Positions 1 to 64,000 of a stretch of 64,000 nucleotides of DNA are shown here, piece by piece. The position numbers were made by a program, and so were the translations under genes. Under the pieces are notes generated by a model that was not told the DNA's origin, did no database searches, and worked only from the letters and a program-made list of their open reading frames with translations. Source of the DNA: Vulcanimicrobium alpinum. Its GTDB lineage: Bacteria > Vulcanimicrobiota > Vulcanimicrobiia > Vulcanimicrobiales > Vulcanimicrobiaceae. Position 1 is the stretch's first letter. Each line of letters starts with the position of its first letter. Location of the stretch: assembly GCF_027923555.1 (NCBI RefSeq), contig NZ_AP025523.1:2608484-2672483 (forward strand), in the 5' to 3' direction.

Positions 1-978
1 GAACAGCGCGCGGAAGAGAATCACCTCGCCGGCCATCGTCGCGGTGAAACCGAGCGACGATTCGACGTACTGCGGGAGCGTCACCAGACTTCCCATCAGC
101 GAGACGCCCAGACACATCCCCAGCAGGCTCCCGGCGGCGACGCCGGGATTCTTGAGCACGCGCAGGTCGACGACCGGCGCGCGCGTTCCGAACAGCGACC
201 ACGTCACGAACGCTGCGAGGCCGCACGCGGCGAGCACGGTCATCGTCACGATGAGCCGGTCGCCGAACCAGTCCTTCTCCTGTCCTTGGTCGAGGACGTA
301 CTGCAGCGCGCCCAGGCCGACCGCGAGCAGCGCCACGCCCACGGCGTCGAGCGGGAGCCGTTCGGCGCGTTCGGGATCGCGCAGAAAACGCGCGACGATC
401 GCGGCGGCCAGCAGCCCGACCGGGACGTTGACGAAAAACACCCACGGCCACGAGAAGTTGTCCGTGAGCGTCCCGCCCAGCAGCGGCCCGATCGTCGGGC
501 CCACCACCGCGCCGATCGCAAAGACGCCCTGCGCGATCCCCTGACTGCGCTCGGGATAGGTGTCGCGCAGGATCGCCTGCGAGGTCGAGATCAAGCCGCC
601 GCCCCCCGTCCCCTGCACGACGCGCCAGAAGACGATCTCGGCGAGCGAGTGCGAGAGACCGCACATGAGCGACGCGCCGACGAAGATCGAGATCGACGCG
701 AGATAGTAGCGGCGCCGGCCGAAGCGGTGCTGCAGCCACGGCGTGAGCGGGATGACGACGGTGTTCGCGACGAGATACCCGGTGACGACGAACGCGCCTT
801 CCTGCTGGCTCGCGCCGATGTTCCCTTGGATGTACGGCAGCGCAACGTTGACGATCGTCGTGTCGATCAGTTCGAGCAGCGTCGCGAGCACGATCCCGAT
901 CGTGATGATCGCGCGGCGTGCGCCGTACTCGACGACGGGGCTCCAGGCGGCGTCGCGGGATGCGTCGCTCGCGCTCAT
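1..978 (-). CDS. emrB: DHA2-family MFS drug efflux permease (EmrB/QacA type), 3' end outside window
   Basis: Inner-membrane proton-driven multidrug exporter of the 14-TM DHA2 family. The 326 codons in the window read MSASDASRD, then hydrophobic segments with the family signature LLELIDTTIVNVALP near residue 40, followed by GRRRYYLASI and the helix-5 stretch GAVVGPTIGPLLGG. The ATG at 978-976 overlaps the TGA of the upstream tolC fragment (ATGA), so it is the last visible gene of an emrA-tolC-emrB operon transcribed leftward. It should pair with the EmrA-like adaptor at 4117-5409 and the TolC-like channel. Because tolC carries an IS insertion, expression now probably depends on read-through from, or promoters in, the element. 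Substrate is unknown. Confidence 0.9.
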   Translation of the reverse strand, partial: MSASDASRDAAWSPVVEYGARRAIITIGIVLATLLELIDTTIVNVALPYIQGNIGASQQEGAFVVTGYLVANTVVIPLTPWLQHRFGRRRYYLASISIFVGASLMCGLSHSLAEIVFWRVVQGTGGGGLISTSQAILRDTYPERSQGIAQGVFAIGAVVGPTIGPLLGGTLTDNFSWPWVFFVNVPVGLLAAAIVARFLRDPERAERLPLDAVGVALLAVGLGALQYVLDQGQEKDWFGDRLIVTMTVLAACGLAAFVTWSLFGTRAPVVDLRVLKNPGVAAGSLLGMCLGVSLMGSLVTLPQYVESSLGFTATMAGEVILFRALF

Positions 979-1232
979 CGTCCCGCCGCGACGCCGGTGC
1001 CAGCCCGCTCGACGTCGATCCCGTTGCGCGCGAAGATCGTCCCGGTCACGCGTTCGAGCTCGACGACAGCTTTGTTGTAGTCGGACTGTGCCTGCAGTTC
1101 CCGCCCCTGATTGGTCGCTAGGTCGACGAGGCGCTGCAGCACGAGAAACGTCGTCGAACTGCCGCGCGCGAACTTTCGCTGTTCGCTCTCGTACACCGTC
1201 TGCGCGGCCTCGCGCGCCGCGCGCGACGCGCC
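975..1232 (-). pseudogene. tolC-like outer-membrane factor, 3' fragment cut off by IS insertion
   Basis: The C-terminal 85 residues of a TolC-family efflux channel, from GASRAAREAAQTVYESEQRK to GIDVERAGTGVAAGR. The segment has the TolC repeat look (YESEQRKFARGSSTTFLVLQ, then LQAQSDYNKAVVELERVTG). Its first codon follows the CTA codon shared with the 5' fragment at 2555-4120. Removing the IS and one CTAG copy rejoins the pieces in frame as RETRYRL-GASRAAREA, giving a 607-residue protein. The stop TGA (977-975) overlaps the start of the MFS gene. In the present arrangement this part is open only as an extension of a reading frame that starts inside the IS at 1376. Confidence 0.85.
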
Positions 1233-1235
1233 TAG

Positions 1236-2553
1236 CAGCCCCGTGAAAAAATCGGCGCGTGGTTCGCGAACTGCCCGTTCAGCACGGTTTTCGGGAGGTC
1301 GGCGGACCTCTCGAAGCCCGTTGCCGAGCGGTTCATCTCGAAAACGCCCCCTCGGGTCAGCATCACTTCGCATCATGTCGCGGCCCTCAGATTGCGTATC
1401 CTGATCAAGTTGTACGCCGCGGCCGTCCAGCGCACAATGTCGCCGACCAGATCAAGCCCGCGGAAATGCACCTTGCGCAATCGGCCGATCGTCTTGCCCC
1501 ACCCGAAGCTCTCCTCGATCAACTTGCGCCTGCGTTGACTCACCGTGTAGCCCGGATGGCGGACGGTTCGGCGGTCGATCGCGCTGCGGCGACGGGTCGT
1601 ATTTTGAGCAACGTGCGGCGTCACGTTGAGCGCTCGCAACGCCTCGACAAAGTCTTTGGTATCGTACGCCTTGTCGGCGCCGAGCGTGATTCGGTTGCTT
1701 CCGCTGACCCCGCGAATCAATTCCAGCGCTGCTTCGCGTTCGGCGATCCCGGTCGCGCGAGTGGTCTTCACGCCGACTATCAAGCCGTTGCGATTCTCCA
1801 TCAGAGCATGTCCGAGATAGCCGAGAATCGCCGGCGCGCCGCTGCTCTTGCGGTACAACCGCGCGTCCGGATCGGTACTCGAGACGTGCGTCTCGTTGCT
1901 GCGCGGCCGGCCACGAAAGTTCACGCCCTCGTTGCGACCGCCGCTCGAGGTCGGCGGTTCGTCGTCCGACTTGGGCCGAAAGCTCTTGTGGCTGGCCCAC
2001 GCCTCGATTAGCGTCCCATCGACGGTGAAATGCTCGTTCGAGAGCAGTTCGTCGGCACGCGCCCGCTCGACCACGGCGGCGAAGAACCGCTCGGAGATTT
2101 CGCCATTCAAGAACCGATCGCGGTTCTTGCTGAACGTCGAGGGGTCCCAGATCTTGTCGTCCATGCTCAAGCCCACGAACCAACGAAAGAGCAAATTGTA
2201 ACGCAACTGCTCCAGCAGCATCGGCTCGCTGCGGATCGAGTAGAACATTTGCAACAGCAAGGCTCGCAGCAGCTTCTCCGGCGCGATCGATGGCCGGCCC
2301 CGTCGGGAGTAGAGCTTGGAAAACTCCGGCGAGAGTTCGCGCAGAATTTCGTTGACCATCACGCGCATCGGGCGCAACGGATGATCGCCGGGCACGGTGT
2401 CTTCCGGCTGCAACGTCGTCCAAACGGATGCACGCTGCTCATCATGAGTCCGCATCGGCCGCAACCTCACCAAGGTATGAGGAGACTTGCTCTTATAATA
2501 CGCGAAAAACGCCGTCACGCCAACATCAACTCGGCCGATTTTTCATCAGCCTG
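1236..2553 (-). mobile_element. IS5-family insertion sequence, copy 1 (1318 bp)
   Basis: Complete element flanked by a 4-bp target duplication CTAG (1232-1235 and 2554-2557). The end distal to the transposase start begins CAGCCCCGTGAAAAAATCGG. The other end, read inward, is CAGGCTGATGAAAAATCGG, so the imperfect terminal inverted repeats are about 20 bp. It carries one transposase on the minus strand. It is nearly identical to the copies at 13338-14654 and 60131-61445, differing from copy 2 by synonymous changes, one extra C in the run near 1350 and changes near the right tip. It splits a tolC gene. The transposase promoter looks like TTGGCG, 17-bp spacer, TATTAT just inside the right end. The 137 bp after the transposase hold no complete gene. 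Confidence 0.93.
1373..2455 (-). CDS. IS5-family transposase (copy 1)
   Basis: DDE transposase of 360 residues with an N-terminal DUF772-type domain (RRGRPSIAPEKLLRALLLQM, NLLFRWFVGL) and a DDE_Tnp_1 catalytic domain. Visible are the first acidic block FTVDGTLIEAWAS, the second TLGADKAYDTKDF, and the late YTVSQRRRKLIEESFGWGK containing the catalytic glutamate region. I place the start at the ATG of MRTHDEQRAS because a GGTGAGG ribosome site precedes it; the upstream in-frame GTG (2518) lies within the apparent -35/-10 region. The protein is identical to that of copy 2, so both are probably functional. The TGA overlaps an ATG at 1376 that opens a frame running into the tolC fragment. Confidence 0.92.
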   Translation of the reverse strand: MRTHDEQRASVWTTLQPEDTVPGDHPLRPMRVMVNEILRELSPEFSKLYSRRGRPSIAPEKLLRALLLQMFYSIRSEPMLLEQLRYNLLFRWFVGLSMDDKIWDPSTFSKNRDRFLNGEISERFFAAVVERARADELLSNEHFTVDGTLIEAWASHKSFRPKSDDEPPTSSGGRNEGVNFRGRPRSNETHVSSTDPDARLYRKSSGAPAILGYLGHALMENRNGLIVGVKTTRATGIAEREAALELIRGVSGSNRITLGADKAYDTKDFVEALRALNVTPHVAQNTTRRRSAIDRRTVRHPGYTVSQRRRKLIEESFGWGKTIGRLRKVHFRGLDLVGDIVRWTAAAYNLIRIRNLRAAT

Positions 2554-2554
2554 C

Positions 2555-4120
2555 TAGACGGTAGCGCGTCTCGCGCAGCACCTGCACCGCGTTCGAGGCT
2601 TCGGCGCGAAACTGCTCGAGCAGCGCGATCTCCTGCACGTCGAGCGACGCCAGCTGCGCGCGCGCCGCGGCGAGGTTCCCATCGGCGGCGCGGTTGCGCA
2701 GAGGAAGCCCGAAAACGAGCTGGGCCGCGATCACGGGATACTGCGTTTTGGCGAGCTGGGAGAACGCGCTGCCGAGGCTTCCGTTCAGCACGCTCGGCGG
2801 CTGCAGCACGTTGCGGGCGCTCCCCACGAGAGTCGGAATCTGCTGTCCCGGGGGCAGGGTGCGATTCGCGTTCGCAATCAACGCGTTGAGCGCCGCGAAC
2901 TGCGTGCCGAGCGCCGCGGCGATCGGGTTCGCGGCGTCGACGTTGGGGACGCCCGCGATCGCATTCGAGGTCAGGTTGAGTTGAAAATCCGCCTGCGGCC
3001 GGCGCGCGTCGCGCGCGTACGCGACGTTGACCTCGGCTTGCCGGCGCGCATCGCGCAGCTGCGCGAACTCCGCGCGGTTGCGGATCGCCGCTGCGACGGC
3101 GTCGTCGACCGGCGGTTCGTCGGGCGCCTCGCCGGGATTCGTGACCGGCGCCAGGTTGGCGCGCCACAGCGGATCGCCGGCGTCGGCGAGCAGCAGTCCC
3201 TTGAGCGTGTTCTGCAGCCGCGCAACGTTCTCGAGCGCCGAATAGACGGCGTCCTGATAGACCTGTACCTGCACGTTCGCCTCGGCGACGTCGACCGCCG
3301 CCGCGCGGCCCGCCCGCACCAGCCGCACGTTGCTCTGCGCCTGCGCGTACGCTTGCTGCAGCGCGGTTTCCTGAATCGCGACGTTGCGCCAGTTCGCCAC
3401 CAGGTCCCAGTAGGCGTCGGCGACCGCGGCGACCGTCTGGCTCGCCTGCAGCAGCGTCGCGTCGGTCTGCGAGCGTTCGCCGATCACCGCCAGCGCGAGG
3501 GCACGGCGCGCGTCGTCGCTGCGGCTGCCGCGCAGCAGGGGCTGGGTGAGCGCCACCTGCAGCGACGCGGGATAACTCGTCGAGAACCCGGCGCCGACTT
3601 CGTTCGTCGTCGTGCGCTGCGCGTTCAGCGCCGCCGAGAGCCGCGTCCCGCCGTAGGTCTGCGCGGACACTTGCGCGAGCAGGCCGGTCGTGTCTTGCGT
3701 GTACGCTCCGAACGCCGGTCCCGTGACCAGCGGGTTGACGGGGGCGTCGACCGCGTGCGTGTACGACGGCACGACTTGCAGTTTCACATCGTACGCACCG
3801 CGTGCCGCGACGATTTGAAACGCGGCGATCCGCCGGTTCGCTTGCGCGAGCGAGAGGCTCGTGTTCTTCATCAGCGCCATCGCGATCGCGTCGCCGAGCG
3901 CGAGCCCGACCGCGGGCGCTGCGGCGACGCCGGCGATCTCGGCGGGCGGCGGCGCGCCGAGCGGGACAGCGTAGCCGGTCCCCACATCGGGGACGTGCGG
4001 AAGGTTCGGCGTCGGGACCGGCGCGGGCGGGCGTAGCGTGACCGGCCGCACCGGCAGATCGGCGGCACCGGCGCCCATGAGCGCGACGCCGAGCACGGCC
4101 CAGAGCGCTCGGCTGCTCAT
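2555..4120 (-). pseudogene. tolC-like outer-membrane factor, 5' fragment
   Basis: The N-terminal 522 residues of an outer-membrane efflux channel: signal peptide MSSRALWAVLGVALMGAGA, then two OEP-type repeats with VGLALGDAIAMALMKNTSLS near residue 70 and long alpha-helical stretches (TDATLLQASQTVAAVADAYW, NVAIQETALQQAYAQAQ). At codon CTA (2557-2555) the frame enters the IS and stops three codons later, so the last 85 residues including the final helix are lost. Start ATG (4120) overlaps the emrA stop as ATGA. A truncated TolC of this kind would not be expected to form a complete barrel or tunnel. Apart from the IS the reading frame is intact, suggesting recent inactivation. Confidence 0.9.
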
Positions 4121-5409
4121 CGGATGCGGACCGACGGGACCGCCGACATCCCCGGCCGCAACGGATCGTGAGGATCCTCGTCATCCACCTTAATGCGCAC
4201 GGGGATGCGCTGGGTGATCTTCACGAAGTTGCCACTGGCGTTCTGCGCGGGGACGAGCGCGTACGTGTTCTGCGACGCCGGGCCGAGCGCGACGACGCGG
4301 CCGTGAAAGACGCGATGCGGGTACGCGTCGATGCGCACGTCGGCGTCGGCGCCCAGACGCATCCGCTCGATCTGCGTCTCCTTGTAGTTCGCGGTGATGA
4401 ACAGCTTGTGCGCCGGGATGATCGTCAGCAGCGACTGGCCGGGTGCGACGCTCGCACCGACCTCGACCGCCTTCTGTCCGATCGTGCCGTCGACGGGCGA
4501 GCGCACTTCGGTGTAGCCCAATTGATCCTCGGCGCTGCGGACGTTCTCGAGCGCCGTCTCCACCTGCGCGGCGACGGCCTGCGCGTTCGCGGCCTGGGTC
4601 GCGATCCGCGACGGCGCATCGGACTCGCGCAGCCGGCCTTGCGCGGTCGAGAGCGATCCGTTTTGCGCGTCGACCGCGGCGCGCGCGAGCCGCACGTTGA
4701 TCAGCGACGCCTGCACGCGCGCCCGCGCGGCTTGCGCCGCCGCATCGGCCGCCGCGAGCGTGCTGCGCGCCTGCGCCGCCTGCGAGCGCGCCGCCACGTA
4801 CACCGAACGGTCCGCTTCGAACTGCGCCGCCGAGACGTCCCCGTTGCCGAGCAGTTCGCGCGACCGCGCGAAGTCGTCGCGCGCTTTCGCCTCGGCGGCG
4901 AGCGCCGCCGGCAGCCCCGCGGCCGCCGTGGCGCGTTGCGCCTCCGCCTGCGCCAGGGTCGCCCGGTCGATCTCGACCTGCGTCGCGCTTCCCGCGAGCT
5001 GACGGGTGGCGCTGACGACGCTCGCCCGAGCGCTGCGCACGCCGCCGCCGTTCTCCAGGTTCTGCGCGCTCTGCGTCTCGCGGGTGTAATCGACCGTCAC
5101 CGCCGCCGCGCCGGCGCTCGCGCGCTGCGCCGCGAGCGTCGCGCGCTGCTGGGCGAGACGGCGGCGTTCGTCGCGATCGTCGAGGCGAATGAGCAGCTGG
5201 CCTTTGCGCACCGGCTGGTTCGTGTCGATCAGGATCGCGTCGACGCGCTCGGCGATCTTGCTGGTGACCGTCACGACGTCCGTGTCGACTTGCGCGTCGT
5301 CGGTCGTCTCGTGCGCGGCGGCGTACACGATCGCCGGAACGCCCCACACGAGCAGGCCCAGAACGATAGCGCCGGCCGCCGCCAGCGAAGCGATGCGGCG
5401 GCGGCTCAT
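4117..5409 (-). CDS. emrA: HlyD/EmrA-family membrane-fusion (periplasmic adaptor) protein
   Basis: A 430-residue adaptor linking the MFS pump to the TolC channel. One N-terminal TM helix (SLAAAGAIVLGLLVWGVPAIVY) is followed by the lipoyl/biotinyl half-motif TTDDAQVDTDVVTVTSKIAE. A long Ala/Arg/Gln-rich alpha-helical hairpin spans roughly residues 95-280. The second half-motif YTEVRSPVDGTIGQKAVEVG and the beta-barrel segment LLTIIPAHKLFITANYKETQ come next. This DDAQVDTD...SPVDG arrangement is typical of EmrA. The start MSRRRIASL is chosen over longer in-frame options because it overlaps the preceding stop (ATGA, 5409-5406) and leads straight into the TM helix. Confidence 0.92.
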   Translation of the reverse strand: MSRRRIASLAAAGAIVLGLLVWGVPAIVYAAAHETTDDAQVDTDVVTVTSKIAERVDAILIDTNQPVRKGQLLIRLDDRDERRRLAQQRATLAAQRASAGAAAVTVDYTRETQSAQNLENGGGVRSARASVVSATRQLAGSATQVEIDRATLAQAEAQRATAAAGLPAALAAEAKARDDFARSRELLGNGDVSAAQFEADRSVYVAARSQAAQARSTLAAADAAAQAARARVQASLINVRLARAAVDAQNGSLSTAQGRLRESDAPSRIATQAANAQAVAAQVETALENVRSAEDQLGYTEVRSPVDGTIGQKAVEVGASVAPGQSLLTIIPAHKLFITANYKETQIERMRLGADADVRIDAYPHRVFHGRVVALGPASQNTYALVPAQNASGNFVKITQRIPVRIKVDDEDPHDPLRPGMSAVPSVRIR

Positions 5410-5842
5410 GCAGGCTGCAGCGCGACGATCGTGCCGTTCACCTCCGGCTGATCGACGTAATAGAAGCGATACCGCCGTTCCGCGAACCGCCAGCCGTCCG
5501 GCGTACGCACGAGGAGATCGTCGTAACGGCCGAAGTTGCGGTGGCCGGTTCCCGCGACGGAGCGCGCGAACTCGTTCATCGTCGTGTGCGCGGTCGCGCG
5601 ATCGCCGTCGACGGTGACCGCGCTTTCGTGCGCCATCTGCACGAAGAGTCCCCACATTTTCAGGAGGGTATCAGGCCCTCGGCGATTGCGCCGACGCCGG
5701 AGAAGCGCGCGTCGATCGGCGGATCGATCGCCCACACGGCGTCCGGCGTCCATAGCGTCCGAAAAACTGCAAAGTCGCGCCGGTTGATCGCGTCGGTGAA
5801 CGCGGCGATCGTTTGCGTGACGGCAACGGTCTCTGAGATCAT
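5406..5842 (-). pseudogene. SnoaL-like (NTF2-fold) protein, frameshifted
   Basis: First gene of the efflux operon. Frame one begins MISETVAVTQTIAAFTDAIN at 5842 and runs through WTPDAVWAIDPPIDARFSGV to a stop at 5660. A second frame continues the same fold from about 5680 (LLKMWGLFVQMAHES, ATAHTTMNEFARS, VRTPDGWRFAERRYRFYYVD) to a TGA overlapping the emrA start. Together they give a normal ~145-residue SnoaL/NTF2-like polyketide-cyclase or dehydratase-type protein, so I read one gene with a single indel around 5660-5685. A sequencing error or two separately translated pieces cannot be excluded. Function in the operon is unknown. Confidence 0.75.
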
Positions 5843-5876
5843 GCGCCGATCATGCGCGACAGCACGGAACTTTTGG

Positions 5877-5894
5877 TAGAGTAGCGCTACTCTA
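5877..5894. promoter_or_regulatory. Perfect 18-bp palindrome, candidate operator between divergent efflux operon and LuxR gene
   Basis: TAGAGTAGCGCTACTCTA is a perfect inverted repeat in the 104-bp gap between the SnoaL/emrA operon and the LuxR-type regulator. Position and symmetry suggest a dimeric regulator binding site controlling one or both directions. The binder is not known; the adjacent LuxR-family ATPase is one candidate, though LAL regulators do not always use such a perfect dyad. Confidence 0.6.
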
Positions 5895-5946
5895 TCCGGG
5901 TGAAAGGAACACCGGTGCCGACGACCCTGCAGACCGGAGGCGTGCG

Positions 5947-8649
5947 ATGATCTCCCCTTCGCTCCGTGCACCGGAGACGATCGGACGCGCGCGCGAAACC
6001 GCGTTCCTGTCCAACATGCTGGCGCGCGTGCGCACCGAACGGCGGCCGGCGGCGGTGCTCGTCGAAGGTGCGGCCGGGATCGGGAAGACGCGAATCGTCG
6101 AGGACGTGCTGGCGGCGCAGGAGCCCGGTGCCCCGGCGATCCTCGCGACGCACGCCGAGACGGTGCGCCGTCCGCTCCTGGGCCTGCATCTGGGCTTCGA
6201 TCGCGCGTCCCGCGCGTGCCGCGAGAGCGCGCGCGAGACGCTGGCCGAGATCACCGCGCTCCTCGGTCCCGAACGCGCCGCGGAGAAAGCGCGCCGTTTC
6301 GCCGAGATCGCGAAGCTGATCGGGCGGCTGGCGGAGCGCAGCGCGGTGACCATCGCCGTCGAAGACCTGCAGTGGGCCGACGCGACGACGATCGAACTGC
6401 TCCGCTTCCTCGCGGGGCAAGTCCGCGCGGTTCCGCTGATGCTCCTCATGACCGCGCGCACCGGCGGACGCGAGGAATGGCGCGAGCGCTTCCCGCACGC
6501 GGCGCGCGTCCAGCTCGCGCCGCTTTCCTCGGCCGACACGCTGCTGCTCCTGCGGCGTACGGCGAGCGAACTGCGCGACGCACCGCTCGAAGCGCTGCGC
6601 GAGATCGGCAGTCTCGCCGCCGGCAACCCGTTCTACGCGCTCGAATTGCTACGGCATCGGATGGAGGGCGAGCGGGCGATGCCCGTTACGATCGCCGCGC
6701 CGATCCGGCGGCGTTATAGCCGGCTCCCTGCGTCCGCGCGGGCCGTCGTCGACGCAGCGGCCCTCGCGGATACGTTCGCAATTGGCGATCTCTGCGCGCT
6801 GAGCGGTCTCGACGGCGCCGGCGTGCGCCGCGCGCTGGAAGCGGCCGAACGCGCGCAGATCGTGCGCTGCCGCGCTGCGGCATGGTCGTTCGTCCATGCG
6901 ATCACCCAAGCCGCGATCCGTGACGCGATCCCCGCCGAGCGTTCCGCGCCGCTGCACCGTGCGATCGCCGAACGCCTGGAGTCGCGCGGCGACGCGGACG
7001 CAGCGCGCCTCGCCCACCACTGGCGCGGCGCCGGCGAGGCCCGCCGCGCGGCGCGGTTCAGCGTCACCGCCGGCGACGAAGCGATCGCGATGTCCTCGTT
7101 CAGCGATGCGATCCCGCAGTACCGTCACGCGCTTGCCGTCGACGGCGTCGACCCCGCCGAGCGCGCCCGAATCCTCGAACGGCTGGGATTCGCGTCGCTG
7201 GTGTGCGGGCGATTCGCCGATGCGGAGCCGGAGTTGAACGCGGCGCTCGAGGCGTACGAGGCGCTGGGCGATGCCGACGGCGCGACCCGCGTCGACCTGC
7301 ACCGCTGCCGCCTGCGCCACATGCTCACCGATCTCGACGGCTCCAACGCCGCGCTCGAGGGCGCGCTGGCACGGCTCGCCGATCGTCCGCCGTCTGCGCT
7401 TTCGATGAAAGCCTGGGCCGCCGCGGCGCAGAACGCCGCCTACGACGCGGATCGCCCCGGGATGCGCCGCGCGCTCGATGCGGCGATCCCGTCGCTCCCG
7501 TTCGCTGAAGAGACCCAAATCGGCGCCTTTCACAGCGTCGCATCGAAGCTCACCGCGCTCGACGGCGACGTCGACGCGTTCCGGGTCCACGCGTCGGAGG
7601 CGGTCGCCGCCGCCGAACGGTCGCGCATCATCGAGCCGCTCGTCGCAATTCTCGCGAACGTCGGATCGTACGCACCGTTTCTCGGCCTGGGCGGATACGG
7701 CCGCGAACAGCTGGAACGCGCGCTCGATCTCGCGTACGAGTTCGGGCTGCCGTTCCACGTCACCGGGATCGCGACGCAGCTTGCGCGCTTCGCGTTTTTG
7801 GAAGGGCGGATCGGGGACGCGTCGGCGGCGCTTGCCGGGGCGCTCGCAGCGCAGCCCGCGCACGCGACGACGATGGGGCGCCTGTGGAACGCCGCGGTCG
7901 GAATCCCGATCGCGCTCGCTACCGCCGACGAGACGCTGCTCGAGCGCTGCACCGCGCTCGGCGCGGTCGACGAAGCGGTCGGAACGCGCAACCCCGAACT
8001 CGTCGGGATGGCGGCCGTTGCGCACGCACGCCTCGCCGTCCATCGCGGCGACCGCGCCGGTGCAGCCGCGCTGCTGAAGCGCGCGCTCGAGGCGATCGGG
8101 ACGTCGACGATGCCGCCATTTCTCGGCGCGTGGATCGCCTTTGCCGGCGACGACGAGACGCTGCGCGCGGCGCGCGCGCACGCCGAGCGCGCCGCGAACC
8201 CCGCCGCGGTGGCCGAGTCGGCGCTGCTCGAGAGCGAGGACGCACGGCGCCGCAAACAGCGCCGCGCTGCGGCCGACGCCGCCGCGCGGGCCGCGCAGCT
8301 CTATGCCGATCTCGGCTGGCCCGCGTATCGCGCGTACGCGCTCGACGCCGCCGGCCGGCGCGGCGACGCCGTCCGCGCGATGGAGGACCGCGGCCTGCGG
8401 TTCGCGCCGGTGCAAGGCGACGAGCGCGACGACCCCTTCGACGCGCTGACGCCGCGCGAACGCGACGTCGCGCGCCGCGCGGCGGCGGGACTTTCAAATC
8501 GCGAGATCGCCGCGGAGCTTGCCCTCAGCACGCGCACCGTCGAGAACTACCTGCAGTCGGCGTTCGAACGCCTGCGCGTGCGGTCGCGGGGCGAACTGCG
8601 CGACTACGTCGGCGCGTGCGCCCGCCGCGCGACCGGATCCCAGACGTAG
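5947..8649 (+). CDS. LuxR-family (LAL-like) transcriptional regulator with AAA ATPase domain
   Basis: A 900-residue ATP-dependent regulator. An N-terminal AAA_16 ATPase carries Walker A GAAGIGKT (residues 41-48) and a Walker-B-like ITIAVEDLQWAD. A long helical, TPR-like middle is rich in Ala, Arg and Leu. The C-terminal LuxR helix-turn-helix (DALTPRERDVARRAAAGLSN, REIAAELALSTRTVENYLQS) has the conserved TPRE start. Start ATG is preceded by GGAGG (5936-5940) at 6-bp spacing. It diverges from the SnoaL-emrA-tolC-emrB operon and is a plausible regulator of it, by inference from position only. The 3' end overlaps the convergent VOC gene by 46 bp. Confidence 0.92.
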   Translation: MISPSLRAPETIGRARETAFLSNMLARVRTERRPAAVLVEGAAGIGKTRIVEDVLAAQEPGAPAILATHAETVRRPLLGLHLGFDRASRACRESARETLAEITALLGPERAAEKARRFAEIAKLIGRLAERSAVTIAVEDLQWADATTIELLRFLAGQVRAVPLMLLMTARTGGREEWRERFPHAARVQLAPLSSADTLLLLRRTASELRDAPLEALREIGSLAAGNPFYALELLRHRMEGERAMPVTIAAPIRRRYSRLPASARAVVDAAALADTFAIGDLCALSGLDGAGVRRALEAAERAQIVRCRAAAWSFVHAITQAAIRDAIPAERSAPLHRAIAERLESRGDADAARLAHHWRGAGEARRAARFSVTAGDEAIAMSSFSDAIPQYRHALAVDGVDPAERARILERLGFASLVCGRFADAEPELNAALEAYEALGDADGATRVDLHRCRLRHMLTDLDGSNAALEGALARLADRPPSALSMKAWAAAAQNAAYDADRPGMRRALDAAIPSLPFAEETQIGAFHSVASKLTALDGDVDAFRVHASEAVAAAERSRIIEPLVAILANVGSYAPFLGLGGYGREQLERALDLAYEFGLPFHVTGIATQLARFAFLEGRIGDASAALAGALAAQPAHATTMGRLWNAAVGIPIALATADETLLERCTALGAVDEAVGTRNPELVGMAAVAHARLAVHRGDRAGAAALLKRALEAIGTSTMPPFLGAWIAFAGDDETLRAARAHAERAANPAAVAESALLESEDARRRKQRRAAADAAARAAQLYADLGWPAYRAYALDAAGRRGDAVRAMEDRGLRFAPVQGDERDDPFDALTPRERDVARRAAAGLSNREIAAELALSTRTVENYLQSAFERLRVRSRGELRDYVGACARRATGSQT

Positions 8650-9131
8650 TCCCAGTTCGGCTTCTCCATGTGCTGCGAGAGCGGCACCGCGGCGAGATCG
8701 GGGTAGCCGCCCCAGCAGACGAACTCGAGCACGTTTCCGTCGGGATCGTGAAAGTAGATCGAGACGGCGTCGGTTCCGCGGTGCGTCCCCGGACCCCAGT
8801 ACGGGACGCCGTGCGCTTCCAGGTGACGTCGAACGGCGGGCAGATCGTTCGGACCGACCTTGAACGCGTGATGCGTCCCCTCCGGAGGCTTGCCGTTGAG
8901 TTCGTGGCCCAGCAGTTCGAAACGCTGGCCATTGTCCATCTCCATGAAGATGTGGATCGAGCGGCCGAGTTTGCGATCTTCGGGGCCGGCGCCAAAGACG
9001 TGCGGACCGTTGGCGTCGGTGAAGACGTGCGCGCTGAAGATCGTCTCGTAGAACGTCTGCGAGAGTTCGGGGTCTTTGCACGGCAGGCTGAAGTGGTCGA
9101 TGATCCCGATCCCGTGCGGGTTGTTTTTCAC
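8604..9131 (-). CDS. VOC-family protein (glyoxalase/extradiol dioxygenase fold)
   Basis: A 175-residue protein with two VOC half-domains: GIIDHFSLPCKDPELSQTFY at the start, then GTHHAFKVGPNDLPAVRRHL and SIYFHDPDGNVLEFVCWGGY. The last is the typical VOC metal-ligand region (His in IDHF, His in THHAF, Glu in VLEF). It could be a lyase, dioxygenase or antibiotic-binding protein; the sequence does not decide. The GTG start (9131) overlaps the upstream hydrolase stop (GTGA), so the two were co-translated. It overlaps the 3' end of the convergent LuxR gene. Confidence 0.85.
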   Translation of the reverse strand: MKNNPHGIGIIDHFSLPCKDPELSQTFYETIFSAHVFTDANGPHVFGAGPEDRKLGRSIHIFMEMDNGQRFELLGHELNGKPPEGTHHAFKVGPNDLPAVRRHLEAHGVPYWGPGTHRGTDAVSIYFHDPDGNVLEFVCWGGYPDLAAVPLSQHMEKPNWDYVWDPVARRAHAPT

Positions 9132-9781
9132 GTCGGTGCTCCTGCGAAGCGGTCGGCGAAGAACCGCAGCGTGCGCGCCCACGCGTCGCGCGCAGCGGCG
9201 GGGGTGTAACTGGAACGCGTGTCGTTGAAGAACGCGTGCGGCGCGCCGTCGTAGACGAACGCTTCGAACGGTTTGCCGGCGGCGCGCATCGCCGCGTCGA
9301 ACGCCGGGACCAGCGACGTCAGGGGCGCGTCGGCCCCGCCGAAGTGACCTTCGAGCGGCGTCACGATCGCCGCGGCGCGCGCCGGATCGGGGAGCCGGCC
9401 GTAGTAGATGGATGCGGCGGCGACCGCCGCGCCGCGCGCGAGCAGTTCCCCGACGAGCGCGCCGCCCATGCAGTAGCCGATCAGCCCGATCGCATCGGCG
9501 CGCACGTCGGCGCGCGAGCGCAGGTACGGAATCGCAGAACCCAGATCGTCGGCGTATGCCGAGAGTTTCGGCATCGTCGTCTTGCGCCACGCCAGCGCGC
9601 GCTCGATCGCCGCGCGCCGCTCCGGCGCGAGCTTCGCGAGTTCCGCCGACGGATCGTCGAGCCGCGAGAGCGGGAGCGCGGCGTCGATCTCCTCGACGGT
9701 GAGCGTCTTGCGCGTCGCGTCGTTGCTGTAGAGGTCGGGCATCAGCGCGAGATAGCCCTCGCGTGCGAACCGCCGTGCCAC
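9128..9781 (-). pseudogene. Dienelactone hydrolase family protein, 5'-truncated
   Basis: An alpha/beta hydrolase with the DLH nucleophile motif GLIGYCMGGALVGELLARGA (catalytic Cys), the Asp/His region ALTSLVPAFDAAM and YDGAPHAFFNDTR, and an N-terminal EAFGVAPHILDVARRFAREG that begins mid-domain around 9825. The first ~40 residues of a normal ~240-residue DLH (first beta strands) are missing: upstream, the frame turns into unrelated sequence belonging to another reading frame (9742-10125). The only nearby start is a GTG (9781) without a ribosome site, in the middle of a conserved helix. Probably non-functional, or translated as a stub. It is coupled to the VOC gene by GTGA. Confidence 0.6.
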
Positions 9782-10125
9782 GTCGAGGATGTGCGGCGCG
9801 ACGCCAAACGCTTCCTGACCTCGCGGATGCGCGCGCGCTGGCGACGGTCGCGCTCGTCGGCCGGGGCGTTCGCCGCGCGGACGCCGAGCAGGAGCAGGCG
9901 CGCCGCGCGCTCGTCACCGAGGCCGGCGATCAGCGACTCGGCCTGCGCGACCTCGTCGCCTTCGAGCGCCAGCGGACCGAGGCGCGCGGTACGCAGCGCC
10001 AACTCGCCGGCCAGGCGGCGCACGCCGGGACCGGCGTCGTCGCAGAGCGGCACGCGAACGCCGGCGGCCAGCTCGCTGCGCCCGTCGGCGACCCCCAGCG
10101 TGCGGCGGCGCGCGTCGTAGCGCAC
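9742..10125 (-). CDS. Unrecognised open frame, probable remnant abutting the truncated hydrolase
   Basis: Frame reads RYDARRRTLGVADGRSELAA, then LALRTARLGPLALEGDEVAQ, up to about 9830. There it crosses out of frame into the hydrolase sequence and ends as nonsense (SSTWHGGSHARAIS). I do not recognise the family. A strong AAGGAGG (10173-10167, minus strand) lies upstream but no ATG/GTG/TTG follows at proper distance; the first in-frame start is a GTG at 10125. The simplest reading is a 5' gene piece fused by deletion to the 5'-truncated dienelactone hydrolase. It may be a remnant rather than a gene. Confidence 0.3.
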   Translation of the reverse strand: MRYDARRRTLGVADGRSELAAGVRVPLCDDAGPGVRRLAGELALRTARLGPLALEGDEVAQAESLIAGLGDERAARLLLLGVRAANAPADERDRRQRARIREVRKRLASRRTSSTWHGGSHARAISR

Positions 10126-10180
10126 TTCCCATGGGGACGGGACGAAACGAAACGTCGTCTCTAAAACCTCCTTCGCCGGA

Positions 10181-10200
10181 AAATACTTCGATGGTCGAAG
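10181..10200 (+). promoter_or_regulatory. Candidate operator upstream of FAD monooxygenase
   Basis: AAATACTTCGAT (10181-10192) overlaps an inverted repeat CTTCGA-TGG-TCGAAG (10186-10200), in an AT-rich pocket 65-84 bp before the monooxygenase start. The same 12-mer occurs, in the same orientation relative to its gene, upstream of the operon starting at 18221. This suggests a shared binding site or promoter element. Confidence 0.45.
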
Positions 10201-10264
10201 GAAATTTCATTCTGCGCCCACACGAACAAAAACTGCAAGGCCGTGACCCTTCCGAGCGGATACG

Positions 10265-11896
10265 ATGGGCGCGATGAGCGAGATCGACGTCTTCGTGATC
10301 GGCGGCGGCCCGGTCGGGATGGTGCTGAGCGCCGAACTGGCCCGCCACGGTGTCCGGGTGCGGGTCGCCGACCGGCGCGCCGAGCCCGTCCATCACTCGC
10401 ACGCCAGCATCCTCCACGCGCGCACGCAGGAGGTGTTCGACGCGATGGGGATCGCCGGCCGCTGGTGGCCCTACGCGCACCCGTTCGCGCGCGCGACGAT
10501 CTACGCGTTCGGAACGGTCGTCGGCGCGCTCGAACTCGCCGGCGCCGACAGCCCCTTCAGCGTCCCGCTCGATGTCGGGCAGAACGTCACCGAAGCGATC
10601 CTCGTCAAGCGTCTCAGGGAACTCGGCGTCACCGTCGAGCGGCCGGTGGAGGCGACATCGGTACGCGAAGCCGGCGACGCTGTCGAGATCGACCTGCGGC
10701 GCGCCGACGGCGCCATCGAGACGGTGCGCGCCGGCTGGCTCGTCGGCTGCGAGGGCTCGCACAGCATCGTGCGGGAGCACTGCGGGATTCCGTTCGAGGG
10801 GAAACGCTACGCCGCACGCGAGTTCGTGCAGACCGACGCGCGCGTACGGTGGTCGTACACCGCGGGCGTCGGTCATCTGTTCATCGAGCGCGATCGCTTT
10901 CTCGGCTGTTTTCCGATGGACGGCAGCGGACTCTTCCGCGTGCTCTGCGCGAGGCCGGATCGCAACCCCGACGACCGCAGCGATCCGACGCTGGAGGAGA
11001 TGCAGGCGATCGTCCGCGAGATCGCCGATCCCGACGCCGTGCTCTCCGAGCCGTTGTGGCTCAACCGCTTCCGCACGCAGGCCCGGCGCGCGCCGACGTA
11101 CCGCGCGGGCCGGATGTTCCTCGCCGGCGACGCGGGGCACGTGCACGTCCCGGTCGCGGGCCAAGGGATGAACACGGGGATTCAAGACGCGTTCAACTTG
11201 GCCTGGAAGCTCGCCGCCGTCGTTCACGGTCGCGCACCCGATGCACTGCTCGACACGTACAGCGCGGAGCGCACGCCCGTCGCGGCGGGACTCCTCCGCG
11301 GAACCGACGCGGGCTTCAATACCCTCAGCCGTCCCAACGCCGCGCTGCGCTTCGCGCTCGAGCATCTCGCGCCGCTCGCGCTCGACGCGCGCGCGGTGCA
11401 GACGACGCTGCGCAATCTCGTCGAGGAGATCGCGATCGGCTATCGCGCGAGCGCGCTCTCCGAACAGCACGACCGCGGATCGCTGCGTGCGGGCGACCGC
11501 GTTCCCGACGCGCTGCTCGTCGACGTCGCCGCAGGCGTCAACTGCACGGCGTTCGACGCGATGCGCGGCGAGGGCTGGACGCTGTTCGCGATCGTCGACG
11601 ACGATGCGTCGCTCGATGCCGCCTCGATCGCGGCGTTGCAGGAGATCGCCGGCGCATTCACCGATCTCCGCTGCCGTGCCGTTGCGGTCGATCCGCGACG
11701 CGTCGCCGCGGGGATCGACGTGCTCGCCGATCGCGACCGCACGCTGCACGATCGCTGGGACGTGCACCGTCCGACCGCGATCCTCGTCCGTCCCGACCGC
11801 TATCTCGGATTTCGCGGACCGCTTGACGATCTCGCGGCGCTGCGCGCGTACTTGGCACGCTGGGCGGCGGCACCGGCCGCGACGGCGGCGGCATGA
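10265..11896 (+). CDS. FAD-dependent aromatic monooxygenase (PHBH fold, class A)
   Basis: A 543-residue flavin hydroxylase of the type that hydroxylates phenolic substrates using NAD(P)H and O2. FAD-binding GxGxxG is in DVFVIGGGPVGMVLSAELAR. The DG motif is GWLVGCEGSHSIVREHCGIP, and the second FAD motif is FLAGDAGHVHVPVAGQGMNT followed by GIQDAFNLAWKLA. The last ~120 residues look like the thioredoxin-like C-terminal domain of phenol/resorcinol hydroxylases. ATGs at 10265 and 10274 are both possible; MSEIDVFVIGGG (10274) is closer to family starts. The stop overlaps the next start (ATGA). It heads a three-gene unit with an isochorismatase-like protein and an AraC regulator. Confidence 0.92.
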   Translation: MGAMSEIDVFVIGGGPVGMVLSAELARHGVRVRVADRRAEPVHHSHASILHARTQEVFDAMGIAGRWWPYAHPFARATIYAFGTVVGALELAGADSPFSVPLDVGQNVTEAILVKRLRELGVTVERPVEATSVREAGDAVEIDLRRADGAIETVRAGWLVGCEGSHSIVREHCGIPFEGKRYAAREFVQTDARVRWSYTAGVGHLFIERDRFLGCFPMDGSGLFRVLCARPDRNPDDRSDPTLEEMQAIVREIADPDAVLSEPLWLNRFRTQARRAPTYRAGRMFLAGDAGHVHVPVAGQGMNTGIQDAFNLAWKLAAVVHGRAPDALLDTYSAERTPVAAGLLRGTDAGFNTLSRPNAALRFALEHLAPLALDARAVQTTLRNLVEEIAIGYRASALSEQHDRGSLRAGDRVPDALLVDVAAGVNCTAFDAMRGEGWTLFAIVDDDASLDAASIAALQEIAGAFTDLRCRAVAVDPRRVAAGIDVLADRDRTLHDRWDVHRPTAILVRPDRYLGFRGPLDDLAALRAYLARWAAAPAATAAA

Positions 11897-12435
11897 ACGC
11901 GATTCGCGACCTGCTGCTCGTCGTCGACGCGCAACCGTCGCGCATCGGCGCGACGATGACGCGCTCGGCCGAGCAGTTTGAGGCGGCGATCGGCGCGCTC
12001 GTCGAAGCGGCGCGCATGCACGGGATCCCGATCCTCGTCACCGCCGGCGCGCTCGGCGAACGGCGCGCGCCGCTCGCAGCCGCGCTGGCCGGCGAACCGG
12101 TCGTGTGGCGTTCGACCGTCGACGCGTTCGCCGCGCCGGAGGTCGCGCTCGCGCTCGAAGGCAGCGGCCGCTGGAACGTCGCGATCGCCGGAGCGGCATC
12201 TGACATCGGCGTCGCGATCGCCGCGCGCTCGGCGCGCGCGCGCGGCTTCAACGCGCGCTGGATCCCCGACGCGTGCGCTGCGACCAGCACGCTGGCCGAG
12301 ATCGCGACCGTCGTCTCGCTCGCCGCCGAGGGCATCCCGGCAGTCCCCCTCGGTGCGACGATCGCCGGCTGGCAAGGCGATTTCGCCGCCGAGCACGGCG
12401 CGCGGACCCTGGAACTGCTCGCCGTCCCGCGCTAA
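11893..12435 (+). CDS. Isochorismatase-like hydrolase lacking the catalytic Cys
   Basis: A 180-residue Rossmann-like isochorismatase-family protein: LLLVVDAQPSRIG carries the conserved Asp12, and NVAIAGAASDIGVAIAARSA aligns with the family's cis-peptide/nucleophile loop. In active members that loop ends in Cys (T-x-x-C-V); here it reads S-D-I-G-V, so Cys is replaced by Gly. The usual catalytic Lys region reads WRSTVDAF, with no Lys. The triad is thus reduced to Asp. It is either a pseudo-enzyme or a variant with another chemistry (YcaC-type proteins show that the family is flexible). Start overlaps the monooxygenase stop. Confidence 0.75.
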   Translation: MNAIRDLLLVVDAQPSRIGATMTRSAEQFEAAIGALVEAARMHGIPILVTAGALGERRAPLAAALAGEPVVWRSTVDAFAAPEVALALEGSGRWNVAIAGAASDIGVAIAARSARARGFNARWIPDACAATSTLAEIATVVSLAAEGIPAVPLGATIAGWQGDFAAEHGARTLELLAVPR

Positions 12436-12445
12436 ACTCGGGACG

Positions 12446-13282
12446 ATGACCGGACCGCGCACGATGATCACGCTGGCACCCGATGTCGACGGTGTCGCGG
12501 CGCGCTGCGCCGCCGTCGTCGGGACCGAGCACGAAGCGACCTTCAGCAGCGGGCGAATCAACGCGTTCACGATGCTTGCGATCGTCGACGAGGGTGCGGG
12601 TTGGGCCGAGGCCGGAGAACGACGGTTCGCGCTCGCGCCGGGCGATGCGATGCTCGTCCCGCCGGGGCTGATCCGTCACGGCTACGTCGGCGAGCGCCGC
12701 GTGCGCATCGTCGCGGTCGCGGCGCCGCTCGCGCTCGCCGGCGACGCGCGCGCCGTGCAGCTGCGCTGGAACGCCGCCGCCGACGCCGCGCTGGGGGCGC
12801 TTCATCGCTCCCTGGCGCAGCCTCCGTCGGCGCGGCGGCGCGCCGCGGTGACGGCGGCCTGCGACGCCCTGCGCGCCGTGCTGCGCGACGCCGCGTGCGT
12901 AGCGCGCGCCGCGCGTCCGATGCGCGGCGCGGTGCTCGTCGATGCGTACGGCGCGTTCGCAGGCGACATCCCTCCGCCGTCCTGCAGCGAGGTGGCGCGG
13001 CGCTGCGGCTATCGCTTGAGCTCGCTCAGCGTGCTGAGCGCGCGCGAAAGCGGCCGCGGTCTGCGCGTCTGGCGCGAAATCGCGCTGATGCAGCAAGCCC
13101 GGCACGCGATCGAGAGCGGCGCGCCGGTGCAGACGGTTGCGGCGCGGATGGGCTACGATCCGGCGGCGTTCGCGCGCGCGTTCGGGCGCGTACACGGGAC
13201 GCCACCGTCGCGCTGGCGGTCCGGCGCGGAGCACGAGACGCCGGTGCTCTCGTTCGACGCGCTGCGCGCCCGGCTCGCTTAG
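12446..13282 (+). CDS. AraC-family transcriptional regulator
   Basis: A 278-residue regulator with an N-terminal cupin-like sensor (DEGAGWAEAGERRFALAPGD, then AMLVPPGLIRHGYVGERRVR) and a C-terminal AraC double HTH. The HTH is seen as SEVARRCGYRLSSLSVLSA (first) and VQTVAARMGYDPAAFARAFG (second, with the classical GYDPAAFARAFGRVHGTPPS box). It sits 10 bp after the isochorismatase-like gene and probably controls this short operon in response to a small aromatic ligand (inference). Downstream, 55 bp separate it from IS copy 2. Confidence 0.88.
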   Translation: MTGPRTMITLAPDVDGVAARCAAVVGTEHEATFSSGRINAFTMLAIVDEGAGWAEAGERRFALAPGDAMLVPPGLIRHGYVGERRVRIVAVAAPLALAGDARAVQLRWNAAADAALGALHRSLAQPPSARRRAAVTAACDALRAVLRDAACVARAARPMRGAVLVDAYGAFAGDIPPPSCSEVARRCGYRLSSLSVLSARESGRGLRVWREIALMQQARHAIESGAPVQTVAARMGYDPAAFARAFGRVHGTPPSRWRSGAEHETPVLSFDALRARLA

Positions 13283-13337
13283 GAACCGCACGAGCGCGCG
13301 TCTTAGCGAAGAAGCCGGACGGACCCCGGACGTCTAG

Positions 13338-14654
13338 CAGCCCCGTGAAAAAATCGGCGCGTGGTTCGCGAACTGCCCGTTCAGCACGGTTTTCGGGAGG
13401 TCGGCGGACCTCTCGAAGCCCGTTGCCGAGCGGTTCATCTCGAAAACGCCCCTCGGGTCAGCATCACTTCGCATCATGTCGCGGCCCTCAGATTGCGTAT
13501 CCTGATCAAGTTGTACGCCGCGGCCGTCCAGCGCACAATGTCGCCGACCAGATCAAGCCCGCGGAAATGCACCTTGCGCAATCGGCCGATCGTCTTGCCC
13601 CACCCGAAGCTCTCCTCGATCAACTTGCGCCTGCGTTGACTCACCGTGTAGCCCGGATGGCGGACGGTTCGGCGGTCGATCGCGCTGCGGCGACGGGTCG
13701 TATTTTGAGCAACGTGCGGCGTCACGTTGAGCGCTCGCAACGCCTCGACAAAGTCTTTGGTATCGTACGCCTTGTCGGCACCGAGCGTGATTCGGTTGCT
13801 TCCGCTGACCCCGCGAATCAATTCCAGCGCTGCTTCGCGTTCGGCGATCCCGGTCGCGCGAGTGGTCTTCACGCCGACGATCAAGCCGTTGCGATTCTCC
13901 ATCAGAGCATGTCCGAGATAGCCGAGAATCGCCGGCGCGCCGCTGCTCTTGCGGTACAACCGCGCGTCCGGATCGGTACTCGAGACGTGCGTCTCGTTGC
14001 TGCGCGGCCGGCCACGAAAGTTCACGCCCTCGTTGCGACCGCCGCTCGAGGTCGGCGGTTCGTCGTCCGACTTGGGCCGAAAGCTCTTGTGGCTGGCCCA
14101 CGCCTCGATTAGCGTCCCATCGACGGTGAAATGCTCGTTCGAGAGCAGTTCGTCGGCACGCGCCCGCTCGACCACAGCGGCGAAGAACCGCTCGGAGATT
14201 TCGCCATTCAAGAACCGATCGCGGTTCTTGCTGAACGTCGAGGGGTCCCAGATCTTGTCGTCCATGCTCAAGCCCACGAACCAACGAAAGAGCAAATTGT
14301 AACGCAACTGCTCCAGCAGCATCGGCTCGCTGCGGATCGAGTAGAACATTTGCAACAGCAAGGCTCGCAGCAGCTTCTCCGGCGCGATCGATGGCCGGCC
14401 CCGTCGGGAGTAGAGCTTGGAAAACTCCGGCGAGAGTTCGCGCAGAATTTCGTTGACCATCACGCGCATCGGGCGCAACGGATGATCGCCGGGCACGGTG
14501 TCTTCCGGCTGCAACGTCGTCCAAACGGATGCACGCTGCTCATCATGAGTCCGCATCGGCCGCAACCTCACCAAGGTATGAGGAGACTTGCTCTTATAAT
14601 ACGCGAAAAACGCCGTCACGCCAACATCAACTCGGCCGATTTTTCATTGGCCTG
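13338..14654 (-). mobile_element. IS5-family insertion sequence, copy 2 (1317 bp)
   Basis: Same element and orientation as copy 1, flanked by CTAG duplications (13334-13337 and 14655-14658). Ends are CAGCCCCGTGAAAAAATCGG and, from the other side, CAGGCCAATGAAAAATCGG. It has four Cs where copy 1 has five near 13450. It landed exactly at the stop codon of the DapA-like gene: the TAG of that gene lies inside the duplicated CTAG, so the gene is unharmed. Copies 1 and 2 are direct repeats about 12.1 kb apart and could recombine to delete the genes between them. Confidence 0.93.
13474..14556 (-). CDS. IS5-family transposase (copy 2)
   Basis: A 360-residue DDE transposase identical in protein sequence to copy 1; the nucleotide differences I noticed in the coding region are synonymous. 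Same domain order: DUF772-like N-terminus, then DDE_Tnp_1 with VDGTLIEAW, LGADKAYDT and the late IEESFGWGK block. Start chosen at the ATG of MRTHDEQ (14556), with GGTGAGG just upstream; the longer GTG start at 14619 falls in the promoter. Intact, so a likely source of transposase for all three copies. Confidence 0.92.
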   Translation of the reverse strand: MRTHDEQRASVWTTLQPEDTVPGDHPLRPMRVMVNEILRELSPEFSKLYSRRGRPSIAPEKLLRALLLQMFYSIRSEPMLLEQLRYNLLFRWFVGLSMDDKIWDPSTFSKNRDRFLNGEISERFFAAVVERARADELLSNEHFTVDGTLIEAWASHKSFRPKSDDEPPTSSGGRNEGVNFRGRPRSNETHVSSTDPDARLYRKSSGAPAILGYLGHALMENRNGLIVGVKTTRATGIAEREAALELIRGVSGSNRITLGADKAYDTKDFVEALRALNVTPHVAQNTTRRRSAIDRRTVRHPGYTVSQRRRKLIEESFGWGKTIGRLRKVHFRGLDLVGDIVRWTAAAYNLIRIRNLRAAT

Positions 14655-15566
14655 CTAGACCGGTGCGCCGGCCAGCAATCCGGCGCGCGCGAGCACGCCG
14701 TCGAGCCTGTTCTCGAGTTCGGGCGTCGCGGATATCATCGGGAGACGATGCTCGTTGCGCTCGAGCAGACCCAAGCGCCGCATCATGTATTTGATCGGGA
14801 TGGGGTTGGTGTCGAAGAACACCGCTTCGTTGATCTCGTTCAGCGCCGCGTGTAGCGCGCGCGCCCCCGCGGCGTCGCCGCGCGCTGCCGCGGCGTACAG
14901 CTCCGCGATGCGGCGCGGCGCGAGGTTGGCGACCGCGTTCATCAGCCCGCAGCCGCCGACCGCGAGGATCGGATAGCTGAGCTCCTCGAGCCCGGCGAAG
15001 ATGCGGAAGTCGTCGCCGAGCGCGGCGAGGGCGCGCGTCACGAAGCCGAGATCGTTGACCGCGTGCTTCATTCCCACGAAGTGCGGCGTCGCCTCGGCGA
15101 TCTCGAGCAGCGTCTCGACGGTCACGGAGACGGCCGTGCGGCCGGGAATGTGATAGACGAGGAACGGGTGGGTTATGCGCTCCGCGACCGCGCGGTAGTA
15201 CGCGACGAGCCCGCGCTGCGGCGGGCGGGTGTAATACGGCGTCACGATCAGGAGCGCTTCGACCGGGAGCGCGTCGGCGTGCAGCGTGAGTTCGAGCGTT
15301 TCTGCGAGGCTCTGCGAGCCGGTCGCGGCGACGACCGGAAGCCGGCCGCTCGCAGCGTCGAGCGCGACTTCGAGCAGACGTTTGCGTTCGGCGACGGTGA
15401 GCGTCGCCGGTTCTGCCGTCGTCCCGTTGACGACGATTCCGTGCGAACCATGCGCGATCTGCAGCTCGACGAGACGCGCGAACGCGTCCTCGTCGATCGC
15501 GCCGTCGCGCAGCGGCGTGATCAGCGGCGGATACGAACCGCGCAGCGCGTCGCGGGCCAAGATCAT
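14655..15566 (-). CDS. DapA/N-acetylneuraminate lyase superfamily aldolase
   Basis: A 303-residue (beta/alpha)8 class I aldolase. The pyruvate-binding NGTTAEPATLT gives Thr49-Thr50. The Tyr/Arg pair is in FLVYHIPGRTAV (Tyr138, Arg143), and the Schiff-base lysine is Lys167 in FVGMKHAV. The late NPIPIKYMMRRLGL is DapA-like. In lysine synthesis this fold condenses pyruvate with aspartate semialdehyde. Here it sits in a catabolic operon with a gentisate-type cupin, so pyruvate-releasing aldol cleavage of a ring-fission product is also possible (inference). Start overlaps the cupin stop (ATGA); the TAG stop lies in the IS target duplication. Confidence 0.85.
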   Translation of the reverse strand: MILARDALRGSYPPLITPLRDGAIDEDAFARLVELQIAHGSHGIVVNGTTAEPATLTVAERKRLLEVALDAASGRLPVVAATGSQSLAETLELTLHADALPVEALLIVTPYYTRPPQRGLVAYYRAVAERITHPFLVYHIPGRTAVSVTVETLLEIAEATPHFVGMKHAVNDLGFVTRALAALGDDFRIFAGLEELSYPILAVGGCGLMNAVANLAPRRIAELYAAAARGDAAGARALHAALNEINEAVFFDTNPIPIKYMMRRLGLLERNEHRLPMISATPELENRLDGVLARAGLLAGAPV

Positions 15567-16669
15567 CGCGTCGCGCCCACCGTCTCGCGGTTGGTGGCGA
15601 ACCCGGTCTGCGCGCCCAGTACCGCGAGCGGCTGGGCAAGATTCTCCTGCCACAGCAGCGACTGCATCGCGATGTTGAGCGGGCTGTCCTGGATCGTCAG
15701 TTCGTAGACCGGCTCGTCGTTGGAAGCGTGGTTGTGAATCGCCCAGCCCGGCGCGCTCAGCATCAGGTCTCCGGCTTTCCAATCGACCCGCCGGCCTTCC
15801 ACGGTGCTGTAGCCGCTCCCCGCGAAGTAGTAGTTGATCGCGGCGGCGGTGTGACGATGCGGCCGGTCGACGATCTTCGCCGGCCGAATCGTCATCGTCG
15901 CGAAGAAGTTGTTGGTCGTCCCGTTGGTGTGCCCGGTCGAGGGATTGTAGAGCAGGTAGAGACGGCGGCCGCGATAACTTTGGCCGAGGCTCGCGAGCCG
16001 GTCGAGATGCTCCTTCACCTTCTCCCATGGCCAGTGCAGGGTCGCCGAGGGAACGACGTCCGGATTGATGAGCTGCTCGTACGGCATCAGATACGCGCCG
16101 CCGTCGAGCGCGAACGTCCCGAACGGGTTCGCGTCGTTGGATTCGCGCGGCCGCGATTCGTCGACCGCGCCTTCATCCGCCGCGCTCGCCGGCAGATCGT
16201 GCTCGACAACGTGCACGTTCATCCGCTCGAGCAGCGCCGCGTTCGAATACGTCAGCCGCACCTGCACCGCATCCGTGTCGTTCTCGTACACGTACGCCGC
16301 CATCGAGGGCGTGTTCCACACATCGTGCGTCGCGAAGTCGATGCGGCGTCCGCCGGTGATGCTCGTCCCGCCGCCGCGGATGCAGAAGTTGACGAGCGTC
16401 GAGTTGTGGCGGACGGGCGAGGTGCGCTCGCCCGGGAGCAGCACGTCGAGCGAGACGCGGATCCCCGGCGCGAGCCCGAGTCCGGGATCGGTCGAACGCG
16501 GATGGACGATCAGCGAACGGCGGAAGCCGTCGGCGGGCCGCTCGATCGACGCGAGGCGCTCCACCTCGGCGTCGATCGACTCTTTGGGGATCACGATCGA
16601 CGGCCACAGATCGAGGTCGGGTGCGCGCGCACCCGAACGGTCGACGAAGAACGAAGACGATGCAGTCAT
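15563..16669 (-). CDS. Double-cupin dioxygenase, gentisate / 1-hydroxy-2-naphthoate dioxygenase-like
   Basis: A 368-residue bicupin resembling Fe(II) ring-cleaving dioxygenases of the gentisate 1,2-dioxygenase group. The C-terminal cupin has PHRHTAAAINYYFAGSGYST with the H-x-H metal ligands, then VDWKAGDLMLSAPGWAIHNH with the third His; this matches the gentisate-dioxygenase pattern. The N-terminal cupin (VNFCIRGGGTSITGGRRIDF) lacks the full ligand set. It probably opens a hydroxylated aromatic acid; the substrate is not readable from sequence. It is embedded between the OCD-family and DapA-like genes with ATGA overlaps on both sides. Confidence 0.75.
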   Translation of the reverse strand: MTASSSFFVDRSGARAPDLDLWPSIVIPKESIDAEVERLASIERPADGFRRSLIVHPRSTDPGLGLAPGIRVSLDVLLPGERTSPVRHNSTLVNFCIRGGGTSITGGRRIDFATHDVWNTPSMAAYVYENDTDAVQVRLTYSNAALLERMNVHVVEHDLPASAADEGAVDESRPRESNDANPFGTFALDGGAYLMPYEQLINPDVVPSATLHWPWEKVKEHLDRLASLGQSYRGRRLYLLYNPSTGHTNGTTNNFFATMTIRPAKIVDRPHRHTAAAINYYFAGSGYSTVEGRRVDWKAGDLMLSAPGWAIHNHASNDEPVYELTIQDSPLNIAMQSLLWQENLAQPLAVLGAQTGFATNRETVGATR

Positions 16670-17673
16670 GACACCTGTGCAGGGACGGCGAGGTGAGAAA
16701 AATCGAGCGCGGCGCGGCGGGGCGCCGGAAGTTCACGGCCCAGGCTGCGCTCGCGCGCGAGATCGAGCAGTGCGATGCCGAGCGCGAGGTCGGAGAGGCC
16801 GATCCCCATCGCCTTGAACAGCGTGAGGTCGGCGCCGGCGGGTCGCTCGGCGCCTTCGGCGAGCAGCGACGAGAGCGGCCGGACCGCGGCCCAGCCGCCG
16901 GGTTCGTAGAAGTCGCGGAACTCGCGCGAAAGCGCGCGCGTCTGCTCGACGCTGTCGGCGGCGACGACCGCGCATCGCGCCAGCAGCGCCGGCTCGAACT
17001 CCGCGCGGCTCGGCACGATCGCCCCGAGCGCGTTGAGGTGCGCGCCGCGCGAGGGCATCGCGGCGTCGATGAACGGCGCCGTCGCGCGCGTCGCGGCGGT
17101 GATCACGTGCGCGCCGTCGACGGCGTCACGCACGCTCGCCGCGTCGACGGTCTCGACGCCGAGCGTCTCGCGCACGCGCTGCGCGAACGACGCGCGGTGT
17201 TCGGGGTTCGGGCTCCAAACGCGCACGCGCCGCAGCGGCCTCACCGCGGCGACGGCGGCGACCTGCGCGAGCGACTGCTTTCCGGTCCCGAGGATCGCGA
17301 GCTCCGAAGCGTCGGGGAGCGCGAGCGCACGCGTCGCCACCGCGGAAATGCCCGCGGTTCGCAGTTGCCCGAGTGCGAACGCTTCGACGATCGCGAGCAG
17401 CGCGCCGTCGTGCGCGTCATAGAGGACGAGCAGGGGCGTCGCGCCGCCCTCCGTGTGCGCCCAGGTCTTCGTCCCGACGACGCCGGCGCCGGGGACCGCC
17501 GCGCCGAGCGCGTGCAGCGTGTCGCCGCCGCCCCAGCTCGCGACAGTCTTCACCATCGTCGCCGCGGTGCCGTGCGCTTCGAGGACCAGCGTCCGGGCGA
17601 GCGCGTCGATCGCCCGCGGCAGGTCGAGCGCGGCGACGACCTCGGCCTCGGTGATCCAGCGCGGCGCGCTCAT
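16666..17673 (-). CDS. Ornithine cyclodeaminase / mu-crystallin family protein
   Basis: A 335-residue NAD(P)-dependent enzyme of the OCD/mu-crystallin family (ornithine cyclodeaminase, ketimine reductases, some alanine dehydrogenases). The Rossmann motif is ASELAILGTGKQSLAQVAAV. Flanking conserved pieces are MVKTVASWGGGDTLHALGA, GVVGTKTWAHTEGGATPLLV and HLNALGAIVPSRAEFEPALL. In an aromatic-acid operon the role may be reduction of an imine or oxo intermediate, which is speculative. Start ATG (17673) overlaps the CMD-family stop, and its stop overlaps the cupin start. Confidence 0.88.
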   Translation of the reverse strand: MSAPRWITEAEVVAALDLPRAIDALARTLVLEAHGTAATMVKTVASWGGGDTLHALGAAVPGAGVVGTKTWAHTEGGATPLLVLYDAHDGALLAIVEAFALGQLRTAGISAVATRALALPDASELAILGTGKQSLAQVAAVAAVRPLRRVRVWSPNPEHRASFAQRVRETLGVETVDAASVRDAVDGAHVITAATRATAPFIDAAMPSRGAHLNALGAIVPSRAEFEPALLARCAVVAADSVEQTRALSREFRDFYEPGGWAAVRPLSSLLAEGAERPAGADLTLFKAMGIGLSDLALGIALLDLARERSLGRELPAPRRAALDFSHLAVPAQVS

Positions 17674-18221
17674 CGTGCCGCTGCCTCGAAGATCCCGGCG
17701 ACCGGCGGCGCGAGGTCGAGCGCGTTGACGATCGTTGCGTGCATCGCGTACCGGCCGATCAACATCAGCACGCCGACGGCAACCTGCGGGTCGGTGCGTT
17801 CGGCGACGGCGTCGACCAGCGCGAGACAGTCCTTGCCGGCCCGTTCCAGCGCGCCGAGGACCAGCCGCTGGACCGCCTGCTCGTCGGGCGCGAGCACCGC
17901 ATCGGCGGGATCGAGCCGCTCGACGGCGCGCACCCAATCGGCACCGTAGCCGAGCTTCACGCAGAGCCGCTCGTGCTGGTTGCGCTCGTACGCGTTGTCG
18001 AGCTTCGTCGCGACGCTGAGCGCGACGACTTCGGTCAGCCGGTCGGGGACGGTCGCTTTGAGCGCCTCGGTGAGCCGATAGAACGCCTCGAGCGCGTCGG
18101 GCTGGTTGGCGGTGCACCGGAAGAATTCACCCAAATAGCCAAGCCGCTCGACGCGCGGCCGCAGCAGCGCGGCGAGTCCGTCGGGGAGTTGTTCCATCGT
18201 GAGACGCGGGATCGCGGACAT
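17670..18221 (-). CDS. Carboxymuconolactone decarboxylase (AhpD-like) family protein
   Basis: A 183-residue all-helical CMD-family protein: PDRLTEVVALSVATKLDNAY followed by ERNQHERLCVKLGYGADW matches the CMD core (conserved His in NQHE). The redox CxxC of AhpD peroxidase-type members is absent, favouring a decarboxylase-like or structural role. It is the first gene of the operon CMD-OCD-cupin-DapA. Start MSAIPRLTM (18221) is preceded by AAGGG about 9 bp upstream; a longer in-frame start lies in the promoter region. A divergent MarR gene faces it. Confidence 0.85.
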   Translation of the reverse strand: MSAIPRLTMEQLPDGLAALLRPRVERLGYLGEFFRCTANQPDALEAFYRLTEALKATVPDRLTEVVALSVATKLDNAYERNQHERLCVKLGYGADWVRAVERLDPADAVLAPDEQAVQRLVLGALERAGKDCLALVDAVAERTDPQVAVGVLMLIGRYAMHATIVNALDLAPPVAGIFEAAAR

Positions 18222-18235
18222 TCCAACACCCTTTG

Positions 18236-18280
18236 AGTATCGAAGTATTTGGAAATATACACATTTTTCCGAGATGCCGC
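18236..18280. promoter_or_regulatory. AT-rich divergent promoter/operator region for CMD operon and MarR gene
   Basis: A sharp AT-rich pocket in otherwise GC-rich DNA between the two divergent starts. It contains GTATTTGGAAATATAC (18245-18260), an interrupted palindrome of the size MarR dimers bind, and on the minus strand AAATACTTCGAT (18250-18239), the same 12-mer found at 10181-10192. A minus-strand GATACT (18241-18236) could be the operon's -10 box. Confidence 0.5.
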
Positions 18281-18320
18281 AAGGCGGTGGCAGGCGCACC
18301 CTCGTCGAACCCGCACGGAC

Positions 18321-18797
18321 GTGAAAAAAGCGGTCAGCCTCACGGATGCGGTCGGGTTCCACCTCGACCCGCAACGCAGTTTCGGCTACCTGCTGCGCGA
18401 AGCGTCACGGACGATGATGCGCGCGCTCGGGGACCGGATCGAACGGCACGACGTGACGTTGGGCCAGTACTTCATCCTGCGCGAATTGTGGGAAGAGGAC
18501 GGTCTCACCCAGCGCGAGCTCAGCACTCGGATCGGGATCCTCGAGCCGTCGACGGTCGCGGCGCTCGACGCGATGGAGAAGCGCGGCCTGATCGAACGGC
18601 GCCGCAGCGTCGAAGATCGCCGCAAGACGCACATCATGCTCACGCCCAAGAGCAAACGGCTGCGCACGGTTCTGCTCCGCTACGCCGCCGAGGTCAATGC
18701 GCTCGCGCTCAAGGGCGTCTCGAGCGCCCAGATCCGTCAGGTCCGCGAGGTCCTGCAACGCGTTCGCGCCAACCTCACCGCACACCCAGAGGAGTGA
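18321..18797 (+). CDS. MarR-family transcriptional regulator (catabolic operon)
   Basis: A 158-residue winged-helix regulator. Core: DVTLGQYFILRELWEEDGLT, then QRELSTRIGILEPSTVAALD (recognition helix) and the wing RRSVEDRRKTHIMLTPKSKR with the DRR signature. The GTG at 18321 (VKKAVSLTD) is my start; an ATG at 18249 would add 24 untypical residues and fall in the promoter. It probably represses the divergent operon and is released by an aromatic acid (family knowledge plus position). It is clearly paralogous to the MarR at 42016-42483, sharing VTLGQYFILRELW and QREL. Confidence 0.88.
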   Translation: MKKAVSLTDAVGFHLDPQRSFGYLLREASRTMMRALGDRIERHDVTLGQYFILRELWEEDGLTQRELSTRIGILEPSTVAALDAMEKRGLIERRRSVEDRRKTHIMLTPKSKRLRTVLLRYAAEVNALALKGVSSAQIRQVREVLQRVRANLTAHPEE

Positions 18798-18801
18798 ACG
18801 G

Positions 18802-19353
18802 ATGAGACTCGCGACCGGCATGGTGTTGTTCGCGGCGCTCGGTGCTGCCGCGAACGCGCAGACATCGTCGCCCGCTCCCGCGACGCGTGCGTCGGCGGCG
18901 CCCGCGATCACGCAGCAAGTCCCGCAAGCGCAGATTTCGATCTCGGGCTGGCGGCTCCAGTGCGACTCGTCGGGCGGGGCGCTGCAGTGCGCCCTGCTCG
19001 ATCAAGTCACCGCGCGCGGCGGCGGCGCGATCAGCACGATTTCGATCACGCGCCCGGCCGATGCCGCAGCCCCCTCGGCGCTGGTACAGGTTCCGCTGGG
19101 GATCGCGCTTTCCGACGGGATTCGCCTGGGGTTCGAGAACGGCGCCGTGCAGACGCTCTCGGTCTTCACCTGCAACCGCAACGGCTGCTTTGCGCGCGCG
19201 CCGCTCGGCGAGCCGACGCTCGCGGCGATGCGGGCGGCAAAGCTGCCGCTGCGCATCGCCTACGAATCGCTGGCCGACAACGGTGCGAAGCAGACGGTGA
19301 CGATCACGCTCGCCCTCGACGGCTTCGCGGCCGCGTACGACAGGCTGCGCTAG
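18802..19353 (+). CDS. Invasion-associated locus B (IalB)-like secreted protein
   Basis: A 183-residue exported protein: signal peptide MRLATGMVLFAALGAAANAQ, then the IalB-type domain ISISGWRLQCDSSGGALQCA, PLGIALSDGIRLGFENGAVQ, VFTCNRNGCFARAPLGEPTL and DNGAKQTVTITLALDGFAAA. The paired cysteines (SCD..LQC, TCNRNGC) are typical. Family members act in the periplasm; the function is poorly defined despite the name. GAGGAG precedes the ATG by about 8 bp. Its TAG stop and the convergent autotransporter stop share the palindrome CTAG (19350-19353). Confidence 0.8.
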   Translation: MRLATGMVLFAALGAAANAQTSSPAPATRASAAPAITQQVPQAQISISGWRLQCDSSGGALQCALLDQVTARGGGAISTISITRPADAAAPSALVQVPLGIALSDGIRLGFENGAVQTLSVFTCNRNGCFARAPLGEPTLAAMRAAKLPLRIAYESLADNGAKQTVTITLALDGFAAAYDRLR

Positions 19354-22262
19354 ATCTTCTTTCCGATCTGCACGTAGCCGGCGAGGTTGTGCGAGGCGCC
19401 GGAGAACTGATACGCTCCGCCGACTTTCACGTCGAGCTTGTTCTTCTGTGAGATCGAGAGCGACGGTCCGAGGTTGAAGCGTGTGCGGTCGAGCGTGTTC
19501 GTGAGAACGAACGGCGCGACGCCCGTAGGCGCACCGTCCAACGCCGCCGACGTCGCGCTGCGCGCGTTGCCGACGAGTTCCGTCACCGAGAGCTCGAGCG
19601 CGGGCCGCAGCGTCGTGCTGCCCGCGTGGCGGACCGTCGCCAGCGAGACGCCGGTCTGCATTGTCGCGAACGTCTCGCTGTGCGCGCCGACGCGCACGTC
19701 GAGCGCACCGGCACCGGTCTCGTCGAGCGCGCCTGCGTTCACGCGGGTCGCGCCGACGTCGACGAACGGCGTGAGCGTCGTCGCACCGCGTTCGATCGCG
19801 CGCTCCGCCCGCAGGTGCGCGCCGACGTACGAGGTGTGCTGATTCCCGTGCGCCGTCGCGTGCACCCCGCCGACCGGCGGCGTGCGCGTCGAGGCGTAGT
19901 TCGCGGAGCCGGCGACGATGCTCGCCGAGACGCTGCCGTCGCGGCCGATGAGCCGCTTTGCGAGCACCCCGACGTTGATGGCATCGCCCTTGAGCTGCTG
20001 CCCCGCGATCGCGTCGAGCGCGCCGGTGTCGTAGCGCAGCGCAGCCCCGACGAGCGTGCGGCCGTCGCGGATCGCCCGCTGGAAGCCGCTTGAGACGCCC
20101 GACATGCTCTGCGCGTAGCCGACGGAACCGTACGCGCCTTTCTGCTCGGCGTGCTGTGATCCCAGCGCACCCCAGCTGCAGCTCTCGTTCGATGCGAGCC
20201 GGTCGCCGTTGCGGCAGCCCAGCATCGCGCCGGAGAAGTCGAGGTTCGTCTGCAGCGCAGCCGGCGAGGCCGCGAGCGTCCCCGAGGGCGTCGCCTGCGC
20301 GTAGTACCGCTGCAGAGCCCCGAGGCTCGGCTGCGCGAACGCGCCCGCCGCGAGCGGCTGCAGCGTCGTCGTGCTGCCGGCGTTCTGGATGCGGTTCACG
20401 TACTCTCCGAACGCGACGTCATTCGCGCCGAGCGCCCCCTTCGCGCGCGGCGCGAAATCGATCGTGTAGCCAAGCTGTAGATCGTTCGCGTCCGGATACG
20501 CAAGGCTGAACGACGCCACCGCCGATTTCGGCAGCGCGAGGGTCAGCCCGCTGTGGTCGGTGATCCCGCCGCCTGCGGTCACGATCGTCTTGGCGTACGT
20601 CCCGGGCGCTGCGGCGCCCATGTTGTACAGCTGCAGATCGACCGTCCCGGCGAGCGATGCCGTTCCCGACACCACGAAGCGGTCCACGCGATTGTTCTGC
20701 AGATCGAGATCGACCAGATAGTCGGATCCCGCGCTCTGGTAGAGGCTGCCGCTGAGCGTCGTGGTCCCGATGAAGAGCCCGGCGCCCGGCGACATGATTC
20801 CGCCGTTGTTCGAGAGCGTGCCGAGGCCGCCGAAGTTCACGTAGGCACCCGGCGCGAACACGCCCTTGTTGTTGAAGATCCCGGTCGCGCCGTTGAGATC
20901 GATCGAGCCGTGGATCTTTCCGAAGTTGTTGATCGTCAGCGTTCCTGCGTTCGCCCAGATCGCCAGATCCTGATCGTTCGGATTGCTCTGCGTCGAGACG
21001 TATCCGGCCAGGCCGAGCGGATCGACGTTGTGGTTCATCAGGTCGGTGAGCGCGGAGAGCCCGTTGTGCGCCGCGGTCATGCGGGTGCCGCTTGCAGCTG
21101 CAGCCGTCGCGGTCGCGCGCACACTGCCGGGAGCGGAAAGCACCGAGCTCGCCGCAAGATTCGTCGGATCGTTCGCAACGTTCGCCCCGTCGCCGTTCAC
21201 GTTCGTCGAACGCAGTTCCGGCATCAGCGACGGACGCTGTGCCCACGTGCCGAGCACCGCCGGCTCGGCCGACGCCGTCGTCGTCGCAGCGGATGACGCC
21301 GCAGTCGAAGGCGCCGTCGTGTCGACCGAACGTGCGACCACGCCGGTCGAACGCGCGGAGGATGTTCCGCTCGACGCCGTTGCGACGGATGCCGGCGTCG
21401 CCGCCGCGACGCCCGTCGAACGCCCCGTCACCGTTTCGCTGCGCTGACCGCTCGCCGTCGTCGTCGACGACGTCGACGACTGCGGGTTGCGCGCGACTTC
21501 GTTCACGTTGCGGAACGGATACGGGACATCGTGCATCTTCGCGGTCGTGATGAGACCGTAGTTGGTGAGCGTGTTGTTCGCACCGTCGACGATGCGCACG
21601 CCCGCGCCGCTCTCGTCGCCGCCCTGCACGACACTTTCGTCGCCGACGTACACCGAGATGTTGCCGTTGCCGGCCGCACCATGGCTCTGCGCGTACACGC
21701 CGTCGGCGTTGGAGCCGTTGACGAGCACCAGTCCGTTCACGACGACGTTCACGTTGCCGCCTTTGCCCAGACCCCCTGCGCTCTGCGCGAAGATCCCGTC
21801 GGCGCCGTTGCCGAACGTGCCGAGCACGCCGTCGAAGTTCACGTTGACGGCGCCCGCCGAGCCGGCACCGCCGGCGCTCCCCGCGAATCCGAACGCGGTG
21901 CCGTTGGTCGAACCGGCAAGACCGCCGCCGCCGCCGACGCTCTGCGCGAAGATCCCGTCGGCGCCCGCGCCGAGCGTGCGGATCCACGTGATCGCATTGA
22001 CGTTGACGTCGCCGCCGTTGCCGCCGCCGCCGCCTTTGGCGGTCAGCGTCGAGGTCGATCCGAAACTGGTCTTGTTGAGCCCGGCGTCGAGCGTGCCGGC
22101 GATGCCGCCGCCGCCGCCGACCGACTGCGCGAGGATGCCGAATGCACCGTTCCCGTGCGTCGAGATCCCCGGCTCGTTTTCGCCTTCGTCGTGATTCGCC
22201 TCGGCCTGGCCGAGGCAAGCGGTTCGTCTAGGACTCCTGAGCGACCCAGGCGTCCTCTGTGA
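19350..22262 (-). pseudogene. Autotransporter (type V secretion) missing its N-terminus
   Basis: Large surface protein. The C-terminal ~270 residues form the autotransporter beta-barrel (MSGVSSGFQRAIRDGRTLVG, ending GGAYQFSGASHNLAGYVQIG). The passenger has repeated GADGIFAQS and SVGGGGG blocks (22150-21700), then a Ser/Thr/Ala-rich spacer with RSTGV repeats (21490-21200) and beta-helix-like sequence. The frame is open from 22262 but has no signal peptide and no plausible start before a GTG at 21842 inside the repeats; normal relatives continue for hundreds of residues. The 5' end appears deleted at about 22200, where a hairpin lies. It is unlikely to be exported. Confidence 0.7.
22198..22216. 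repeat. Short perfect inverted repeat at autotransporter truncation point
   Basis: GCCTCGGCC-T-GGCCGAGGC: 9-bp arms with a single-base centre. It lies where recognisable autotransporter coding sequence ends and the unassigned 22217-22267 spacer begins. It may be a terminator stem or a scar of the deletion that removed the autotransporter 5' end. Confidence 0.5.
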
Positions 22263-22267
22263 CTAGG

Positions 22268-25087
22268 CTAACGGGCCTGAGCGAGGGGCCGTTCGGCAGG
22301 GTCGAACCGCGCTCGCGCTCGGGTTCCGCCGTGCGGCGCCGGTCCGATCTCAAAACCGTCCGCGAGGCCGCCGACGAGCGTGAGCCCTCGGCCGTTTTCC
22401 GCGAACGGATCGACCACGTTTCCGCGCGCGACGAACCCCGGTCCGCGATCCTCGACGGTGAGCGTGACGACGCCGGCGACGTCGGCCTCGAGCACGACGC
22501 GCACCGGGCCGGGCGCGTGGCGCAGCGCGTTGGCGACCAGTTCGCCGAAGGCGAGTTCGGAGGGAAAACGCACGTCGTCGCGGCCGGTCCAGGCTGACGT
22601 CAGCACGCCGACATCGCGCCGCACCATCGCGGCCGTGCGCGCGTCGTCGCTGACGAAACGCCATTCGCGTTCCTCGCCGCGGCGTTCGTTCGCAAAGCGG
22701 TCGATCGTGACGGTGAGGATCGCGATGTCGTCGGTCGGTTCGTCGTCGCGCAGCACGTCCTTCATGATCGCCGCCGCGAGATGATCGATGTCGTCGCGCG
22801 CGAGCGCACGGATCGCGGCTTCGATGCGGCGTTCGCCCTCGTCGAGATCGCGCGCGAACTCCATGAGGCCGTCGGTGAACGTCACCAGCGTGCACGGCGC
22901 GTGCAGCGCGATCGCGAAATCGACGCCTTGGTCGTCGCGCAGTCCGATCGGCAGGCCCGCCGTCGGCAAGCGCTGCAGCCAGGTGCCGTCGTCGAGCAGC
23001 GGCGCGGGATGGCCGGCGGACGCATATGCGAACCGCCCCGTCACCGGATCGAGCACGCCGAAGATCGCGGTGACGAAGACGCTGCGCCCGCTCGCGACGA
23101 GCAGACGGCTCGCGCGATCGAGGATCGCCGAGGGTTCGGCGGATTCGAACGCCGCGGCGCGCAGCGCCTGGCGGATCTCGCCCATGATGACGGCGGCTTC
23201 GAGCCCATGGCCGGTGACGTCGCCGATCGTGATCGCAACGCGGCCGTCGGGGAGCGTGAACGCATCGTAGAAGTCGCCGCCGACGCGCTGCGACTCCGAC
23301 GCCGCGGAGTACGACGCCGAGAAACGCAGATCGGGGAGCAGCGGCAACTGCGCGGGCAGCATCGCGCGCTGCAGCGCGTCGGCGGTCGTCCGTTCGCGCT
23401 CGTACAACCGCGCGTGATCGAGCGAGAGCGCGGCGCGCCGCGCGAACTCGCGCAGCATCGCGACCTCGTCGGACTCGTACGCGCGTTCTTCGCGCGACGC
23501 GATCAGCGCACCGATCACGCTCTCGCCGCTGATGAGCGGCGCGACGGCGGACCAGCCGGCGCCGAGCCGGCGCCAGCGCGCGTCGGCCGCGCGCTCCGCG
23601 GGTCCGGCGACGAAGGGCGCTTCACGCGCGACGACGGCCGCGATCGCGTCCTGCAGCGCGCGGTCAACCGGCTCGCCCGCAACGCGGAAGTGACCGTCGT
23701 CGTCGACCAGCGCGACCGAGACGCGTTCGGCGAGCCGCGGCACGAGCAGCGACGCGATCGCGCCGACCGTCGCGTCGACGTCCAGCGACGCGACGAGCCG
23801 GTCGCCGGCGTTTGCGATGAACGCTTCGCGTTCTTCCAAGCGCTTTTGCGCGTCGATGTCGGTGAACGTCGCGATCCAAGCCGCGACGGCGGCGTCGGCG
23901 CCGCGCACCGGGACGGCGTTGCACAAGAACCAGCGGGAGCGCCCCGTGCGAGCTTCGCGCATCCGCACGTCCTGGGTGATCGGCTGCAGATCCGCGAGCG
24001 CGTCGTGCCAGCGCTCGCGCAACGCGGCGTCGTCGGCGGGCTCGATCGGGCGGTGCCATTCGCCGTCGCGCGACGCGTTCAAATCGAGGCCGGTATAGGC
24101 GACCCAGCGGTCGTTGACGTACTCCAAGCTCCCGGCCGCATCGGTGGTCACGAGCAGCTGCGGGACGACGTTCGCGAGCGACGCATAGCGCGCTTCGCCG
24201 ACCGCGAGCGCTTCCGCGGTCGAACGGTTGCGCTGCGCCAGGCGCACCATCAGATCGTTGATCTTCATCAGGAAGACGGCGAGGACGATCACCGCGCTCA
24301 CGAGTTCCAGGACGCGTCCGACGTACCAGCCGGTGGAGAATCGCGCGTTAGCGATCTCGCCCGCGGAGAGGACCGCGAAGAGCCGCGCCAGCACGACCAC
24401 CACCAGCCAGACTTGCGTGACGGTCTGCGGATCGAGCGCGACGAGGACCAGCGCGACGATCATCTCGACGATCAGCAGCGGCGCGATGACCTGGGCCAGC
24501 AGCGGCGTGTCGACGCCGCCGCGCGTGAGTTCGGGGAGCAGAGCGTGATCGAGCGTGACGAAGAGCGCGTACATCGCGACGGCGCCGAAGACGCTCATCG
24601 TGATCAACCGTACGACGTCGCGCGAGATGCGCCAGCGCGCGCGTGCGGCAAGGGCCTGCGCGATGAGCAACGCGCCGAAGCCGAACTGCGATGCGACGTA
24701 CGCCCAGGCCGCCGTCTGCGTCCCGGAATCGAGTGAGAGTCCGGAAAGCAGCGTCTGCGGGAACGTCTGCGGGAACGTCAGCAGGTAGATCAGCTGCGTC
24801 ACCGCGGCGTAGCCGTACGCGATCGCGAGCAGCGCGAGGCGCGGGTCGCGCTCGATCCGGTACTGCACGTAGAGCAGGATCGCGGTCAGCGTGAGGACGA
24901 CGATCCCGGCGCCGACGACGGTCGGCAGAAACGCGACCAGCAGCGGCAGGCGCGCCCCGCCCCAGGGGATCGACGCCAGAAACACCGCGGCGACGAGCGC
25001 GCTGCAGACGGCGGCCCAACGGCGATCGTCGGCCGTTGCCGGAGCGCTTGCAATATTCTCGATCGCGCGCGACTCGAGCATTCTCAT
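22268..25087 (-). CDS. Membrane PAS-GAF-SpoIIE phosphatase with C-terminal anti-sigma-type kinase domain
   Basis: A 939-residue stress/sigma-regulation sensor. Residues ~25-285 form about seven TM helices. PAS follows at ~295-420 (ASLANVVPQLLVTTDAAGSL) and GAF at ~430-580. A SpoIIE/PP2C phosphatase comes next (LPDLRFSASYSAASESQRVG, GDFYDAF, VAITIGDVTGHGLEAAVIMG with metal-binding Asp residues). Last is a HATPase_c (RsbW-like) domain: SELAFGELVANALRHAPG, TLTVEDRGPGF, ENGRGLTLVGGLADGFEI. Phosphatase and kinase/anti-sigma activities are thus in one polypeptide, usually set against an STAS anti-anti-sigma factor, which is not in this window. Start ATG 25087 (or 25081). Confidence 0.9.
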   Translation of the reverse strand: MRMLESRAIENIASAPATADDRRWAAVCSALVAAVFLASIPWGGARLPLLVAFLPTVVGAGIVVLTLTAILLYVQYRIERDPRLALLAIAYGYAAVTQLIYLLTFPQTFPQTLLSGLSLDSGTQTAAWAYVASQFGFGALLIAQALAARARWRISRDVVRLITMSVFGAVAMYALFVTLDHALLPELTRGGVDTPLLAQVIAPLLIVEMIVALVLVALDPQTVTQVWLVVVVLARLFAVLSAGEIANARFSTGWYVGRVLELVSAVIVLAVFLMKINDLMVRLAQRNRSTAEALAVGEARYASLANVVPQLLVTTDAAGSLEYVNDRWVAYTGLDLNASRDGEWHRPIEPADDAALRERWHDALADLQPITQDVRMREARTGRSRWFLCNAVPVRGADAAVAAWIATFTDIDAQKRLEEREAFIANAGDRLVASLDVDATVGAIASLLVPRLAERVSVALVDDDGHFRVAGEPVDRALQDAIAAVVAREAPFVAGPAERAADARWRRLGAGWSAVAPLISGESVIGALIASREERAYESDEVAMLREFARRAALSLDHARLYERERTTADALQRAMLPAQLPLLPDLRFSASYSAASESQRVGGDFYDAFTLPDGRVAITIGDVTGHGLEAAVIMGEIRQALRAAAFESAEPSAILDRASRLLVASGRSVFVTAIFGVLDPVTGRFAYASAGHPAPLLDDGTWLQRLPTAGLPIGLRDDQGVDFAIALHAPCTLVTFTDGLMEFARDLDEGERRIEAAIRALARDDIDHLAAAIMKDVLRDDEPTDDIAILTVTIDRFANERRGEEREWRFVSDDARTAAMVRRDVGVLTSAWTGRDDVRFPSELAFGELVANALRHAPGPVRVVLEADVAGVVTLTVEDRGPGFVARGNVVDPFAENGRGLTLVGGLADGFEIGPAPHGGTRARARFDPAERPLAQAR

Positions 25088-25201
25088 CGAAGCAGATGAT
25101 ACGACGGCGGCCTGCGCCGAACTGCCGAGCGGCCGCCGAGACGCTCGCGATCGCCCGGCACGGGCTGCGGATCGTGATGCGGATCGTACCCGCGGCGTGC
25201 A

Positions 25202-25218
25202 CCCCGGGATATCCGGGG
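25202..25218 (-). terminator. Hairpin just after the repeat-peptide gene, possible terminator
   Basis: CCCCGG-GATAT-CCGGGG, a 6-bp GC stem immediately downstream of the stop at 25223 on the minus strand. No U-tract follows, so intrinsic termination would be weak. Confidence 0.3.
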
Positions 25219-25222
25219 AGAA

Positions 25223-25414
25223 CTACGGGGTCGCGCCCGGCTTCGGCATGCCGTGCCCCTTCATCGCATCGTGGCCTTTCATCGCATCGTGGCCTTTCAT
25301 CGCGTCGTGGCCGGTCATCGCGCCGTGGGGCGCGGGCGACGACATCGCGGTATCGGCGAGTGCGGGGGTTCCCAGCGCCATCAGGACGGACAGCGCGGCG
25401 ATCGAACGAATCAT
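25223..25414 (-). CDS. Small exported His/Met-rich hexapeptide-repeat protein
   Basis: A 63-residue protein: signal peptide MIRSIAALSVLMALGTPALA, then DTAMSSPAPHGAMT and about 3.5 tandem copies of GHDAMK (…GHDAMKGHDAMKGH…), ending GMPKPGATP. It resembles the small 'pentapeptide MXKDX' periplasmic repeat proteins, but here the period is six residues. The His, Asp and Met density suggests metal (Cu/Zn/Ni) binding; this is inference. The gene stands alone, minus strand, facing a degenerate MocR gene across a perfect palindrome (25485-25502). Confidence 0.7.
   Translation of the reverse strand: MIRSIAALSVLMALGTPALADTAMSSPAPHGAMTGHDAMKGHDAMKGHDAMKGHGMPKPGATP
25261..25314. repeat. Three tandem 18-bp repeats encoding GHDAMK units
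   Basis: Units 25261-25278, 25279-25296 and 25297-25314, the first two identical (TCATCGCATCGTGGCCTT) and the third with three changes. Each encodes one hexapeptide of the small repeat protein. Such arrays can change copy number by slippage. Confidence 0.85.
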
Positions 25415-25484
25415 GACAGCAAGACTTCCTCTCGGAGTGTGAAGGCGGATCGCGCACACCGTACCAGCCGGCCGCAGTCGGCGT

Positions 25485-25502
25485 CGGTAAGGCGCCTTAC
25501 CG
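25485..25502. promoter_or_regulatory. Perfect 18-bp palindrome between repeat peptide and MocR remnant
   Basis: CGGTAAGGCGCCTTACCG in the 160-bp gap between the divergent small repeat-peptide gene and the MocR pseudogene. Likely a dimer-binding operator. The presumptive local regulator (MocR) has lost its DNA-binding domain, so any binder must now come from elsewhere. Confidence 0.5.
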
Positions 25503-25574
25503 GATCGGCTCCGCCGCAGCGCTCGCCTTTGGCTCTCGCCCGCCGGCCGCGTTTGCCCGAGAGTGGTACCCGCC

Positions 25575-26848
25575 ATGGAAGAACCGTGTCTCGCCGACAC
25601 CGCGTCGCTCTTTCCCGACCACGCGTCGCTGTTGCCGCTCTCGCGCCAATTGGTGCAGAACCTGCGCCGCGCGATCCGCGGCGGCCGCGGCGCGCACGGG
25701 CGGCGCGCCGGCGGTCCCGCCGGCTGCGCAGCGCTGCGTCGAAATCGCCGGGCGCTTCGCGCACGTCGGCGAGAAGCACGTGCCGTTTCGCACTGGCGTC
25801 CCGGACATCGCCGCGTTTCCCCTCTCGCCGTGGGACCGCTTCGCGCGCCGTCTGCGCACGCACCCGTACCGCTTCGCGTACGAGGACATCGCCGGCTTGC
25901 AGCGCCTGCGCAGCGTCCTCGCCGACCACCTGCGGCAATTTCGCGCGCTGCGTGCGAGCGCCGATCAGATCGTGATCGTCGAAGGCCCACAGTCGGCGCT
26001 CGTACTGATCGCGCAGGCCCTCGTCGATCCCGGCGACCCGGCCGTGCTCGAAGATCCCGGCTGTCCGTTCGCCATCGCGTTCGAAGCCCGGGGGCGCGCA
26101 TCGTGCCGATCGCGATCGACGAGCACGGGCTCGACGCGACGCAGGCGCCGGCGGCGCGCGCGTGCTTCGTGACGCCGGCGCATCAGTATCCGCTCGGCGG
26201 AACGCTGCCGTCGGAGCAGCGCCGCGCGCTGCTCGCGTAGGCGCGCGCACGACGCGTACGTCGTCGAAGACGACTACGACGGCGAGTTTCGCTTCGGCGG
26301 CCCGCCGATGCCGGCGCTGCAGGGGGACCGACACGGAAGATCGCGTGATCTACGTCGGGACGTTCAGCAAGGTCCTCGCGCCGGGCTTGCGCGTCGGTTA
26401 CGTCGTTTCGCCGCCGCATCTTGTCCCGGCGTTTCACGCGGCGCGCTCAGCGTCGTCGCTCGGTGCCGAACCGCAGACGCCGCGCATTCTCGCCGACTTC
26501 ATCGCCGAAGGCTATCTCGCGCGCCACGTCCGCCGCACGACCGGCGAGTATCAGCGGCGCGCCGAGATGCTCGGCAACCTGCTCGCACCGTTCGGCGGCC
26601 GGCTGCAGATCGGACCGATCACCGGCGGCATTCATCTCACCGTCGCCGCCGACGAGACGCTCGACGACCGCGCCGTGGCGGGCGCGGGACGCGAGCGCGG
26701 CGTCGTACTGCACCCGCTCTCGCTCGACTGCATCGCGCGCACCGACGTGCGCGGCTTCGCGCTTGGGTTCGCCGCGGCACCGTGCGAGACGATCCCGGAC
26801 GCGTTCGCGCGCCTTCGCGACGCACTCGACGCGGCCGTCGCGACGTGA
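25575..26848 (+). pseudogene. MocR/PdxR-type GntR-aminotransferase regulator, multiply frameshifted
   Basis: Pieces of one MocR protein appear in successive frames: MEEPCLADTASLF with LSRQLVQNLRRAI (start of the wHTH), then from 25780 MPFRTGVPDIAAFPLSPWDR and EDIAGLQRLRSVLADHLRQF. Next come VPIAIDEHGLDATQAPAARA and VTPAHQYPLGGTLPSEQRRA to a stop at 26240. After that AYVVEDDYDGEFRFGG and, in another frame, RVIYVGTFSKVLAPGLRVGY (the PLP-lysine region) run to the natural end. Most of the wHTH recognition region is deleted. At least four frameshifts are needed, so this is decay rather than sequencing error. Confidence 0.85.
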
Positions 26849-26861
26849 GCGCGCGCAGCGC

Positions 26862-29039
26862 TCACGCGTTCGGGTACCGCGCGAGGTACGCGCGCAGCGC
26901 CGCGCGGTCCATCGGTTCGCTCAGCGCATAGCCCTGACCGAAACGGTACCCGCATCGCTGCAGGGCACCGGCCTCGGCCTCCGTTTCGATCCCTTCGCCG
27001 ACGACGGTGACCGCGATCCCCTCGGCGAGTTCGCGCAACGCAGACGTCATCGACTGCGCGCGGCGGTCGCTATCGATCGCGGCGACGAGCGAGCGGTCGA
27101 GCTTGATGATGTCGACGCGTGCCGCCCGCAGGCGCCCCAGCGACGAGTGTCCCGTTCCGAAGTCGTCGATCGCGACGTGGACGCCAGTCGCGTGCAGCCG
27201 TTCGAGGACGGGCCCGATCTCGTCGCCGGAGACGATCCGTTCGGTCACCTCGATGACCAGCTCGCTTGGCTGCGCCCCCGCGCGGCGGACGATGCGCGGC
27301 AGCGCCTCGACGAACGCCGGATCGAACAGCGCGCCGGCGCTGATGTTGATCCACACGCGCATCCCCGGGACGCGCGCGCGCAATTCCGACGCGGTCGCGG
27401 CCGCTTCGCGTACGATCCACGGTTCGATGTCGGCGAGCAGGCCGCTGAGTTCGAGCTGGGTGAGAAACGCCGCCGGGCGCAGCAGGCCGCGCGTCGGGTG
27501 CTGCCAGCGCAGGAGCGCTTCCGCGCCGACCATGCGGCGCTCGCCGTCGAGTTCGTGAATCGGCTGATAATGCAGCAGGAACTGTTCGTCGTCGCGGGCG
27601 CGCACGAGTTCTGACGCCAGCCGCGCGCGATCCGCCGGATCGTCGGCCGACGCGAACACGACCGCGCGGTTGCCGCCGGCTTCGCTCGCCTCGGCCATCG
27701 CGGCGAGCCCTTCGATCAGCAGCGCGCGCCGGTCGCGCCGGACGCCGTGCGCGATCCCGATCGACAACGTGAACCGGAACTCCGCGCCGGCCGCGCGCAG
27801 CGGCGTCAAGAACGCGCGCGCGATCCGTTCGGCCGCCGCAAGCGCCGCCTCGCGGTCGCCGGCATGGGCGACGACGAACGCGTCCGACTCGAATCGTCCG
27901 AAAAACTGTGCGTCGGAGACCGTCGCACCGATCGTCTCGCACGCCGCCTGCAGCACGGCATCCGCATCGCGGCGCGTCATCCCGATGTCGAGCAGGCCGA
28001 ACGCATCAAGATCGATGCACGCGACCCACATCGCCGACGACTCGGGGCCTCGCGCCCACGTCTCGAGCGCTGCGCGATTGGGCAGCGACGTGCGCGCGTC
28101 GTGCAGCAGCAGCCATCGGCCGAGGATCCGCAGCCGCTCGCGCGTCGACGTCATCGCGCCGAGCACGAGCGCGAGGATCGTCTGCAGGATCACGTCGAGC
28201 TGACCGCCGGCGACCTGCGAAGCATCAACGCGGGAGACGATCGCGATCGCGACGAGCGCGACGTCGACCGCCGCGATTCCGATGATCGCGCCGCGCATCC
28301 CGCCGGCGGCGGCGAGCGCCGCGACCGGGACCAGCACCAAGGCGAAGACGATGGCGCGCTGCGGATCGAGCCGCAGCACACCGAGCGCAACGACGTTCAG
28401 CGCCGCGATCAGCGCGACGGCGGAGAGCTCGGCCCATGCCGGAAGCACGCGGCGGTAGGCGGCCGGGGCGTAGCCGCGCGCCGCGGAGATCGCGAGATCG
28501 AGGACCGGCGCGAACGCGAGGATGCCGACCGCGTCGCCGAGCCAGAACACGCGAAACTGATCCATCGCACCGCTCGGCGAGAGCGATCCCGCCGACGCGT
28601 GCAGCGCGACCGAAAGCGCGGAGGTGACGAACGCGAGCAGCAGCGCGAGCCCGCAGAACGCCAGCGCGTCGCGCACGCGCACCGACGGCAGCACCAGACC
28701 GCTGCGGTGTGCGAGCAGCACGCCGCCCGCGTACACGCCCCCGACGATCACGCCTTGGATCGCGGCCGTCGGAAGCGCGTAGGCCGGATCGTGATAAAGC
28801 GTCCAGCGCAGCATTTCGGCCACGACGACGAGCGGAGCGTAGCGGACGCCGAAACGATACAGCAGGGTGACGGTGAGACCGGCACCGGGATACCAGGGCG
28901 AGAACCCCGGGGCGCGATGCAGCGCGAGCGTCGTCCAGTCCAAGGCGACCCAGGCGACCACGAACACGGCGCCGACGATCGGCGACTGCCAGGGCCTCGC
29001 CCGCATGCGTTCGAGCGTTGGGGAGCCTGCCGCCCCCAT
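26862..29039 (-). CDS. MASE1-GGDEF-EAL protein, probable c-di-GMP phosphodiesterase with degenerate GGDEF
   Basis: A 725-residue membrane signalling protein. An N-terminal MASE1-type integral membrane sensor (~residues 15-300, about eight helices) is followed by GGDEF at ~315-450 and EAL at ~470-720. The GGDEF loop reads FGRFESDAFVVAHAGD, so the catalytic G-G-D/E-E-F is lost and cyclase activity is unlikely. The EAL domain keeps VGAEALLRWQHP, the Asn in INISAGAL, VIEVTER, AIDDFGTGHSSLGRL, IIKLDRSLV and VGEGIETEAEAGAL, so phosphodiesterase activity is expected. Start at 29039 or the internal ATG of MRARPWQS (29006). Divergent from the Old Yellow Enzyme gene. Confidence 0.9.
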   Translation of the reverse strand: MGAAGSPTLERMRARPWQSPIVGAVFVVAWVALDWTTLALHRAPGFSPWYPGAGLTVTLLYRFGVRYAPLVVVAEMLRWTLYHDPAYALPTAAIQGVIVGGVYAGGVLLAHRSGLVLPSVRVRDALAFCGLALLLAFVTSALSVALHASAGSLSPSGAMDQFRVFWLGDAVGILAFAPVLDLAISAARGYAPAAYRRVLPAWAELSAVALIAALNVVALGVLRLDPQRAIVFALVLVPVAALAAAGGMRGAIIGIAAVDVALVAIAIVSRVDASQVAGGQLDVILQTILALVLGAMTSTRERLRILGRWLLLHDARTSLPNRAALETWARGPESSAMWVACIDLDAFGLLDIGMTRRDADAVLQAACETIGATVSDAQFFGRFESDAFVVAHAGDREAALAAAERIARAFLTPLRAAGAEFRFTLSIGIAHGVRRDRRALLIEGLAAMAEASEAGGNRAVVFASADDPADRARLASELVRARDDEQFLLHYQPIHELDGERRMVGAEALLRWQHPTRGLLRPAAFLTQLELSGLLADIEPWIVREAAATASELRARVPGMRVWINISAGALFDPAFVEALPRIVRRAGAQPSELVIEVTERIVSGDEIGPVLERLHATGVHVAIDDFGTGHSSLGRLRAARVDIIKLDRSLVAAIDSDRRAQSMTSALRELAEGIAVTVVGEGIETEAEAGALQRCGYRFGQGYALSEPMDRAALRAYLARYPNA

Positions 29040-29092
29040 CCTCCGGCCCTGCCGCGAAACTCGAACGGCGACGCGAGCGTCTTCCCGAAGGT

Positions 29093-30196
29093 ATGTCCGA
29101 ACTGTTCTCTCCGTATACGCTGCGCGGCGTCACGCTGCGCAATCGCGTCGTCGTCTCCCCGATGTGCGAATACTCCTCGAGCGACGGTTTCGCAAACACC
29201 TGGCACACCGTGCATCTGGGGAGCCGCGCCGTCGGCGGCGCTTCTCTCGTGCTGACGGAAGCGATCGCGGTGACGCCGGAGGGCCGGATCTCTCCGCAGG
29301 ACCTCGGGATCTGGAAAGACGAGCACGTCGACGCGCTCGCGGAGATCGCCCGGTTCTGCCGCGAGCAGGGCGCGGCGTTCGGGACGCAGCTCGCGCACGC
29401 CGGCCGGAAAGCCTCGACCAAACGCCCGTGGGAGGGCCACGGTGCCGTGACGTCCGCGGACGGCGGCTGGACGCCGGTGGCACCGGGGACCGAGCCCTTC
29501 GATCCGTCGTACCCGACGCCGGCGGCTTTAGATGAAGACGGGATCGCCGCGATCGTCCGCGCCTTCGCCGACGGCGCCCGCCGGACCGAAGCCGTCTGCG
29601 GAACGGTCGTTGAAGTACACGCCGCGCACGGCTACCTGCTGCACCAGTTTCTCTCGCCGCTCGTGAACCGGCGCACCGACCGCTGGGGCGGCTCGTTCGA
29701 GAATCGCACGCGGCTCACGCGCGAGGTCGTGCGCGCGATCCGCGCCGTGTGGCCGGAACGCTACCCGCTGTTCGTCCGCATCTCCGCGACCGATTGGGCC
29801 GCGGGCGGCTGGGACGCCGAACAGTCGGTCCAACTCGCCGCGCTGCTGCGCGCCGACGGCGCCGATCTCATCGACGTCACGACCGGCGGCGCGGTCCCCG
29901 TGCCGGCGGGATCGATCCCGGTCGGACCGCTGTATCAGACGCCGTTCGCGGAGCAGATCCGGCGCGAGGCCGGGATCGCGACCGGGACGGTGGGGATGAT
30001 CGCGGAGCCCGCCGATGCCGAGGCGATCGTCGCGGGCGGCCGCGCCGACCTCGTGCTCCTCGCGCGCGAACTCCTCCGCGACCCGTACTGGCCGCTGTTC
30101 GCATCGCGCGCGCTCGGCGCGCCGATGCCGTGGCCTAATCAGTACCGGCGCGCCGAAGGCGACCGCGCGACAATGAAGGTGCCGTCGCTCACGTAG
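29093..30196 (+). CDS. Old Yellow Enzyme, YqjM-like NADH:flavin oxidoreductase
   Basis: A 367-residue FMN-binding TIM barrel that reduces activated C=C bonds. MSELFSPYTLRGVTLRNRVV starts the barrel. SPMCEYSSSDG carries the YqjM-type Cys25 that tunes FMN. AHAGRK and the substrate/FMN motif VEVHAAHGYLLHQFLSPLVN then RRTDRWGGSFENR are clear, with the phosphate-binding VGMIAEPADAEAIV and GRADLVLLARELLRDPYW near the end. Start MSELF is chosen over an in-frame ATG at 29018 by homology. Its end overlaps the convergent 3-hydroxyacyl-CoA dehydrogenase by 8 bp. Confidence 0.93.
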   Translation: MSELFSPYTLRGVTLRNRVVVSPMCEYSSSDGFANTWHTVHLGSRAVGGASLVLTEAIAVTPEGRISPQDLGIWKDEHVDALAEIARFCREQGAAFGTQLAHAGRKASTKRPWEGHGAVTSADGGWTPVAPGTEPFDPSYPTPAALDEDGIAAIVRAFADGARRTEAVCGTVVEVHAAHGYLLHQFLSPLVNRRTDRWGGSFENRTRLTREVVRAIRAVWPERYPLFVRISATDWAAGGWDAEQSVQLAALLRADGADLIDVTTGGAVPVPAGSIPVGPLYQTPFAEQIRREAGIATGTVGMIAEPADAEAIVAGGRADLVLLARELLRDPYWPLFASRALGAPMPWPNQYRRAEGDRATMKVPSLT

Positions 30197-31676
30197 CGCC
30201 GGCCGTCCGCAGCGCGCGCGAGCGCAGCGCGAACGCGGGGCGATAGCGTTCGGGTCCCAGCAGCCGCGTGCACTGCTCGAGCACGGCGAGCACGCGATCC
30301 CAGCCGATCCGCTCGGCCCAACCGAGCGGGCCGAGCGGATAGTTGACGCCGAGCGTCATCGCAAGATCGATCGTCGCGTCGTCGATCCCTTCGGGGAGCA
30401 TCGTGCACGCCTCGTTGGCGATCGCGGCGACGGTGCGCATCACGAGCAGGCCCGGCACGTCGGGAATCGCGCTCACCGACTTGCCGAGCGCGCGGAAGAA
30501 CCCGCTTGCGGCGGCGAGCGGCGACGGATCGGCGTCGGGCGCGGCGACGACGATGCGCGCGCACGACGCGTAGTCGAGCGCGAGATCGTAGAGCACCGAC
30601 GGAGCGTGCCGCGCGTGTTCGGCCGCCTGCGCACCGTCGGTGAGCCGCAGGGCGACGCCGTCGACCTCGATCCGCGCGTCCGTACCGGCGCGTTCCTCGA
30701 CCGCGATCCCGCGCTCGCGCGCGAGCGCGACCAGCGCGGCGGCAACGCCGAGATCGCCGTACGCGACAACGCTGCGCGGCGCGACACCGGAGGGAGCATC
30801 GGAGGGATCGAGCTCTTTCGCGCCGGGCGCGTAGTCGTAGAAGCCGCGTCCGCTCTTGCGTCCGAGACGGCCCGCATCGACCAGTTCCTGCTGCACGAGC
30901 GACGGCGCGAAGCGCCGGTCGTAGGCGAACGCCTCGAACACCGAACCGGTTACCGCGAAGTTCACGTCGTTGCCGATCAGATCCATCAGCCGGAACGGTC
31001 CCATCCGGAACCCGCCCGATTCGGTCAGCGCGGCGTCGACGTCGGCGACGGCGATCCCGAACTCACCGTGCGCGCGCAGGGCTTCGGCGTAGAACGGACG
31101 GGCGACGCGGTTCACCACGAATCCCGGCGTCGACCGCACGCGGATCGGCCGTTTCCCCCAGCGCTCCGCAAGCGCCGTCGCGCGCGCCACCGCATCTTCC
31201 GACGCCGTCAGCGGTGCGACGATCTCGACAAGTTCCATCACGTGTGCGGGGTTGAAGAAATGCATTCCGACGCAGCGCGCGGGATGCGCGAGCGCGCCCG
31301 CGATCGCGGTCACGGAGATCGACGACGTGTTCGTCGCGAGGATCGCGTCGGACGCGACGATCCGTTCGAGGTCGCGGAACAGTCCGATTTTCGCGTCGCG
31401 ATCCTCGACGATCGCTTCGACGACCACCTGCGCCGACGCCAGGGCGTCGAGCGCGGACGCGGCGTGCAGGCGGCCGATGAGCGCGCGCGCTTCGTCACGG
31501 GCGAGCTTGCCGCGCTCGATGCGCCTCTCGAGATCGGCGCCGATCCCCTCGATCGCGCGCGCGGCCGCGCCTTCGCACGCGTCGAAAAGCAGCACCGGAT
31601 GACCGGCGGCAGCGGCGACCCGCGCGATCCCCGCGCCCATCGTCCCGGCGCCGACAACGGCGACGTGTTCGTGCAT
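30189..31676 (-). CDS. 3-hydroxyacyl-CoA dehydrogenase (PaaH-like)
   Basis: A 495-residue NAD-dependent dehydrogenase with duplicated C-terminal domains as in PaaH of phenylacetate degradation. Rossmann motif VAVVGAGTMGAGIARVAAAA is at the N-terminus. Catalytic region: ILATNTSSISVTAIAG, CVGMHFFNPAHVMELVEIVA (His-Glu pair). Then FVVNRVARPFYAEALRAHGE, GPFRLMDLIGNDVNF and GRKSGRGFYDY; a second half ends TLGVNYPLGPLGWAERIGWD. It lies 14 bp after the PEP carboxylase gene and ends the Rieske-led operon. It would oxidise a hydroxyacyl-CoA late in the pathway to produce beta-ketoacyl-CoA. Confidence 0.92.
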   Translation of the reverse strand: MHEHVAVVGAGTMGAGIARVAAAAGHPVLLFDACEGAAARAIEGIGADLERRIERGKLARDEARALIGRLHAASALDALASAQVVVEAIVEDRDAKIGLFRDLERIVASDAILATNTSSISVTAIAGALAHPARCVGMHFFNPAHVMELVEIVAPLTASEDAVARATALAERWGKRPIRVRSTPGFVVNRVARPFYAEALRAHGEFGIAVADVDAALTESGGFRMGPFRLMDLIGNDVNFAVTGSVFEAFAYDRRFAPSLVQQELVDAGRLGRKSGRGFYDYAPGAKELDPSDAPSGVAPRSVVAYGDLGVAAALVALARERGIAVEERAGTDARIEVDGVALRLTDGAQAAEHARHAPSVLYDLALDYASCARIVVAAPDADPSPLAAASGFFRALGKSVSAIPDVPGLLVMRTVAAIANEACTMLPEGIDDATIDLAMTLGVNYPLGPLGWAERIGWDRVLAVLEQCTRLLGPERYRPAFALRSRALRTAGAT

Positions 31677-31690
31677 GACCGGCGATGCTT

Positions 31691-34339
31691 CTAGCCGGTG
31701 ACGCGCAGTCCCGCGGCGATTCCGTTGATCGAGAGCCGGATCGTGTCGCGCAACGCGGGATCGGGCTGCGCGCGGTACGCGCGCAGCAGACGGATCTGCA
31801 GCAGCGAGATCGGATCGACGTACGGATTGCGCAGCGCGATGCTGCGCGCCAGGGTCGGGTCGTCGGCGAGCAGCGTCTCGCGTTCGAGGATCTGCAGCAC
31901 CGCGCGGACCGACGCGTCGTATTCGGCGCGGATGCGCGGCAGGTAGCGTTCCGCGCCGCCGGCAGCGCCGGCGAGACCCGCCACGTAGCGTTCGAAGATC
32001 GCCAGATCGGCGACCGCGAGGGCGCGCTCGACGCTGTGCACGAGCGTCGCGAAGAACGGGAACCCCGCCGCCATCGCGCGCAGGGTCGCGAGTTCGTCGC
32101 CGGTGCCGGCGAGCGCTGCGCCGAAGCCGAACCAGCCCGGCAGCAGCGCGCGCGCCTGCGTCCACGCAAACGCCCACGGGATCGCGCGCAGGTCGCCGAT
32201 CGCGCGCCGCGCACCGCGCCGTCCGGGTCGCGAACTGATCTGCATCTCGCCGATCTCGTCGAGCGGCGTGCAGGCGGCGAAGAACGCGAGAAACTCGGGA
32301 TCGCCGGCGAGGTCGAGGTACGCGCGCTCCGCGGTCGCGGCGAGCCGGTCGAGCAGCGCGCTCCATTCCGGCGGCACCGCGGGGCCGGGCGCGTGCACCG
32401 CGAGCAGCGCCGAGGTCAGCGCGAGCTCGAGGTTGCGGCGCGCCAGCGACGGCAGGCCGTAGCGCGCGCCGATCACCTCACCCTGTTCCGTCACCTTGAA
32501 GCGTCCGTCGCGCGCCGCAGGCGGCTGCGCGTCGATCGCGTCGCGCGCGTCGGCGGCGCCGCGCCCGACCGAACCGCCGCGCCCGTGAAAGAAGCGCATC
32601 GCGATGCGGTGGCGGCGTGCGACGGCGGCGAGCGCGTCCTGCGCGCGGTAGACCGCCCAGGCGCCGGCGACGACGCCCATCACCTTGGTGGTGTCGGAGT
32701 ACCCGAGCATCACCTCCATCACGCCGCCGCAGCGTTCGACGTGCGCGCGGAACGGTGCTTGCGCGAGCAGTGCCTCAGCGATCCCGCCCGCGGCGGCGAG
32801 CGCGGTCGCGCTTTCGAAGAGCGGGACGATCTGCGCGGGGCCGGCGGCGAGCGCGCCGCACGCGCGCGCGAGCACGTACAGCGCGAGGACGTCGTGCGCG
32901 CTCTCGGTTCCCGCGAGGATGAACGTGCGCGACGCGCCGGCGCCGCCGCGCGCGCGCAGTTCGGCGATCGCCGCGAGCGATCGGAGCACGTCGGCCGTCT
33001 CCGCCGAAAACGACACCGCGGTCGGCACCAGCGGACGCAGCGCCGTGAGTTCACGCGCGAACCAGGAGTCGGCGTCGGCGGCGTCACGCTGCGAGAGCGG
33101 CGGGAGCGCGGGTTCGACGGCGCGCACGATCTCGTCGAGCGCATTCCACACGCGGTCGCGATGCTGCCGCCATTCGAGCTCGCACAGCCCGAAGCCGAAC
33201 GTGCTCACCGCGCGGCGCAAGCGCCGCAGCGGGCGCGCGACGTCGTCGCCGCTCCCGCCGGTCACCGCCGCGTCGATCAGCGCGAGATCGGCAAGGAGCG
33301 CGTCGGCGGCGGCGTAGCCGCCTTCGCGGCCGGCGAGCGTCAGCGTCAGACGCCGGTGCACGAAGGCGAGCTTGCGGCGGTAGGGCTCGTCCTGTTGGCG
33401 CGGACCGACGGTGTAGCGGACGTCGGGGAGCGCGGCGCCGTCGGCCTCGACGGACGCCAGCAATTCGGGAGAGGCGCCGCCGCGCACCGCGTCTTGCGAG
33501 AAGCGCGCCTGCAGATCCTCGACGTCGCGCAGATAGCGCTCGCAGACGAAGCGGCGCGCCTGCTCGTACGCCTCGAGGCTCGCGTCGGGCGCGACGTTGG
33601 GGTTGCCGTCGCGGTCGCCGCCGATCCACGACCCGACGTGCAGTATGTCGGGTGCGGCGATGCCGAACGCGCGCTCGAACCGCTCGAAGAGCAGCGGGAC
33701 TTCGTCGAAGAGGGAATCACGAAACCGTGCAACGAGGTTGCGCACCTCGTCGTGCACCGTCGGCGCGCTGCGGTAGAGTTCGTTGCTCTGCCAGAGCAGG
33801 ACGATCTGCGCCCGCAGCTCGGCCTCCGCCTGCGCGCGCTCCTCCGGTGTGAGGATGCGCTCGTCGAGCGCGCGCAGCAGCGCCGCGACCGCTGAGAGCT
33901 TCTCGCTGGTCGTGCGGCGCTGCACCTCCGTCGGATGCGCGGTGAAGACCAGCGTCAGCTCGACCTCGCCGACGCGGCGCGCGGCTTCGAGCGGGAGCGA
34001 TTCGAGCGACCCGCGCAACGGCGCCTCGCCGAGCAGCGCGCGCTCCCGCCGCCGCCGTTCGCGATGCAATTGCTCGGCGAGGTTCACCATCTGAAAGTAG
34101 AGACCGAACGCGCGGATCACTTCGACCGCGTCGTCGAGCGCGAGCGCGTCGAGGACGACGGCGATCTCGTTGTCGAGCGCGGGATCGGGTGCGGCCCGCC
34201 GGCGGCGCGTCAGCGCGCGCACGCGTTCGACGGTTTCGAAGGTCTGCGGACGGGCGTGGGCGCGCAGCGCGTCGCCGACGAACCGTCCCAGCAGGGCGAC
34301 CTGCGCGCGCAGCGGCGCGGCAGTGTCGCGCTGCGTCAT
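31691..34339 (-). CDS. ppc: Phosphoenolpyruvate carboxylase
   Basis: An 882-residue cytosolic enzyme converting PEP and bicarbonate to oxaloacetate. The catalytic His135 lies in LTLVFTAHPTEVQRRTT. The second signature is VMLGYSDTTKVMGVVAG, with the glycine loop FFHGRGGSVGRG and late RAIPWAFAWTQARALLPGWF and the C-terminal RNPYVDPISLLQIRLLRAYR. It is full length and intact. Unusually, it is the fourth gene of a Rieske-oxygenase operon: the start (34339) overlaps the class II aldolase stop by ATGA, implying co-translation. It may replenish oxaloacetate during growth on the substrate. Bicarbonate supply could come from the DAB system at 62-64 kb. Confidence 0.95.
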   Translation of the reverse strand: MTQRDTAAPLRAQVALLGRFVGDALRAHARPQTFETVERVRALTRRRRAAPDPALDNEIAVVLDALALDDAVEVIRAFGLYFQMVNLAEQLHRERRRRERALLGEAPLRGSLESLPLEAARRVGEVELTLVFTAHPTEVQRRTTSEKLSAVAALLRALDERILTPEERAQAEAELRAQIVLLWQSNELYRSAPTVHDEVRNLVARFRDSLFDEVPLLFERFERAFGIAAPDILHVGSWIGGDRDGNPNVAPDASLEAYEQARRFVCERYLRDVEDLQARFSQDAVRGGASPELLASVEADGAALPDVRYTVGPRQQDEPYRRKLAFVHRRLTLTLAGREGGYAAADALLADLALIDAAVTGGSGDDVARPLRRLRRAVSTFGFGLCELEWRQHRDRVWNALDEIVRAVEPALPPLSQRDAADADSWFARELTALRPLVPTAVSFSAETADVLRSLAAIAELRARGGAGASRTFILAGTESAHDVLALYVLARACGALAAGPAQIVPLFESATALAAAGGIAEALLAQAPFRAHVERCGGVMEVMLGYSDTTKVMGVVAGAWAVYRAQDALAAVARRHRIAMRFFHGRGGSVGRGAADARDAIDAQPPAARDGRFKVTEQGEVIGARYGLPSLARRNLELALTSALLAVHAPGPAVPPEWSALLDRLAATAERAYLDLAGDPEFLAFFAACTPLDEIGEMQISSRPGRRGARRAIGDLRAIPWAFAWTQARALLPGWFGFGAALAGTGDELATLRAMAAGFPFFATLVHSVERALAVADLAIFERYVAGLAGAAGGAERYLPRIRAEYDASVRAVLQILERETLLADDPTLARSIALRNPYVDPISLLQIRLLRAYRAQPDPALRDTIRLSINGIAAGLRVTG

Positions 34340-35043
34340 GCGTCGCGCCGCCAGAGGCTCCAGGCGCGTTCGACTTGTCCGGCGTTGGTGACGGTCGCGC
34401 GTTCCGCTTCCGTCTCGCTCAGGTAGGTGACCGCTCCGCCCAGCCGCATCGCGTCCGACTGCAGCAGCGCGTTCTGCGCGGTGTACACCGCGCAGAACAC
34501 CGCCTGACGCACGTCGCGGCCGACGATCGTCGCGCCGTGGCCGCGCATCAGCACGGCGGTGTGGTCGCCGAGCGCCGCGGCGAGCGCATCGCCGAGCGCG
34601 TCGTCGCGAACGAGCAGGTCGTTCTCGGGTCCGGCCGCATCGCGGATCTCGAACACCGGGACCGGCCGCAGCAGAAACGAGCTCATGTGATAGATCGGGC
34701 GCAGCGGCGCGTCGTGCACGACGCCGAAAGGGATCAGCGAGGCGGCGTGACTGTGCACGACCGCGCTGACATCGGGCCGCGCACGATAGATCGCGCCGTG
34801 GATGAACCGTTCCAGATACGGCTGGCGGTCGTCGCCGCCGAGCGGGGTCCCGTCGTGCGCGAACGCCATGATGTCGGCCGGCGTGACCAGCGCGGGCGCC
34901 ATGTTGCGCGCGAGCAGAAAGCGCGCCGGATCGCCGTCGTGCCGGACGCTGACGTGACCGAACGCGTCGACGATCCCGTGGCGGAACAGAATGTGGTTGG
35001 CGCTGACGAGGTCGGCGACGAGGCTATGGTCGGCGGCGATCAA
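34336..35043 (-). CDS. Class II aldolase/adducin family protein, possible dihydroxyphthalate decarboxylase
   Basis: A 235-residue Zn-dependent aldolase-fold protein: HILFRHGIVDAFGHVSVRHD, SAVVHSHAASLIPFGVVHDA (H-x-H metal ligands), AVLMRGHGATIVGRDVRQAV (third His) and the late AVYTAQNALLQ. Members of this family include fuculose-phosphate aldolase and the 3,4-dihydroxyphthalate decarboxylases of Gram-positive phthalate pathways. Next to a phthalate-type Rieske oxygenase, a decarboxylase role is attractive but unproven. I choose the TTG at 35043 because it forms TTGA with the upstream stop, as in the other overlaps here; no ATG/GTG is suitable. Confidence 0.8.
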   Translation of the reverse strand: MIAADHSLVADLVSANHILFRHGIVDAFGHVSVRHDGDPARFLLARNMAPALVTPADIMAFAHDGTPLGGDDRQPYLERFIHGAIYRARPDVSAVVHSHAASLIPFGVVHDAPLRPIYHMSSFLLRPVPVFEIRDAAGPENDLLVRDDALGDALAAALGDHTAVLMRGHGATIVGRDVRQAVFCAVYTAQNALLQSDAMRLGGAVTYLSETEAERATVTNAGQVERAWSLWRRDA

Positions 35044-36023
35044 ATCGTGTACGTCTCGAGCGTTTCCGGTGCAAACAACTCGCGCGGTTCGCGCTTGCGC
35101 GGCGAGAGCCCCTGTTCGTGGTGGTAGCGCGTGAAGACATCGAGGACGTGCTCGTTGGCGGCGAAGCCGTAGGGCCAGAAATCGTCGCCCATCAGCGCGC
35201 GCGTCCGCTCGTCTTCGGCGACCGCCCACGGCAGCATCGTCTTCGAGGCGGCGGTGACGCGCAGATCCTCGTACGCGATCGCCTGCGCCGCCTTGAACGC
35301 CTTCATCAGCGCGGTTGCCACCCAGCGGTCGCGTTCGTAGACGTCGCGCCGGATCGCGACGACGTGCATGATCGGGAAGATCCGCGTCCGCTCGAAATAC
35401 GCGCGCTCGACCGCAGGATAGTCTTCCCAGAGCCGGCCGACGCCGTCACGCCCGTAGCACGACGGCTTGCGCGGTGCGTAGAGCGCATCGATCTCGCCCG
35501 ACGCGAGCAGCGCGGAGAGCGTCTGCTCCGGCCCGATCGGTGCGATGCGGATCGACGGCGGCAGATCGAGCGCGACCTTCTCATCGCGCCCCGGCGTCTC
35601 TTCGCCGCCGGTGCGGTACTCGACGCTCTCGACCGGTACGCCGTACTCGTCGGCGAGGATCCCGCGGATCCACACGTTCGCGGTCAGCTGATACTCCGGG
35701 ACGCCGACGCGCTTCCCGATCAGGTCGCGCGGCTCGCGGATCCCGCTGCGCCCGCTGACGTATACGCCCGAGTGCCGAAAGAAACGCGACGGGAAGATCG
35801 GGATCGCGACGAACGGGTTGTCGCGAAACGTCGAGAGGACGTACGACGAGAGCGACATCTCGGCGACGTCGAACTCGCGATGGCGCAGCATCCGGAAGAA
35901 CGTCTCTTCGACCGGCAGCGCGTTGAAGATCAGGTCGATCCCGTCGGCGGCGACGCGGCCGTCGGCGAGGGCGCGGGTGCGATCGTAATCCCAGCAGGCG
36001 AGGCTCAGCCGCAGCTTCGTCAC
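35040..36023 (-). CDS. 4,5-dihydroxyphthalate decarboxylase-like protein (periplasmic-binding-protein fold)
   Basis: A 327-residue protein of the group annotated as Pht5-type 4,5-dihydroxyphthalate decarboxylase, which shares the fold of NMT1/SsuA-type binding proteins. Characteristic pieces are LRLSLACWDYDRTRALADGR near the N-terminus, PVEETFFRMLRHREFDVAEM, SRFFRHSGVYVSGRSGIREP, GKRVGVPEYQLTANVWIRGI and DALYAPRKPSCYGRDG. No signal peptide is visible with the GTG start at 36023 (VTKLRLSL), supporting a cytosolic enzyme rather than a transporter component. The GTG overlaps the Rieske stop (GTGA). It should remove a carboxylate after ring dihydroxylation. Confidence 0.8.
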   Translation of the reverse strand: MTKLRLSLACWDYDRTRALADGRVAADGIDLIFNALPVEETFFRMLRHREFDVAEMSLSSYVLSTFRDNPFVAIPIFPSRFFRHSGVYVSGRSGIREPRDLIGKRVGVPEYQLTANVWIRGILADEYGVPVESVEYRTGGEETPGRDEKVALDLPPSIRIAPIGPEQTLSALLASGEIDALYAPRKPSCYGRDGVGRLWEDYPAVERAYFERTRIFPIMHVVAIRRDVYERDRWVATALMKAFKAAQAIAYEDLRVTAASKTMLPWAVAEDERTRALMGDDFWPYGFAANEHVLDVFTRYHHEQGLSPRKREPRELFAPETLETYTI

Positions 36024-37282
36024 GTGCGCGCGGGTTCGACGTCGTACGCGCCGACCCGCTGCCACGGCCGATCGATCGGGATCACGCGTCCCTCACCGCG
36101 CAGGCGATCGAAGGGAAACGGTGCGGCGGTGCCCGGCGGCGCCTCACCCTGTTCGAACCGCTTGAGCGCGTCGAGCATCCGCCGGCGCATGCGGATGATC
36201 GCGACGTCGGAGGTGCCGAGGTGCTCGTTCGTCCGGTCGGCGACCGGTCCCATCGACTCCTGACACGCCATGTCCTGATTGATGAAGCCGGGAATTCCGG
36301 TGTAGCTGCCCTCACGCATCCGCTCGCGGTCCTGCGCGAACCAGTCGTGGACGCCGTGGACGCGGAACCACATCCGGTCGAGGTCGACGCCCGGGACGAC
36401 GTGATGCGTGCGGCGCTGCGCGTCTTCGTCGACCGGTTCGCCGTTCTGGCTGAAAAAGATGCCGTAGAACATCGTGTGCGTGTCGTCGACGGGGACGAAG
36501 AGCTCGGCGTGCGCTGGCTCGGCAGGATCGAGCGGGCGCGGGATCAGCGCCGTCGACGGCGCGACGAAGTGCGTCACGCGCACGTACCGCTCGCTCTCGG
36601 GGTTGGCGTTGGGACGGCGGATCGCAGCGTAGCGAAATCCATAGGGTTCGTCCTGCGCTTCGAGCCGCGGCGAGAGATCGCTCGAGATCTCGCTTCGCTT
36701 CTTCCAATCCCAGATCGTGTCGCGGTGCAGAAACCATGAATGCGACGAGTCGATCGCGCCCTCGACCGCTTGCGCCCAGTTCACGCGCGCGCCGACTTTG
36801 ATGATCGCGACCTGCGCTTTGGGCAGCCGCGTCCAGTCGAACGCCGGAAACGCCGGCTGATGCTCGGGCGAACCGAGATACGTCCACACGATCCCGCCGG
36901 CTTCGTGCACCGGATAGGGGCGCGTGCGCGTGCGGTCGCGGAAGTTGTAGCCCTCCGGTTCGGTCGGCATCTCCAAACACGCGCCGTCGACGCCGAATTT
37001 CCAGCCGTGGTAGACGCAGCGCAGTCCGCCCTCTTCGTTGCGGCCGAGCGCGAGCGAGGCGAGACGGTGCGGGCAGTGCTCGTCGAGGATCCCGATCCGT
37101 CCGTGCGTATCGCGGAACGCGACGAGCGGCGTTCCGAGGATCTGCGTGCGCACCGGCGCGCCGTCGGGCTGCGCGACTTCTTCCGCGAGGCAGGCCGGAA
37201 ACCAGTAGCGGCGCATCAGCGCCCCCATCGGCGCGTCGCCGGTAACGCGCGTGAGCCGTTCGTTGTCAGCCGCCGAGAGCAT
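36020..37282 (-). CDS. Rieske non-haem iron oxygenase, phthalate 4,5-dioxygenase oxygenase-subunit-like
   Basis: A 420-residue ring-hydroxylating oxygenase alpha subunit. Rieske [2Fe-2S] ligands are Cys70-His72 (EHCPHRLASL) and Cys89-His92 (CVYHGWKFG). The mononuclear iron site is VEGAIDSSHSWFLHRD (Asp178, His181, His186), arranged as in phthalate 4,5-dioxygenase (Pht3) and related demethylases. GAGG lies 5 bp before the ATG (37282). A reductase partner is not seen nearby. First gene of the operon Rieske, Pht5-like, class II aldolase, ppc, 3-hydroxyacyl-CoA dehydrogenase, divergent from an ABC uptake system. Confidence 0.9.
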   Translation of the reverse strand: MLSAADNERLTRVTGDAPMGALMRRYWFPACLAEEVAQPDGAPVRTQILGTPLVAFRDTHGRIGILDEHCPHRLASLALGRNEEGGLRCVYHGWKFGVDGACLEMPTEPEGYNFRDRTRTRPYPVHEAGGIVWTYLGSPEHQPAFPAFDWTRLPKAQVAIIKVGARVNWAQAVEGAIDSSHSWFLHRDTIWDWKKRSEISSDLSPRLEAQDEPYGFRYAAIRRPNANPESERYVRVTHFVAPSTALIPRPLDPAEPAHAELFVPVDDTHTMFYGIFFSQNGEPVDEDAQRRTHHVVPGVDLDRMWFRVHGVHDWFAQDRERMREGSYTGIPGFINQDMACQESMGPVADRTNEHLGTSDVAIIRMRRRMLDALKRFEQGEAPPGTAAPFPFDRLRGEGRVIPIDRPWQRVGAYDVEPART

Positions 37283-37311
37283 GTTTCCTCGCCATCCTGA
37301 ATGATACGTGT

Positions 37312-37342
37312 GGTGAAGTATATTCGCGGAGAGACGCGAATT
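37312..37342. promoter_or_regulatory. Divergent promoter/operator between Rieske operon and liv-type transporter
   Basis: An inverted repeat ATTCGCG-GAGAGA-CGCGAAT occupies 37322-37341. On the minus strand TATACT (37322-37317) is a good -10 box, and TTGCAA lies 18 bp upstream as a weak -35, so the dyad falls in the spacer of the Rieske promoter: a classic repressor position. The downstream MarR (42016-42483) is the obvious candidate. GAAGTAT here also resembles the element at 18239-18250. Confidence 0.5.
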
Positions 37343-37376
37343 GCAAGGTCCGACCCGACCGCCAGGAGGTATCGCC

Positions 37377-38558
37377 ATGGGGTTTCGCCCCGATCTCCGC
37401 TTCGCCGCCGCGGCGCTCGCCGCGCTCGTCGCCGCCGGCCCGCTCCCGCTTCACGCCGCCGACGAACCGTACGAGATCGACGCGGTCCTCTCGCTCACGG
37501 GGAGCGCCGCGTTCCTCGGCCAGGAAGAGAAACAGGCGTTCGAGGCGGTCGAGCGCGTGCAGAACGCGCGCGGCGGGATCCACGGCCGCAAGATCCGGTT
37601 CACGATCCTCGACGATCAGTCGAACCCGCAGAACGCGGTGCAACTGACGAACCAGATCATCGGCAAGCACGTCCCGGTGGTTCTCGGTTCGTCGCTCGTC
37701 GCGCAGTGCAACGCGATGGCGGCGCTGGTGAAAGAGAACGGGCCGGTGCAGTACTGCGTCTCGCCGGGGATCCATCCGGAACACGGCGGCTATACCTTCT
37801 CCTCGAGCGTCTCGACGCGCGACCAGGCGATCGCGATGGTGCGCTACTTTCACAAACGCGGCTGGAACAAAGTCGGTCTGCTGACCTCGACCGACGCGAC
37901 CGGTCAGGACGCCGAGCGGAATTTTCTCTACGCGGTGACGCAGCCCGAGGTGCGCGGCGTCGAGATCGTCGCGCGCGAACACTTCAACCCTACCGACGTC
38001 AGCGTCTCCGCGCAGCTCGAGCGGATCAAGAGCGCGAAGCCCGACGCGATGGTCGGCTGGACGACCGGGACGCCGTTCGGCACCGTCCTGCGCGGGATCA
38101 CGGAGACGGGGATCGACATCCCGGTCGGCGCCGGAAACGGCAACATCATCTATGCGCAGATGAAGCAGTACACGCAGTTTCTCCCCAAGACGCTGCTCTT
38201 CGCCGGCGTACAGTACTTCCGCGATCCCAAGGAGATCACCGGGCCGCTGAAGGCCGCGATCGAGACGTTCATCCGCGCGATCGCGCCGACGAAGCCCGAT
38301 CTCGGACAAGGGCTCGGCTACGATCCGGCGATGATCGTCGTCGACACGCTGCGCAAGCTGCCCGCGAACGCGAGCGCGAAGGATCTGCGCGACGCGATCC
38401 TCGCGACGCACGGCTACGTCGGGATCAACGGCGTCTACGACTTCCACAGCGGCGACAACCGCGGGCTGGGCGTGGGGAACGCCGTGCTCGTGCGCTACGA
38501 CGCCCAGCGCGAACTCTTCGTCCCCGTCAGCAAACCCGGCGGCGACCCGCTCAAGTAG
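37377..38558 (+). CDS. ABC transporter substrate-binding protein, branched-chain amino acid/aromatic acid type (LivK-like)
   Basis: A 393-residue periplasmic Leu/Ile/Val-binding-type receptor. Signal peptide RFAAAALAALVAAGPLPLHA lies near the N-terminus, then EIDAVLSLTGSAAFLGQEEK, QAFEAVERVQNARGGIHGRK and IRFTILDDQSNPQNAVQLTN in the standard Peripla_BP_6 pattern; late GYVGINGVYDFHSGDNRGLG. AGGAGG (37364-37369) precedes the ATG by 7 bp. Such receptors often bind aromatic or carboxylic acids; divergence from the phthalate-type operon suggests an aromatic-acid ligand (inference). First gene of the livK-livHM-livG-livF-marR unit. Confidence 0.92.
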   Translation: MGFRPDLRFAAAALAALVAAGPLPLHAADEPYEIDAVLSLTGSAAFLGQEEKQAFEAVERVQNARGGIHGRKIRFTILDDQSNPQNAVQLTNQIIGKHVPVVLGSSLVAQCNAMAALVKENGPVQYCVSPGIHPEHGGYTFSSSVSTRDQAIAMVRYFHKRGWNKVGLLTSTDATGQDAERNFLYAVTQPEVRGVEIVAREHFNPTDVSVSAQLERIKSAKPDAMVGWTTGTPFGTVLRGITETGIDIPVGAGNGNIIYAQMKQYTQFLPKTLLFAGVQYFRDPKEITGPLKAAIETFIRAIAPTKPDLGQGLGYDPAMIVVDTLRKLPANASAKDLRDAILATHGYVGINGVYDFHSGDNRGLGVGNAVLVRYDAQRELFVPVSKPGGDPLK

Positions 38559-38559
38559 C

Positions 38560-40455
38560 GTGCACGACGCGCTCGAGACCGCGATCGGCGGCCTCGTCGA
38601 GGGGTCGGTCTTCGCGCTCGTCGCGATCGGCTTCGCGCTGGTCTTCCGCGTCACCGGGACGGTGAATCTCGCGCAGGGTGCGTTCGTCGTCCTCGGCGCG
38701 CTCACGACGTACTCGTTCGAACAGACGCTGCACTGGCCGCTCCCGCTCGCGGTGCTCGGCGCGCTCGGCGTCGCGGCGGTCGTCGGCGCGCTGCTCGCAA
38801 TCGCCGTCCTCGCGCCGGGGCTGCGGCGCCTTCCTCCCAGCGGGATGGTGATGCTCACCAGCGGCCTGCTGACGGTCTTCGAAGGCGCCGCGCTGCTGGT
38901 GTGGGGGAGCCAGCCGTATCAGCTCCCGCCGTTCTCCGGCTACCATCCCGTCGCGTTCGCCGGGCTGCTGGTGCCGACGCAGTCGTTCTGGGATCTCGGG
39001 ATCACCGCGGTCGTCGTCGCGCTGTTGTGGTACGTCCTGCAGCGCACGACGTTCGGGCGCGCGCTGCGCGCGTGCGCCGAGAATCCCGCCGCCGCGACGC
39101 TGATGGGGATCGACGTCGCGCGCGTGCGCGTCCTCTCGTACACGGCGGCGTGCGTGCTGGGCGCGCTCTCGGGGATCGCGATCGGTCCGATCGTCTCGCT
39201 GCAGTTCGACGGCGGACGGTTCTTCACGGTGTACGGATTCATCTCGGTCGCGATCGGCGGACTCGGCTCGTTCGCCGGCGCGCTGCTCGGCGGACTCGGA
39301 CTGGGCCTCGTACAGCAGCTCGGCGCGTTCTACGTCTCGTCGATCTTCGCGACGACGCTGGCGATCGCGATCCTGATCGTCGTGCTCGTCTTCCGCCCCA
39401 GCGGCCTCTTCGGCCGCGGCGCGCGCCGCGAAGACAATCGCACCGGCGGCGCGCATGCGGGCGCGCTCGGCGCGCGCTTCGATCCGCGCATCGTGCGCGC
39501 GGCGGCGATCGCCGCGCCGGTCGTCATCCTGCTGCTCCCGCTGGTGCTCCCCGACGGCGCGCTCAGTTCGCTGGTCATCGCGGGGATCGTCTTCATCGCG
39601 GTGATGGGACTCGACGTGCTGATGGGATTTGCGGGGCAGGTGAGCCTCGGGCATGCGGCGTTCGTCGCGATCGGCGGCTACGTCGCCGCGATCGCGGCGG
39701 TGCGCTTTCACGTGCCGCCGCTGCTCGGCGCGCTGCTCGCGCTTGTCGTCTCGCTCGCGTGCGCCGCGGTCCTCGCCGGGCTCACCGTGCGCCTGCGCGG
39801 GCACTACATGGCGCTGGCGACGCTCGCGTTCGGTCTGCTCGTCGATTCGCTCGCGGTGGGGCTCGGCGACTGGACCGGCGGACCCTCCGGGCTCACCGGG
39901 ATCCCGCACGTCGCCTTCGGCGCCTTCGCGATCGACGGCCAGCGCGCGAACTACTATCTCGTGTGGGCGGTCGCGATCGTCGCGTTCGTCCTGCTCGCGA
40001 ACCTGCTCCGCTCGGATTTCGGACGCGCCCTGCGCGCGATCCGCACCGACCAGACCGCGGCGCTGGCGCTGGGAATCGACGTTCCGCGGTACAAGTTGTA
40101 CGCGTTTCTGATCAGCGCGGCGTGCGCGTCGATCGCCGGCAGTCTGTACGCGTATTACTTTCAGTTCATCTCGCCCGAGATGGTGAGCACGCCGCGCTCG
40201 CTCGAGTTCGTGACGATGCTGGTGATCGGCGGTGAAGGAACGCTGGCGGGGCCGCTGCTCGGCGTTTTGCTGCTGGTGCTGCTCCCCAACGCCGTGCAGG
40301 CGCTGCAGCAGGCGAAGACGCTCTTCGCCGGGCTGATCTTGGTCGGCGGCCTGCTGCTGCTGCCCTCCGGAATCCTTGGCGCGATCGCCGGCCTGCTGCG
40401 GCGCGCACCTGCGCGCGACGACGCCGCGGTGCCGGCACGCGGAGCGGCAACGTGA
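38560..40455 (+). CDS. Fused LivH-LivM ABC transporter permease
   Basis: A 631-residue fusion of the two branched-chain-type permeases. The LivH half (~1-290) has GTVNLAQGAFVVLGALTTYS, GRALRACAENPAAATLMGID and GLGSFAGALLGGLGLGL. The LivM half (~320-610) has MGLDVLMGFAGQVSLGHAAF, LRGHYMALATLAFGLLVDSL, GPSGLTGIP and GRALRAIRTDQTAALALGID. Each half retains its own ATPase-coupling EAA-like loop (RALRA.R.....A..LGID). The join (RPSGLFGRGARREDNRTGG) is a short charged linker. GTG start lies one base after the livK stop; the stop overlaps livG (GTGA). Confidence 0.93.
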   Translation: MHDALETAIGGLVEGSVFALVAIGFALVFRVTGTVNLAQGAFVVLGALTTYSFEQTLHWPLPLAVLGALGVAAVVGALLAIAVLAPGLRRLPPSGMVMLTSGLLTVFEGAALLVWGSQPYQLPPFSGYHPVAFAGLLVPTQSFWDLGITAVVVALLWYVLQRTTFGRALRACAENPAAATLMGIDVARVRVLSYTAACVLGALSGIAIGPIVSLQFDGGRFFTVYGFISVAIGGLGSFAGALLGGLGLGLVQQLGAFYVSSIFATTLAIAILIVVLVFRPSGLFGRGARREDNRTGGAHAGALGARFDPRIVRAAAIAAPVVILLLPLVLPDGALSSLVIAGIVFIAVMGLDVLMGFAGQVSLGHAAFVAIGGYVAAIAAVRFHVPPLLGALLALVVSLACAAVLAGLTVRLRGHYMALATLAFGLLVDSLAVGLGDWTGGPSGLTGIPHVAFGAFAIDGQRANYYLVWAVAIVAFVLLANLLRSDFGRALRAIRTDQTAALALGIDVPRYKLYAFLISAACASIAGSLYAYYFQFISPEMVSTPRSLEFVTMLVIGGEGTLAGPLLGVLLLVLLPNAVQALQQAKTLFAGLILVGGLLLLPSGILGAIAGLLRRAPARDDAAVPARGAAT

Positions 40456-41225
40456 ACGCTCCGGCCGCGCTGGCAGTCGAGCGCGTCTCGAAAGCGTTCG
40501 GCGGCGTGCAGGCGATTCGCGAGGTCTCGTTCGACGTGCCGGCCGGGACGCTGACCGCGCTGATCGGCCCCAACGGCGCCGGGAAGACGACGCTGTTCAA
40601 TCTCTTCACCAACCTCTATCGCACCGATTCCGGCAGCGTCGCGTTCTTCGGCGAACCGCTGGCGGGACGGCGCTCCGACGCGATCGCGCGGATGGGACTG
40701 GTGCGCACGTTCCAGACGGCGCGCGTCTTCGCGGGGATGACGGTGCTCGAAAACGTGCTCGCCGGCGCGCACATGACGGCGCGCGCGCCGGCGTTCGCGC
40801 AGGCGCTGCGCCTTCCCGCCGCAACGAACGACGAACGCGCGCTGGTCGCGCGCGCCGACGCGCTGCTCGACGCGCTCGGGATCGCGGAGCTGCGCGCGCG
40901 GCCGGCGGCGTCTCTGCCGCTGGGAACGCAGAAGATCGTCGAGCTCGCCCGCGCGCTCGTCGCGCGGCCGCGGATGCTGCTGCTCGACGAGCCGGCCGCC
41001 GGACTCAACGACGCCGAGACCGACGCGCTCGCGAGCCTGCTGCTCGCGATCCACCGCTCCGGGACGACCGTGGTCGTCGTCGAGCACAACATGTCGCTGG
41101 TGATGGGGATCGCCGATCGCGTCCTCGTCCTCGACGCCGGGGCGCTGATCGCATCCGGCACGCCCGCCGAGATCCAAGCGAATCCGGCGGTCGTCGCGGC
41201 GTACGTCGGGCAGGCCGCGCCGTGA
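40452..41225 (+). CDS. ABC transporter ATP-binding protein (LivG-like)
   Basis: A 257-residue ATPase: Walker A LIGPNGAGKTT, the LivG-specific GLVRTFQTARVFAGMTVLENV after it, signature region SLPLGTQKIVELARALVARP (a degenerate LSxGxQ, usual in LivG) and Walker B MLLLDEPAAGLNDAETDAL with the H-loop VVVVEHNMSLVMGIADRVLV. The C-terminal GTPAEIQANPAVVAAYVG is the LivG-type tail. GTG start overlaps the permease stop; its stop overlaps livF (GTGA). Confidence 0.94.
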   Translation: MNAPAALAVERVSKAFGGVQAIREVSFDVPAGTLTALIGPNGAGKTTLFNLFTNLYRTDSGSVAFFGEPLAGRRSDAIARMGLVRTFQTARVFAGMTVLENVLAGAHMTARAPAFAQALRLPAATNDERALVARADALLDALGIAELRARPAASLPLGTQKIVELARALVARPRMLLLDEPAAGLNDAETDALASLLLAIHRSGTTVVVVEHNMSLVMGIADRVLVLDAGALIASGTPAEIQANPAVVAAYVGQAAP

Positions 41226-42019
41226 TCCTCGAGATGCGCGACGTCGCCGCGGGCTACGGCGGCGTCAGTGCGCTGCGCGGGGTCACGCTGCACGTCGACG
41301 AGGGCGAGACCGTCGCGCTCGTCGGTGCCAACGGCGCCGGCAAATCGACGCTCCTGAAGTCGATCTCCGGACTCGTGCGCCCCACCGCGGGGACGATCGC
41401 GTTCGCCGGCGCTTCGCTGGCGGCGGTGCGCGCGCCGGCGCGCGTCGCGCTCGGGATCGCGCACGTCCCCGAAGGCCGCGACGTCTTCGGCAGCCTGAGC
41501 GTTCGCGAGAACCTCGATCTCGGCGCGTACGCGCTGGGACGCCGCCGCTCGGCGCGCGAGTTGGACGCGCTGCGCGACGCCGTGCTGGAACGGTTTCCGG
41601 TGCTGCGCGATCGGCTCGAGCGTTCGGCCGCCGAGCTCTCCGGCGGACAGCAGCAGATGCTCGCGATCGGCCGCGGGCTGATGGCGAAGCCGCGGCTGCT
41701 GCTGCTCGACGAACCGTCGCTCGGCCTCGCGCCTTCGCTCGTCGATCAGATCTTCGCGATCGTGCGCGATCTGCGCGAACTCGGCGTCACGGTCCTGATC
41801 GCCGAGCAGAACGCGCGGATGACGCTCGCGATCGCCGATCGCGGCTACGTGCTGGAAAACGGCGCCGTGGTCGCCGCCGACACCGGCCGCGCCCTCCTCG
41901 CTTCGCCGCAGATCGTCGAGCGCTACTTGGGGATCGGCGCCGGCGCGTCGGCGCACGCGCGCGAAAGCACCGCCGGCGCGCTCGCCTCGGCGCTGCGCGC
42001 GATCCTGCGGGAACCGTGA
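41222..42019 (+). CDS. ABC transporter ATP-binding protein (LivF-like)
   Basis: A 265-residue ATPase: Walker A LVGANGAGKSTLLKSISGLV, IAHVPEGRDVFGSLSVRENL (LivF-type), signature AAELSGGQQQMLAIGRGLMA, Walker B LLLLDEPSLGLAPSLVDQIF and H-loop-position VTVLIAEQNARMTLAIADRG (Gln in place of His, normal in LivF). The C-terminus extends ~25 residues beyond typical LivF. GTG start (41222) overlaps livG by GTGA and its stop overlaps the MarR start in the same way. Confidence 0.94.
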   Translation: MILEMRDVAAGYGGVSALRGVTLHVDEGETVALVGANGAGKSTLLKSISGLVRPTAGTIAFAGASLAAVRAPARVALGIAHVPEGRDVFGSLSVRENLDLGAYALGRRRSARELDALRDAVLERFPVLRDRLERSAAELSGGQQQMLAIGRGLMAKPRLLLLDEPSLGLAPSLVDQIFAIVRDLRELGVTVLIAEQNARMTLAIADRGYVLENGAVVAADTGRALLASPQIVERYLGIGAGASAHARESTAGALASALRAILREP

Positions 42020-42483
42020 CCGTGGCGCGCGCGAAGCCGCTCTCCGGCGCTTTCGACCCCGAGCCGGCGAACAGCATCGGCTACCTCATCCGCGACAGCT
42101 CGCGGATGATCCTGAGCCGGCTGCAGGCGCTGCTCGAGCCGCACAACGTGACGCTCGGCCAATATTTCATCCTGCGCGAACTCTGGCAGAACGAGGGCGT
42201 CACGCAACGCGAGCTCTGCGCGCGGATCGGGATCGGCGAACAGTCGGCGGTCGCGACGATCGACGCGATGGAGGCGCGCGACCTCGTCGTGCGGACGCGC
42301 AGCCGCCAGGACCGCCGCAAGATCCAGCTCTATCTCACCGACCGCAGCCGCGGCCTGCGCGACGAACTCCTCGGGGCCGCGGCGCAGGTCATCAACGCCG
42401 CGACCGCCGATTTCGCGCCGAGCGAGATCGCGACGCTCCGCGGGCTTCTACGCAAGCTGAACGATCGTCTCGAGCGCACGTAG
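42016..42483 (+). CDS. MarR-family transcriptional regulator (transporter/Rieske locus)
   Basis: A 155-residue winged-helix regulator: NVTLGQYFILRELWQNEGVT, QRELCARIGIGEQSAVATID and RTRSRQDRRKIQLYLTDRSR. It shares long blocks with the MarR at 18321-18797 and is its paralogue. It is translationally coupled to livF (GTGA at 42016), so it is made with the transporter and probably represses the divergent promoter region at 37283-37376. The inducer is likely the transported aromatic acid or its CoA ester (inference). Confidence 0.9.
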   Translation: MTVARAKPLSGAFDPEPANSIGYLIRDSSRMILSRLQALLEPHNVTLGQYFILRELWQNEGVTQRELCARIGIGEQSAVATIDAMEARDLVVRTRSRQDRRKIQLYLTDRSRGLRDELLGAAAQVINAATADFAPSEIATLRGLLRKLNDRLERT

Positions 42484-42513
42484 CCGGACCCGGGAACTTC
42501 CGGGCGCATTGCG

Positions 42514-43653
42514 GTGTCATCCGCGGTGGGAACGAAGGATCACGTGTACGATTACCTGGTCGTCGGCGCAGGGCTTGCCGGCAGCACGATCGCCGAGCGG
42601 CTTGCAACCCAGCTCGGCGCGAGCGTGCTCGTCATCGACAAACGGCCGCACGTCGCCGGGAACACGCACGATCCGGTGGACGCCGACGGCCTGCGCTACC
42701 ACCAGTACGGGCCGCACATCTTCCACACCAACAGCGCCGAGGTCGTCGCGTACCTGAGCGCGTTCACCGCCTGGCGGCCGTACGAGCACCGGGTGCTCGC
42801 GCGCGCCGGCGACCGGCTCGTGCCGATCCCGATCAACCGCACGACGATCAACACGCTCTACGGGCTCGACCTCGACGCAGCCGCCGTCGCGCGCTTCCTC
42901 GCCGACCGCGCCGTGCCGTTCGCGCGGATCGAGAACTCCGAGCAGATGATCGTCTCGCGGGTCGGCCGCGAGCTGTACGAGACGTTCTTCCGCGGCTACA
43001 CGCGCAAGCACTGGGGCCTCGACCCCGCCGAGCTGGACGCGAGCGTCTGCGGCCGCATCCCGACGCGCACAGGCGACGACGACCGCTACTTCACCGACGC
43101 GTTCCAGGCGATGCCTGCCGAGGGATACACCGCGATGGTCGAGCGCATGCTCGCGAGTCCGGAGATCGACGTCGTGCTCGGCACCGACTTCGCCGCGATC
43201 GCCGATCGGGCGCGGTTCGGCCACGTGATCTACACCGGGCCGATCGACGAGTATTTCGACTGCAAGTTCGGCCGGCTGCCATACCGCTCGCTGCGCTTCG
43301 AGTTCGAAACGCGCGACGTCGGGTACGTTCAGCCCGTCGGCTGCATCAACGAACCGGCGATCGACGTCGCGCACACGCGCACCACCGAATACAAGCACCT
43401 CACCGGACAGACGCTCGCAAAGACGATCCTCTCGCGCGAGTATCCGTCGGCCGAGGGCGATCCGTACTATCCGATCCCGCGCCCGGAGAACCGCGAGCTC
43501 TACCGCAAGTACGCGAACCTCGCCCGCGCCCAGCGCGCCGTCACCTTCGTCGGGCGGCTCGCCGAGTATCGCTACTACAACATGGACCAGGTCGTGGCGT
43601 CCGCGCTGGCGACCTTCGAAGACCTCGCGAGCACGGCCGCGGCCGCCTCGTAG
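42514..43653 (+). CDS. glf: UDP-galactopyranose mutase
   Basis: A 379-residue flavoenzyme interconverting UDP-galactopyranose and UDP-galactofuranose for cell-surface polysaccharides. N-terminal FAD motif YDYLVVGAGLAGSTIAERLA, then GNTHDPVDADGLRYHQYGPH and IFHTNSAEVVAYLSAFTAWR. Substrate-site residues lie in ELYETFFRGYTRKHWGLDPA and YTGPIDEYFDCKFGRLPYRS, with the C-terminal FVGRLAEYRYYNMDQVVASA. All GLF blocks are present and uninterrupted. Start may be GTG 42514 or a later GTG at 42544 (HVYDY), since the first 10 residues are not conserved. It stands alone with no glycosyltransferase partner in view. Confidence 0.95.
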   Translation: MSSAVGTKDHVYDYLVVGAGLAGSTIAERLATQLGASVLVIDKRPHVAGNTHDPVDADGLRYHQYGPHIFHTNSAEVVAYLSAFTAWRPYEHRVLARAGDRLVPIPINRTTINTLYGLDLDAAAVARFLADRAVPFARIENSEQMIVSRVGRELYETFFRGYTRKHWGLDPAELDASVCGRIPTRTGDDDRYFTDAFQAMPAEGYTAMVERMLASPEIDVVLGTDFAAIADRARFGHVIYTGPIDEYFDCKFGRLPYRSLRFEFETRDVGYVQPVGCINEPAIDVAHTRTTEYKHLTGQTLAKTILSREYPSAEGDPYYPIPRPENRELYRKYANLARAQRAVTFVGRLAEYRYYNMDQVVASALATFEDLASTAAAAS

Positions 43654-43662
43654 CGCGTCCGG

Positions 43663-45660
43663 CTAGTTCGCCTCGTCGGTGAACTTCGCGTACCAGTGGG
43701 TGCCGTCGCAGAACGGCTTGTTCTTCGAGTGGCCGCAGCGGCACAGCGCGTAGTGTTCCGTCGACGCGCCGGCGTTGCGCTGCTCGTGCAGCAATTCGAT
43801 GCCGCCCGTCACGTGGTACGGCCCGTCTTTCGAGACGTAGATGCCCGGCGCGCGGTCGACGTCGCGGTGCGCGACGCCCCTTTTCGAATAGCTCAACGCG
43901 CCCGAGGGGCACTGCTGCACGATGTCGATGATCTGCTGCGCCGGCGCACCGTTCGGATCGATCCAGGGTTCCTGACCGTTGCGGAACACCGACGGGAGGT
44001 TGTCGCTGCAGTTGCCGGAGTGGCAGCACGTGCCGCGGTTGTCGTGGATCGTCACCTCGGCGCCGACGTAGTCGACGCGGCGATCCGGCGTGCGATCGGG
44101 CAATTTGCCGCTGCTGAAGTGCGCGTCGGCATGCGAGCCGTCGCAGAACGGCTTCATCCGCGACTGCCCGCAGCGGCACAGCGCCATCTCCGTGCGCGCG
44201 TCCAGCGTCTCCCCCTTCGAGTTCGTAAGCGAAGCGACGTTGGTGACGAGGTACGGGCCGTTGTGTTCCGGCGTGATCGTCGCCCCGATCGGCGTTTCGA
44301 ACGCGGCGATCTCCGCCTCGGTCGCTGCGACGCCGCGCGGCGAGAGCGCACCGATCTTCGCGGCGATGTCCTGCAGGGCGGCGGCGGCCTCTTCGATCTC
44401 GGGAGGGACGGCGAAGTTGGTGCGGATGTAGGCGGCCTTGCGCGCGAGCTGGCCCAGACGTTCGGCAAAGAAGATCCACGCCGAGGCCTTGTGAGGGAGG
44501 AGATGGACGTCGCGGTTGTAGCCGAAGCCGGGACCGGCGGAGAGCCCCGGATACGGCGCGCCGGCGGGCATCTTCGTGAGCGCCTCGCCGAGCGGGCGCA
44601 GCGCCGAGGCCATCATCCGGATCGTTCCGCGCGAGAGCACCTCCAGTTCGCGTTCGGTTTCGTCGGTGTGGGCGAAGAAGCGCAGCAGCATCAGCAGCAT
44701 CGTGTCGTATGCGACGTTGTAGAGGTCCGCCACGTTGTGCGTCAGCTCGTCGCGCAGGATCGTCCCGCCGTTCGCATCCTCATAGAAGTGCGTCATCGGG
44801 TTGGGGACGATTTTTCGCACCGGATCGAAGATCGTTCCGGCCTCACGGGCACGCGAGACCTCGGCTTCGTACGCGATGCGGATCCCGTCGAACACGCAGA
44901 AGTGCGCGTCCGGGTGGTCCGTCGACGGCGACTCGCCCTGCGAGACGATCATCTCGATCGCGCGGCACGCCGAGTCGCGGTCGACCACGGCGATCAATTC
45001 GCCGTCGAGATCGACGAAGCGCGCGTTGGCCTGTGCTTCGCGCGGACCGATGAACAGCACGTCCTCGGGGATGCACCGGAATCCGCTTTCGATCTTGTGA
45101 TAAAACTCGCCGACGGTCCGAAAATCGATCTCGAACGGTTCGACCGCGCAGTGCGTCGGCATCGCATCGATCTCCGCCTCGCGCTCGCGCACCACCCGCG
45201 ACCGGATCTCGTCGTACGCCGACTGCTTCTCCGCCGCGAGGACGCCGGCTTCGGGCATCTCGTAGCACACGAGCCGCTCGATGAGCCCGCGCGAAAACGG
45301 CTCGAGCGACAATTCGATCCCGAACGGAAACGCTTCGGGGGGCATCGGAAAGTTCGTGCGTCGGAAGTGCGGCGCCCCGCCGATCGCGGTGAGCATGTTC
45401 GTCACCTGCGCGAGGTGCAGCATCTCCTCGATCGCGACCCCGGCGAGTTTGCGTTTCCAGTCGCGCACCATCCGCGCTTGCTCGACGGTGAGGCCGCCTT
45501 CGTCGACGTCGCTCTTGAGCGAGTGCGCGGCGTAAAGGTAGACGCACGCCAGCCCGTGCTCGAGCTCGCTTGCGCGCGAGAGCAGATAGATCAGTTCTTC
45601 ACGCGTGGTGACGGGCGCGATGTGCGCACGATCGGGCGCCGCAGTTTCGAGGATCGACAT
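43663..45660 (-). CDS. Ferritin-like (VioB-type) protein fused to CDGSH, Fer4_19 and second CDGSH iron-sulfur domains
   Basis: A 665-residue multi-domain metalloprotein. Residues ~15-250 form a ferritin-like helical domain with acidic/His helix motifs (ASELEHGLACVYLYAAHSLK; AGVAIEEMLHLAQVTNMLTA), as in VioB-related ferritin-like proteins. A helical middle (~300-430) follows. A first CDGSH [2Fe-2S] motif CRCGQSRMKPFCDGSH (~490-505) comes next. A divergent ferredoxin-like Fer4_19 segment then reads GTCCHSGNCSDNL and QQCPSGALSYSKRG. A second CDGSH motif CRCGHSKNKPFCDGTH lies near the C-terminus. The union of a di-iron-type oxidase/oxygenase domain with three Fe-S centres suggests internal electron delivery. 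No signal peptide is seen. Function is unknown. Confidence 0.85.
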   Translation of the reverse strand: MSILETAAPDRAHIAPVTTREELIYLLSRASELEHGLACVYLYAAHSLKSDVDEGGLTVEQARMVRDWKRKLAGVAIEEMLHLAQVTNMLTAIGGAPHFRRTNFPMPPEAFPFGIELSLEPFSRGLIERLVCYEMPEAGVLAAEKQSAYDEIRSRVVREREAEIDAMPTHCAVEPFEIDFRTVGEFYHKIESGFRCIPEDVLFIGPREAQANARFVDLDGELIAVVDRDSACRAIEMIVSQGESPSTDHPDAHFCVFDGIRIAYEAEVSRAREAGTIFDPVRKIVPNPMTHFYEDANGGTILRDELTHNVADLYNVAYDTMLLMLLRFFAHTDETERELEVLSRGTIRMMASALRPLGEALTKMPAGAPYPGLSAGPGFGYNRDVHLLPHKASAWIFFAERLGQLARKAAYIRTNFAVPPEIEEAAAALQDIAAKIGALSPRGVAATEAEIAAFETPIGATITPEHNGPYLVTNVASLTNSKGETLDARTEMALCRCGQSRMKPFCDGSHADAHFSSGKLPDRTPDRRVDYVGAEVTIHDNRGTCCHSGNCSDNLPSVFRNGQEPWIDPNGAPAQQIIDIVQQCPSGALSYSKRGVAHRDVDRAPGIYVSKDGPYHVTGGIELLHEQRNAGASTEHYALCRCGHSKNKPFCDGTHWYAKFTDEAN

Positions 45661-45776
45661 TGCCTTTAAGAGACCGCGGGCGCGTCCCGAGGGATGCGTC
45701 CGCTGTCGGAGCCGGCGAGGACGGGCCGGCGCGCCCCGTGGGGGACGATGCGCGCGCGCACTCGAAATCGGGGAAC

Positions 45777-46352
45777 GTGCGCCGTCGATCGCTGCTCGCG
45801 TGGCTGATCTACGCCGGTCTCACGCTTCCGATCGGCCTCTTCGGTCATGTCCTTTTCGAGCAAGCGGGGCGCGTCGTCGGCCGCTACGGCAGCGTCGAGA
45901 TCGATCACGCACTGCTCGGCGCCGCGGCCGCGGCAGGCTTCGCCGCGGCGCTCTCGTCCCTGCGCCGCGGGGAACGCTCGGAACGCCGCAGGCGCGCTGC
46001 GCTGCTGCAGGCCGCGCTGCCCAACGCAGCCGCGGTCTGCGTGACGGGGATCGCCGCGCAAAGCGCGATCGCGGCCGCCACCCTCTCGCTCGAAGGCGTT
46101 GCGGTCGACCCCGCCCGCGTCGTCCTCGCGCTGGTCGCCGCAGCGTGCGGGATGCTGGTCGCGTCCCTGCTGCTCTACGCAGTTGACGAAGCGGTGCTGT
46201 CGCGCATCGCCGCCGCGCTCGTCCTGACCCGCGTGCGCTCGCGTGCCGTCGTCACGCGAACCGCAGCGACCGCCCCGCTCGCGCGGCACCTCGCCGCGCG
46301 CCGCCGTTGCAGCGGCCGCGCCCCTCCTCGACTCTCCCCCGCTTCGCCCTAA
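45777..46352 (+). CDS. Small integral membrane protein of unknown function
   Basis: About 191 residues from GTG 45777 (VRRRSLLAWLIYAGLTLPIG). Hydrophobic segments are LLAWLIYAGLTLPIGLFGHV, ALLGAAAAAGFAAALSSL, AALPNAAAVCVTGIAAQSAI and VVLALVAAACGMLVASLLLY, so probably four TM helices, ending in a basic tail. I do not recognise the family. It lies 117 bp from the divergent ferritin/CDGSH gene and 50 bp before the TonB-dependent receptor, so it may be co-transcribed with the receptor. An in-frame TTG at 45660 would overlap the divergent start and is less likely. Confidence 0.6.
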   Translation: MRRRSLLAWLIYAGLTLPIGLFGHVLFEQAGRVVGRYGSVEIDHALLGAAAAAGFAAALSSLRRGERSERRRRAALLQAALPNAAAVCVTGIAAQSAIAAATLSLEGVAVDPARVVLALVAAACGMLVASLLLYAVDEAVLSRIAAALVLTRVRSRAVVTRTAATAPLARHLAARRRCSGRAPPRLSPASP

Positions 46353-46402
46353 CCGCGATCGCGCGCGGCCGCCGGGCCGCCGCCGGAGGAGTTCAGGAGT
46401 TC

Positions 46403-48892
46403 ATGGTGTTGTCACGCTCGCGCGCGCCGAAGCCGGCCGCGCATCTTCTCGCCTCTGCCGTTGCGGCGGTCGTCCTGCTGGTTGCCGTCGCGCGCGTAAA
46501 CGCGTCCGCGCAGGCGACCACCGTGCTCGCGGGGACCATCAACGGCCAGAGCGGCCCGGTGAGCGGCGCGGTCGTCAACGCGACCGGATCCAACCTGCAC
46601 CTGCACACGCGAACCAACGCGCAGGGCCGGTTCGCGTTCACCTCCGTGCCGATCGGCACGTACGTCGTCGACGTCACGGCAGGGGCGCTCAGCGCATCGC
46701 TGCGCGTCGACGTCCCGTCGGCAGGCGCCGACGTCACGCTCTCGCTCGCCCCGATCAAAGAGATCGGCCGCACCGCGGTGACCGCGCGGCCGCCGCGCGC
46801 CGGCTCCGGGACCGACGTGAGCCTCAACAGCGACCTGCTCGCGAAATCGCCGGCGAGCGGAAGCCTTCCCGCGCTGCTGCTGCAGCTGCCGGGCGCCGCG
46901 CGCGGCGCCAACGGCGTGGTCCACATCAACGGCGACCACGGCGACATCAACTACGTCGTCGACGGTGTCTCGATCCCGCAGGAGCTCAACCGCACCGTCG
47001 GCACCGAGTTCGATCCCAACGACATCGCGTACGTCGAAGCGCTGCAAGGCGCCTACCCGGCGCAGTACGGCGAGCGCTTCGCCTCGGTGATCAACATCAA
47101 CACGCGCAACGGCAGCGGCCCACCCGGCTTCTCGGCGAATCTGCTCGGCGGTACGTTCACGCACCTCGACTCCGACGTCGCGTATCACACCAACCTCGGC
47201 TCGGCGTCGCTCGTGCTCGCGTCACGGCTCGAACAGAGCGATCGCGGCCTCGATCCGCCCAACGCCGCCTCGATCCACAACCAATACAGCAACGCGAACC
47301 AGTTCGTGCGCTTCACCCAGCCGATCCGCAACGACTACCTGAACCTTACGGTCAGCCACGCGCATCACAGCTACCAGATTCCGAACGACGTCGCCGGCGG
47401 CGAGCCGGCCGCCACGAACGACAACGAAACCCAAGACGATCTGTTTGCCGCGATGCAGTACCGTCACCCGGTCGGCGATCACGGGTCGCTCTCGTTCGGA
47501 CCGTCGTACAAACGCTCGCGCATTCGCGATCTCGGCGATCCGGCGAACGACTTCGCGTACGGGATCGCCAATGCGCCGGGCAGTCCGACCGATTGCGCGC
47601 AAGCGCTGACGTCGACGGGTCCCGTCGTCGGGGGCGTGGTGACGAACCCGGTGCCCAACCCGGCGGTCGCGTACGGGAACGCGACCTGCGCGTTCTCGCT
47701 CTCCGGCGACCGCACCGCGATCGACGTCGGCGGCAACGTCGATTACGAAAACCGCAGCACGCACCACACCGTGCGCGCCGGCGCCCAGTTCGACGCCACG
47801 CACATCGCCAAAGCGTACGACGTCACCCTGCAGCCGGGGAACTTCCTCGCGCCGATCTTCACCCCCGGCGCACCCGGCGCCGCCTACACGGTCGTCGACA
47901 GCGCGCCGAACATCGGTCACCTCGGCGCGGCGTACGTCCAAGATGCATGGAAGATGGGGACGGCGTGGCAGCTCGACTACGGCGTGCGCGCCGATACGTT
48001 CGGCGTTTCGTCGAGCCAGTTCCGCGCCGGCTTCGGGATGATCAGTCCGCGCATCAAGCTCACGCGCAATTTCGGAGCGCGCGAGAGCGTGTACGCGTAC
48101 TACGGCCGCTTCTTCACGCCGTTCTCGCTCGAGAACGTCTCGCCGCTCGCGGCGTACACCCTGAACCTCCCGCTGCAGAGTTCCGTCGCGCAGTTCGATC
48201 TGAAGCCGCAGCGGGACACCGTCTACGAGCTCGGCGCGCACGTCACGCTCGGACGGGGCGATCTCGGCCTGCGCATCATGCAGAAAAACGCTACGGACGT
48301 GATCGACGACACGCAGGTCGGCACGACGAACCTGCACCAGGACATCAACTACGCGCAGGGCCGGATCGCGACGCAGACCGCGTATTATCAACTCGGGCTT
48401 GCACGCGGCGGCCGATTCTACTCCTCGCTGACGCACACGTATGCCGCGAACAAGGGCTGCGAAACGCAGCTGCTGGCACCGTGCTTCGGCGCGTCGGGCG
48501 ACTGGACGCCGGCCGATCACGATCAGCGCATCAGCGCGACGTCCGGGATCGTGCTCAACGACCGTTCCGGCGGATGGTGGGCGGCGGACGGCGAGTACGG
48601 CAGCGGGCTCTCGTCGTCGCTGAACCCGGCCGGCGGGATCACCTGCGCCGGGGCGGGGCTCGCGCAGAACATCGGCGGCCCGTGCAAGCGGACGCCGCAT
48701 CTCACGTTCGACCTCGAGCGCGGGATCGTCATGGCGCCGGGCGTCGAGCTGACGCTGCGGATGCAGAACGTGTTCAACGACCTCTATCTGGTGACGTTCC
48801 GCAACGCGCAGGGCAACCACTACGCCGCGCCGCGCACCTTCGAAGTCGGCTTGCGCTTCACGACCGATCGCGCCGCCGCTCCGCGCCGGTGA
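46403..48892 (+). CDS. TonB-dependent outer-membrane receptor with carboxypeptidase-regulatory-like N-terminal domain
   Basis: An 829-residue outer-membrane transporter. Signal peptide LLASAVAAVVLLVAVARVNA precedes a CarboxypepD_reg-like beta-sandwich (LAGTINGQSGPVSGAVVNAT through RFAFTSVPIGTYVVDVTAGA). A plug domain follows (VVHINGDHGDINYVVDGVSI, then YVEALQGAYPAQYGERFASV), and then a 22-strand-type barrel ending RMQNVFNDLYLVTFRNAQGN and FEVGLRFTTDRAAAPRR. The terminal aromatic residue common in Omp85-assembled barrels is not at the very end. AGGAG lies 4-8 bp before ATG 46403. Substrate unknown; iron or other complexes are possible given the neighbouring ferritin-like gene. Confidence 0.88.
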   Translation: MVLSRSRAPKPAAHLLASAVAAVVLLVAVARVNASAQATTVLAGTINGQSGPVSGAVVNATGSNLHLHTRTNAQGRFAFTSVPIGTYVVDVTAGALSASLRVDVPSAGADVTLSLAPIKEIGRTAVTARPPRAGSGTDVSLNSDLLAKSPASGSLPALLLQLPGAARGANGVVHINGDHGDINYVVDGVSIPQELNRTVGTEFDPNDIAYVEALQGAYPAQYGERFASVININTRNGSGPPGFSANLLGGTFTHLDSDVAYHTNLGSASLVLASRLEQSDRGLDPPNAASIHNQYSNANQFVRFTQPIRNDYLNLTVSHAHHSYQIPNDVAGGEPAATNDNETQDDLFAAMQYRHPVGDHGSLSFGPSYKRSRIRDLGDPANDFAYGIANAPGSPTDCAQALTSTGPVVGGVVTNPVPNPAVAYGNATCAFSLSGDRTAIDVGGNVDYENRSTHHTVRAGAQFDATHIAKAYDVTLQPGNFLAPIFTPGAPGAAYTVVDSAPNIGHLGAAYVQDAWKMGTAWQLDYGVRADTFGVSSSQFRAGFGMISPRIKLTRNFGARESVYAYYGRFFTPFSLENVSPLAAYTLNLPLQSSVAQFDLKPQRDTVYELGAHVTLGRGDLGLRIMQKNATDVIDDTQVGTTNLHQDINYAQGRIATQTAYYQLGLARGGRFYSSLTHTYAANKGCETQLLAPCFGASGDWTPADHDQRISATSGIVLNDRSGGWWAADGEYGSGLSSSLNPAGGITCAGAGLAQNIGGPCKRTPHLTFDLERGIVMAPGVELTLRMQNVFNDLYLVTFRNAQGNHYAAPRTFEVGLRFTTDRAAAPRR

Positions 48893-49172
48893 GCCCGGCG
48901 TGCGTCGGCCACCACCACGGCTCGGCCTGCGGCTCGTCGGCGCGGCCGGCAGCGACGAACGCGACGACGAGTGCCGCCAGCGCGACGTACTCGACGTGCA
49001 GCGGCGCGTAGGCGCCCCACGCGCGCGGGATCGCAAGCGCGAAGTACGCAAGCGTCAGCCACCAGCCGATCGCGGTCCAACGCGAACGCGCGCCCAGGAT
49101 GGTCGCGCTTTTGACCGAGAGCACGATGCCGGCCAGGCACGCGACGAGCCAGGCGATTCCGATCGGTCCCAT
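48858..49172 (-). CDS. Small three-helix membrane protein, unknown
   Basis: A 104-residue protein from MGPIGIAWLVACLAGIVLSV with three predicted TM segments: the N-terminal one, TAIGWWLTLAYFALAIPRAW, and YVALAALVVAFVAAG. It ends in a charged tail rich in Trp/Pro/Arg (EPQAEPWWWPTHAGLTGAER). No family recognised. Its last 35 bp overlap the 3' end of the convergent TonB receptor gene. The clear hydrophobic periodicity argues that the frame is real. Confidence 0.55.
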   Translation of the reverse strand: MGPIGIAWLVACLAGIVLSVKSATILGARSRWTAIGWWLTLAYFALAIPRAWGAYAPLHVEYVALAALVVAFVAAGRADEPQAEPWWWPTHAGLTGAERRRDRS

Positions 49173-49245
49173 CGGTCTTTTCCTTCGCCGCCGCGCGGGC
49201 GTTCCTCGCTTCGGGAATCGCGACCTGCGCGGCGTATCCCGCTCC

Positions 49246-49752
49246 ATGACGCAGCGCAGAGTCGGCGGTCTTTTCACGGTGCTCGCGATCGCGGTCGCGC
49301 TCTCGCTCGGCGCGGGTGGGCGAACGCCGGCCGCACCGTCCCCGCGCGACCGCGCGCTGCTCGAACGCGGACGGATGCTGGTGGCCTACGGCAGCTGCAA
49401 TGACTGCCACACGCCGGGCTGGCGCGAGAGCGACGCATTTCCGGCGGCGCGCTGGATGACCGGAACGGCGATCGGGTTCCGCGGCCCGTGGGGGACGATC
49501 TATCCCACCAACGTACGCCTGCGTTTTCAGCAGAGCACGGAGTCGGACTGGCTGCACGAGATCGCCACGCGCGCCGGGCACCCGCCGATGAAGTGGACCG
49601 ATCTGCGCGCGCTGGGCCTCGACGACCGCCGCGCGATCTACCGCTTCATTCGCTCGCTGGGACCGGCCGGTGCGCCTGCACCGCGCGACGTGCCGCCGGG
49701 ACGCGAGCCCGCGACGCCGTACTACGACGTCAACCCGCAGCCGGCGGGCTGA
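49246..49752 (+). CDS. Exported mono-haem cytochrome c
   Basis: A 168-residue protein: signal peptide RVGGLFTVLAIAVALSLGAG, haem attachment CNDCH (Cys51, Cys54, His55) in LVAYGSCNDCHTPGWRESDA. Candidate Met ligands sit in ARWMTGTAIGF or HPPMKWTDL. The sequence after the haem (RGPWGTIYPTNVRLRFQQST, RFIRSLGPAGAPAPRDVPPG) resembles small c-type cytochromes of alcohol/aldehyde dehydrogenase modules. Its partner is not adjacent. The stop abuts the convergent CoA-transferase stop (49753). Confidence 0.85.
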   Translation: MTQRRVGGLFTVLAIAVALSLGAGGRTPAAPSPRDRALLERGRMLVAYGSCNDCHTPGWRESDAFPAARWMTGTAIGFRGPWGTIYPTNVRLRFQQSTESDWLHEIATRAGHPPMKWTDLRALGLDDRRAIYRFIRSLGPAGAPAPRDVPPGREPATPYYDVNPQPAG

Positions 49753-50907
49753 TCAGGCAGGTTCGCGCAAGCCGAACTCCTCGAAGACGCGGGCCGTGTG
49801 CTCGCCGAGCGCGGGCACCGGTCCCATCGCGGGCGTGCCGAGCCCGCTGAACGGCGGCAGCAGCGAGGCGGTGCGGCCGGCGGGCGTGTCCACCTCGCTC
49901 CATCGTCCGCGCTCGCGCAGCTGCGGGTGCTCGAGAAATTCCGCGACGCTGTTCGCGCGCGACGACGCGATCCCGTTGCGTTCGAGCAGCGCGCCGGCTT
50001 CGTCGCGCGTGCGTCCGGCGAACGCGGCTTCGATCAGGGCGTCGATCTCGCTGCGGTGCGCGTTGCGCGCGACGTTCGTCGCGAAGCGCGGATCGCGTGC
50101 GAGTTCCGGACGGCCCAGCACGCCGGCGCACAGGGCAGCCCATTCGCGATCGTTCTGCACCGCGAGCATCACGCGGCCGCCGTCGCCGCAGCGAAACGCG
50201 CCGTACGGATAGATCGTGTTGTGCGCGAGCCCGGTGCGCGGCGGTTCGCGGCCGGTGCCGAGCGTCGCGTAGGCCGGCGCCGACATCCATTCGGCGAGCG
50301 CATCGAAGAGCGAAACGGAAAGCGACGCACCCGCGCCGCCGGACGTGCGCGCGAAGAGCGCCAGCAGAATCGACGAGAACGCGTACATCCCCGCCGCAAT
50401 GTCGCAGATCGAGATCCCGACCTTCGCCGGCTCCGCGTCGCCGGTGATCGCGGGCAAGCCGGACTCCGCCTGCACGAGCAGATCGTATGCCTTCTTCTGC
50501 CCGTAGGGGCCGCCGTCGCCGTAGCCGGTGACGCTGCAGGCGATCAGCGCGGGGTAGCGCGCGCGAAGCTCCGCCGCGCCGAGGCCGAGGCGCTCCGCCG
50601 CGCCCGGGGCGAGGTTCTGCACGAAGACGTCGGCCCGCGCGAGCAGCGCGTCGAGGATGCGCGCCGCGCCGGGTGCTTTGAGATCGACGGCGACGCTCTC
50701 TTTGCCGCGGTTGAGCCACACGAAGAATGAGGACAGGCCGTTGACGCTCGCGTCGTATCCGCGCGCGAAGTCGCCGCCGTCGGGACGTTCGATCTTGATC
50801 ACACGCGCGCCCATGTCGGCGAGCTGACGGGTCGCGAACGGTGCCGCCACTGCCTGCTCGATCGCGACCACCGTGATCCCGGCGAGCGGGAGCCCTCCGT
50901 CGCTCAG
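49753..50907 (-). CDS. CaiB/BaiF family (class III) CoA-transferase
   Basis: A ~384-residue CoA-transferase: LAGITVVAIEQAVAAPFATR, QLADMGARVIKIERPDGGDF, LNRGKESVAVDLKAPGAARI, DVFVQNLAPGAAERLGLGAA, SVTGYGDGGPYGQKKAYDLL, then KVGISICDIAAGMYAFSSIL with the catalytic-Asp region. It transfers CoA between carboxylic acids. The reading frame begins at the acyl-CoA dehydrogenase stop; no ATG or GTG fits. A CTG at 50907 forming CTGA with that stop follows the coupling pattern of the region; a GTG near 50872 would clip the first strand. It is co-transcribed with acyl-CoA dehydrogenase and MmgE/PrpD. Confidence 0.88.
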   Translation of the reverse strand: MSDGGLPLAGITVVAIEQAVAAPFATRQLADMGARVIKIERPDGGDFARGYDASVNGLSSFFVWLNRGKESVAVDLKAPGAARILDALLARADVFVQNLAPGAAERLGLGAAELRARYPALIACSVTGYGDGGPYGQKKAYDLLVQAESGLPAITGDAEPAKVGISICDIAAGMYAFSSILLALFARTSGGAGASLSVSLFDALAEWMSAPAYATLGTGREPPRTGLAHNTIYPYGAFRCGDGGRVMLAVQNDREWAALCAGVLGRPELARDPRFATNVARNAHRSEIDALIEAAFAGRTRDEAGALLERNGIASSRANSVAEFLEHPQLRERGRWSEVDTPAGRTASLLPPFSGLGTPAMGPVPALGEHTARVFEEFGLREPA

Positions 50908-52094
50908 AACGACCTCGGCATTCCGAGCACGTGCTGGCCGATGTACGAGAGGATGAGGTTGTTCGCGATCGGCGCGGTGATGTAGAGGCGCGTCTCGCGG
51001 AACTTGCGCTCGATGTCGTATTCTTCGGCGAATCCGTACCCGCCGTGCGCGTCGATCGCGGCGTTGGCCGCCTGCCACGACGCTTCCGAGGCGAGCAGTT
51101 TCGCCGTGTTCGCTTCGGCGCCGCACGGCCGCCCGGCATCGAAGAGCGCGGCCGCCTGACGCCGCACGAGGTCGGCCGCCATCACCGCCGCGTGTGCGCG
51201 CGCGATCGGGAACTGCACGCCTTGGTTCTGCCCGATGGGTCTTCCGAACACGACGCGCTCGCTCGAATACCGGACCGCGCGGTCGATGAAATAGCCGCCG
51301 TCGCCGACGCACTCTGCGGCGATCAGGATGCGCTCGGCGTTCATCCCGTCGAGGATGTAGCGGAAGCCGCGGCCTTCTTCGCCGATGAGGTTCTCCGCCG
51401 GTACCTCGAGATCGCGGAAGAACACCTCGTTCGTCTCGTGGTTCATCATCGTGCGGATCGGGCGGACGTCGATCGTCCCCGGGGGCGCCGCGCGCAGATC
51501 GACCAGCAAAGTCGAGAGCCCGAGCGTCTTCTGCTTCGGATCGTCCGACGGGGGCGCCGTGCGCGCGAGCAACAGCATGAGATCGCTGTGCTGGACGCGC
51601 GAGGTCCACACTTTCTGGCCGTTGACGACGTAGCGGTCGCCGCGGCGCTCGGCCGTCGTGGTGATCTTCGTCGTGTCGCTGCCCGCCGTGGGTTCGGTGA
51701 CGCCGAACGCCTGCAGTCGCAGTTCGCCGCGTGCGATCGCCGGGAGATATCTGCGCTTCTGCTCCTCGCTGCCGTGCCGCAGCAACGTTCCCATGATGTA
51801 CATCTGCGCGTGACACGCAGCGGCGTTGCCGCCGGTGCGGTTCACCTCTTCGAGGATGATGCAGGCCTCGGCCATCCCCAGCCCCGCGCCTTCGTACTCT
51901 TCCGGGATGAGCGCCGCAAGGTAGCCGTTTTCGGTGAGCGCCGCGATGAACGCGTCGGGATAGCCGCGCTGCGCGTCGATCCCGCGCCAATAGGGATCGC
52001 CGAACGACGCGCACAGCGCGTGCACCGCGTCGCGCAGCGCGCGCTGGTCAGGGGTGGGATCCAAGCCGACGGTGCGGTCGTCGTGTGCGATCAC
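50904..52094 (-). CDS. Acyl-CoA dehydrogenase
   Basis: A 396-residue FAD-dependent dehydrogenase. N-terminal helices TPDQRALRDAVHALCASFGD; middle beta domain LQAFGVTEPTAGSDTTKITT (FAD/substrate motif) and YVVNGQKVWTSRVQHSDLML; C-terminal helices SERVVFGRPIGQNQGVQFPI and DAHGGYGFAEEYDIERKFRE. It introduces a 2,3-double bond into an acyl-CoA, passing electrons to ETF. GTG start (52094) has AGGAG upstream. Next to a CoA-transferase and MmgE/PrpD it probably handles a short or branched dicarboxylic-type acyl-CoA (inference). Confidence 0.94.
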   Translation of the reverse strand: MIAHDDRTVGLDPTPDQRALRDAVHALCASFGDPYWRGIDAQRGYPDAFIAALTENGYLAALIPEEYEGAGLGMAEACIILEEVNRTGGNAAACHAQMYIMGTLLRHGSEEQKRRYLPAIARGELRLQAFGVTEPTAGSDTTKITTTAERRGDRYVVNGQKVWTSRVQHSDLMLLLARTAPPSDDPKQKTLGLSTLLVDLRAAPPGTIDVRPIRTMMNHETNEVFFRDLEVPAENLIGEEGRGFRYILDGMNAERILIAAECVGDGGYFIDRAVRYSSERVVFGRPIGQNQGVQFPIARAHAAVMAADLVRRQAAALFDAGRPCGAEANTAKLLASEASWQAANAAIDAHGGYGFAEEYDIERKFRETRLYITAPIANNLILSYIGQHVLGMPRSF

Positions 52095-52113
52095 GAGATC
52101 TCCTGGCAGGGCT

Positions 52114-53511
52114 CTACGGGCCGAGTTCAGCGGTGAGGATGCGGATGTCGTCGAGTGCGTCGAGACGCCGGACGAACTCGACGATGCGGCGGCGGCGCGA
52201 CGGTTCGTACGCGATCGCCGAGAGCGCGTCGAACTTCTCGATCAGTTCCGGCCATTCCAGCGGGGTGTCGGGTTCGCCGCGCGGCGCACGCGCCAGGCGC
52301 CGTTCGTGGACGCCGCCGGCATCGACCTCGACCAGCGCGGCCATCGCGGGCACCAGCGCTTCGACGGCCGGATCTTCCTCGACGGTCACGCGCTCGATCA
52401 GCACCGCGAGCCGCGGATCGGCGCGGCGAGCGAAATCATCCCAGCGCACGCTCCCCCACGCGAGCGCCGCCGCCGCCGTGTAGTACATGCTGAACTGCGC
52501 GTCGACGATCGACCGCGGCGCGCGTTTTTGCTCTTCCGGATACGCGCACAGCCGCAATCCGGCGGCCGGCAGCGCGACGCGAATGCGCTCGACGCGCGCC
52601 GGATCGAGTCGATGTTCGCGCACGATCGCGGCCAGCGCGTCGATCGCCGCGTGCATGTAGCGGCAGCACGGATAGGGCTTGAACGCCGTGCGCCCGATCT
52701 CGTGGACGCCGTCCCAACGATCGAGCAGCTCGGCTGCATCCGCGTCGTCGGTGTACGCGTGCAGCAGGCCGCTGCGGCCTTCGAGCGCGGCCGCCGGACC
52801 GCGAATCCCGCTCGCGGCGAATTCGCGTGCGAGCACCGCGTCGTGGGCCGCGAAACCGACCTGCACCGGCTTCGTCGCCGCGCCGTCCACGGCGAACTGC
52901 AGCGACCCCGCCGCCTGACTCAGGTTGATGCCGAACGCGCTCGCGAGCGTCTCGGCGTCATCTCCGTGCAGGAGCGCCGCCGCCGCGGTCGCGCCGAACA
53001 CGCCCGCCGTCGCCGTGGGATGAAAGCCGCGCGCGTAGTGCGCCATCGGGTTCAGCGCGAGGCCGATGCGCACCGCGACGTCGTAACCGGCGACAATCGC
53101 GGCGATCAGCGGCATGCCGCCCGAATGCAGGCGTTCCGCTTCGGCCAGGGCAGCGGCCGCGACCGGCGCGCCCGGATGCAGCGACGCACGCTCGTGCGTA
53201 TCGTCGAAATCCAGCACGTGGAAGTTGCACCCGTTGACGAGCGCCGCATACTGCGGCGCGAACATCGGCCCGTACCCGATCCCGGTGCAGATCCCGCCGG
53301 CACCGAGCGCGCCGAGCGCGCGCTCGACGGCCGCGCTGGTCGCGCTTTCGAACCGCGCGCGCACGGCGCACCCGATCAGGTCGAGCAGCGCCTGTTTCGC
53401 GTGCTCGACGATCGCCGCATCGAAGGGCTCATCGCGGCACGCCAGGGCGCGCACTGCGAGCGCGGCGGTGACTCCCGGCGGAGCGGCGACCGCACCGGTC
53501 TGCGGCATCAT
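52114..53511 (-). CDS. MmgE/PrpD family protein (2-methylcitrate dehydratase-like)
   Basis: A 465-residue member of the MmgE/PrpD/cis-aconitate decarboxylase fold. Typical blocks are VEHAKQALLDLIGCAVRARF, AALVNGCNFHVLDFDDTHER (the DFDDTH motif), LHPGAPVAAAALAEAERLHS, RGFHPTATAGVFGATAAAAL and FKPYPCCRYMHAAIDALAAI. The family includes 2-methylcitrate dehydratase, cis-aconitate decarboxylase and uncharacterised catabolic dehydratases. The neighbours (acyl-CoA dehydrogenase, CoA-transferase) suggest a (de)hydration or decarboxylation step in a CoA-linked pathway. Start is MMPQTG at 53511 (second Met at 53508). Confidence 0.9.
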   Translation of the reverse strand: MMPQTGAVAAPPGVTAALAVRALACRDEPFDAAIVEHAKQALLDLIGCAVRARFESATSAAVERALGALGAGGICTGIGYGPMFAPQYAALVNGCNFHVLDFDDTHERASLHPGAPVAAAALAEAERLHSGGMPLIAAIVAGYDVAVRIGLALNPMAHYARGFHPTATAGVFGATAAAALLHGDDAETLASAFGINLSQAAGSLQFAVDGAATKPVQVGFAAHDAVLAREFAASGIRGPAAALEGRSGLLHAYTDDADAAELLDRWDGVHEIGRTAFKPYPCCRYMHAAIDALAAIVREHRLDPARVERIRVALPAAGLRLCAYPEEQKRAPRSIVDAQFSMYYTAAAALAWGSVRWDDFARRADPRLAVLIERVTVEEDPAVEALVPAMAALVEVDAGGVHERRLARAPRGEPDTPLEWPELIEKFDALSAIAYEPSRRRRIVEFVRRLDALDDIRILTAELGP

Positions 53512-53540
53512 TCGCCGCTCAATCTCACGATCGCGCCGGG

Positions 53541-53897
53541 TTAAGGCGAGGGCCCGTACGACGCGGTGAGATAGTCGACGATCTGCGCCGCCGCCACGTC
53601 GGGGATCGCCGCTCCGTACGCCTTGCGCATCTTCGTGACTTCCGCGTCCCAATGCGCGCGGTCGAGCGGCGGCTGGGTCGAGACGTACGCCGACGAATGA
53701 CAGGTCAGGCAGTACGTCGACGCGGCGACGGAACCCGGACCCGGCTTGTATTGAAACGACAGATCGCCCGGCAGGGTGATGCTCGCGGTGGAGACGCCGG
53801 CGGCGGCAGGTGCGACGGCCGCGCGCGACACCGTCACGGCGGCGAGCGCGACGATCGCGCACGCTCCGGCAGCGGCAGCAAACGAGAGCGGCCTCAT
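53541..53897 (-). CDS. Sulfite dehydrogenase cytochrome c subunit (SorB-like)
   Basis: A 118-residue exported mono-haem cytochrome: signal sequence LSFAAAAGACAIVALAAVTV, haem motif CLTCH (Cys63, Cys66, His67) in AASTYCLTCHSSAYVSTQPP, and a probable Met ligand in AEVTKMRKAYGAAIPDVAAA. Its start ATG (53897) overlaps the stop of the SorA-like molybdoenzyme, the standard sorAB arrangement, where it takes electrons from sulfite oxidation to the respiratory chain. Confidence 0.85.
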   Translation of the reverse strand: MRPLSFAAAAGACAIVALAAVTVSRAAVAPAAAGVSTASITLPGDLSFQYKPGPGSVAASTYCLTCHSSAYVSTQPPLDRAHWDAEVTKMRKAYGAAIPDVAAAQIVDYLTASYGPSP

Positions 53898-55090
53898 GCG
53901 ACGGTGACCTTGTACTGCTCGATGACGTTGCGCATGTAGCCTCCGGGATTCCAGATCGGCGCCGTCGTCTGCGTTGCGCCGTCGTTGGCGACCGCGCGGC
54001 ATGCGAGCGTCGCGGCGCCCGGGCGCAGCGTCGCATCGGCCGTCCAGCGGCGGAACGAGTACCTTCCGTAGTCGCGCTCGAGCCTCGCCGGCGTCCACGT
54101 CGTGCCGCCGTCCGGCGAGAACTCCACCGACTTGATCCCGCTGCCGCCGTCGAACGCGATCCCGCGGACCGTGACGCTTCCCGCTTTGATCGTTTGTCCG
54201 CTCGCGATGTTGGTGACGAACGAACGCACGGCCATCCGATTGATCGGGATCGTCGGATAGTCTTTGTCGGACGGCGCGACGCTGTGCCGCGGCGTATCGG
54301 GGATTCGATACGCGGTCTTCATCCAAAACTGATCGTCGACGTGGTCGATCGCCGTGATCTCGCTGAGCATCTTCACCCAATACGTCGAGTACCAGCCGGG
54401 CACGACCAGACGGACCGGGAAGCCGTTGAGCACCGGCAGCGGCGCGCCGTTCATCTCGTAGGCGACGATGACGTCGTCGCCGCGCGCGACGTCGACATCG
54501 AGCGATTTCTTGAAGTCGCGCGTCGCGGCGATCGTGGGTTCGTCGAGCCCGTTGAATTGGACTTGCTTTGCGCCGGGCTTCAGCCCGGCGCGGTCGAGGA
54601 TCTCGCGCAGCCGCACGCCGGTCCACAGCGCGTTGCCCATCGCGCCGTTCTGCCACTGACCGCCGGCCGGACGCGGATCGAAGAACCCGCGGCTGTTCCC
54701 GGAGCACTGGTTCACTGCCGCGATCTGCACGGCCGGCATGCGCCGCAGGTCGGCGACCGAGAGCGAGAGCGTCTTGGCGACCGCGCCGCCGACCGCGATG
54801 CGGTGCGCGGCGCCGTCGATCGACGTGGGGATGTTCGCGAGATGCCAGCGTACGAAGAACGCGTCGTTGGGCGTGAAGACGCCGTCGTCGAACACCGCGA
54901 ACGGCGTCTCCAACTGCGGCGGCCGCGGCGTCAGCACCATCAGCGGCCGCTTCTGCGGAAACGCGACTAGCGGCCGGTCGCCGTTGGCGAACACGCCCGG
55001 AACGACCGTCTGCGCCGATGCCGGCGCGGCGAACGCGCTCAGCACCGCCGCCGACGCCGAAGCGAGAAAGGCGCGACGAGATTCGCACAT
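53894..55090 (-). CDS. Sulfite dehydrogenase molybdopterin subunit (SorA-like)
   Basis: A 398-residue periplasmic sulfite-oxidase-family enzyme. The Tat-type signal SRRAFLASASAAVLSAFAAP is at the N-terminus. The molybdopterin domain has AFFVRWHLANIPTSIDG and the Mo-ligand Cys129 in AAVNQCSGNSRGFFDPRPAG. A dimerisation domain follows, with GIAFDGGSGIKSVEFSPDGG and RAVANDGATQTTAPIWNPGG. It oxidises sulfite to sulfate with electrons to the coupled cytochrome. Start at ATG 55090, divergent from malonyl-CoA decarboxylase. Confidence 0.9.
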   Translation of the reverse strand: MCESRRAFLASASAAVLSAFAAPASAQTVVPGVFANGDRPLVAFPQKRPLMVLTPRPPQLETPFAVFDDGVFTPNDAFFVRWHLANIPTSIDGAAHRIAVGGAVAKTLSLSVADLRRMPAVQIAAVNQCSGNSRGFFDPRPAGGQWQNGAMGNALWTGVRLREILDRAGLKPGAKQVQFNGLDEPTIAATRDFKKSLDVDVARGDDVIVAYEMNGAPLPVLNGFPVRLVVPGWYSTYWVKMLSEITAIDHVDDQFWMKTAYRIPDTPRHSVAPSDKDYPTIPINRMAVRSFVTNIASGQTIKAGSVTVRGIAFDGGSGIKSVEFSPDGGTTWTPARLERDYGRYSFRRWTADATLRPGAATLACRAVANDGATQTTAPIWNPGGYMRNVIEQYKVTVA

Positions 55091-55138
55091 GCAGGAGAAA
55101 TGCGGGGAATCGCTCGTCCCGACCTTGTAGAGGCCGTG

Positions 55139-56503
55139 ATGACCGACGAGAGCGCCGCCGTCGCGGATGCGGTGGAGTCGACGGCGCTGGTCCGCACGAT
55201 CGCGTCGATCCGCGAGCGTTGGCGGGCGATCGCCGAATCCGCGCACGGCGCGTTCGTGCGCGGCCAGAGCACCGAACTCTCCCGCCGCGAGGCCGACCGG
55301 GTGCGTGACGAGTTCGCGGCCTGCATCGCCGGCCGCGGCGGCGACGTCTCCTCGCGCGGGCGCGCGGCGGCCTTGGGCCAACTCTACCTCGGGCTCGGCG
55401 ATCCGGGCCGCACGGCGTTCCTGCGCATCCTCGCCGAGTATCAGCCCGACGGCCGCGCCGTCGCCGAGCTGGCGAAGATGCCGTCCGAGGAACGGGCCGG
55501 CGCGCGCGAGCACCGCCTGCGCGACCTTCGGGCGGCGCTCGAACCTCCCGCGCAGCGCGTCTTCCGCCAGTTCAACAGCCTGCCGGCCGGGATCAAGTTC
55601 CTCGTCGACCTGCGCGCCGATCTGCTGCGCTTCCGCGAAACCGACCACGCGCTCGCGCGGCTCGAACGCGATCTGCACGAACTGCTGGCATCGTGGTTCG
55701 ACATCGGGTTTTTGACGCTGCAGCGGATCACGTGGGATGCGCCCGCGTCGCTGCTGGAGCGGCTGGCGGGATACGAAGCGGTGCACGAAGTCCGCAACTG
55801 GCGCGATTTGAAGAATCGGCTCGACACCGATCGCCGCTGCTATGCGTTCTTCCACCCGCTGATGCCCGACGAACCGCTGATCTTCATCGAGATCGCGCTC
55901 GTTTCGAACGTCTCCGAATCGATCGCGCCGCTGCTCGACACGGCGGCGCCGCTGGAGAATCCGCGCGAAGCGACGACCGCGATCTTCTACTCGATCTCGA
56001 ACTGTCAGCGCGGTCTTGCCGGGATCAGCTTCGGCAACGCGCTGATCAAGCGCGTCGTGCGCGATCTCGCGCGCGAGTTTCCGCAGCTGCGCACGTTTTC
56101 GACGCTCTCGCCGATCCCGGGCTTTCTGCCGTGGCTCTCCGCGCGCGAACGACCCGATGCGCCGCTCGCCGTTGCGCTCGCGCGGCGCGGCTGGTACCGT
56201 GACGCGAGCATCGTTGCGGCGGTGCGCGAACCGCTGCTGCGCTTGTGCGCGCACTACCTCGTCGAGGAACGGCGGCAGGACGGGACGGTGCGCGATCCCG
56301 TCGCGCACTTCCATCTGAGCAACGGCGCGCGGATCGAGCGCATCAACTGGCTCGGCGACTGCTCCGCCAAGGGTTTGCGCGACTCGGCCGGGATGATGGT
56401 CAATTACCTCTACCGTCCCGAGCAGATCGACGACAATCACGAAGCGTACACGACCAGCGGCAAGATCGCGCACTCGCCGGCCGTGGCGACGCTGCTGCGC
56501 TAG
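55139..56503 (+). CDS. Malonyl-CoA decarboxylase
   Basis: A 454-residue enzyme converting malonyl-CoA to acetyl-CoA and CO2. N-terminal helical domain ~1-180 (FLRILAEYQPDGRAVAELAK; QRVFRQFNSLPAGIKFLVDL), C-terminal GNAT-like catalytic domain with RITWDAPASLLERLAGYEAV, CYAFFHPLMPDEPLIFIEIA, FYSISNCQRGLAGISFGNAL and FHLSNGARIERINWLGDCSA, where the catalytic His-Ser region lies. Full length, intact. The ATG at 55139 is preferred over an upstream in-frame start at 55100. Monocistronic, divergent from the sulfite dehydrogenase pair. Confidence 0.95.
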   Translation: MTDESAAVADAVESTALVRTIASIRERWRAIAESAHGAFVRGQSTELSRREADRVRDEFAACIAGRGGDVSSRGRAAALGQLYLGLGDPGRTAFLRILAEYQPDGRAVAELAKMPSEERAGAREHRLRDLRAALEPPAQRVFRQFNSLPAGIKFLVDLRADLLRFRETDHALARLERDLHELLASWFDIGFLTLQRITWDAPASLLERLAGYEAVHEVRNWRDLKNRLDTDRRCYAFFHPLMPDEPLIFIEIALVSNVSESIAPLLDTAAPLENPREATTAIFYSISNCQRGLAGISFGNALIKRVVRDLAREFPQLRTFSTLSPIPGFLPWLSARERPDAPLAVALARRGWYRDASIVAAVREPLLRLCAHYLVEERRQDGTVRDPVAHFHLSNGARIERINWLGDCSAKGLRDSAGMMVNYLYRPEQIDDNHEAYTTSGKIAHSPAVATLLR

Positions 56504-56520
56504 CTGTCGAGACTACGCAG

Positions 56521-57059
56521 ATGGGCGACAGCTTCAACGCCTATCCGGTCGCCGCGCTGCGCGGCTCGCCCGAAACGTGCGAAGCGCTGAGTGCGCTCCT
56601 GATCGAGACGGTGGCGAACGACGGATCGGTCGGCTTCATGCACCCGCTCGACGCGCAGGCGGCGCGCGCGTTCTGGTCCGCGTCGCTCGCCGCCGCCGAA
56701 CGCGACGAGCGGATCGTCTTCGGCGCCCGGGACGGCGACGCACTGGTCGGGACGGTCACGCTGCAGTTGACGCTCCCCCGAATCAGCCGCACCGCGCGGA
56801 GATCGCGAAGCTCATGACGCGTCCGAGCCATCGCGGCCGCGGCATCGGTGCGGCGCTCGTGCGAGCCGCCGAGGCGCAGGCCGCCGAGCGCGGCCGCACG
56901 CTGCTCGTGCTCGACACCGCGAGCGACGGCCGGGCGGCCGGGCTGTACGAGCAGCTCGGCTACACGTTCGCCGGCGAGATCCCCGGCTACGCGCTCACGC
57001 CGTACGGCGCGCTCTCCGGGACGCGCATCTACTGGAAACGGCTCCCTCCCTCGCCGTGA
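56521..57059 (+). pseudogene. GNAT acetyltransferase split by a one-base frameshift
   Basis: Frame one: MGDSFNAYPVAALRGSPETC, FWSASLAAAERDERIVFGAR and LVGTVTLQLTLP, then it derails at a run of five Cs (56775-56779). Frame two resumes at PNQPHRAEIAKLMTRPSHRG, with the acetyl-CoA-binding RGRGIGAALVRAAEAQAAER and AAGLYEQLGYTFAGEIPGYA. Adding one C would give a continuous ~180-residue GNAT. The break in a homopolymer makes a sequencing/assembly error, or a phase-variable tract, as likely as a true mutation. Confidence 0.8.
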
Positions 57060-57137
57060 CGGCACGAGGCAAAGCGGCCGGAGCGGGCGAACAGGCGCGC
57101 TCCGGCGCTTGGCGGCCGGACCGAAGGGAACGATCTC

Positions 57138-57947
57138 GTGGCTGAACGCAAGGACCACGCGCTGCGCGCGTTCATCCGCGATGCGCGGGCGCGGCTCACC
57201 CCCGCGGACGTGGGGCTCCACGGCGGCGGCAGGCGCCGCGTCAAAGGGCTGCGTCGCGGGGAAGTCGCCGAACTCGCCGGGATCAGCGAAGCCTGGTACA
57301 CGCGCTTCGAAACCGGCCACGCGATCCTCTCGGTCTCGGCGCTCCATCGCGTCGCCGACGTCCTCCGAATGACGCGTTCCGAGCGGCTGGAACTGCTCGA
57401 TCTGGCGCGCCCCGACATCGCCGCCGCGACGGCGGGCGGTGTCGCCCGCGCGTACATCGGGCTCGGCACAACCGTCGACGGCCTGCGCGAACTCGCGCGA
57501 TCCTGCGCGTCCGCATCGTCGATCGCGGAGCTCGCCGCCGCGTCGACGCGGGCGGTTGCGGCGCTGTGCCCGGACGTAGGCCTGGGCTACATGCGCGCGT
57601 ACGACAAGGACCGCCAGCAGCTCGAGCTCGTCGGCGCGACCGGCGCCGGAGCGGACGCGCTCATGGGCCATCAGCAGCCCTGCGCGAGCGTCTCGTACGC
57701 GATGCAGCACGTTCACGACGGCCGCGGGTACGGTGAACCGGACCTGCGCACGTCGCCGTGTCCCGACCTGCGAACACGCATCGAGCGCGTCGGGGTCTAC
57801 GCCTACCACACGCAGCCGATCATGGGCCGCAACGGCCTCGACGTCATGCTCGGGGTCGCGATGCGCGAACCGCGCCCGCCCGAACCCTTCGAACTGAGCA
57901 TCGTCGAGGCCGCGGCCGCGATCGTCGAACTGACGCTGCGCCGGTAA
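57138..57947 (+). CDS. XRE-family regulator with MltR/GAF-like C-terminal ligand domain
   Basis: A 269-residue regulator. HTH: VKGLRRGEVAELAGISEAWY followed by TRFETGHAILSVSALHRVAD, the pattern of XRE proteins with the R-R-x-GLRREEVA box. The C-terminal ~170 residues (ELAAASTRAVAALCPDVGLG to AAAAIVELTLRR) look GAF-like, with paired cysteines in HQQPCASV and RTSPCPDLRTRIE that could sense redox. GTG start at 57138. It may regulate the neighbouring GNAT or the tautomerase; direct targets unknown. A GC-rich stem (57078-57085 with 57098-57105) lies upstream and may terminate the GNAT transcript. Confidence 0.85.
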   Translation: MAERKDHALRAFIRDARARLTPADVGLHGGGRRRVKGLRRGEVAELAGISEAWYTRFETGHAILSVSALHRVADVLRMTRSERLELLDLARPDIAAATAGGVARAYIGLGTTVDGLRELARSCASASSIAELAAASTRAVAALCPDVGLGYMRAYDKDRQQLELVGATGAGADALMGHQQPCASVSYAMQHVHDGRGYGEPDLRTSPCPDLRTRIERVGVYAYHTQPIMGRNGLDVMLGVAMREPRPPEPFELSIVEAAAAIVELTLRR

Positions 57948-57970
57948 CGCCGGCACGGCTCGCTACGGAT

Positions 57971-58008
57971 TTGTGACAGCTTGCAGCGAAATTATACAGT
58001 GCTGTATA
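57971..58008 (+). promoter_or_regulatory. Promoter with overlapping TetR-type operator before the tautomerase gene
   Basis: TTGTGA (57971-57976), a 16-bp spacer and TATACA (57993-57998) form a plausible sigma70-type promoter. TATACAG-TG-CTGTATA (57993-58008) is a perfect 7-bp-arm palindrome covering the -10 box, the expected place for repression. The adjacent TetR gene is broken by a stop codon, so the operator may have lost its repressor. Confidence 0.6.
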
Positions 58009-58016
58009 TCTCGTAC

Positions 58017-58259
58017 ATGCCGTTCGCACATGTGGTAGTCCCCGCCGGCGCCTTGAGCGTCGAGAAGAAACAGAAGATCGTCGAGCTCGTGACCGACGCG
58101 ATCGTCGCCGCCGAAGAAGCGCCGCCGGCACTGCGTCCGTACGTCACCGTCCTCGTCTCCGAAGCCGCCGAAGGCGGGTGGGGGATCGGCGGACGCGGTT
58201 ACACCGGTCCCGAACTGCGCGGTCTCGTGCGGGAGGCGGCCGCGAGGGGAACATCGTAG
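58017..58259 (+). CDS. 4-oxalocrotonate tautomerase family protein
   Basis: An 80-residue tautomerase: MPFAHVVVPAGALSVEKKQK, where Pro follows the initiator Met and becomes the catalytic N-terminal Pro1 after Met removal. The rest fits the fold (IVELVTDAIVAAEEAPPALR, PYVTVLVSEAAEGGWGIGGR). Starting at 58017 rather than an upstream in-frame codon is required to place Pro1. Substrate may be an enol or oxo acid from aromatic degradation. It is followed directly by a TetR pseudogene. Confidence 0.85.
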   Translation: MPFAHVVVPAGALSVEKKQKIVELVTDAIVAAEEAPPALRPYVTVLVSEAAEGGWGIGGRGYTGPELRGLVREAAARGTS

Positions 58260-58798
58260 CGGCGCGGCGGGCAATTCTGAGCGCCGCCGACGCGCTCTTC
58301 TACGAAGACGGCGTCGCGGCGACGGGTCTGCAGGCCGTCGCCGCTGCGGCCGACGTCACGCGCCGAACGCTCTACTATCACTTCGCCACGAAAGAAGCGC
58401 TGGTCGCCGAGTACCTTCGCCGGCGCGACGTCTCCGGCCGCGCGCTCGTCGAAAACGCCGCCGGCATCGAGGCGGTGTTCGACGCGCTGGGCACGTAGTT
58501 CCGCACCAAACGCTTTCGCGGGTGCGCGCTGACCAATGCCGTCGGCGAGAATGGTGCGACGATCGTTTTCGCCGGACCGATCACCGCACGGCACAAGCGT
58601 GCGTTGCGGGACTGGTTCGTGCGCGCCGCGCACGCCGCAGGGGCACGCGATCCGGACGCGCTCGGCGAGGAACTGATGCTGCTCTTCGACGGTGCGCTGA
58701 CCTCGGCACGTACCCGCAACGACCCGACCGTCGCAGCGCATGCGCGGCACGCCGCTGCGCTGCTCGTCGCAGCGCATTGCCGCGAGACACTCCCGACG
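58250..58798 (+). pseudogene. TetR-family regulator inactivated by an in-frame stop
   Basis: HTH part: AARRAILSAADALFYEDGVA, then ATGLQAVAAAADVTRRTLYY and HFATKEALVAEYLRRRD. At 58496-58498 a TAG interrupts, but the same frame goes on as FRTKRFRGCALTNAVGENGA and ARHKRALRDWFVRAAHAAGA, then ELMLLFDGALTSARTRNDPT, all normal TetR ligand-domain sequence. No stop follows where TetR should end, so the 3' end is also altered. The start is unclear: no ATG/GTG lies at the right place. It probably once repressed the tautomerase promoter. Confidence 0.8.
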
Positions 58799-58834
58799 TC
58801 TCGCGTGCGCCGTCGAAGGCAGTCGCCCTGGCCC

Positions 58835-60052
58835 TCAGCTGCCCTCGCTCTCGTCCTGCGCGTTGCACGGATGGTCGAGATCAGTGCTGCGCAGCCACGG
58901 AGAGAAGGTCACATTCGCCGTCACCTTGTCGCCGGAACCCGGACCGATCGGCCCCGGGCCGTCCTTCGCTCCCCACCAATTGCAAGTCGCGTCAACTTGA
59001 ATGGAGCTGAGGTTGTTCACGCCGGCGGTACTGTTGCCGGTGAGGATGTTGCGGTTCGCCACGACCACGCTCGACCCGGTTACCGCAGTCTGGCCGACCT
59101 TTACACCGTTCACGTTGCCCTTCAGCGTGTTCCTGGTGATGCGGACGTTCAGGTTTGCTCCATCCCCGAAAGCATTGGCCACGTTCACCGCCGAGCCGGC
59201 ACCGCTCACGACGTTGCCGCTCACGGTGACGTTCGTGTCGGCTCCGCCGACATAGATCGCGGATGAACTCGGATCGCCGACGACCGTGTTGCCCGAAACA
59301 AGCGCTCCGTCCGTCTTGAAGAGTGCGACCAGCGTGCCGTCGCGGGTGCTCGAGTTGCCGGTGACGACGATGTTCTTATTTCCCTCGATGATCGTGATGT
59401 CGGCGTTGTAGGCGGCCGCCGTAGCGCCGCCGAACGCATTGTTCGCAAGGGTCACGTCGTGAACGGGACTTGTGTTTGCCTGGAAGCCGTCGCCGCTCGT
59501 CGTGCCGTTGACGACGCGATTCTGACGGAAGATCGTCGCGCTCGTATTGAATGACGCGGCCCGGCCGGGGTTGTTAACGATCGTGTTTTGAATCGTCTCG
59601 CCGGAGTTGGCGCCCATCATCACGATCGCCGCCGATCCCTGACTGACCGGACCGCCGAGCGTGAACCCGTCGACGGTGACGTTGTCGGCGTTCACCGTGA
59701 TCGCGGCGCCGGCACCGCCGTTGATCGTCGACTCGGCGCCGCGCGTGCTGCGCGCATCGACCCCGGCCTGCGCGCCCTTCAGCACGAGCGCGTGCGCGAT
59801 GATCACGTTTTCCGCGTACGTTCCTGCCGCGACGTTGACGGTCGTGCAGGCGGCGACGTTCACCGCGGCCTGGATGGTCGGATAATCGGCAGGAACGTTA
59901 CAATTCGGTCCTCCGATTGACGACGGGGCACGGTTCGTCGACTGCGTCGGGGGCGAATTTGTCGCCGGCACCGATGAGTCGCCGGTTCTTCCGCCGCACG
60001 CCGACAGCCCAAGAACAACGGCAAGCGGAACCACGCGGTACGCTATGCGCAT
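58835..60052 (-). CDS. Lipoprotein with right-handed parallel beta-helix (pectate-lyase-like) repeats
   Basis: A 405-residue lipoprotein. Signal peptide MRIAYRVVPLAVVLGLSACG has the lipobox LSAC. A Ser/Pro/Thr linker precedes NVPADYPTIQAAVNVAACTT, a typical start of 'IQAAV' beta-helix proteins. Repeated short strands rich in Asn/Val/Thr follow (AITVNADNVTVDGFTLGG, NKNIVVTGNSSTRDGTLVAL, NVTVSGNVVSGAGSAVNVAN), ending with CNWWGAKDGPGPIGPGSGDK, the usual end of such nitrous-oxide-reductase-accessory-like beta helices. Probably surface-anchored carbohydrate-binding or lyase-like; no catalytic residues are certain. GAGGAG lies about 9 bp before the ATG. Confidence 0.8.
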   Translation of the reverse strand: MRIAYRVVPLAVVLGLSACGGRTGDSSVPATNSPPTQSTNRAPSSIGGPNCNVPADYPTIQAAVNVAACTTVNVAAGTYAENVIIAHALVLKGAQAGVDARSTRGAESTINGGAGAAITVNADNVTVDGFTLGGPVSQGSAAIVMMGANSGETIQNTIVNNPGRAASFNTSATIFRQNRVVNGTTSGDGFQANTSPVHDVTLANNAFGGATAAAYNADITIIEGNKNIVVTGNSSTRDGTLVALFKTDGALVSGNTVVGDPSSSAIYVGGADTNVTVSGNVVSGAGSAVNVANAFGDGANLNVRITRNTLKGNVNGVKVGQTAVTGSSVVVANRNILTGNSTAGVNNLSSIQVDATCNWWGAKDGPGPIGPGSGDKVTANVTFSPWLRSTDLDHPCNAQDESEGS

Positions 60053-60130
60053 AGCAAAGTCTCCTCGTTCTCATACACTCGCAGAGAGCGAGGAGTCAGT
60101 ACACCGCACCCGCCCCCGTGCGCGCTTTAA

Positions 60131-61445
60131 CAGGCCGATGAAAAATCGGCCGAGTTGATGTTGGCGTGACGGCGTTTTTCGCGTATTATAAGAGCAAGTC
60201 TCCTCATACCTTGGTGAGGTTGCGGCCGATGCGGACTCATGATGAGCAGCGTGCATCCGTTTGGACGACGTTGCAGCCGGAAGACACCGTGCCCGGCGAT
60301 CATCCGTTGCGCCCGATGCGCGTGATGGTCAACGAAATTCTGCGCGAACTCTCGCCGGAGTTTTCCAAGCTCTACTCCCGACGGGGCCGGCCATCGATCG
60401 CGCCGGAGAAGCTGCTGCGAGCCTTGCTGTTGCAAATGTTCTACTCGATCCGCAGCGAGCCGATGCTGCTGGAGCAGTTGCGTTACAATTTGCTCTTTCG
60501 TTGGTTCGTGGGCTTGAGCATGGACGACAAGATCTGGGACCCCTCGACGCAGCAAGAACCGCGATCGGTTCTTGAATGGCGAAATCTCCGAGCGGTTCTT
60601 CGCCGCTGTGGTCGAGCGGGCGCGTGCCGACGAACTGCTCTCGAACGAGCATTTCACCGTCGATGGGACGCTAATCGAGGCGTGGGCCAGCCACAAGAGC
60701 TTTCGGCCCAAGTCGGACGACGAACCGCCGACCTCGAGCGGCGGTCGCAACGAGGGCGTGAACTTTCGTGGCCGGCCGCGCAGCAACGAGACGCACGTCT
60801 CGAGTACCGATCCGGACGCGCGGTTGTACCGCAAGAGCAGCGGCGCGCCGGCGATTCTCGGCTATCTCGGACATGCTCTGATGGAGAATCGCAACGGCTT
60901 GATCGTCGGCGTGAAGACCACTCGCGCGACCGGGATCGCCGAACGCGAAGCAGCGCTGGAATTGATTCGCGGGGTCAGCGGAAGCAACCGAATCACGCTC
61001 GGCGCCGACAAGGCGTACGATACCAAAGACTTTGTCGAGGCGTTGCGAGCGCTCAACGTGACGCCGCACGTTGCTCAAAATACGACCCGTCGCCGCAGCG
61101 CGATCGACCGCCGAACCGTCCGCCATCCGGGCTACACGGTGAGTCAACGCAGGCGCAAGTTGATCGAGGAGAGCTTCGGGTGGGGCAAGACGATCGGCCG
61201 ATTGCGCAAGGTGCATTTCCGCGGGCTTGATCTGGTCGGCGACATTGTGCGCTGGACGGCCGCGGCGTACAACTTGATCAGGATACGCAATCTGAGGGCC
61301 GCGACATGATGCGAAGTGATGCTGACCCGAGGGGCGTTTTCGAGATGAACCGCTCGGCAACGGGCTTCGAGAGGTCCGCCGACCTCCCGAAAACCGTGCT
61401 GAACGGGCAGTTCGCGAACCACGCGCCGATTTTTTCACGGGGCTG
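60131..61445 (+). mobile_element. IS5-family insertion sequence, copy 3 (1315 bp), inverted relative to copies 1 and 2
   Basis: Flanked by the duplication TTAA (60127-60130 and 61446-61449). Together with CTAG at the other copies this gives a 4-bp YTAR-type target, normal for IS5-group elements. Ends: CAGGCCGATGAAAAATCGG and, from the other side, CAGCCCCGTGAAAAAATCGG. It is 2 bp shorter than copy 2 because of a deletion in the transposase. The transposase promoter is visible as TTGGCG (60161-60166), 17 bp, TATTAT (60184-60189), before the ATG at 60229. It interrupts no recognisable gene. Confidence 0.93.
60229..61309 (+). pseudogene. IS5-family transposase (copy 3), frameshifted by a 2-bp deletion
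   Basis: Same protein as copies 1 and 2 up to KIWDPST. There copies 1/2 read GACGTTCAGC and this copy reads GACGCAGC (near 60547-60551), losing two bases. The frame changes to QQEPRSVLEWRN and never returns to the transposase; the catalytic domain continues in another frame from 60572 (NGEISERFFAAVVERARADE to LRAAT). The first catalytic Asp and all later ones are therefore not attached to the N-terminal domain. It could only move with transposase from copies 1 or 2. Confidence 0.9.
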
Positions 61446-61756
61446 TTAAAGCACGGCGCAGCAAAGACAGCAAGGGACGATGGTCCCGTGCACGCGTGGA
61501 CGTTTTGCATTCAGAACGCTCTCGCACAGTCACGCATCTCGCACGCCGCGAACGCATGCGTGACGTTGTCGCACAACAACGACTGCGTACACGCTGCGCA
61601 GGAATAGTCGCCGTACACCGGCGCGGCGTGCGAATCTTAACTCCAGCGGCGACCTGGATCGCGTGCGCGAAGATCAACCGTCGGTGCGCAATATCTCCGG
61701 AGCCGCCCGAACTCAAGCGTGCACTATCAGCGTTTTGCGCCCGTACCAAACGGCGT
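61446..61756. other. 311-bp gap between IS copy 3 and the tRNA terminator, no gene seen
   Basis: No reading frame with coding character, no ribosome site and no clear homology in either strand. It begins with the TTAA duplication. Base composition is less GC-rich than the genes. It may be eroded sequence or a 3' untranslated flank. Confidence 0.5.
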
Positions 61757-61785
61757 AAAAAGAGAAAGCCCGTAGTTACGGGCTT
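61757..61785 (-). terminator. Intrinsic terminator of tRNA-Thr
   Basis: On the minus strand AAGCCCGTA-AC-TACGGGCTT is a perfect 9-bp stem directly followed by TCTCTTTTT, 7 bp beyond the tRNA CCA end. This is a textbook rho-independent terminator. Confidence 0.85.
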
Positions 61786-61791
61786 ACTTGC

Positions 61792-61867
61792 TGGAGCCGA
61801 CGGCCGGACTCGAACCGGCGACCTGCTGATTACGAATCAGCTGCTCTACCAACTGAGCTACGTCGGC
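61792..61867 (-). tRNA. tRNA-Thr (anticodon CGT)
   Basis: A 76-nt cloverleaf on the minus strand with encoded CCA. The acceptor stem GCCGACG pairs with CGTCGGC, followed by discriminator T and CCA. The D-arm region is TAGCTCAGTTGGTAGAGCA. The anticodon stem-loop CTGAT-TCGTAAT-CAG has anticodon CGT, reading threonine ACG codons. The T-arm has GGTTCGAGTCC. ACG is expected to be a common Thr codon in this GC-rich genome. The terminator lies just downstream. Confidence 0.95.
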
Positions 61868-62017
61868 AAATCCTCGCGCGGAGGACGCGAGCGACGTCCG
61901 TTCGCGAGCCCGCCAACGGACCCTCCTACGAACGGCTGCGCCGACATCTCGTGCAGGCGAGTACGAGCGGGCGTGAGGCCGGCGCCCTAGGCTCGCACCG
62001 CGCCGACCGTGAAGCCC

Positions 62018-62263
62018 CTACGGTGGCAGCGCGCGGCCGTCGAAGGCGCCGATGCGTTCGCGCACGAATCCATCGCGCACGACGGAATAGATCGAACGGC
62101 CGCGCGCGAGTTCCGCTGCGATGTAGGCCGCGATCTCACCGGACCGTTGCGCGCGTCCGCCGGGCGGGCTCGTCTCGACGCTGACGTCCGGCGGCGGATC
62201 GCGCCAGCGGTCCGCCCATGCGTCGTGCAGGTCGTGAAGAGACCGCTCGTCGACGTTCATCAT
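62018..62263 (-). CDS. Uncharacterised 81-residue protein at the end of the dab operon
   Basis: [20 protein letters not shown], then [20 protein letters not shown] and [40 protein letters not shown]. Its ATG overlaps the P-II-like gene stop (ATGA, 62263-62260), so it is co-translated with dab components. No signal peptide or TM segment; the middle looks disordered and the C-terminal half helical. I know no family. The position suggests an accessory or regulatory role in inorganic-carbon uptake. Confidence 0.65.
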
Positions 62264-62592
62264 GCCGGCACCGGCGCGAAGTAGGTCGCCCGGCTGACCG
62301 CGACATCGCTCACCCACACGACACCGCTCTCGCGTTCGAGCATCGGAACGAGGCCGGCGAGCACGGCTTCGACGCGCTCGGCGTCGATCACCGTCACGAT
62401 CATCGTGTGACCGGCAAGATCGTTGAACAGCACTTTACCCTCGTGAAAGCCATGGTGACCTCGGCCGGAAACGGGCGCGATCTGCGTGTAACCGCTGGCG
62501 CGGCTATCCAGCAGATCGCGAACCGCCGGTACAACGTCGGACGGGACGACGATCTCGACTTTTTTCATCGGAGTCAGGCCGGCAGCGCGCAT
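62260..62592 (-). CDS. P-II-like signalling protein associated with DAB inorganic-carbon transporter
   Basis: About 110 residues: [20 protein letters not shown] begins a ferredoxin-like P-II fold, then [20 protein letters not shown] (T-loop region), [20 protein letters not shown] and [20 protein letters not shown]. The Tyr uridylylation site context of GlnB is absent. P-II-like proteins are known beside dabA/dabB genes and are thought to adjust transport to cell state. An AAGGAGG inside the dabA tail sits 5 bp before ATG 62592 ([11 protein letters not shown]), so that start, overlapping dabA by 19 bp, is favoured over MKK at 62568. Confidence 0.82.
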
Positions 62593-64000
62593 GCGTCCTC
62601 CTTGGCCGGGATGAGTTCCCACCTGCCCGCTCCGGCGTATCGGCGGAAGCGGCCGTCGTCGGGGTCGACGGCGATCAAGCGCACCCAGCGGTTGTCGAAG
62701 AGCCGTTGCAGCACACGTTGACGGGCAACGATCGCGTCGATGCGCGCGACGGGCGCGGCGACGACGGCGAGCAGGCGAAGCGGTTCGTGATAGGGGCGGT
62801 CGCCGACGGCGACTGCTTGCAGCGGCAGGCCGGAACGCAGATCGCCGCCGTTGCCGAGCACGACGCCGAGTTCGCCGACGGGCTGCTGCAGCATCTTGTC
62901 GCCGCTGCCCCAGCGCACCGGATCGACGCTTGCGAAGAAGTACTGCAGGTTGATCCACTGCGCGACGACGAGCGGCGCGGTGAGGATCTGCTCGAGCGCG
63001 ACGCCGTCGGGATCCGCCAACGGATCGTACGAGTGGAGGAAGCAGCGGCCGTCGAGATCGGCGTCACGCGTCAGTTCGCGTGGTCCGCAGACGAACGCCG
63101 CGTTGCGGGCGAGTCCCCATTCCGGCCTGACCTGCGCCCAATCGCCGGCGCGCTCGAGCGGATCGTCGGCGCCGAACGGCGAGCGCGGGAGCGTCGCCCG
63201 GCGACGCGTACGCGCGGCGGCTCCGGCGCGCTCGACATCCGCGATCGCCCGCACGAGCGCCGCGTGAAGCGCGGGATGCACATCCTCGACGACGACGTGC
63301 AGCCGGTCGCGCGTCGTGTCGTGCTCGGCGCCGATGAAGACCGTTTCGCCTGGAATCGCGATGCCGCGAGCCTGCAGTGCGAGTCGTACCGCCTCGCGAT
63401 TGAGGATCGCTGCGGCGACGCGCGCGTTGACGAGCCCGCGGTTGCCGCCGCATGCACCGCAATCGAGCGCCGCCGCGAACGCGTTGTTCACCGTTCCGCC
63501 GCCATGACCGCACAGGAAGACCAACGGCGCAAAGCTGCGAGTCAATCCCATCATACGCAACGCCGTCTCGGCGTAGAGCACCTGCTCTTCGTGGGGCAGA
63601 CCGAGTTCGCCGTCCCGGTCGACGGTGAGCGGCGCGGACGTCACCGCGGCACCTGATCGCTCGGGAACGAGCGTGCGCAGCAGAGCGCGCAGCGCGGCGA
63701 ACGGCCCCAGCATCTCGACGGCCGCAAACGCCGCGAAACCGTCCGCCGCGACGCTGCGGACCGCCGCTCCCATTGCGCGCGAAAGCGCGCGCGTTCGTCG
63801 CAGACGTCGCGCTTGGGGAGGCTGCGGACGTTCGATCACCGTGCGAACGGGCTTCACCAGCACGGGGGCCTGCACGGCATCGCAGACGTCTCCGAACGCA
63901 CGAAAGCGAATCGGCACGCCGTAGAATCCGGCGAAACCGAAGGTTGTGTAGCGTCCCCGGCCCGTCTGCTCGATCGCGCGCCGGAACGGTTCGGAACGCG
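62574..64000 (-). CDS. dabA: DabA-type inorganic carbon transporter subunit (DUF2309/UPF0753), 5' end outside window
   Basis: The C-terminal ~475 residues of a DabA protein, the carbonic-anhydrase-like cytoplasmic subunit that with membrane subunit DabB accumulates bicarbonate using the ion gradient. Diagnostic is FAPLVFLCGHGGGTVNNAFA followed by ALDCGACGGNRGLVNARVAA, carrying the His and Cys zinc ligands. Further family blocks are PGETVFIGAEHDTTRDRLHV, WGLARNAAFVCGPRELTRDA, DGRCFLHSYDPLADPDGVAL and EQILTAPLVVAQWINLQYFF. The first Cys/Asp ligands and dabB would lie beyond 64000. It overlaps the P-II-like gene downstream. Confidence 0.92.
   Translation of the reverse strand, partial: RSEPFRRAIEQTGRGRYTTFGFAGFYGVPIRFRAFGDVCDAVQAPVLVKPVRTVIERPQPPQARRLRRTRALSRAMGAAVRSVAADGFAAFAAVEMLGPFAALRALLRTLVPERSGAAVTSAPLTVDRDGELGLPHEEQVLYAETALRMMGLTRSFAPLVFLCGHGGGTVNNAFAAALDCGACGGNRGLVNARVAAAILNREAVRLALQARGIAIPGETVFIGAEHDTTRDRLHVVVEDVHPALHAALVRAIADVERAGAAARTRRRATLPRSPFGADDPLERAGDWAQVRPEWGLARNAAFVCGPRELTRDADLDGRCFLHSYDPLADPDGVALEQILTAPLVVAQWINLQYFFASVDPVRWGSGDKMLQQPVGELGVVLGNGGDLRSGLPLQAVAVGDRPYHEPLRLLAVVAAPVARIDAIVARQRVLQRLFDNRWVRLIAVDPDDGRFRRYAGAGRWELIPAKEDACALPA

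Follow-up and report, generated by a model that had tools for sequence, protein, structure and literature searches.

One gene in the window (the whole 64,000-nucleotide stretch of Vulcanimicrobium alpinum DNA analysed here) joins a ferritin-like half to a C-terminal iron-sulfur cassette, in which a ferredoxin-type domain lies between two CDGSH domains. We give a probability of about 50% to the reading that this fusion is a soluble multi-cofactor oxidoreductase, with a diiron head reactive toward O2 or H2O2 that would be supplied with electrons by the cassette, a type 7 CISD of subtype CDC. The gene is placed as follows:

43663..45660, minus strand: the whole fusion gene (P0002), an ORF of 665 aa with its ATG at 45660 and with known orthologues

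The ORF is a real gene, because orthologues with the same domain order exist and the dN/dS values obtained from four pairs are low (0.30, 0.15, 0.09 and 0.03). Scanning the whole protein against Pfam placed Ferritin-like, CDGSH, Fer4_19 and CDGSH domains in that order from the N-terminus, each far over its cut-off: 120.7 bits for PF12902 at aa 27-260 (gathering cut-off 22.3), 121 bits for the two zf-CDGSH domains (cut-off 29.5), and 76 bits for Fer4_19 at aa 531-593 (cut-off 24). Together with a partial VioB match, these hits bear out the earlier note, which had described a VioB-type ferritin-like domain, two NEET motifs and a divergent ferredoxin between them in one polypeptide. More than 20 genomes of the phylum carry this architecture, at 51-76% identity, as do one bin labelled Chloroflexi (locus L037) and, at 57-58% identity, three Mucilaginibacter species; among relatives with a name, the closest belong to Vulcanimicrobiota/Eremiobacterota. 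None of the 17 proposed metal ligands varies among the 26 fusion proteins, whereas nearby residues such as D507, S509, D652 and T654 do.

To define the putative metal site of the head we aligned 13 diverse PF12902 proteins: the window protein and others 22-64% identical to it, including a RebD/StaD-like protein from Nocardiopsis. The invariant columns were L27, E34, Y41, S47, E79, M80, H82, N88, A92, G94, E134, P136, Y187, A234, G242, E243, H253, F257 and F379, so that, of all acidic, basic, His and Cys residues, just four Glu and two His were invariant. These six, each invariant in all 13 proteins and in 26 of 26 fusions, are listed with the segments that hold them:

44344..45603, minus strand: VioB-C-terminal-like helical half, aa 20-439 (AF2 model, VioB partial match)
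44881..45582, minus strand: Pfam Ferritin-like PF12902, aa 27-260, the single PF12902 gene of the host genome (one contig, 3.5 Mb)
45559..45561, minus strand: E34, proposed metal ligand of helix 1
45415..45426, minus strand: E79-x-x-H82 (ExxH), proposed metal ligands of helix 2 (QEMLH in PDB 3hl1)
45259..45261, minus strand: E134, proposed metal ligand of the third helix
44932..44934, minus strand: E243 of a QGE motif, proposed metal ligand (QGEG in 3hl1)
44902..44904, minus strand: H253, proposed metal ligand where helix 253-274 begins (also in 3hl1)

Judged by residue conservation, these four Glu and two His, two of them forming an ExxH at 79-82, correspond to the classic set of ferritin-type diiron ligands. 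The earlier note had named a lack of metal ligands in the ferritin-like helices as grounds for abandoning its idea; at sequence level, six of six Glu/His are present. An alternative ExxH pair in helix 4, E185/H188, was rejected, as both residues vary across the fusions and E243 and H253 are invariant instead. The AF2 model (mean pLDDT 82.4) predicts helices at 20-47, 59-92, 228-242, 253-274, 305-329, 336-361, 391-415 and 420-439, with the six proposed ligands in predicted helices or at helix ends, and a linker at 443-457 with pLDDT below 50; its pTM is only 0.65, so the placement of the domains relative to one another is unsure. The best fold match of the modelled head was PDB 3hl1 (E 1e-6), the Caulobacter ferritin-like protein CC_0557; cage ferritins matched at E >0.1. 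The 3hl1 protein has the same ligand motifs, but it stands alone and has no Fe-S domains; our literature search found no paper on its function. RebD/StaD enzymes have been described as heme-containing, and the head could therefore use heme. The Nocardiopsis RebD/StaD-like protein (L135:3036-6275) lies in a plasmid operon with FAD oxidoreductases, and its C-terminal half has all six of the diiron-type residues; on a Nostoc plasmid (L100:6031-10872) a radical SAM gene is flanked by two PF12902-type ferritin-like genes, possibly as a biosynthetic unit.

The middle domain of the cassette, Fer4_19, was formerly called DUF1271. The class type 7 CISD, with a subtype CDC ordered CDGSH-DUF1271-CDGSH, was named in 2011 (Lin et al., PMC3174974). 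By domain content and ligands the C-terminal ~205 aa (aa 460-665) are a member of this subtype: the three domains stand in the same order, both CDGSH motifs have a complete 3Cys-1His set in 26 of 26 fusions, and identity to members that stand alone or have other fusion partners, the stand-alone ones spread over many phyla and archaea, is 42-61%. The window protein differs from those of PMC3174974 in the 440-aa ferritin-like half fused in front. The cassette maps as follows:

44128..44262, minus strand: CDGSH domain 1 (C495, C497, C506, H510; Pfam; ligands in 26/26)
43882..44070, minus strand: Fer4_19 (C545, H547, C551, C584; Pfam; residues in 26/26)
43693..43827, minus strand: CDGSH domain 2 (C640, C642, C651, H655; Pfam; ligands in 26/26)

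The AF2 model also matched a type 4 CISD (3tbm). In Fer4_19 the second canonical Cys position is replaced by S, A, F or Y among the 26 fusions, whereas H547 is invariant; because this Cys is replaced, the sequence suggests a [3Fe-4S] centre, or a [4Fe-4S] centre with a non-Cys ligand. A second CDC-type CDGSH/Fer4_19 protein is encoded in the host genome outside the window (C1:2522325-2523032), in an open frame of 310 aa, and is deeply diverged, at only about one third identity.

Head and cassette have probably been paired at least three times, in the window lineage, in actinobacteria and in Asticcacaulis, as judged from domain order and a tree of CDC sequences. On a Streptomyces plasmid (L098) the ORFs for the ferritin-like part and for the CDC part share four bases, GTGA, with the stop at 9026 and the GTG at 9023; the Nonomuraea homologue of this pair is a single chain of 581 aa. 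Fully supported branches set the actinobacterial pair apart from the window clade, with long branches as a caveat. The Asticcacaulis fusion has a different order: Ferritin-like, Fer4_19, CDGSH, CDGSH.

The same cassette is found on other redox domains. It is fused to glutamate-synthase FMN domains (L053, L057, L068 and L070), in a Methanosarcinales bin with a rubredoxin before the FMN domain (CDGSH-Fer4_19-CDGSH-rubredoxin-glutamate synthase FMN domain; L055:669-2876), to Rieske and GltS (L062), and to Rieske alone (L067). One Gemmatimonadales bin and one Oligoflexales bin join CDGSH-Fer4_19-CDGSH-Rieske to a pyruvate-oxidase-like TPP enzyme (L066:7989-10619 and L069:7968-10583). Two genomes of one bacterial family carry it on a truncated (Bac_globin) hemoglobin (L031:748-2568 and L032:742-2601, both on the minus strand). 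That the cassette moves electrons we argue mainly from the nature of its partners, which are redox catalysts or one-electron carriers.

The globin fusions bear on the history of the head. The Vulcanimicrobiota fusions fall into a single clade of the CDC tree (support 100/98), and the two globin fusions group with the ferritin-like fusion of the Chloroflexi bin (97/95) in a group nested within the ferritin-like group (94/78 at the base). The globin proteins retain a vestige of the linker helix (aa ~399-435), with a family profile score that exceeds those of 400 shuffles; when the N-terminus of a globin fusion was compared by BLAST with the linker alone, no significant match resulted. The simplest reading of these sequences is that the cassette lost a diiron head and acquired a heme globin. 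No paper on CDGSH with truncated hemoglobin was found in the part of the literature searched.

In the mechanism that we propose, E34, E79, H82, E134, E243 and H253 would hold a ferritin-type diiron (or other di-metal) site in the PF12902 head. This site would react with O2 or H2O2, either removing it as a peroxidase or oxidase, like rubrerythrin, or oxidising a small substrate. The CDC module, with a [2Fe-2S] NEET cluster, the divergent 3-Cys [3/4Fe-4S] centre and a second [2Fe-2S] NEET cluster, would hand single electrons from a reductase to the di-metal site. Removal of peroxide or O2 is our tentative preference for the reaction, a choice more readily doubted than the oxidoreductase reading itself. 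We infer the metal content, the flow and direction of electrons and the reaction, and favour NEET wiring of a diiron site because the ligands are invariant, the parts were paired independently and the cassette is reused with other redox domains. A self-sufficient di-metal oxidase had been raised in the earlier note; the complete set of four Glu and two His and the complete [2Fe-2S] ligands support the possibility of a self-sufficient di-metal enzyme.

Fusions of this general kind have precedents in the [FeFe] hydrogenase-rubrerythrin chimera CperHydR (PMC11926857), a flavodiiron-rubredoxin-reductase fusion (PMC9364112) and an AlkB fusion (PMC10113152), the first two being Fe-S/diiron fusions that reduce peroxide or O2. 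CperHydR would, if our reading is right, resemble the window protein in that fused redox domains feed a diiron site; it differs in its electron-entry part, which is non-homologous, with rubredoxin and hydrogenase in place of NEET and Fer4_19. Pfam gave no Rubredoxin or Rubrerythrin match in the fusion; rubrerythrin has a rubredoxin Fe(Cys)4 domain beside its diiron domain.

The surroundings of the gene vary between genomes. In the window a UDP-galactopyranose mutase gene converges on the fusion gene, 10 bp apart, and a TonB receptor gene, which is real, is transcribed divergently from it; a neighbouring reading frame, previously listed as an unknown membrane protein, matches nothing in Pfam or NCBIfam and is absent from a codon-usage gene call. 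None of the close neighbours recurs in 26 related loci, a same-genus genome included, where the only other match to the window is a distant ABC-transporter ATPase and no reductase gene is conserved nearby. The proposed iron-related unit with the TonB receptor and the membrane protein is accordingly not supported, and a conserved operon with the receptor, found in 0 of 26 loci, was rejected. In all three Mucilaginibacter loci, and only in that genus, a Dps-like gene lies downstream in the same direction (gaps of 56 and 65 bp in the two measured, the same ORF in place in the third), and in some Vulcanimicrobiota (L083 and L047) there is an aquaporin gene 25-29 bp upstream. The Dps and aquaporin neighbours are a weak pointer to oxidative stress. 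Also in the window, ORF translations alone indicate at 37341-42019 what looks like an ABC transporter operon of the branched-chain-amino-acid type, with a binding protein, permeases and two ATPases, next to a MarR-like gene.

The evidence can also be read in other ways. A biosynthetic oxidase of the VioB/RebD/StaD kind would act on a small molecule, derived from an amino acid or otherwise, by coupling or oxidising it, perhaps with the help of heme, and would draw no more than reducing equivalents from the Fe-S cassette. The NCBIfam VioB profile TIGR04492 does match part of the head (profile 791-975 on aa 223-416), the C-terminal half of VioB is homologous to it, and the RebD/StaD-like protein, in an indole-alkaloid-type operon, shares all six Glu/His; among stand-alone relatives, one is in an operon with a GMC oxidoreductase and another is beside a radical SAM gene. 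The match, however, scores 87.6 bits against an equivalog cut-off of 1250, and the window protein lacks the VioB N-terminal half and has an Fe-S cassette added. Near the fusion gene, in a neighbourhood that is not conserved, there is no tryptophan oxidase gene cluster as in VioB, nor were other pathway genes recognised. By profile and domain content the head is not VioB, and we consider a biosynthetic role unlikely.

An iron or Fe-S repair or storage device, in which the head buffers iron moved into or out of the NEET clusters, would suit the transferable clusters of characterised eukaryotic CISDs and the adjoining Dps gene of Mucilaginibacter, but the same cassette sits on FMN, TPP and globin domains without a storage role, and we hold this to be improbable. 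Iron storage, which the earlier note had suggested, is itself unlikely because there is no PF00210 match and the fold is far closer to the PF12902 structure than to cage ferritins; an iron-storage ferritin was rejected on the same grounds. A redox or NO/O2 sensor signalling to a partner would account for the presence of several labile Fe-S centres on a single chain and for the pairing of the cassette with diiron-type as well as globin heads; Pfam, however, shows no DNA-binding, kinase or other output domain and no conserved regulator is adjacent, leaving a sensor quite improbable. Least credible is a chance or decaying joining of genes with no joint function. Such a joining would fit the patchy distribution (PF12902 in 24 of 148 genomes of the phylum, a full-length match in 1 of the 301 genomes sampled from the Mucilaginibacter family), yet the low dN/dS, the ligands invariant in 26 proteins and the repeated pairing all speak against it.

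Each of the parts was known before. A combination of CDGSH and Ferritin-like domains has been listed for bacteria (Sengupta et al. 2018, PMC5859297), in a text whose accessible portion gives no ligand analysis, no function and no order with Fer4_19 in one chain. The statement that no function is known for this layout thus stands for function, our literature search having found no test of the fusion's activity, but the layout itself was already on record, the CDC part in PMC3174974 and the CDGSH/Ferritin-like combination in PMC5859297. None of head exchange, repeated pairing and a diiron prediction for the whole family appeared in the literature searched, of which coverage was partial; the ligand set, the invariance of all 17 ligands, the probable repeated pairing, the range of other domains on the cassette and the globin branch inside the ferritin-like group are reported here as new.

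A broader reading, which we put forward as a conjecture that may well fail, is that CDC is a general plug-in electron-delivery cassette, repeatedly joined to unrelated O2- or substrate-reactive heads in bacteria and archaea, with diiron and globin heads exchanged in one clade and the window protein as the first recognised NEET-wired diiron oxidase/peroxidase. If this is true, type 7 CISDs would gain a function. The diiron prediction would extend to the entire PF12902 family, including chromopyrrolic acid synthases described as heme enzymes. For the role of prokaryotic CDGSH/NEET proteins, electron transfer from NEET to a catalytic metal would become testable in one purified protein.
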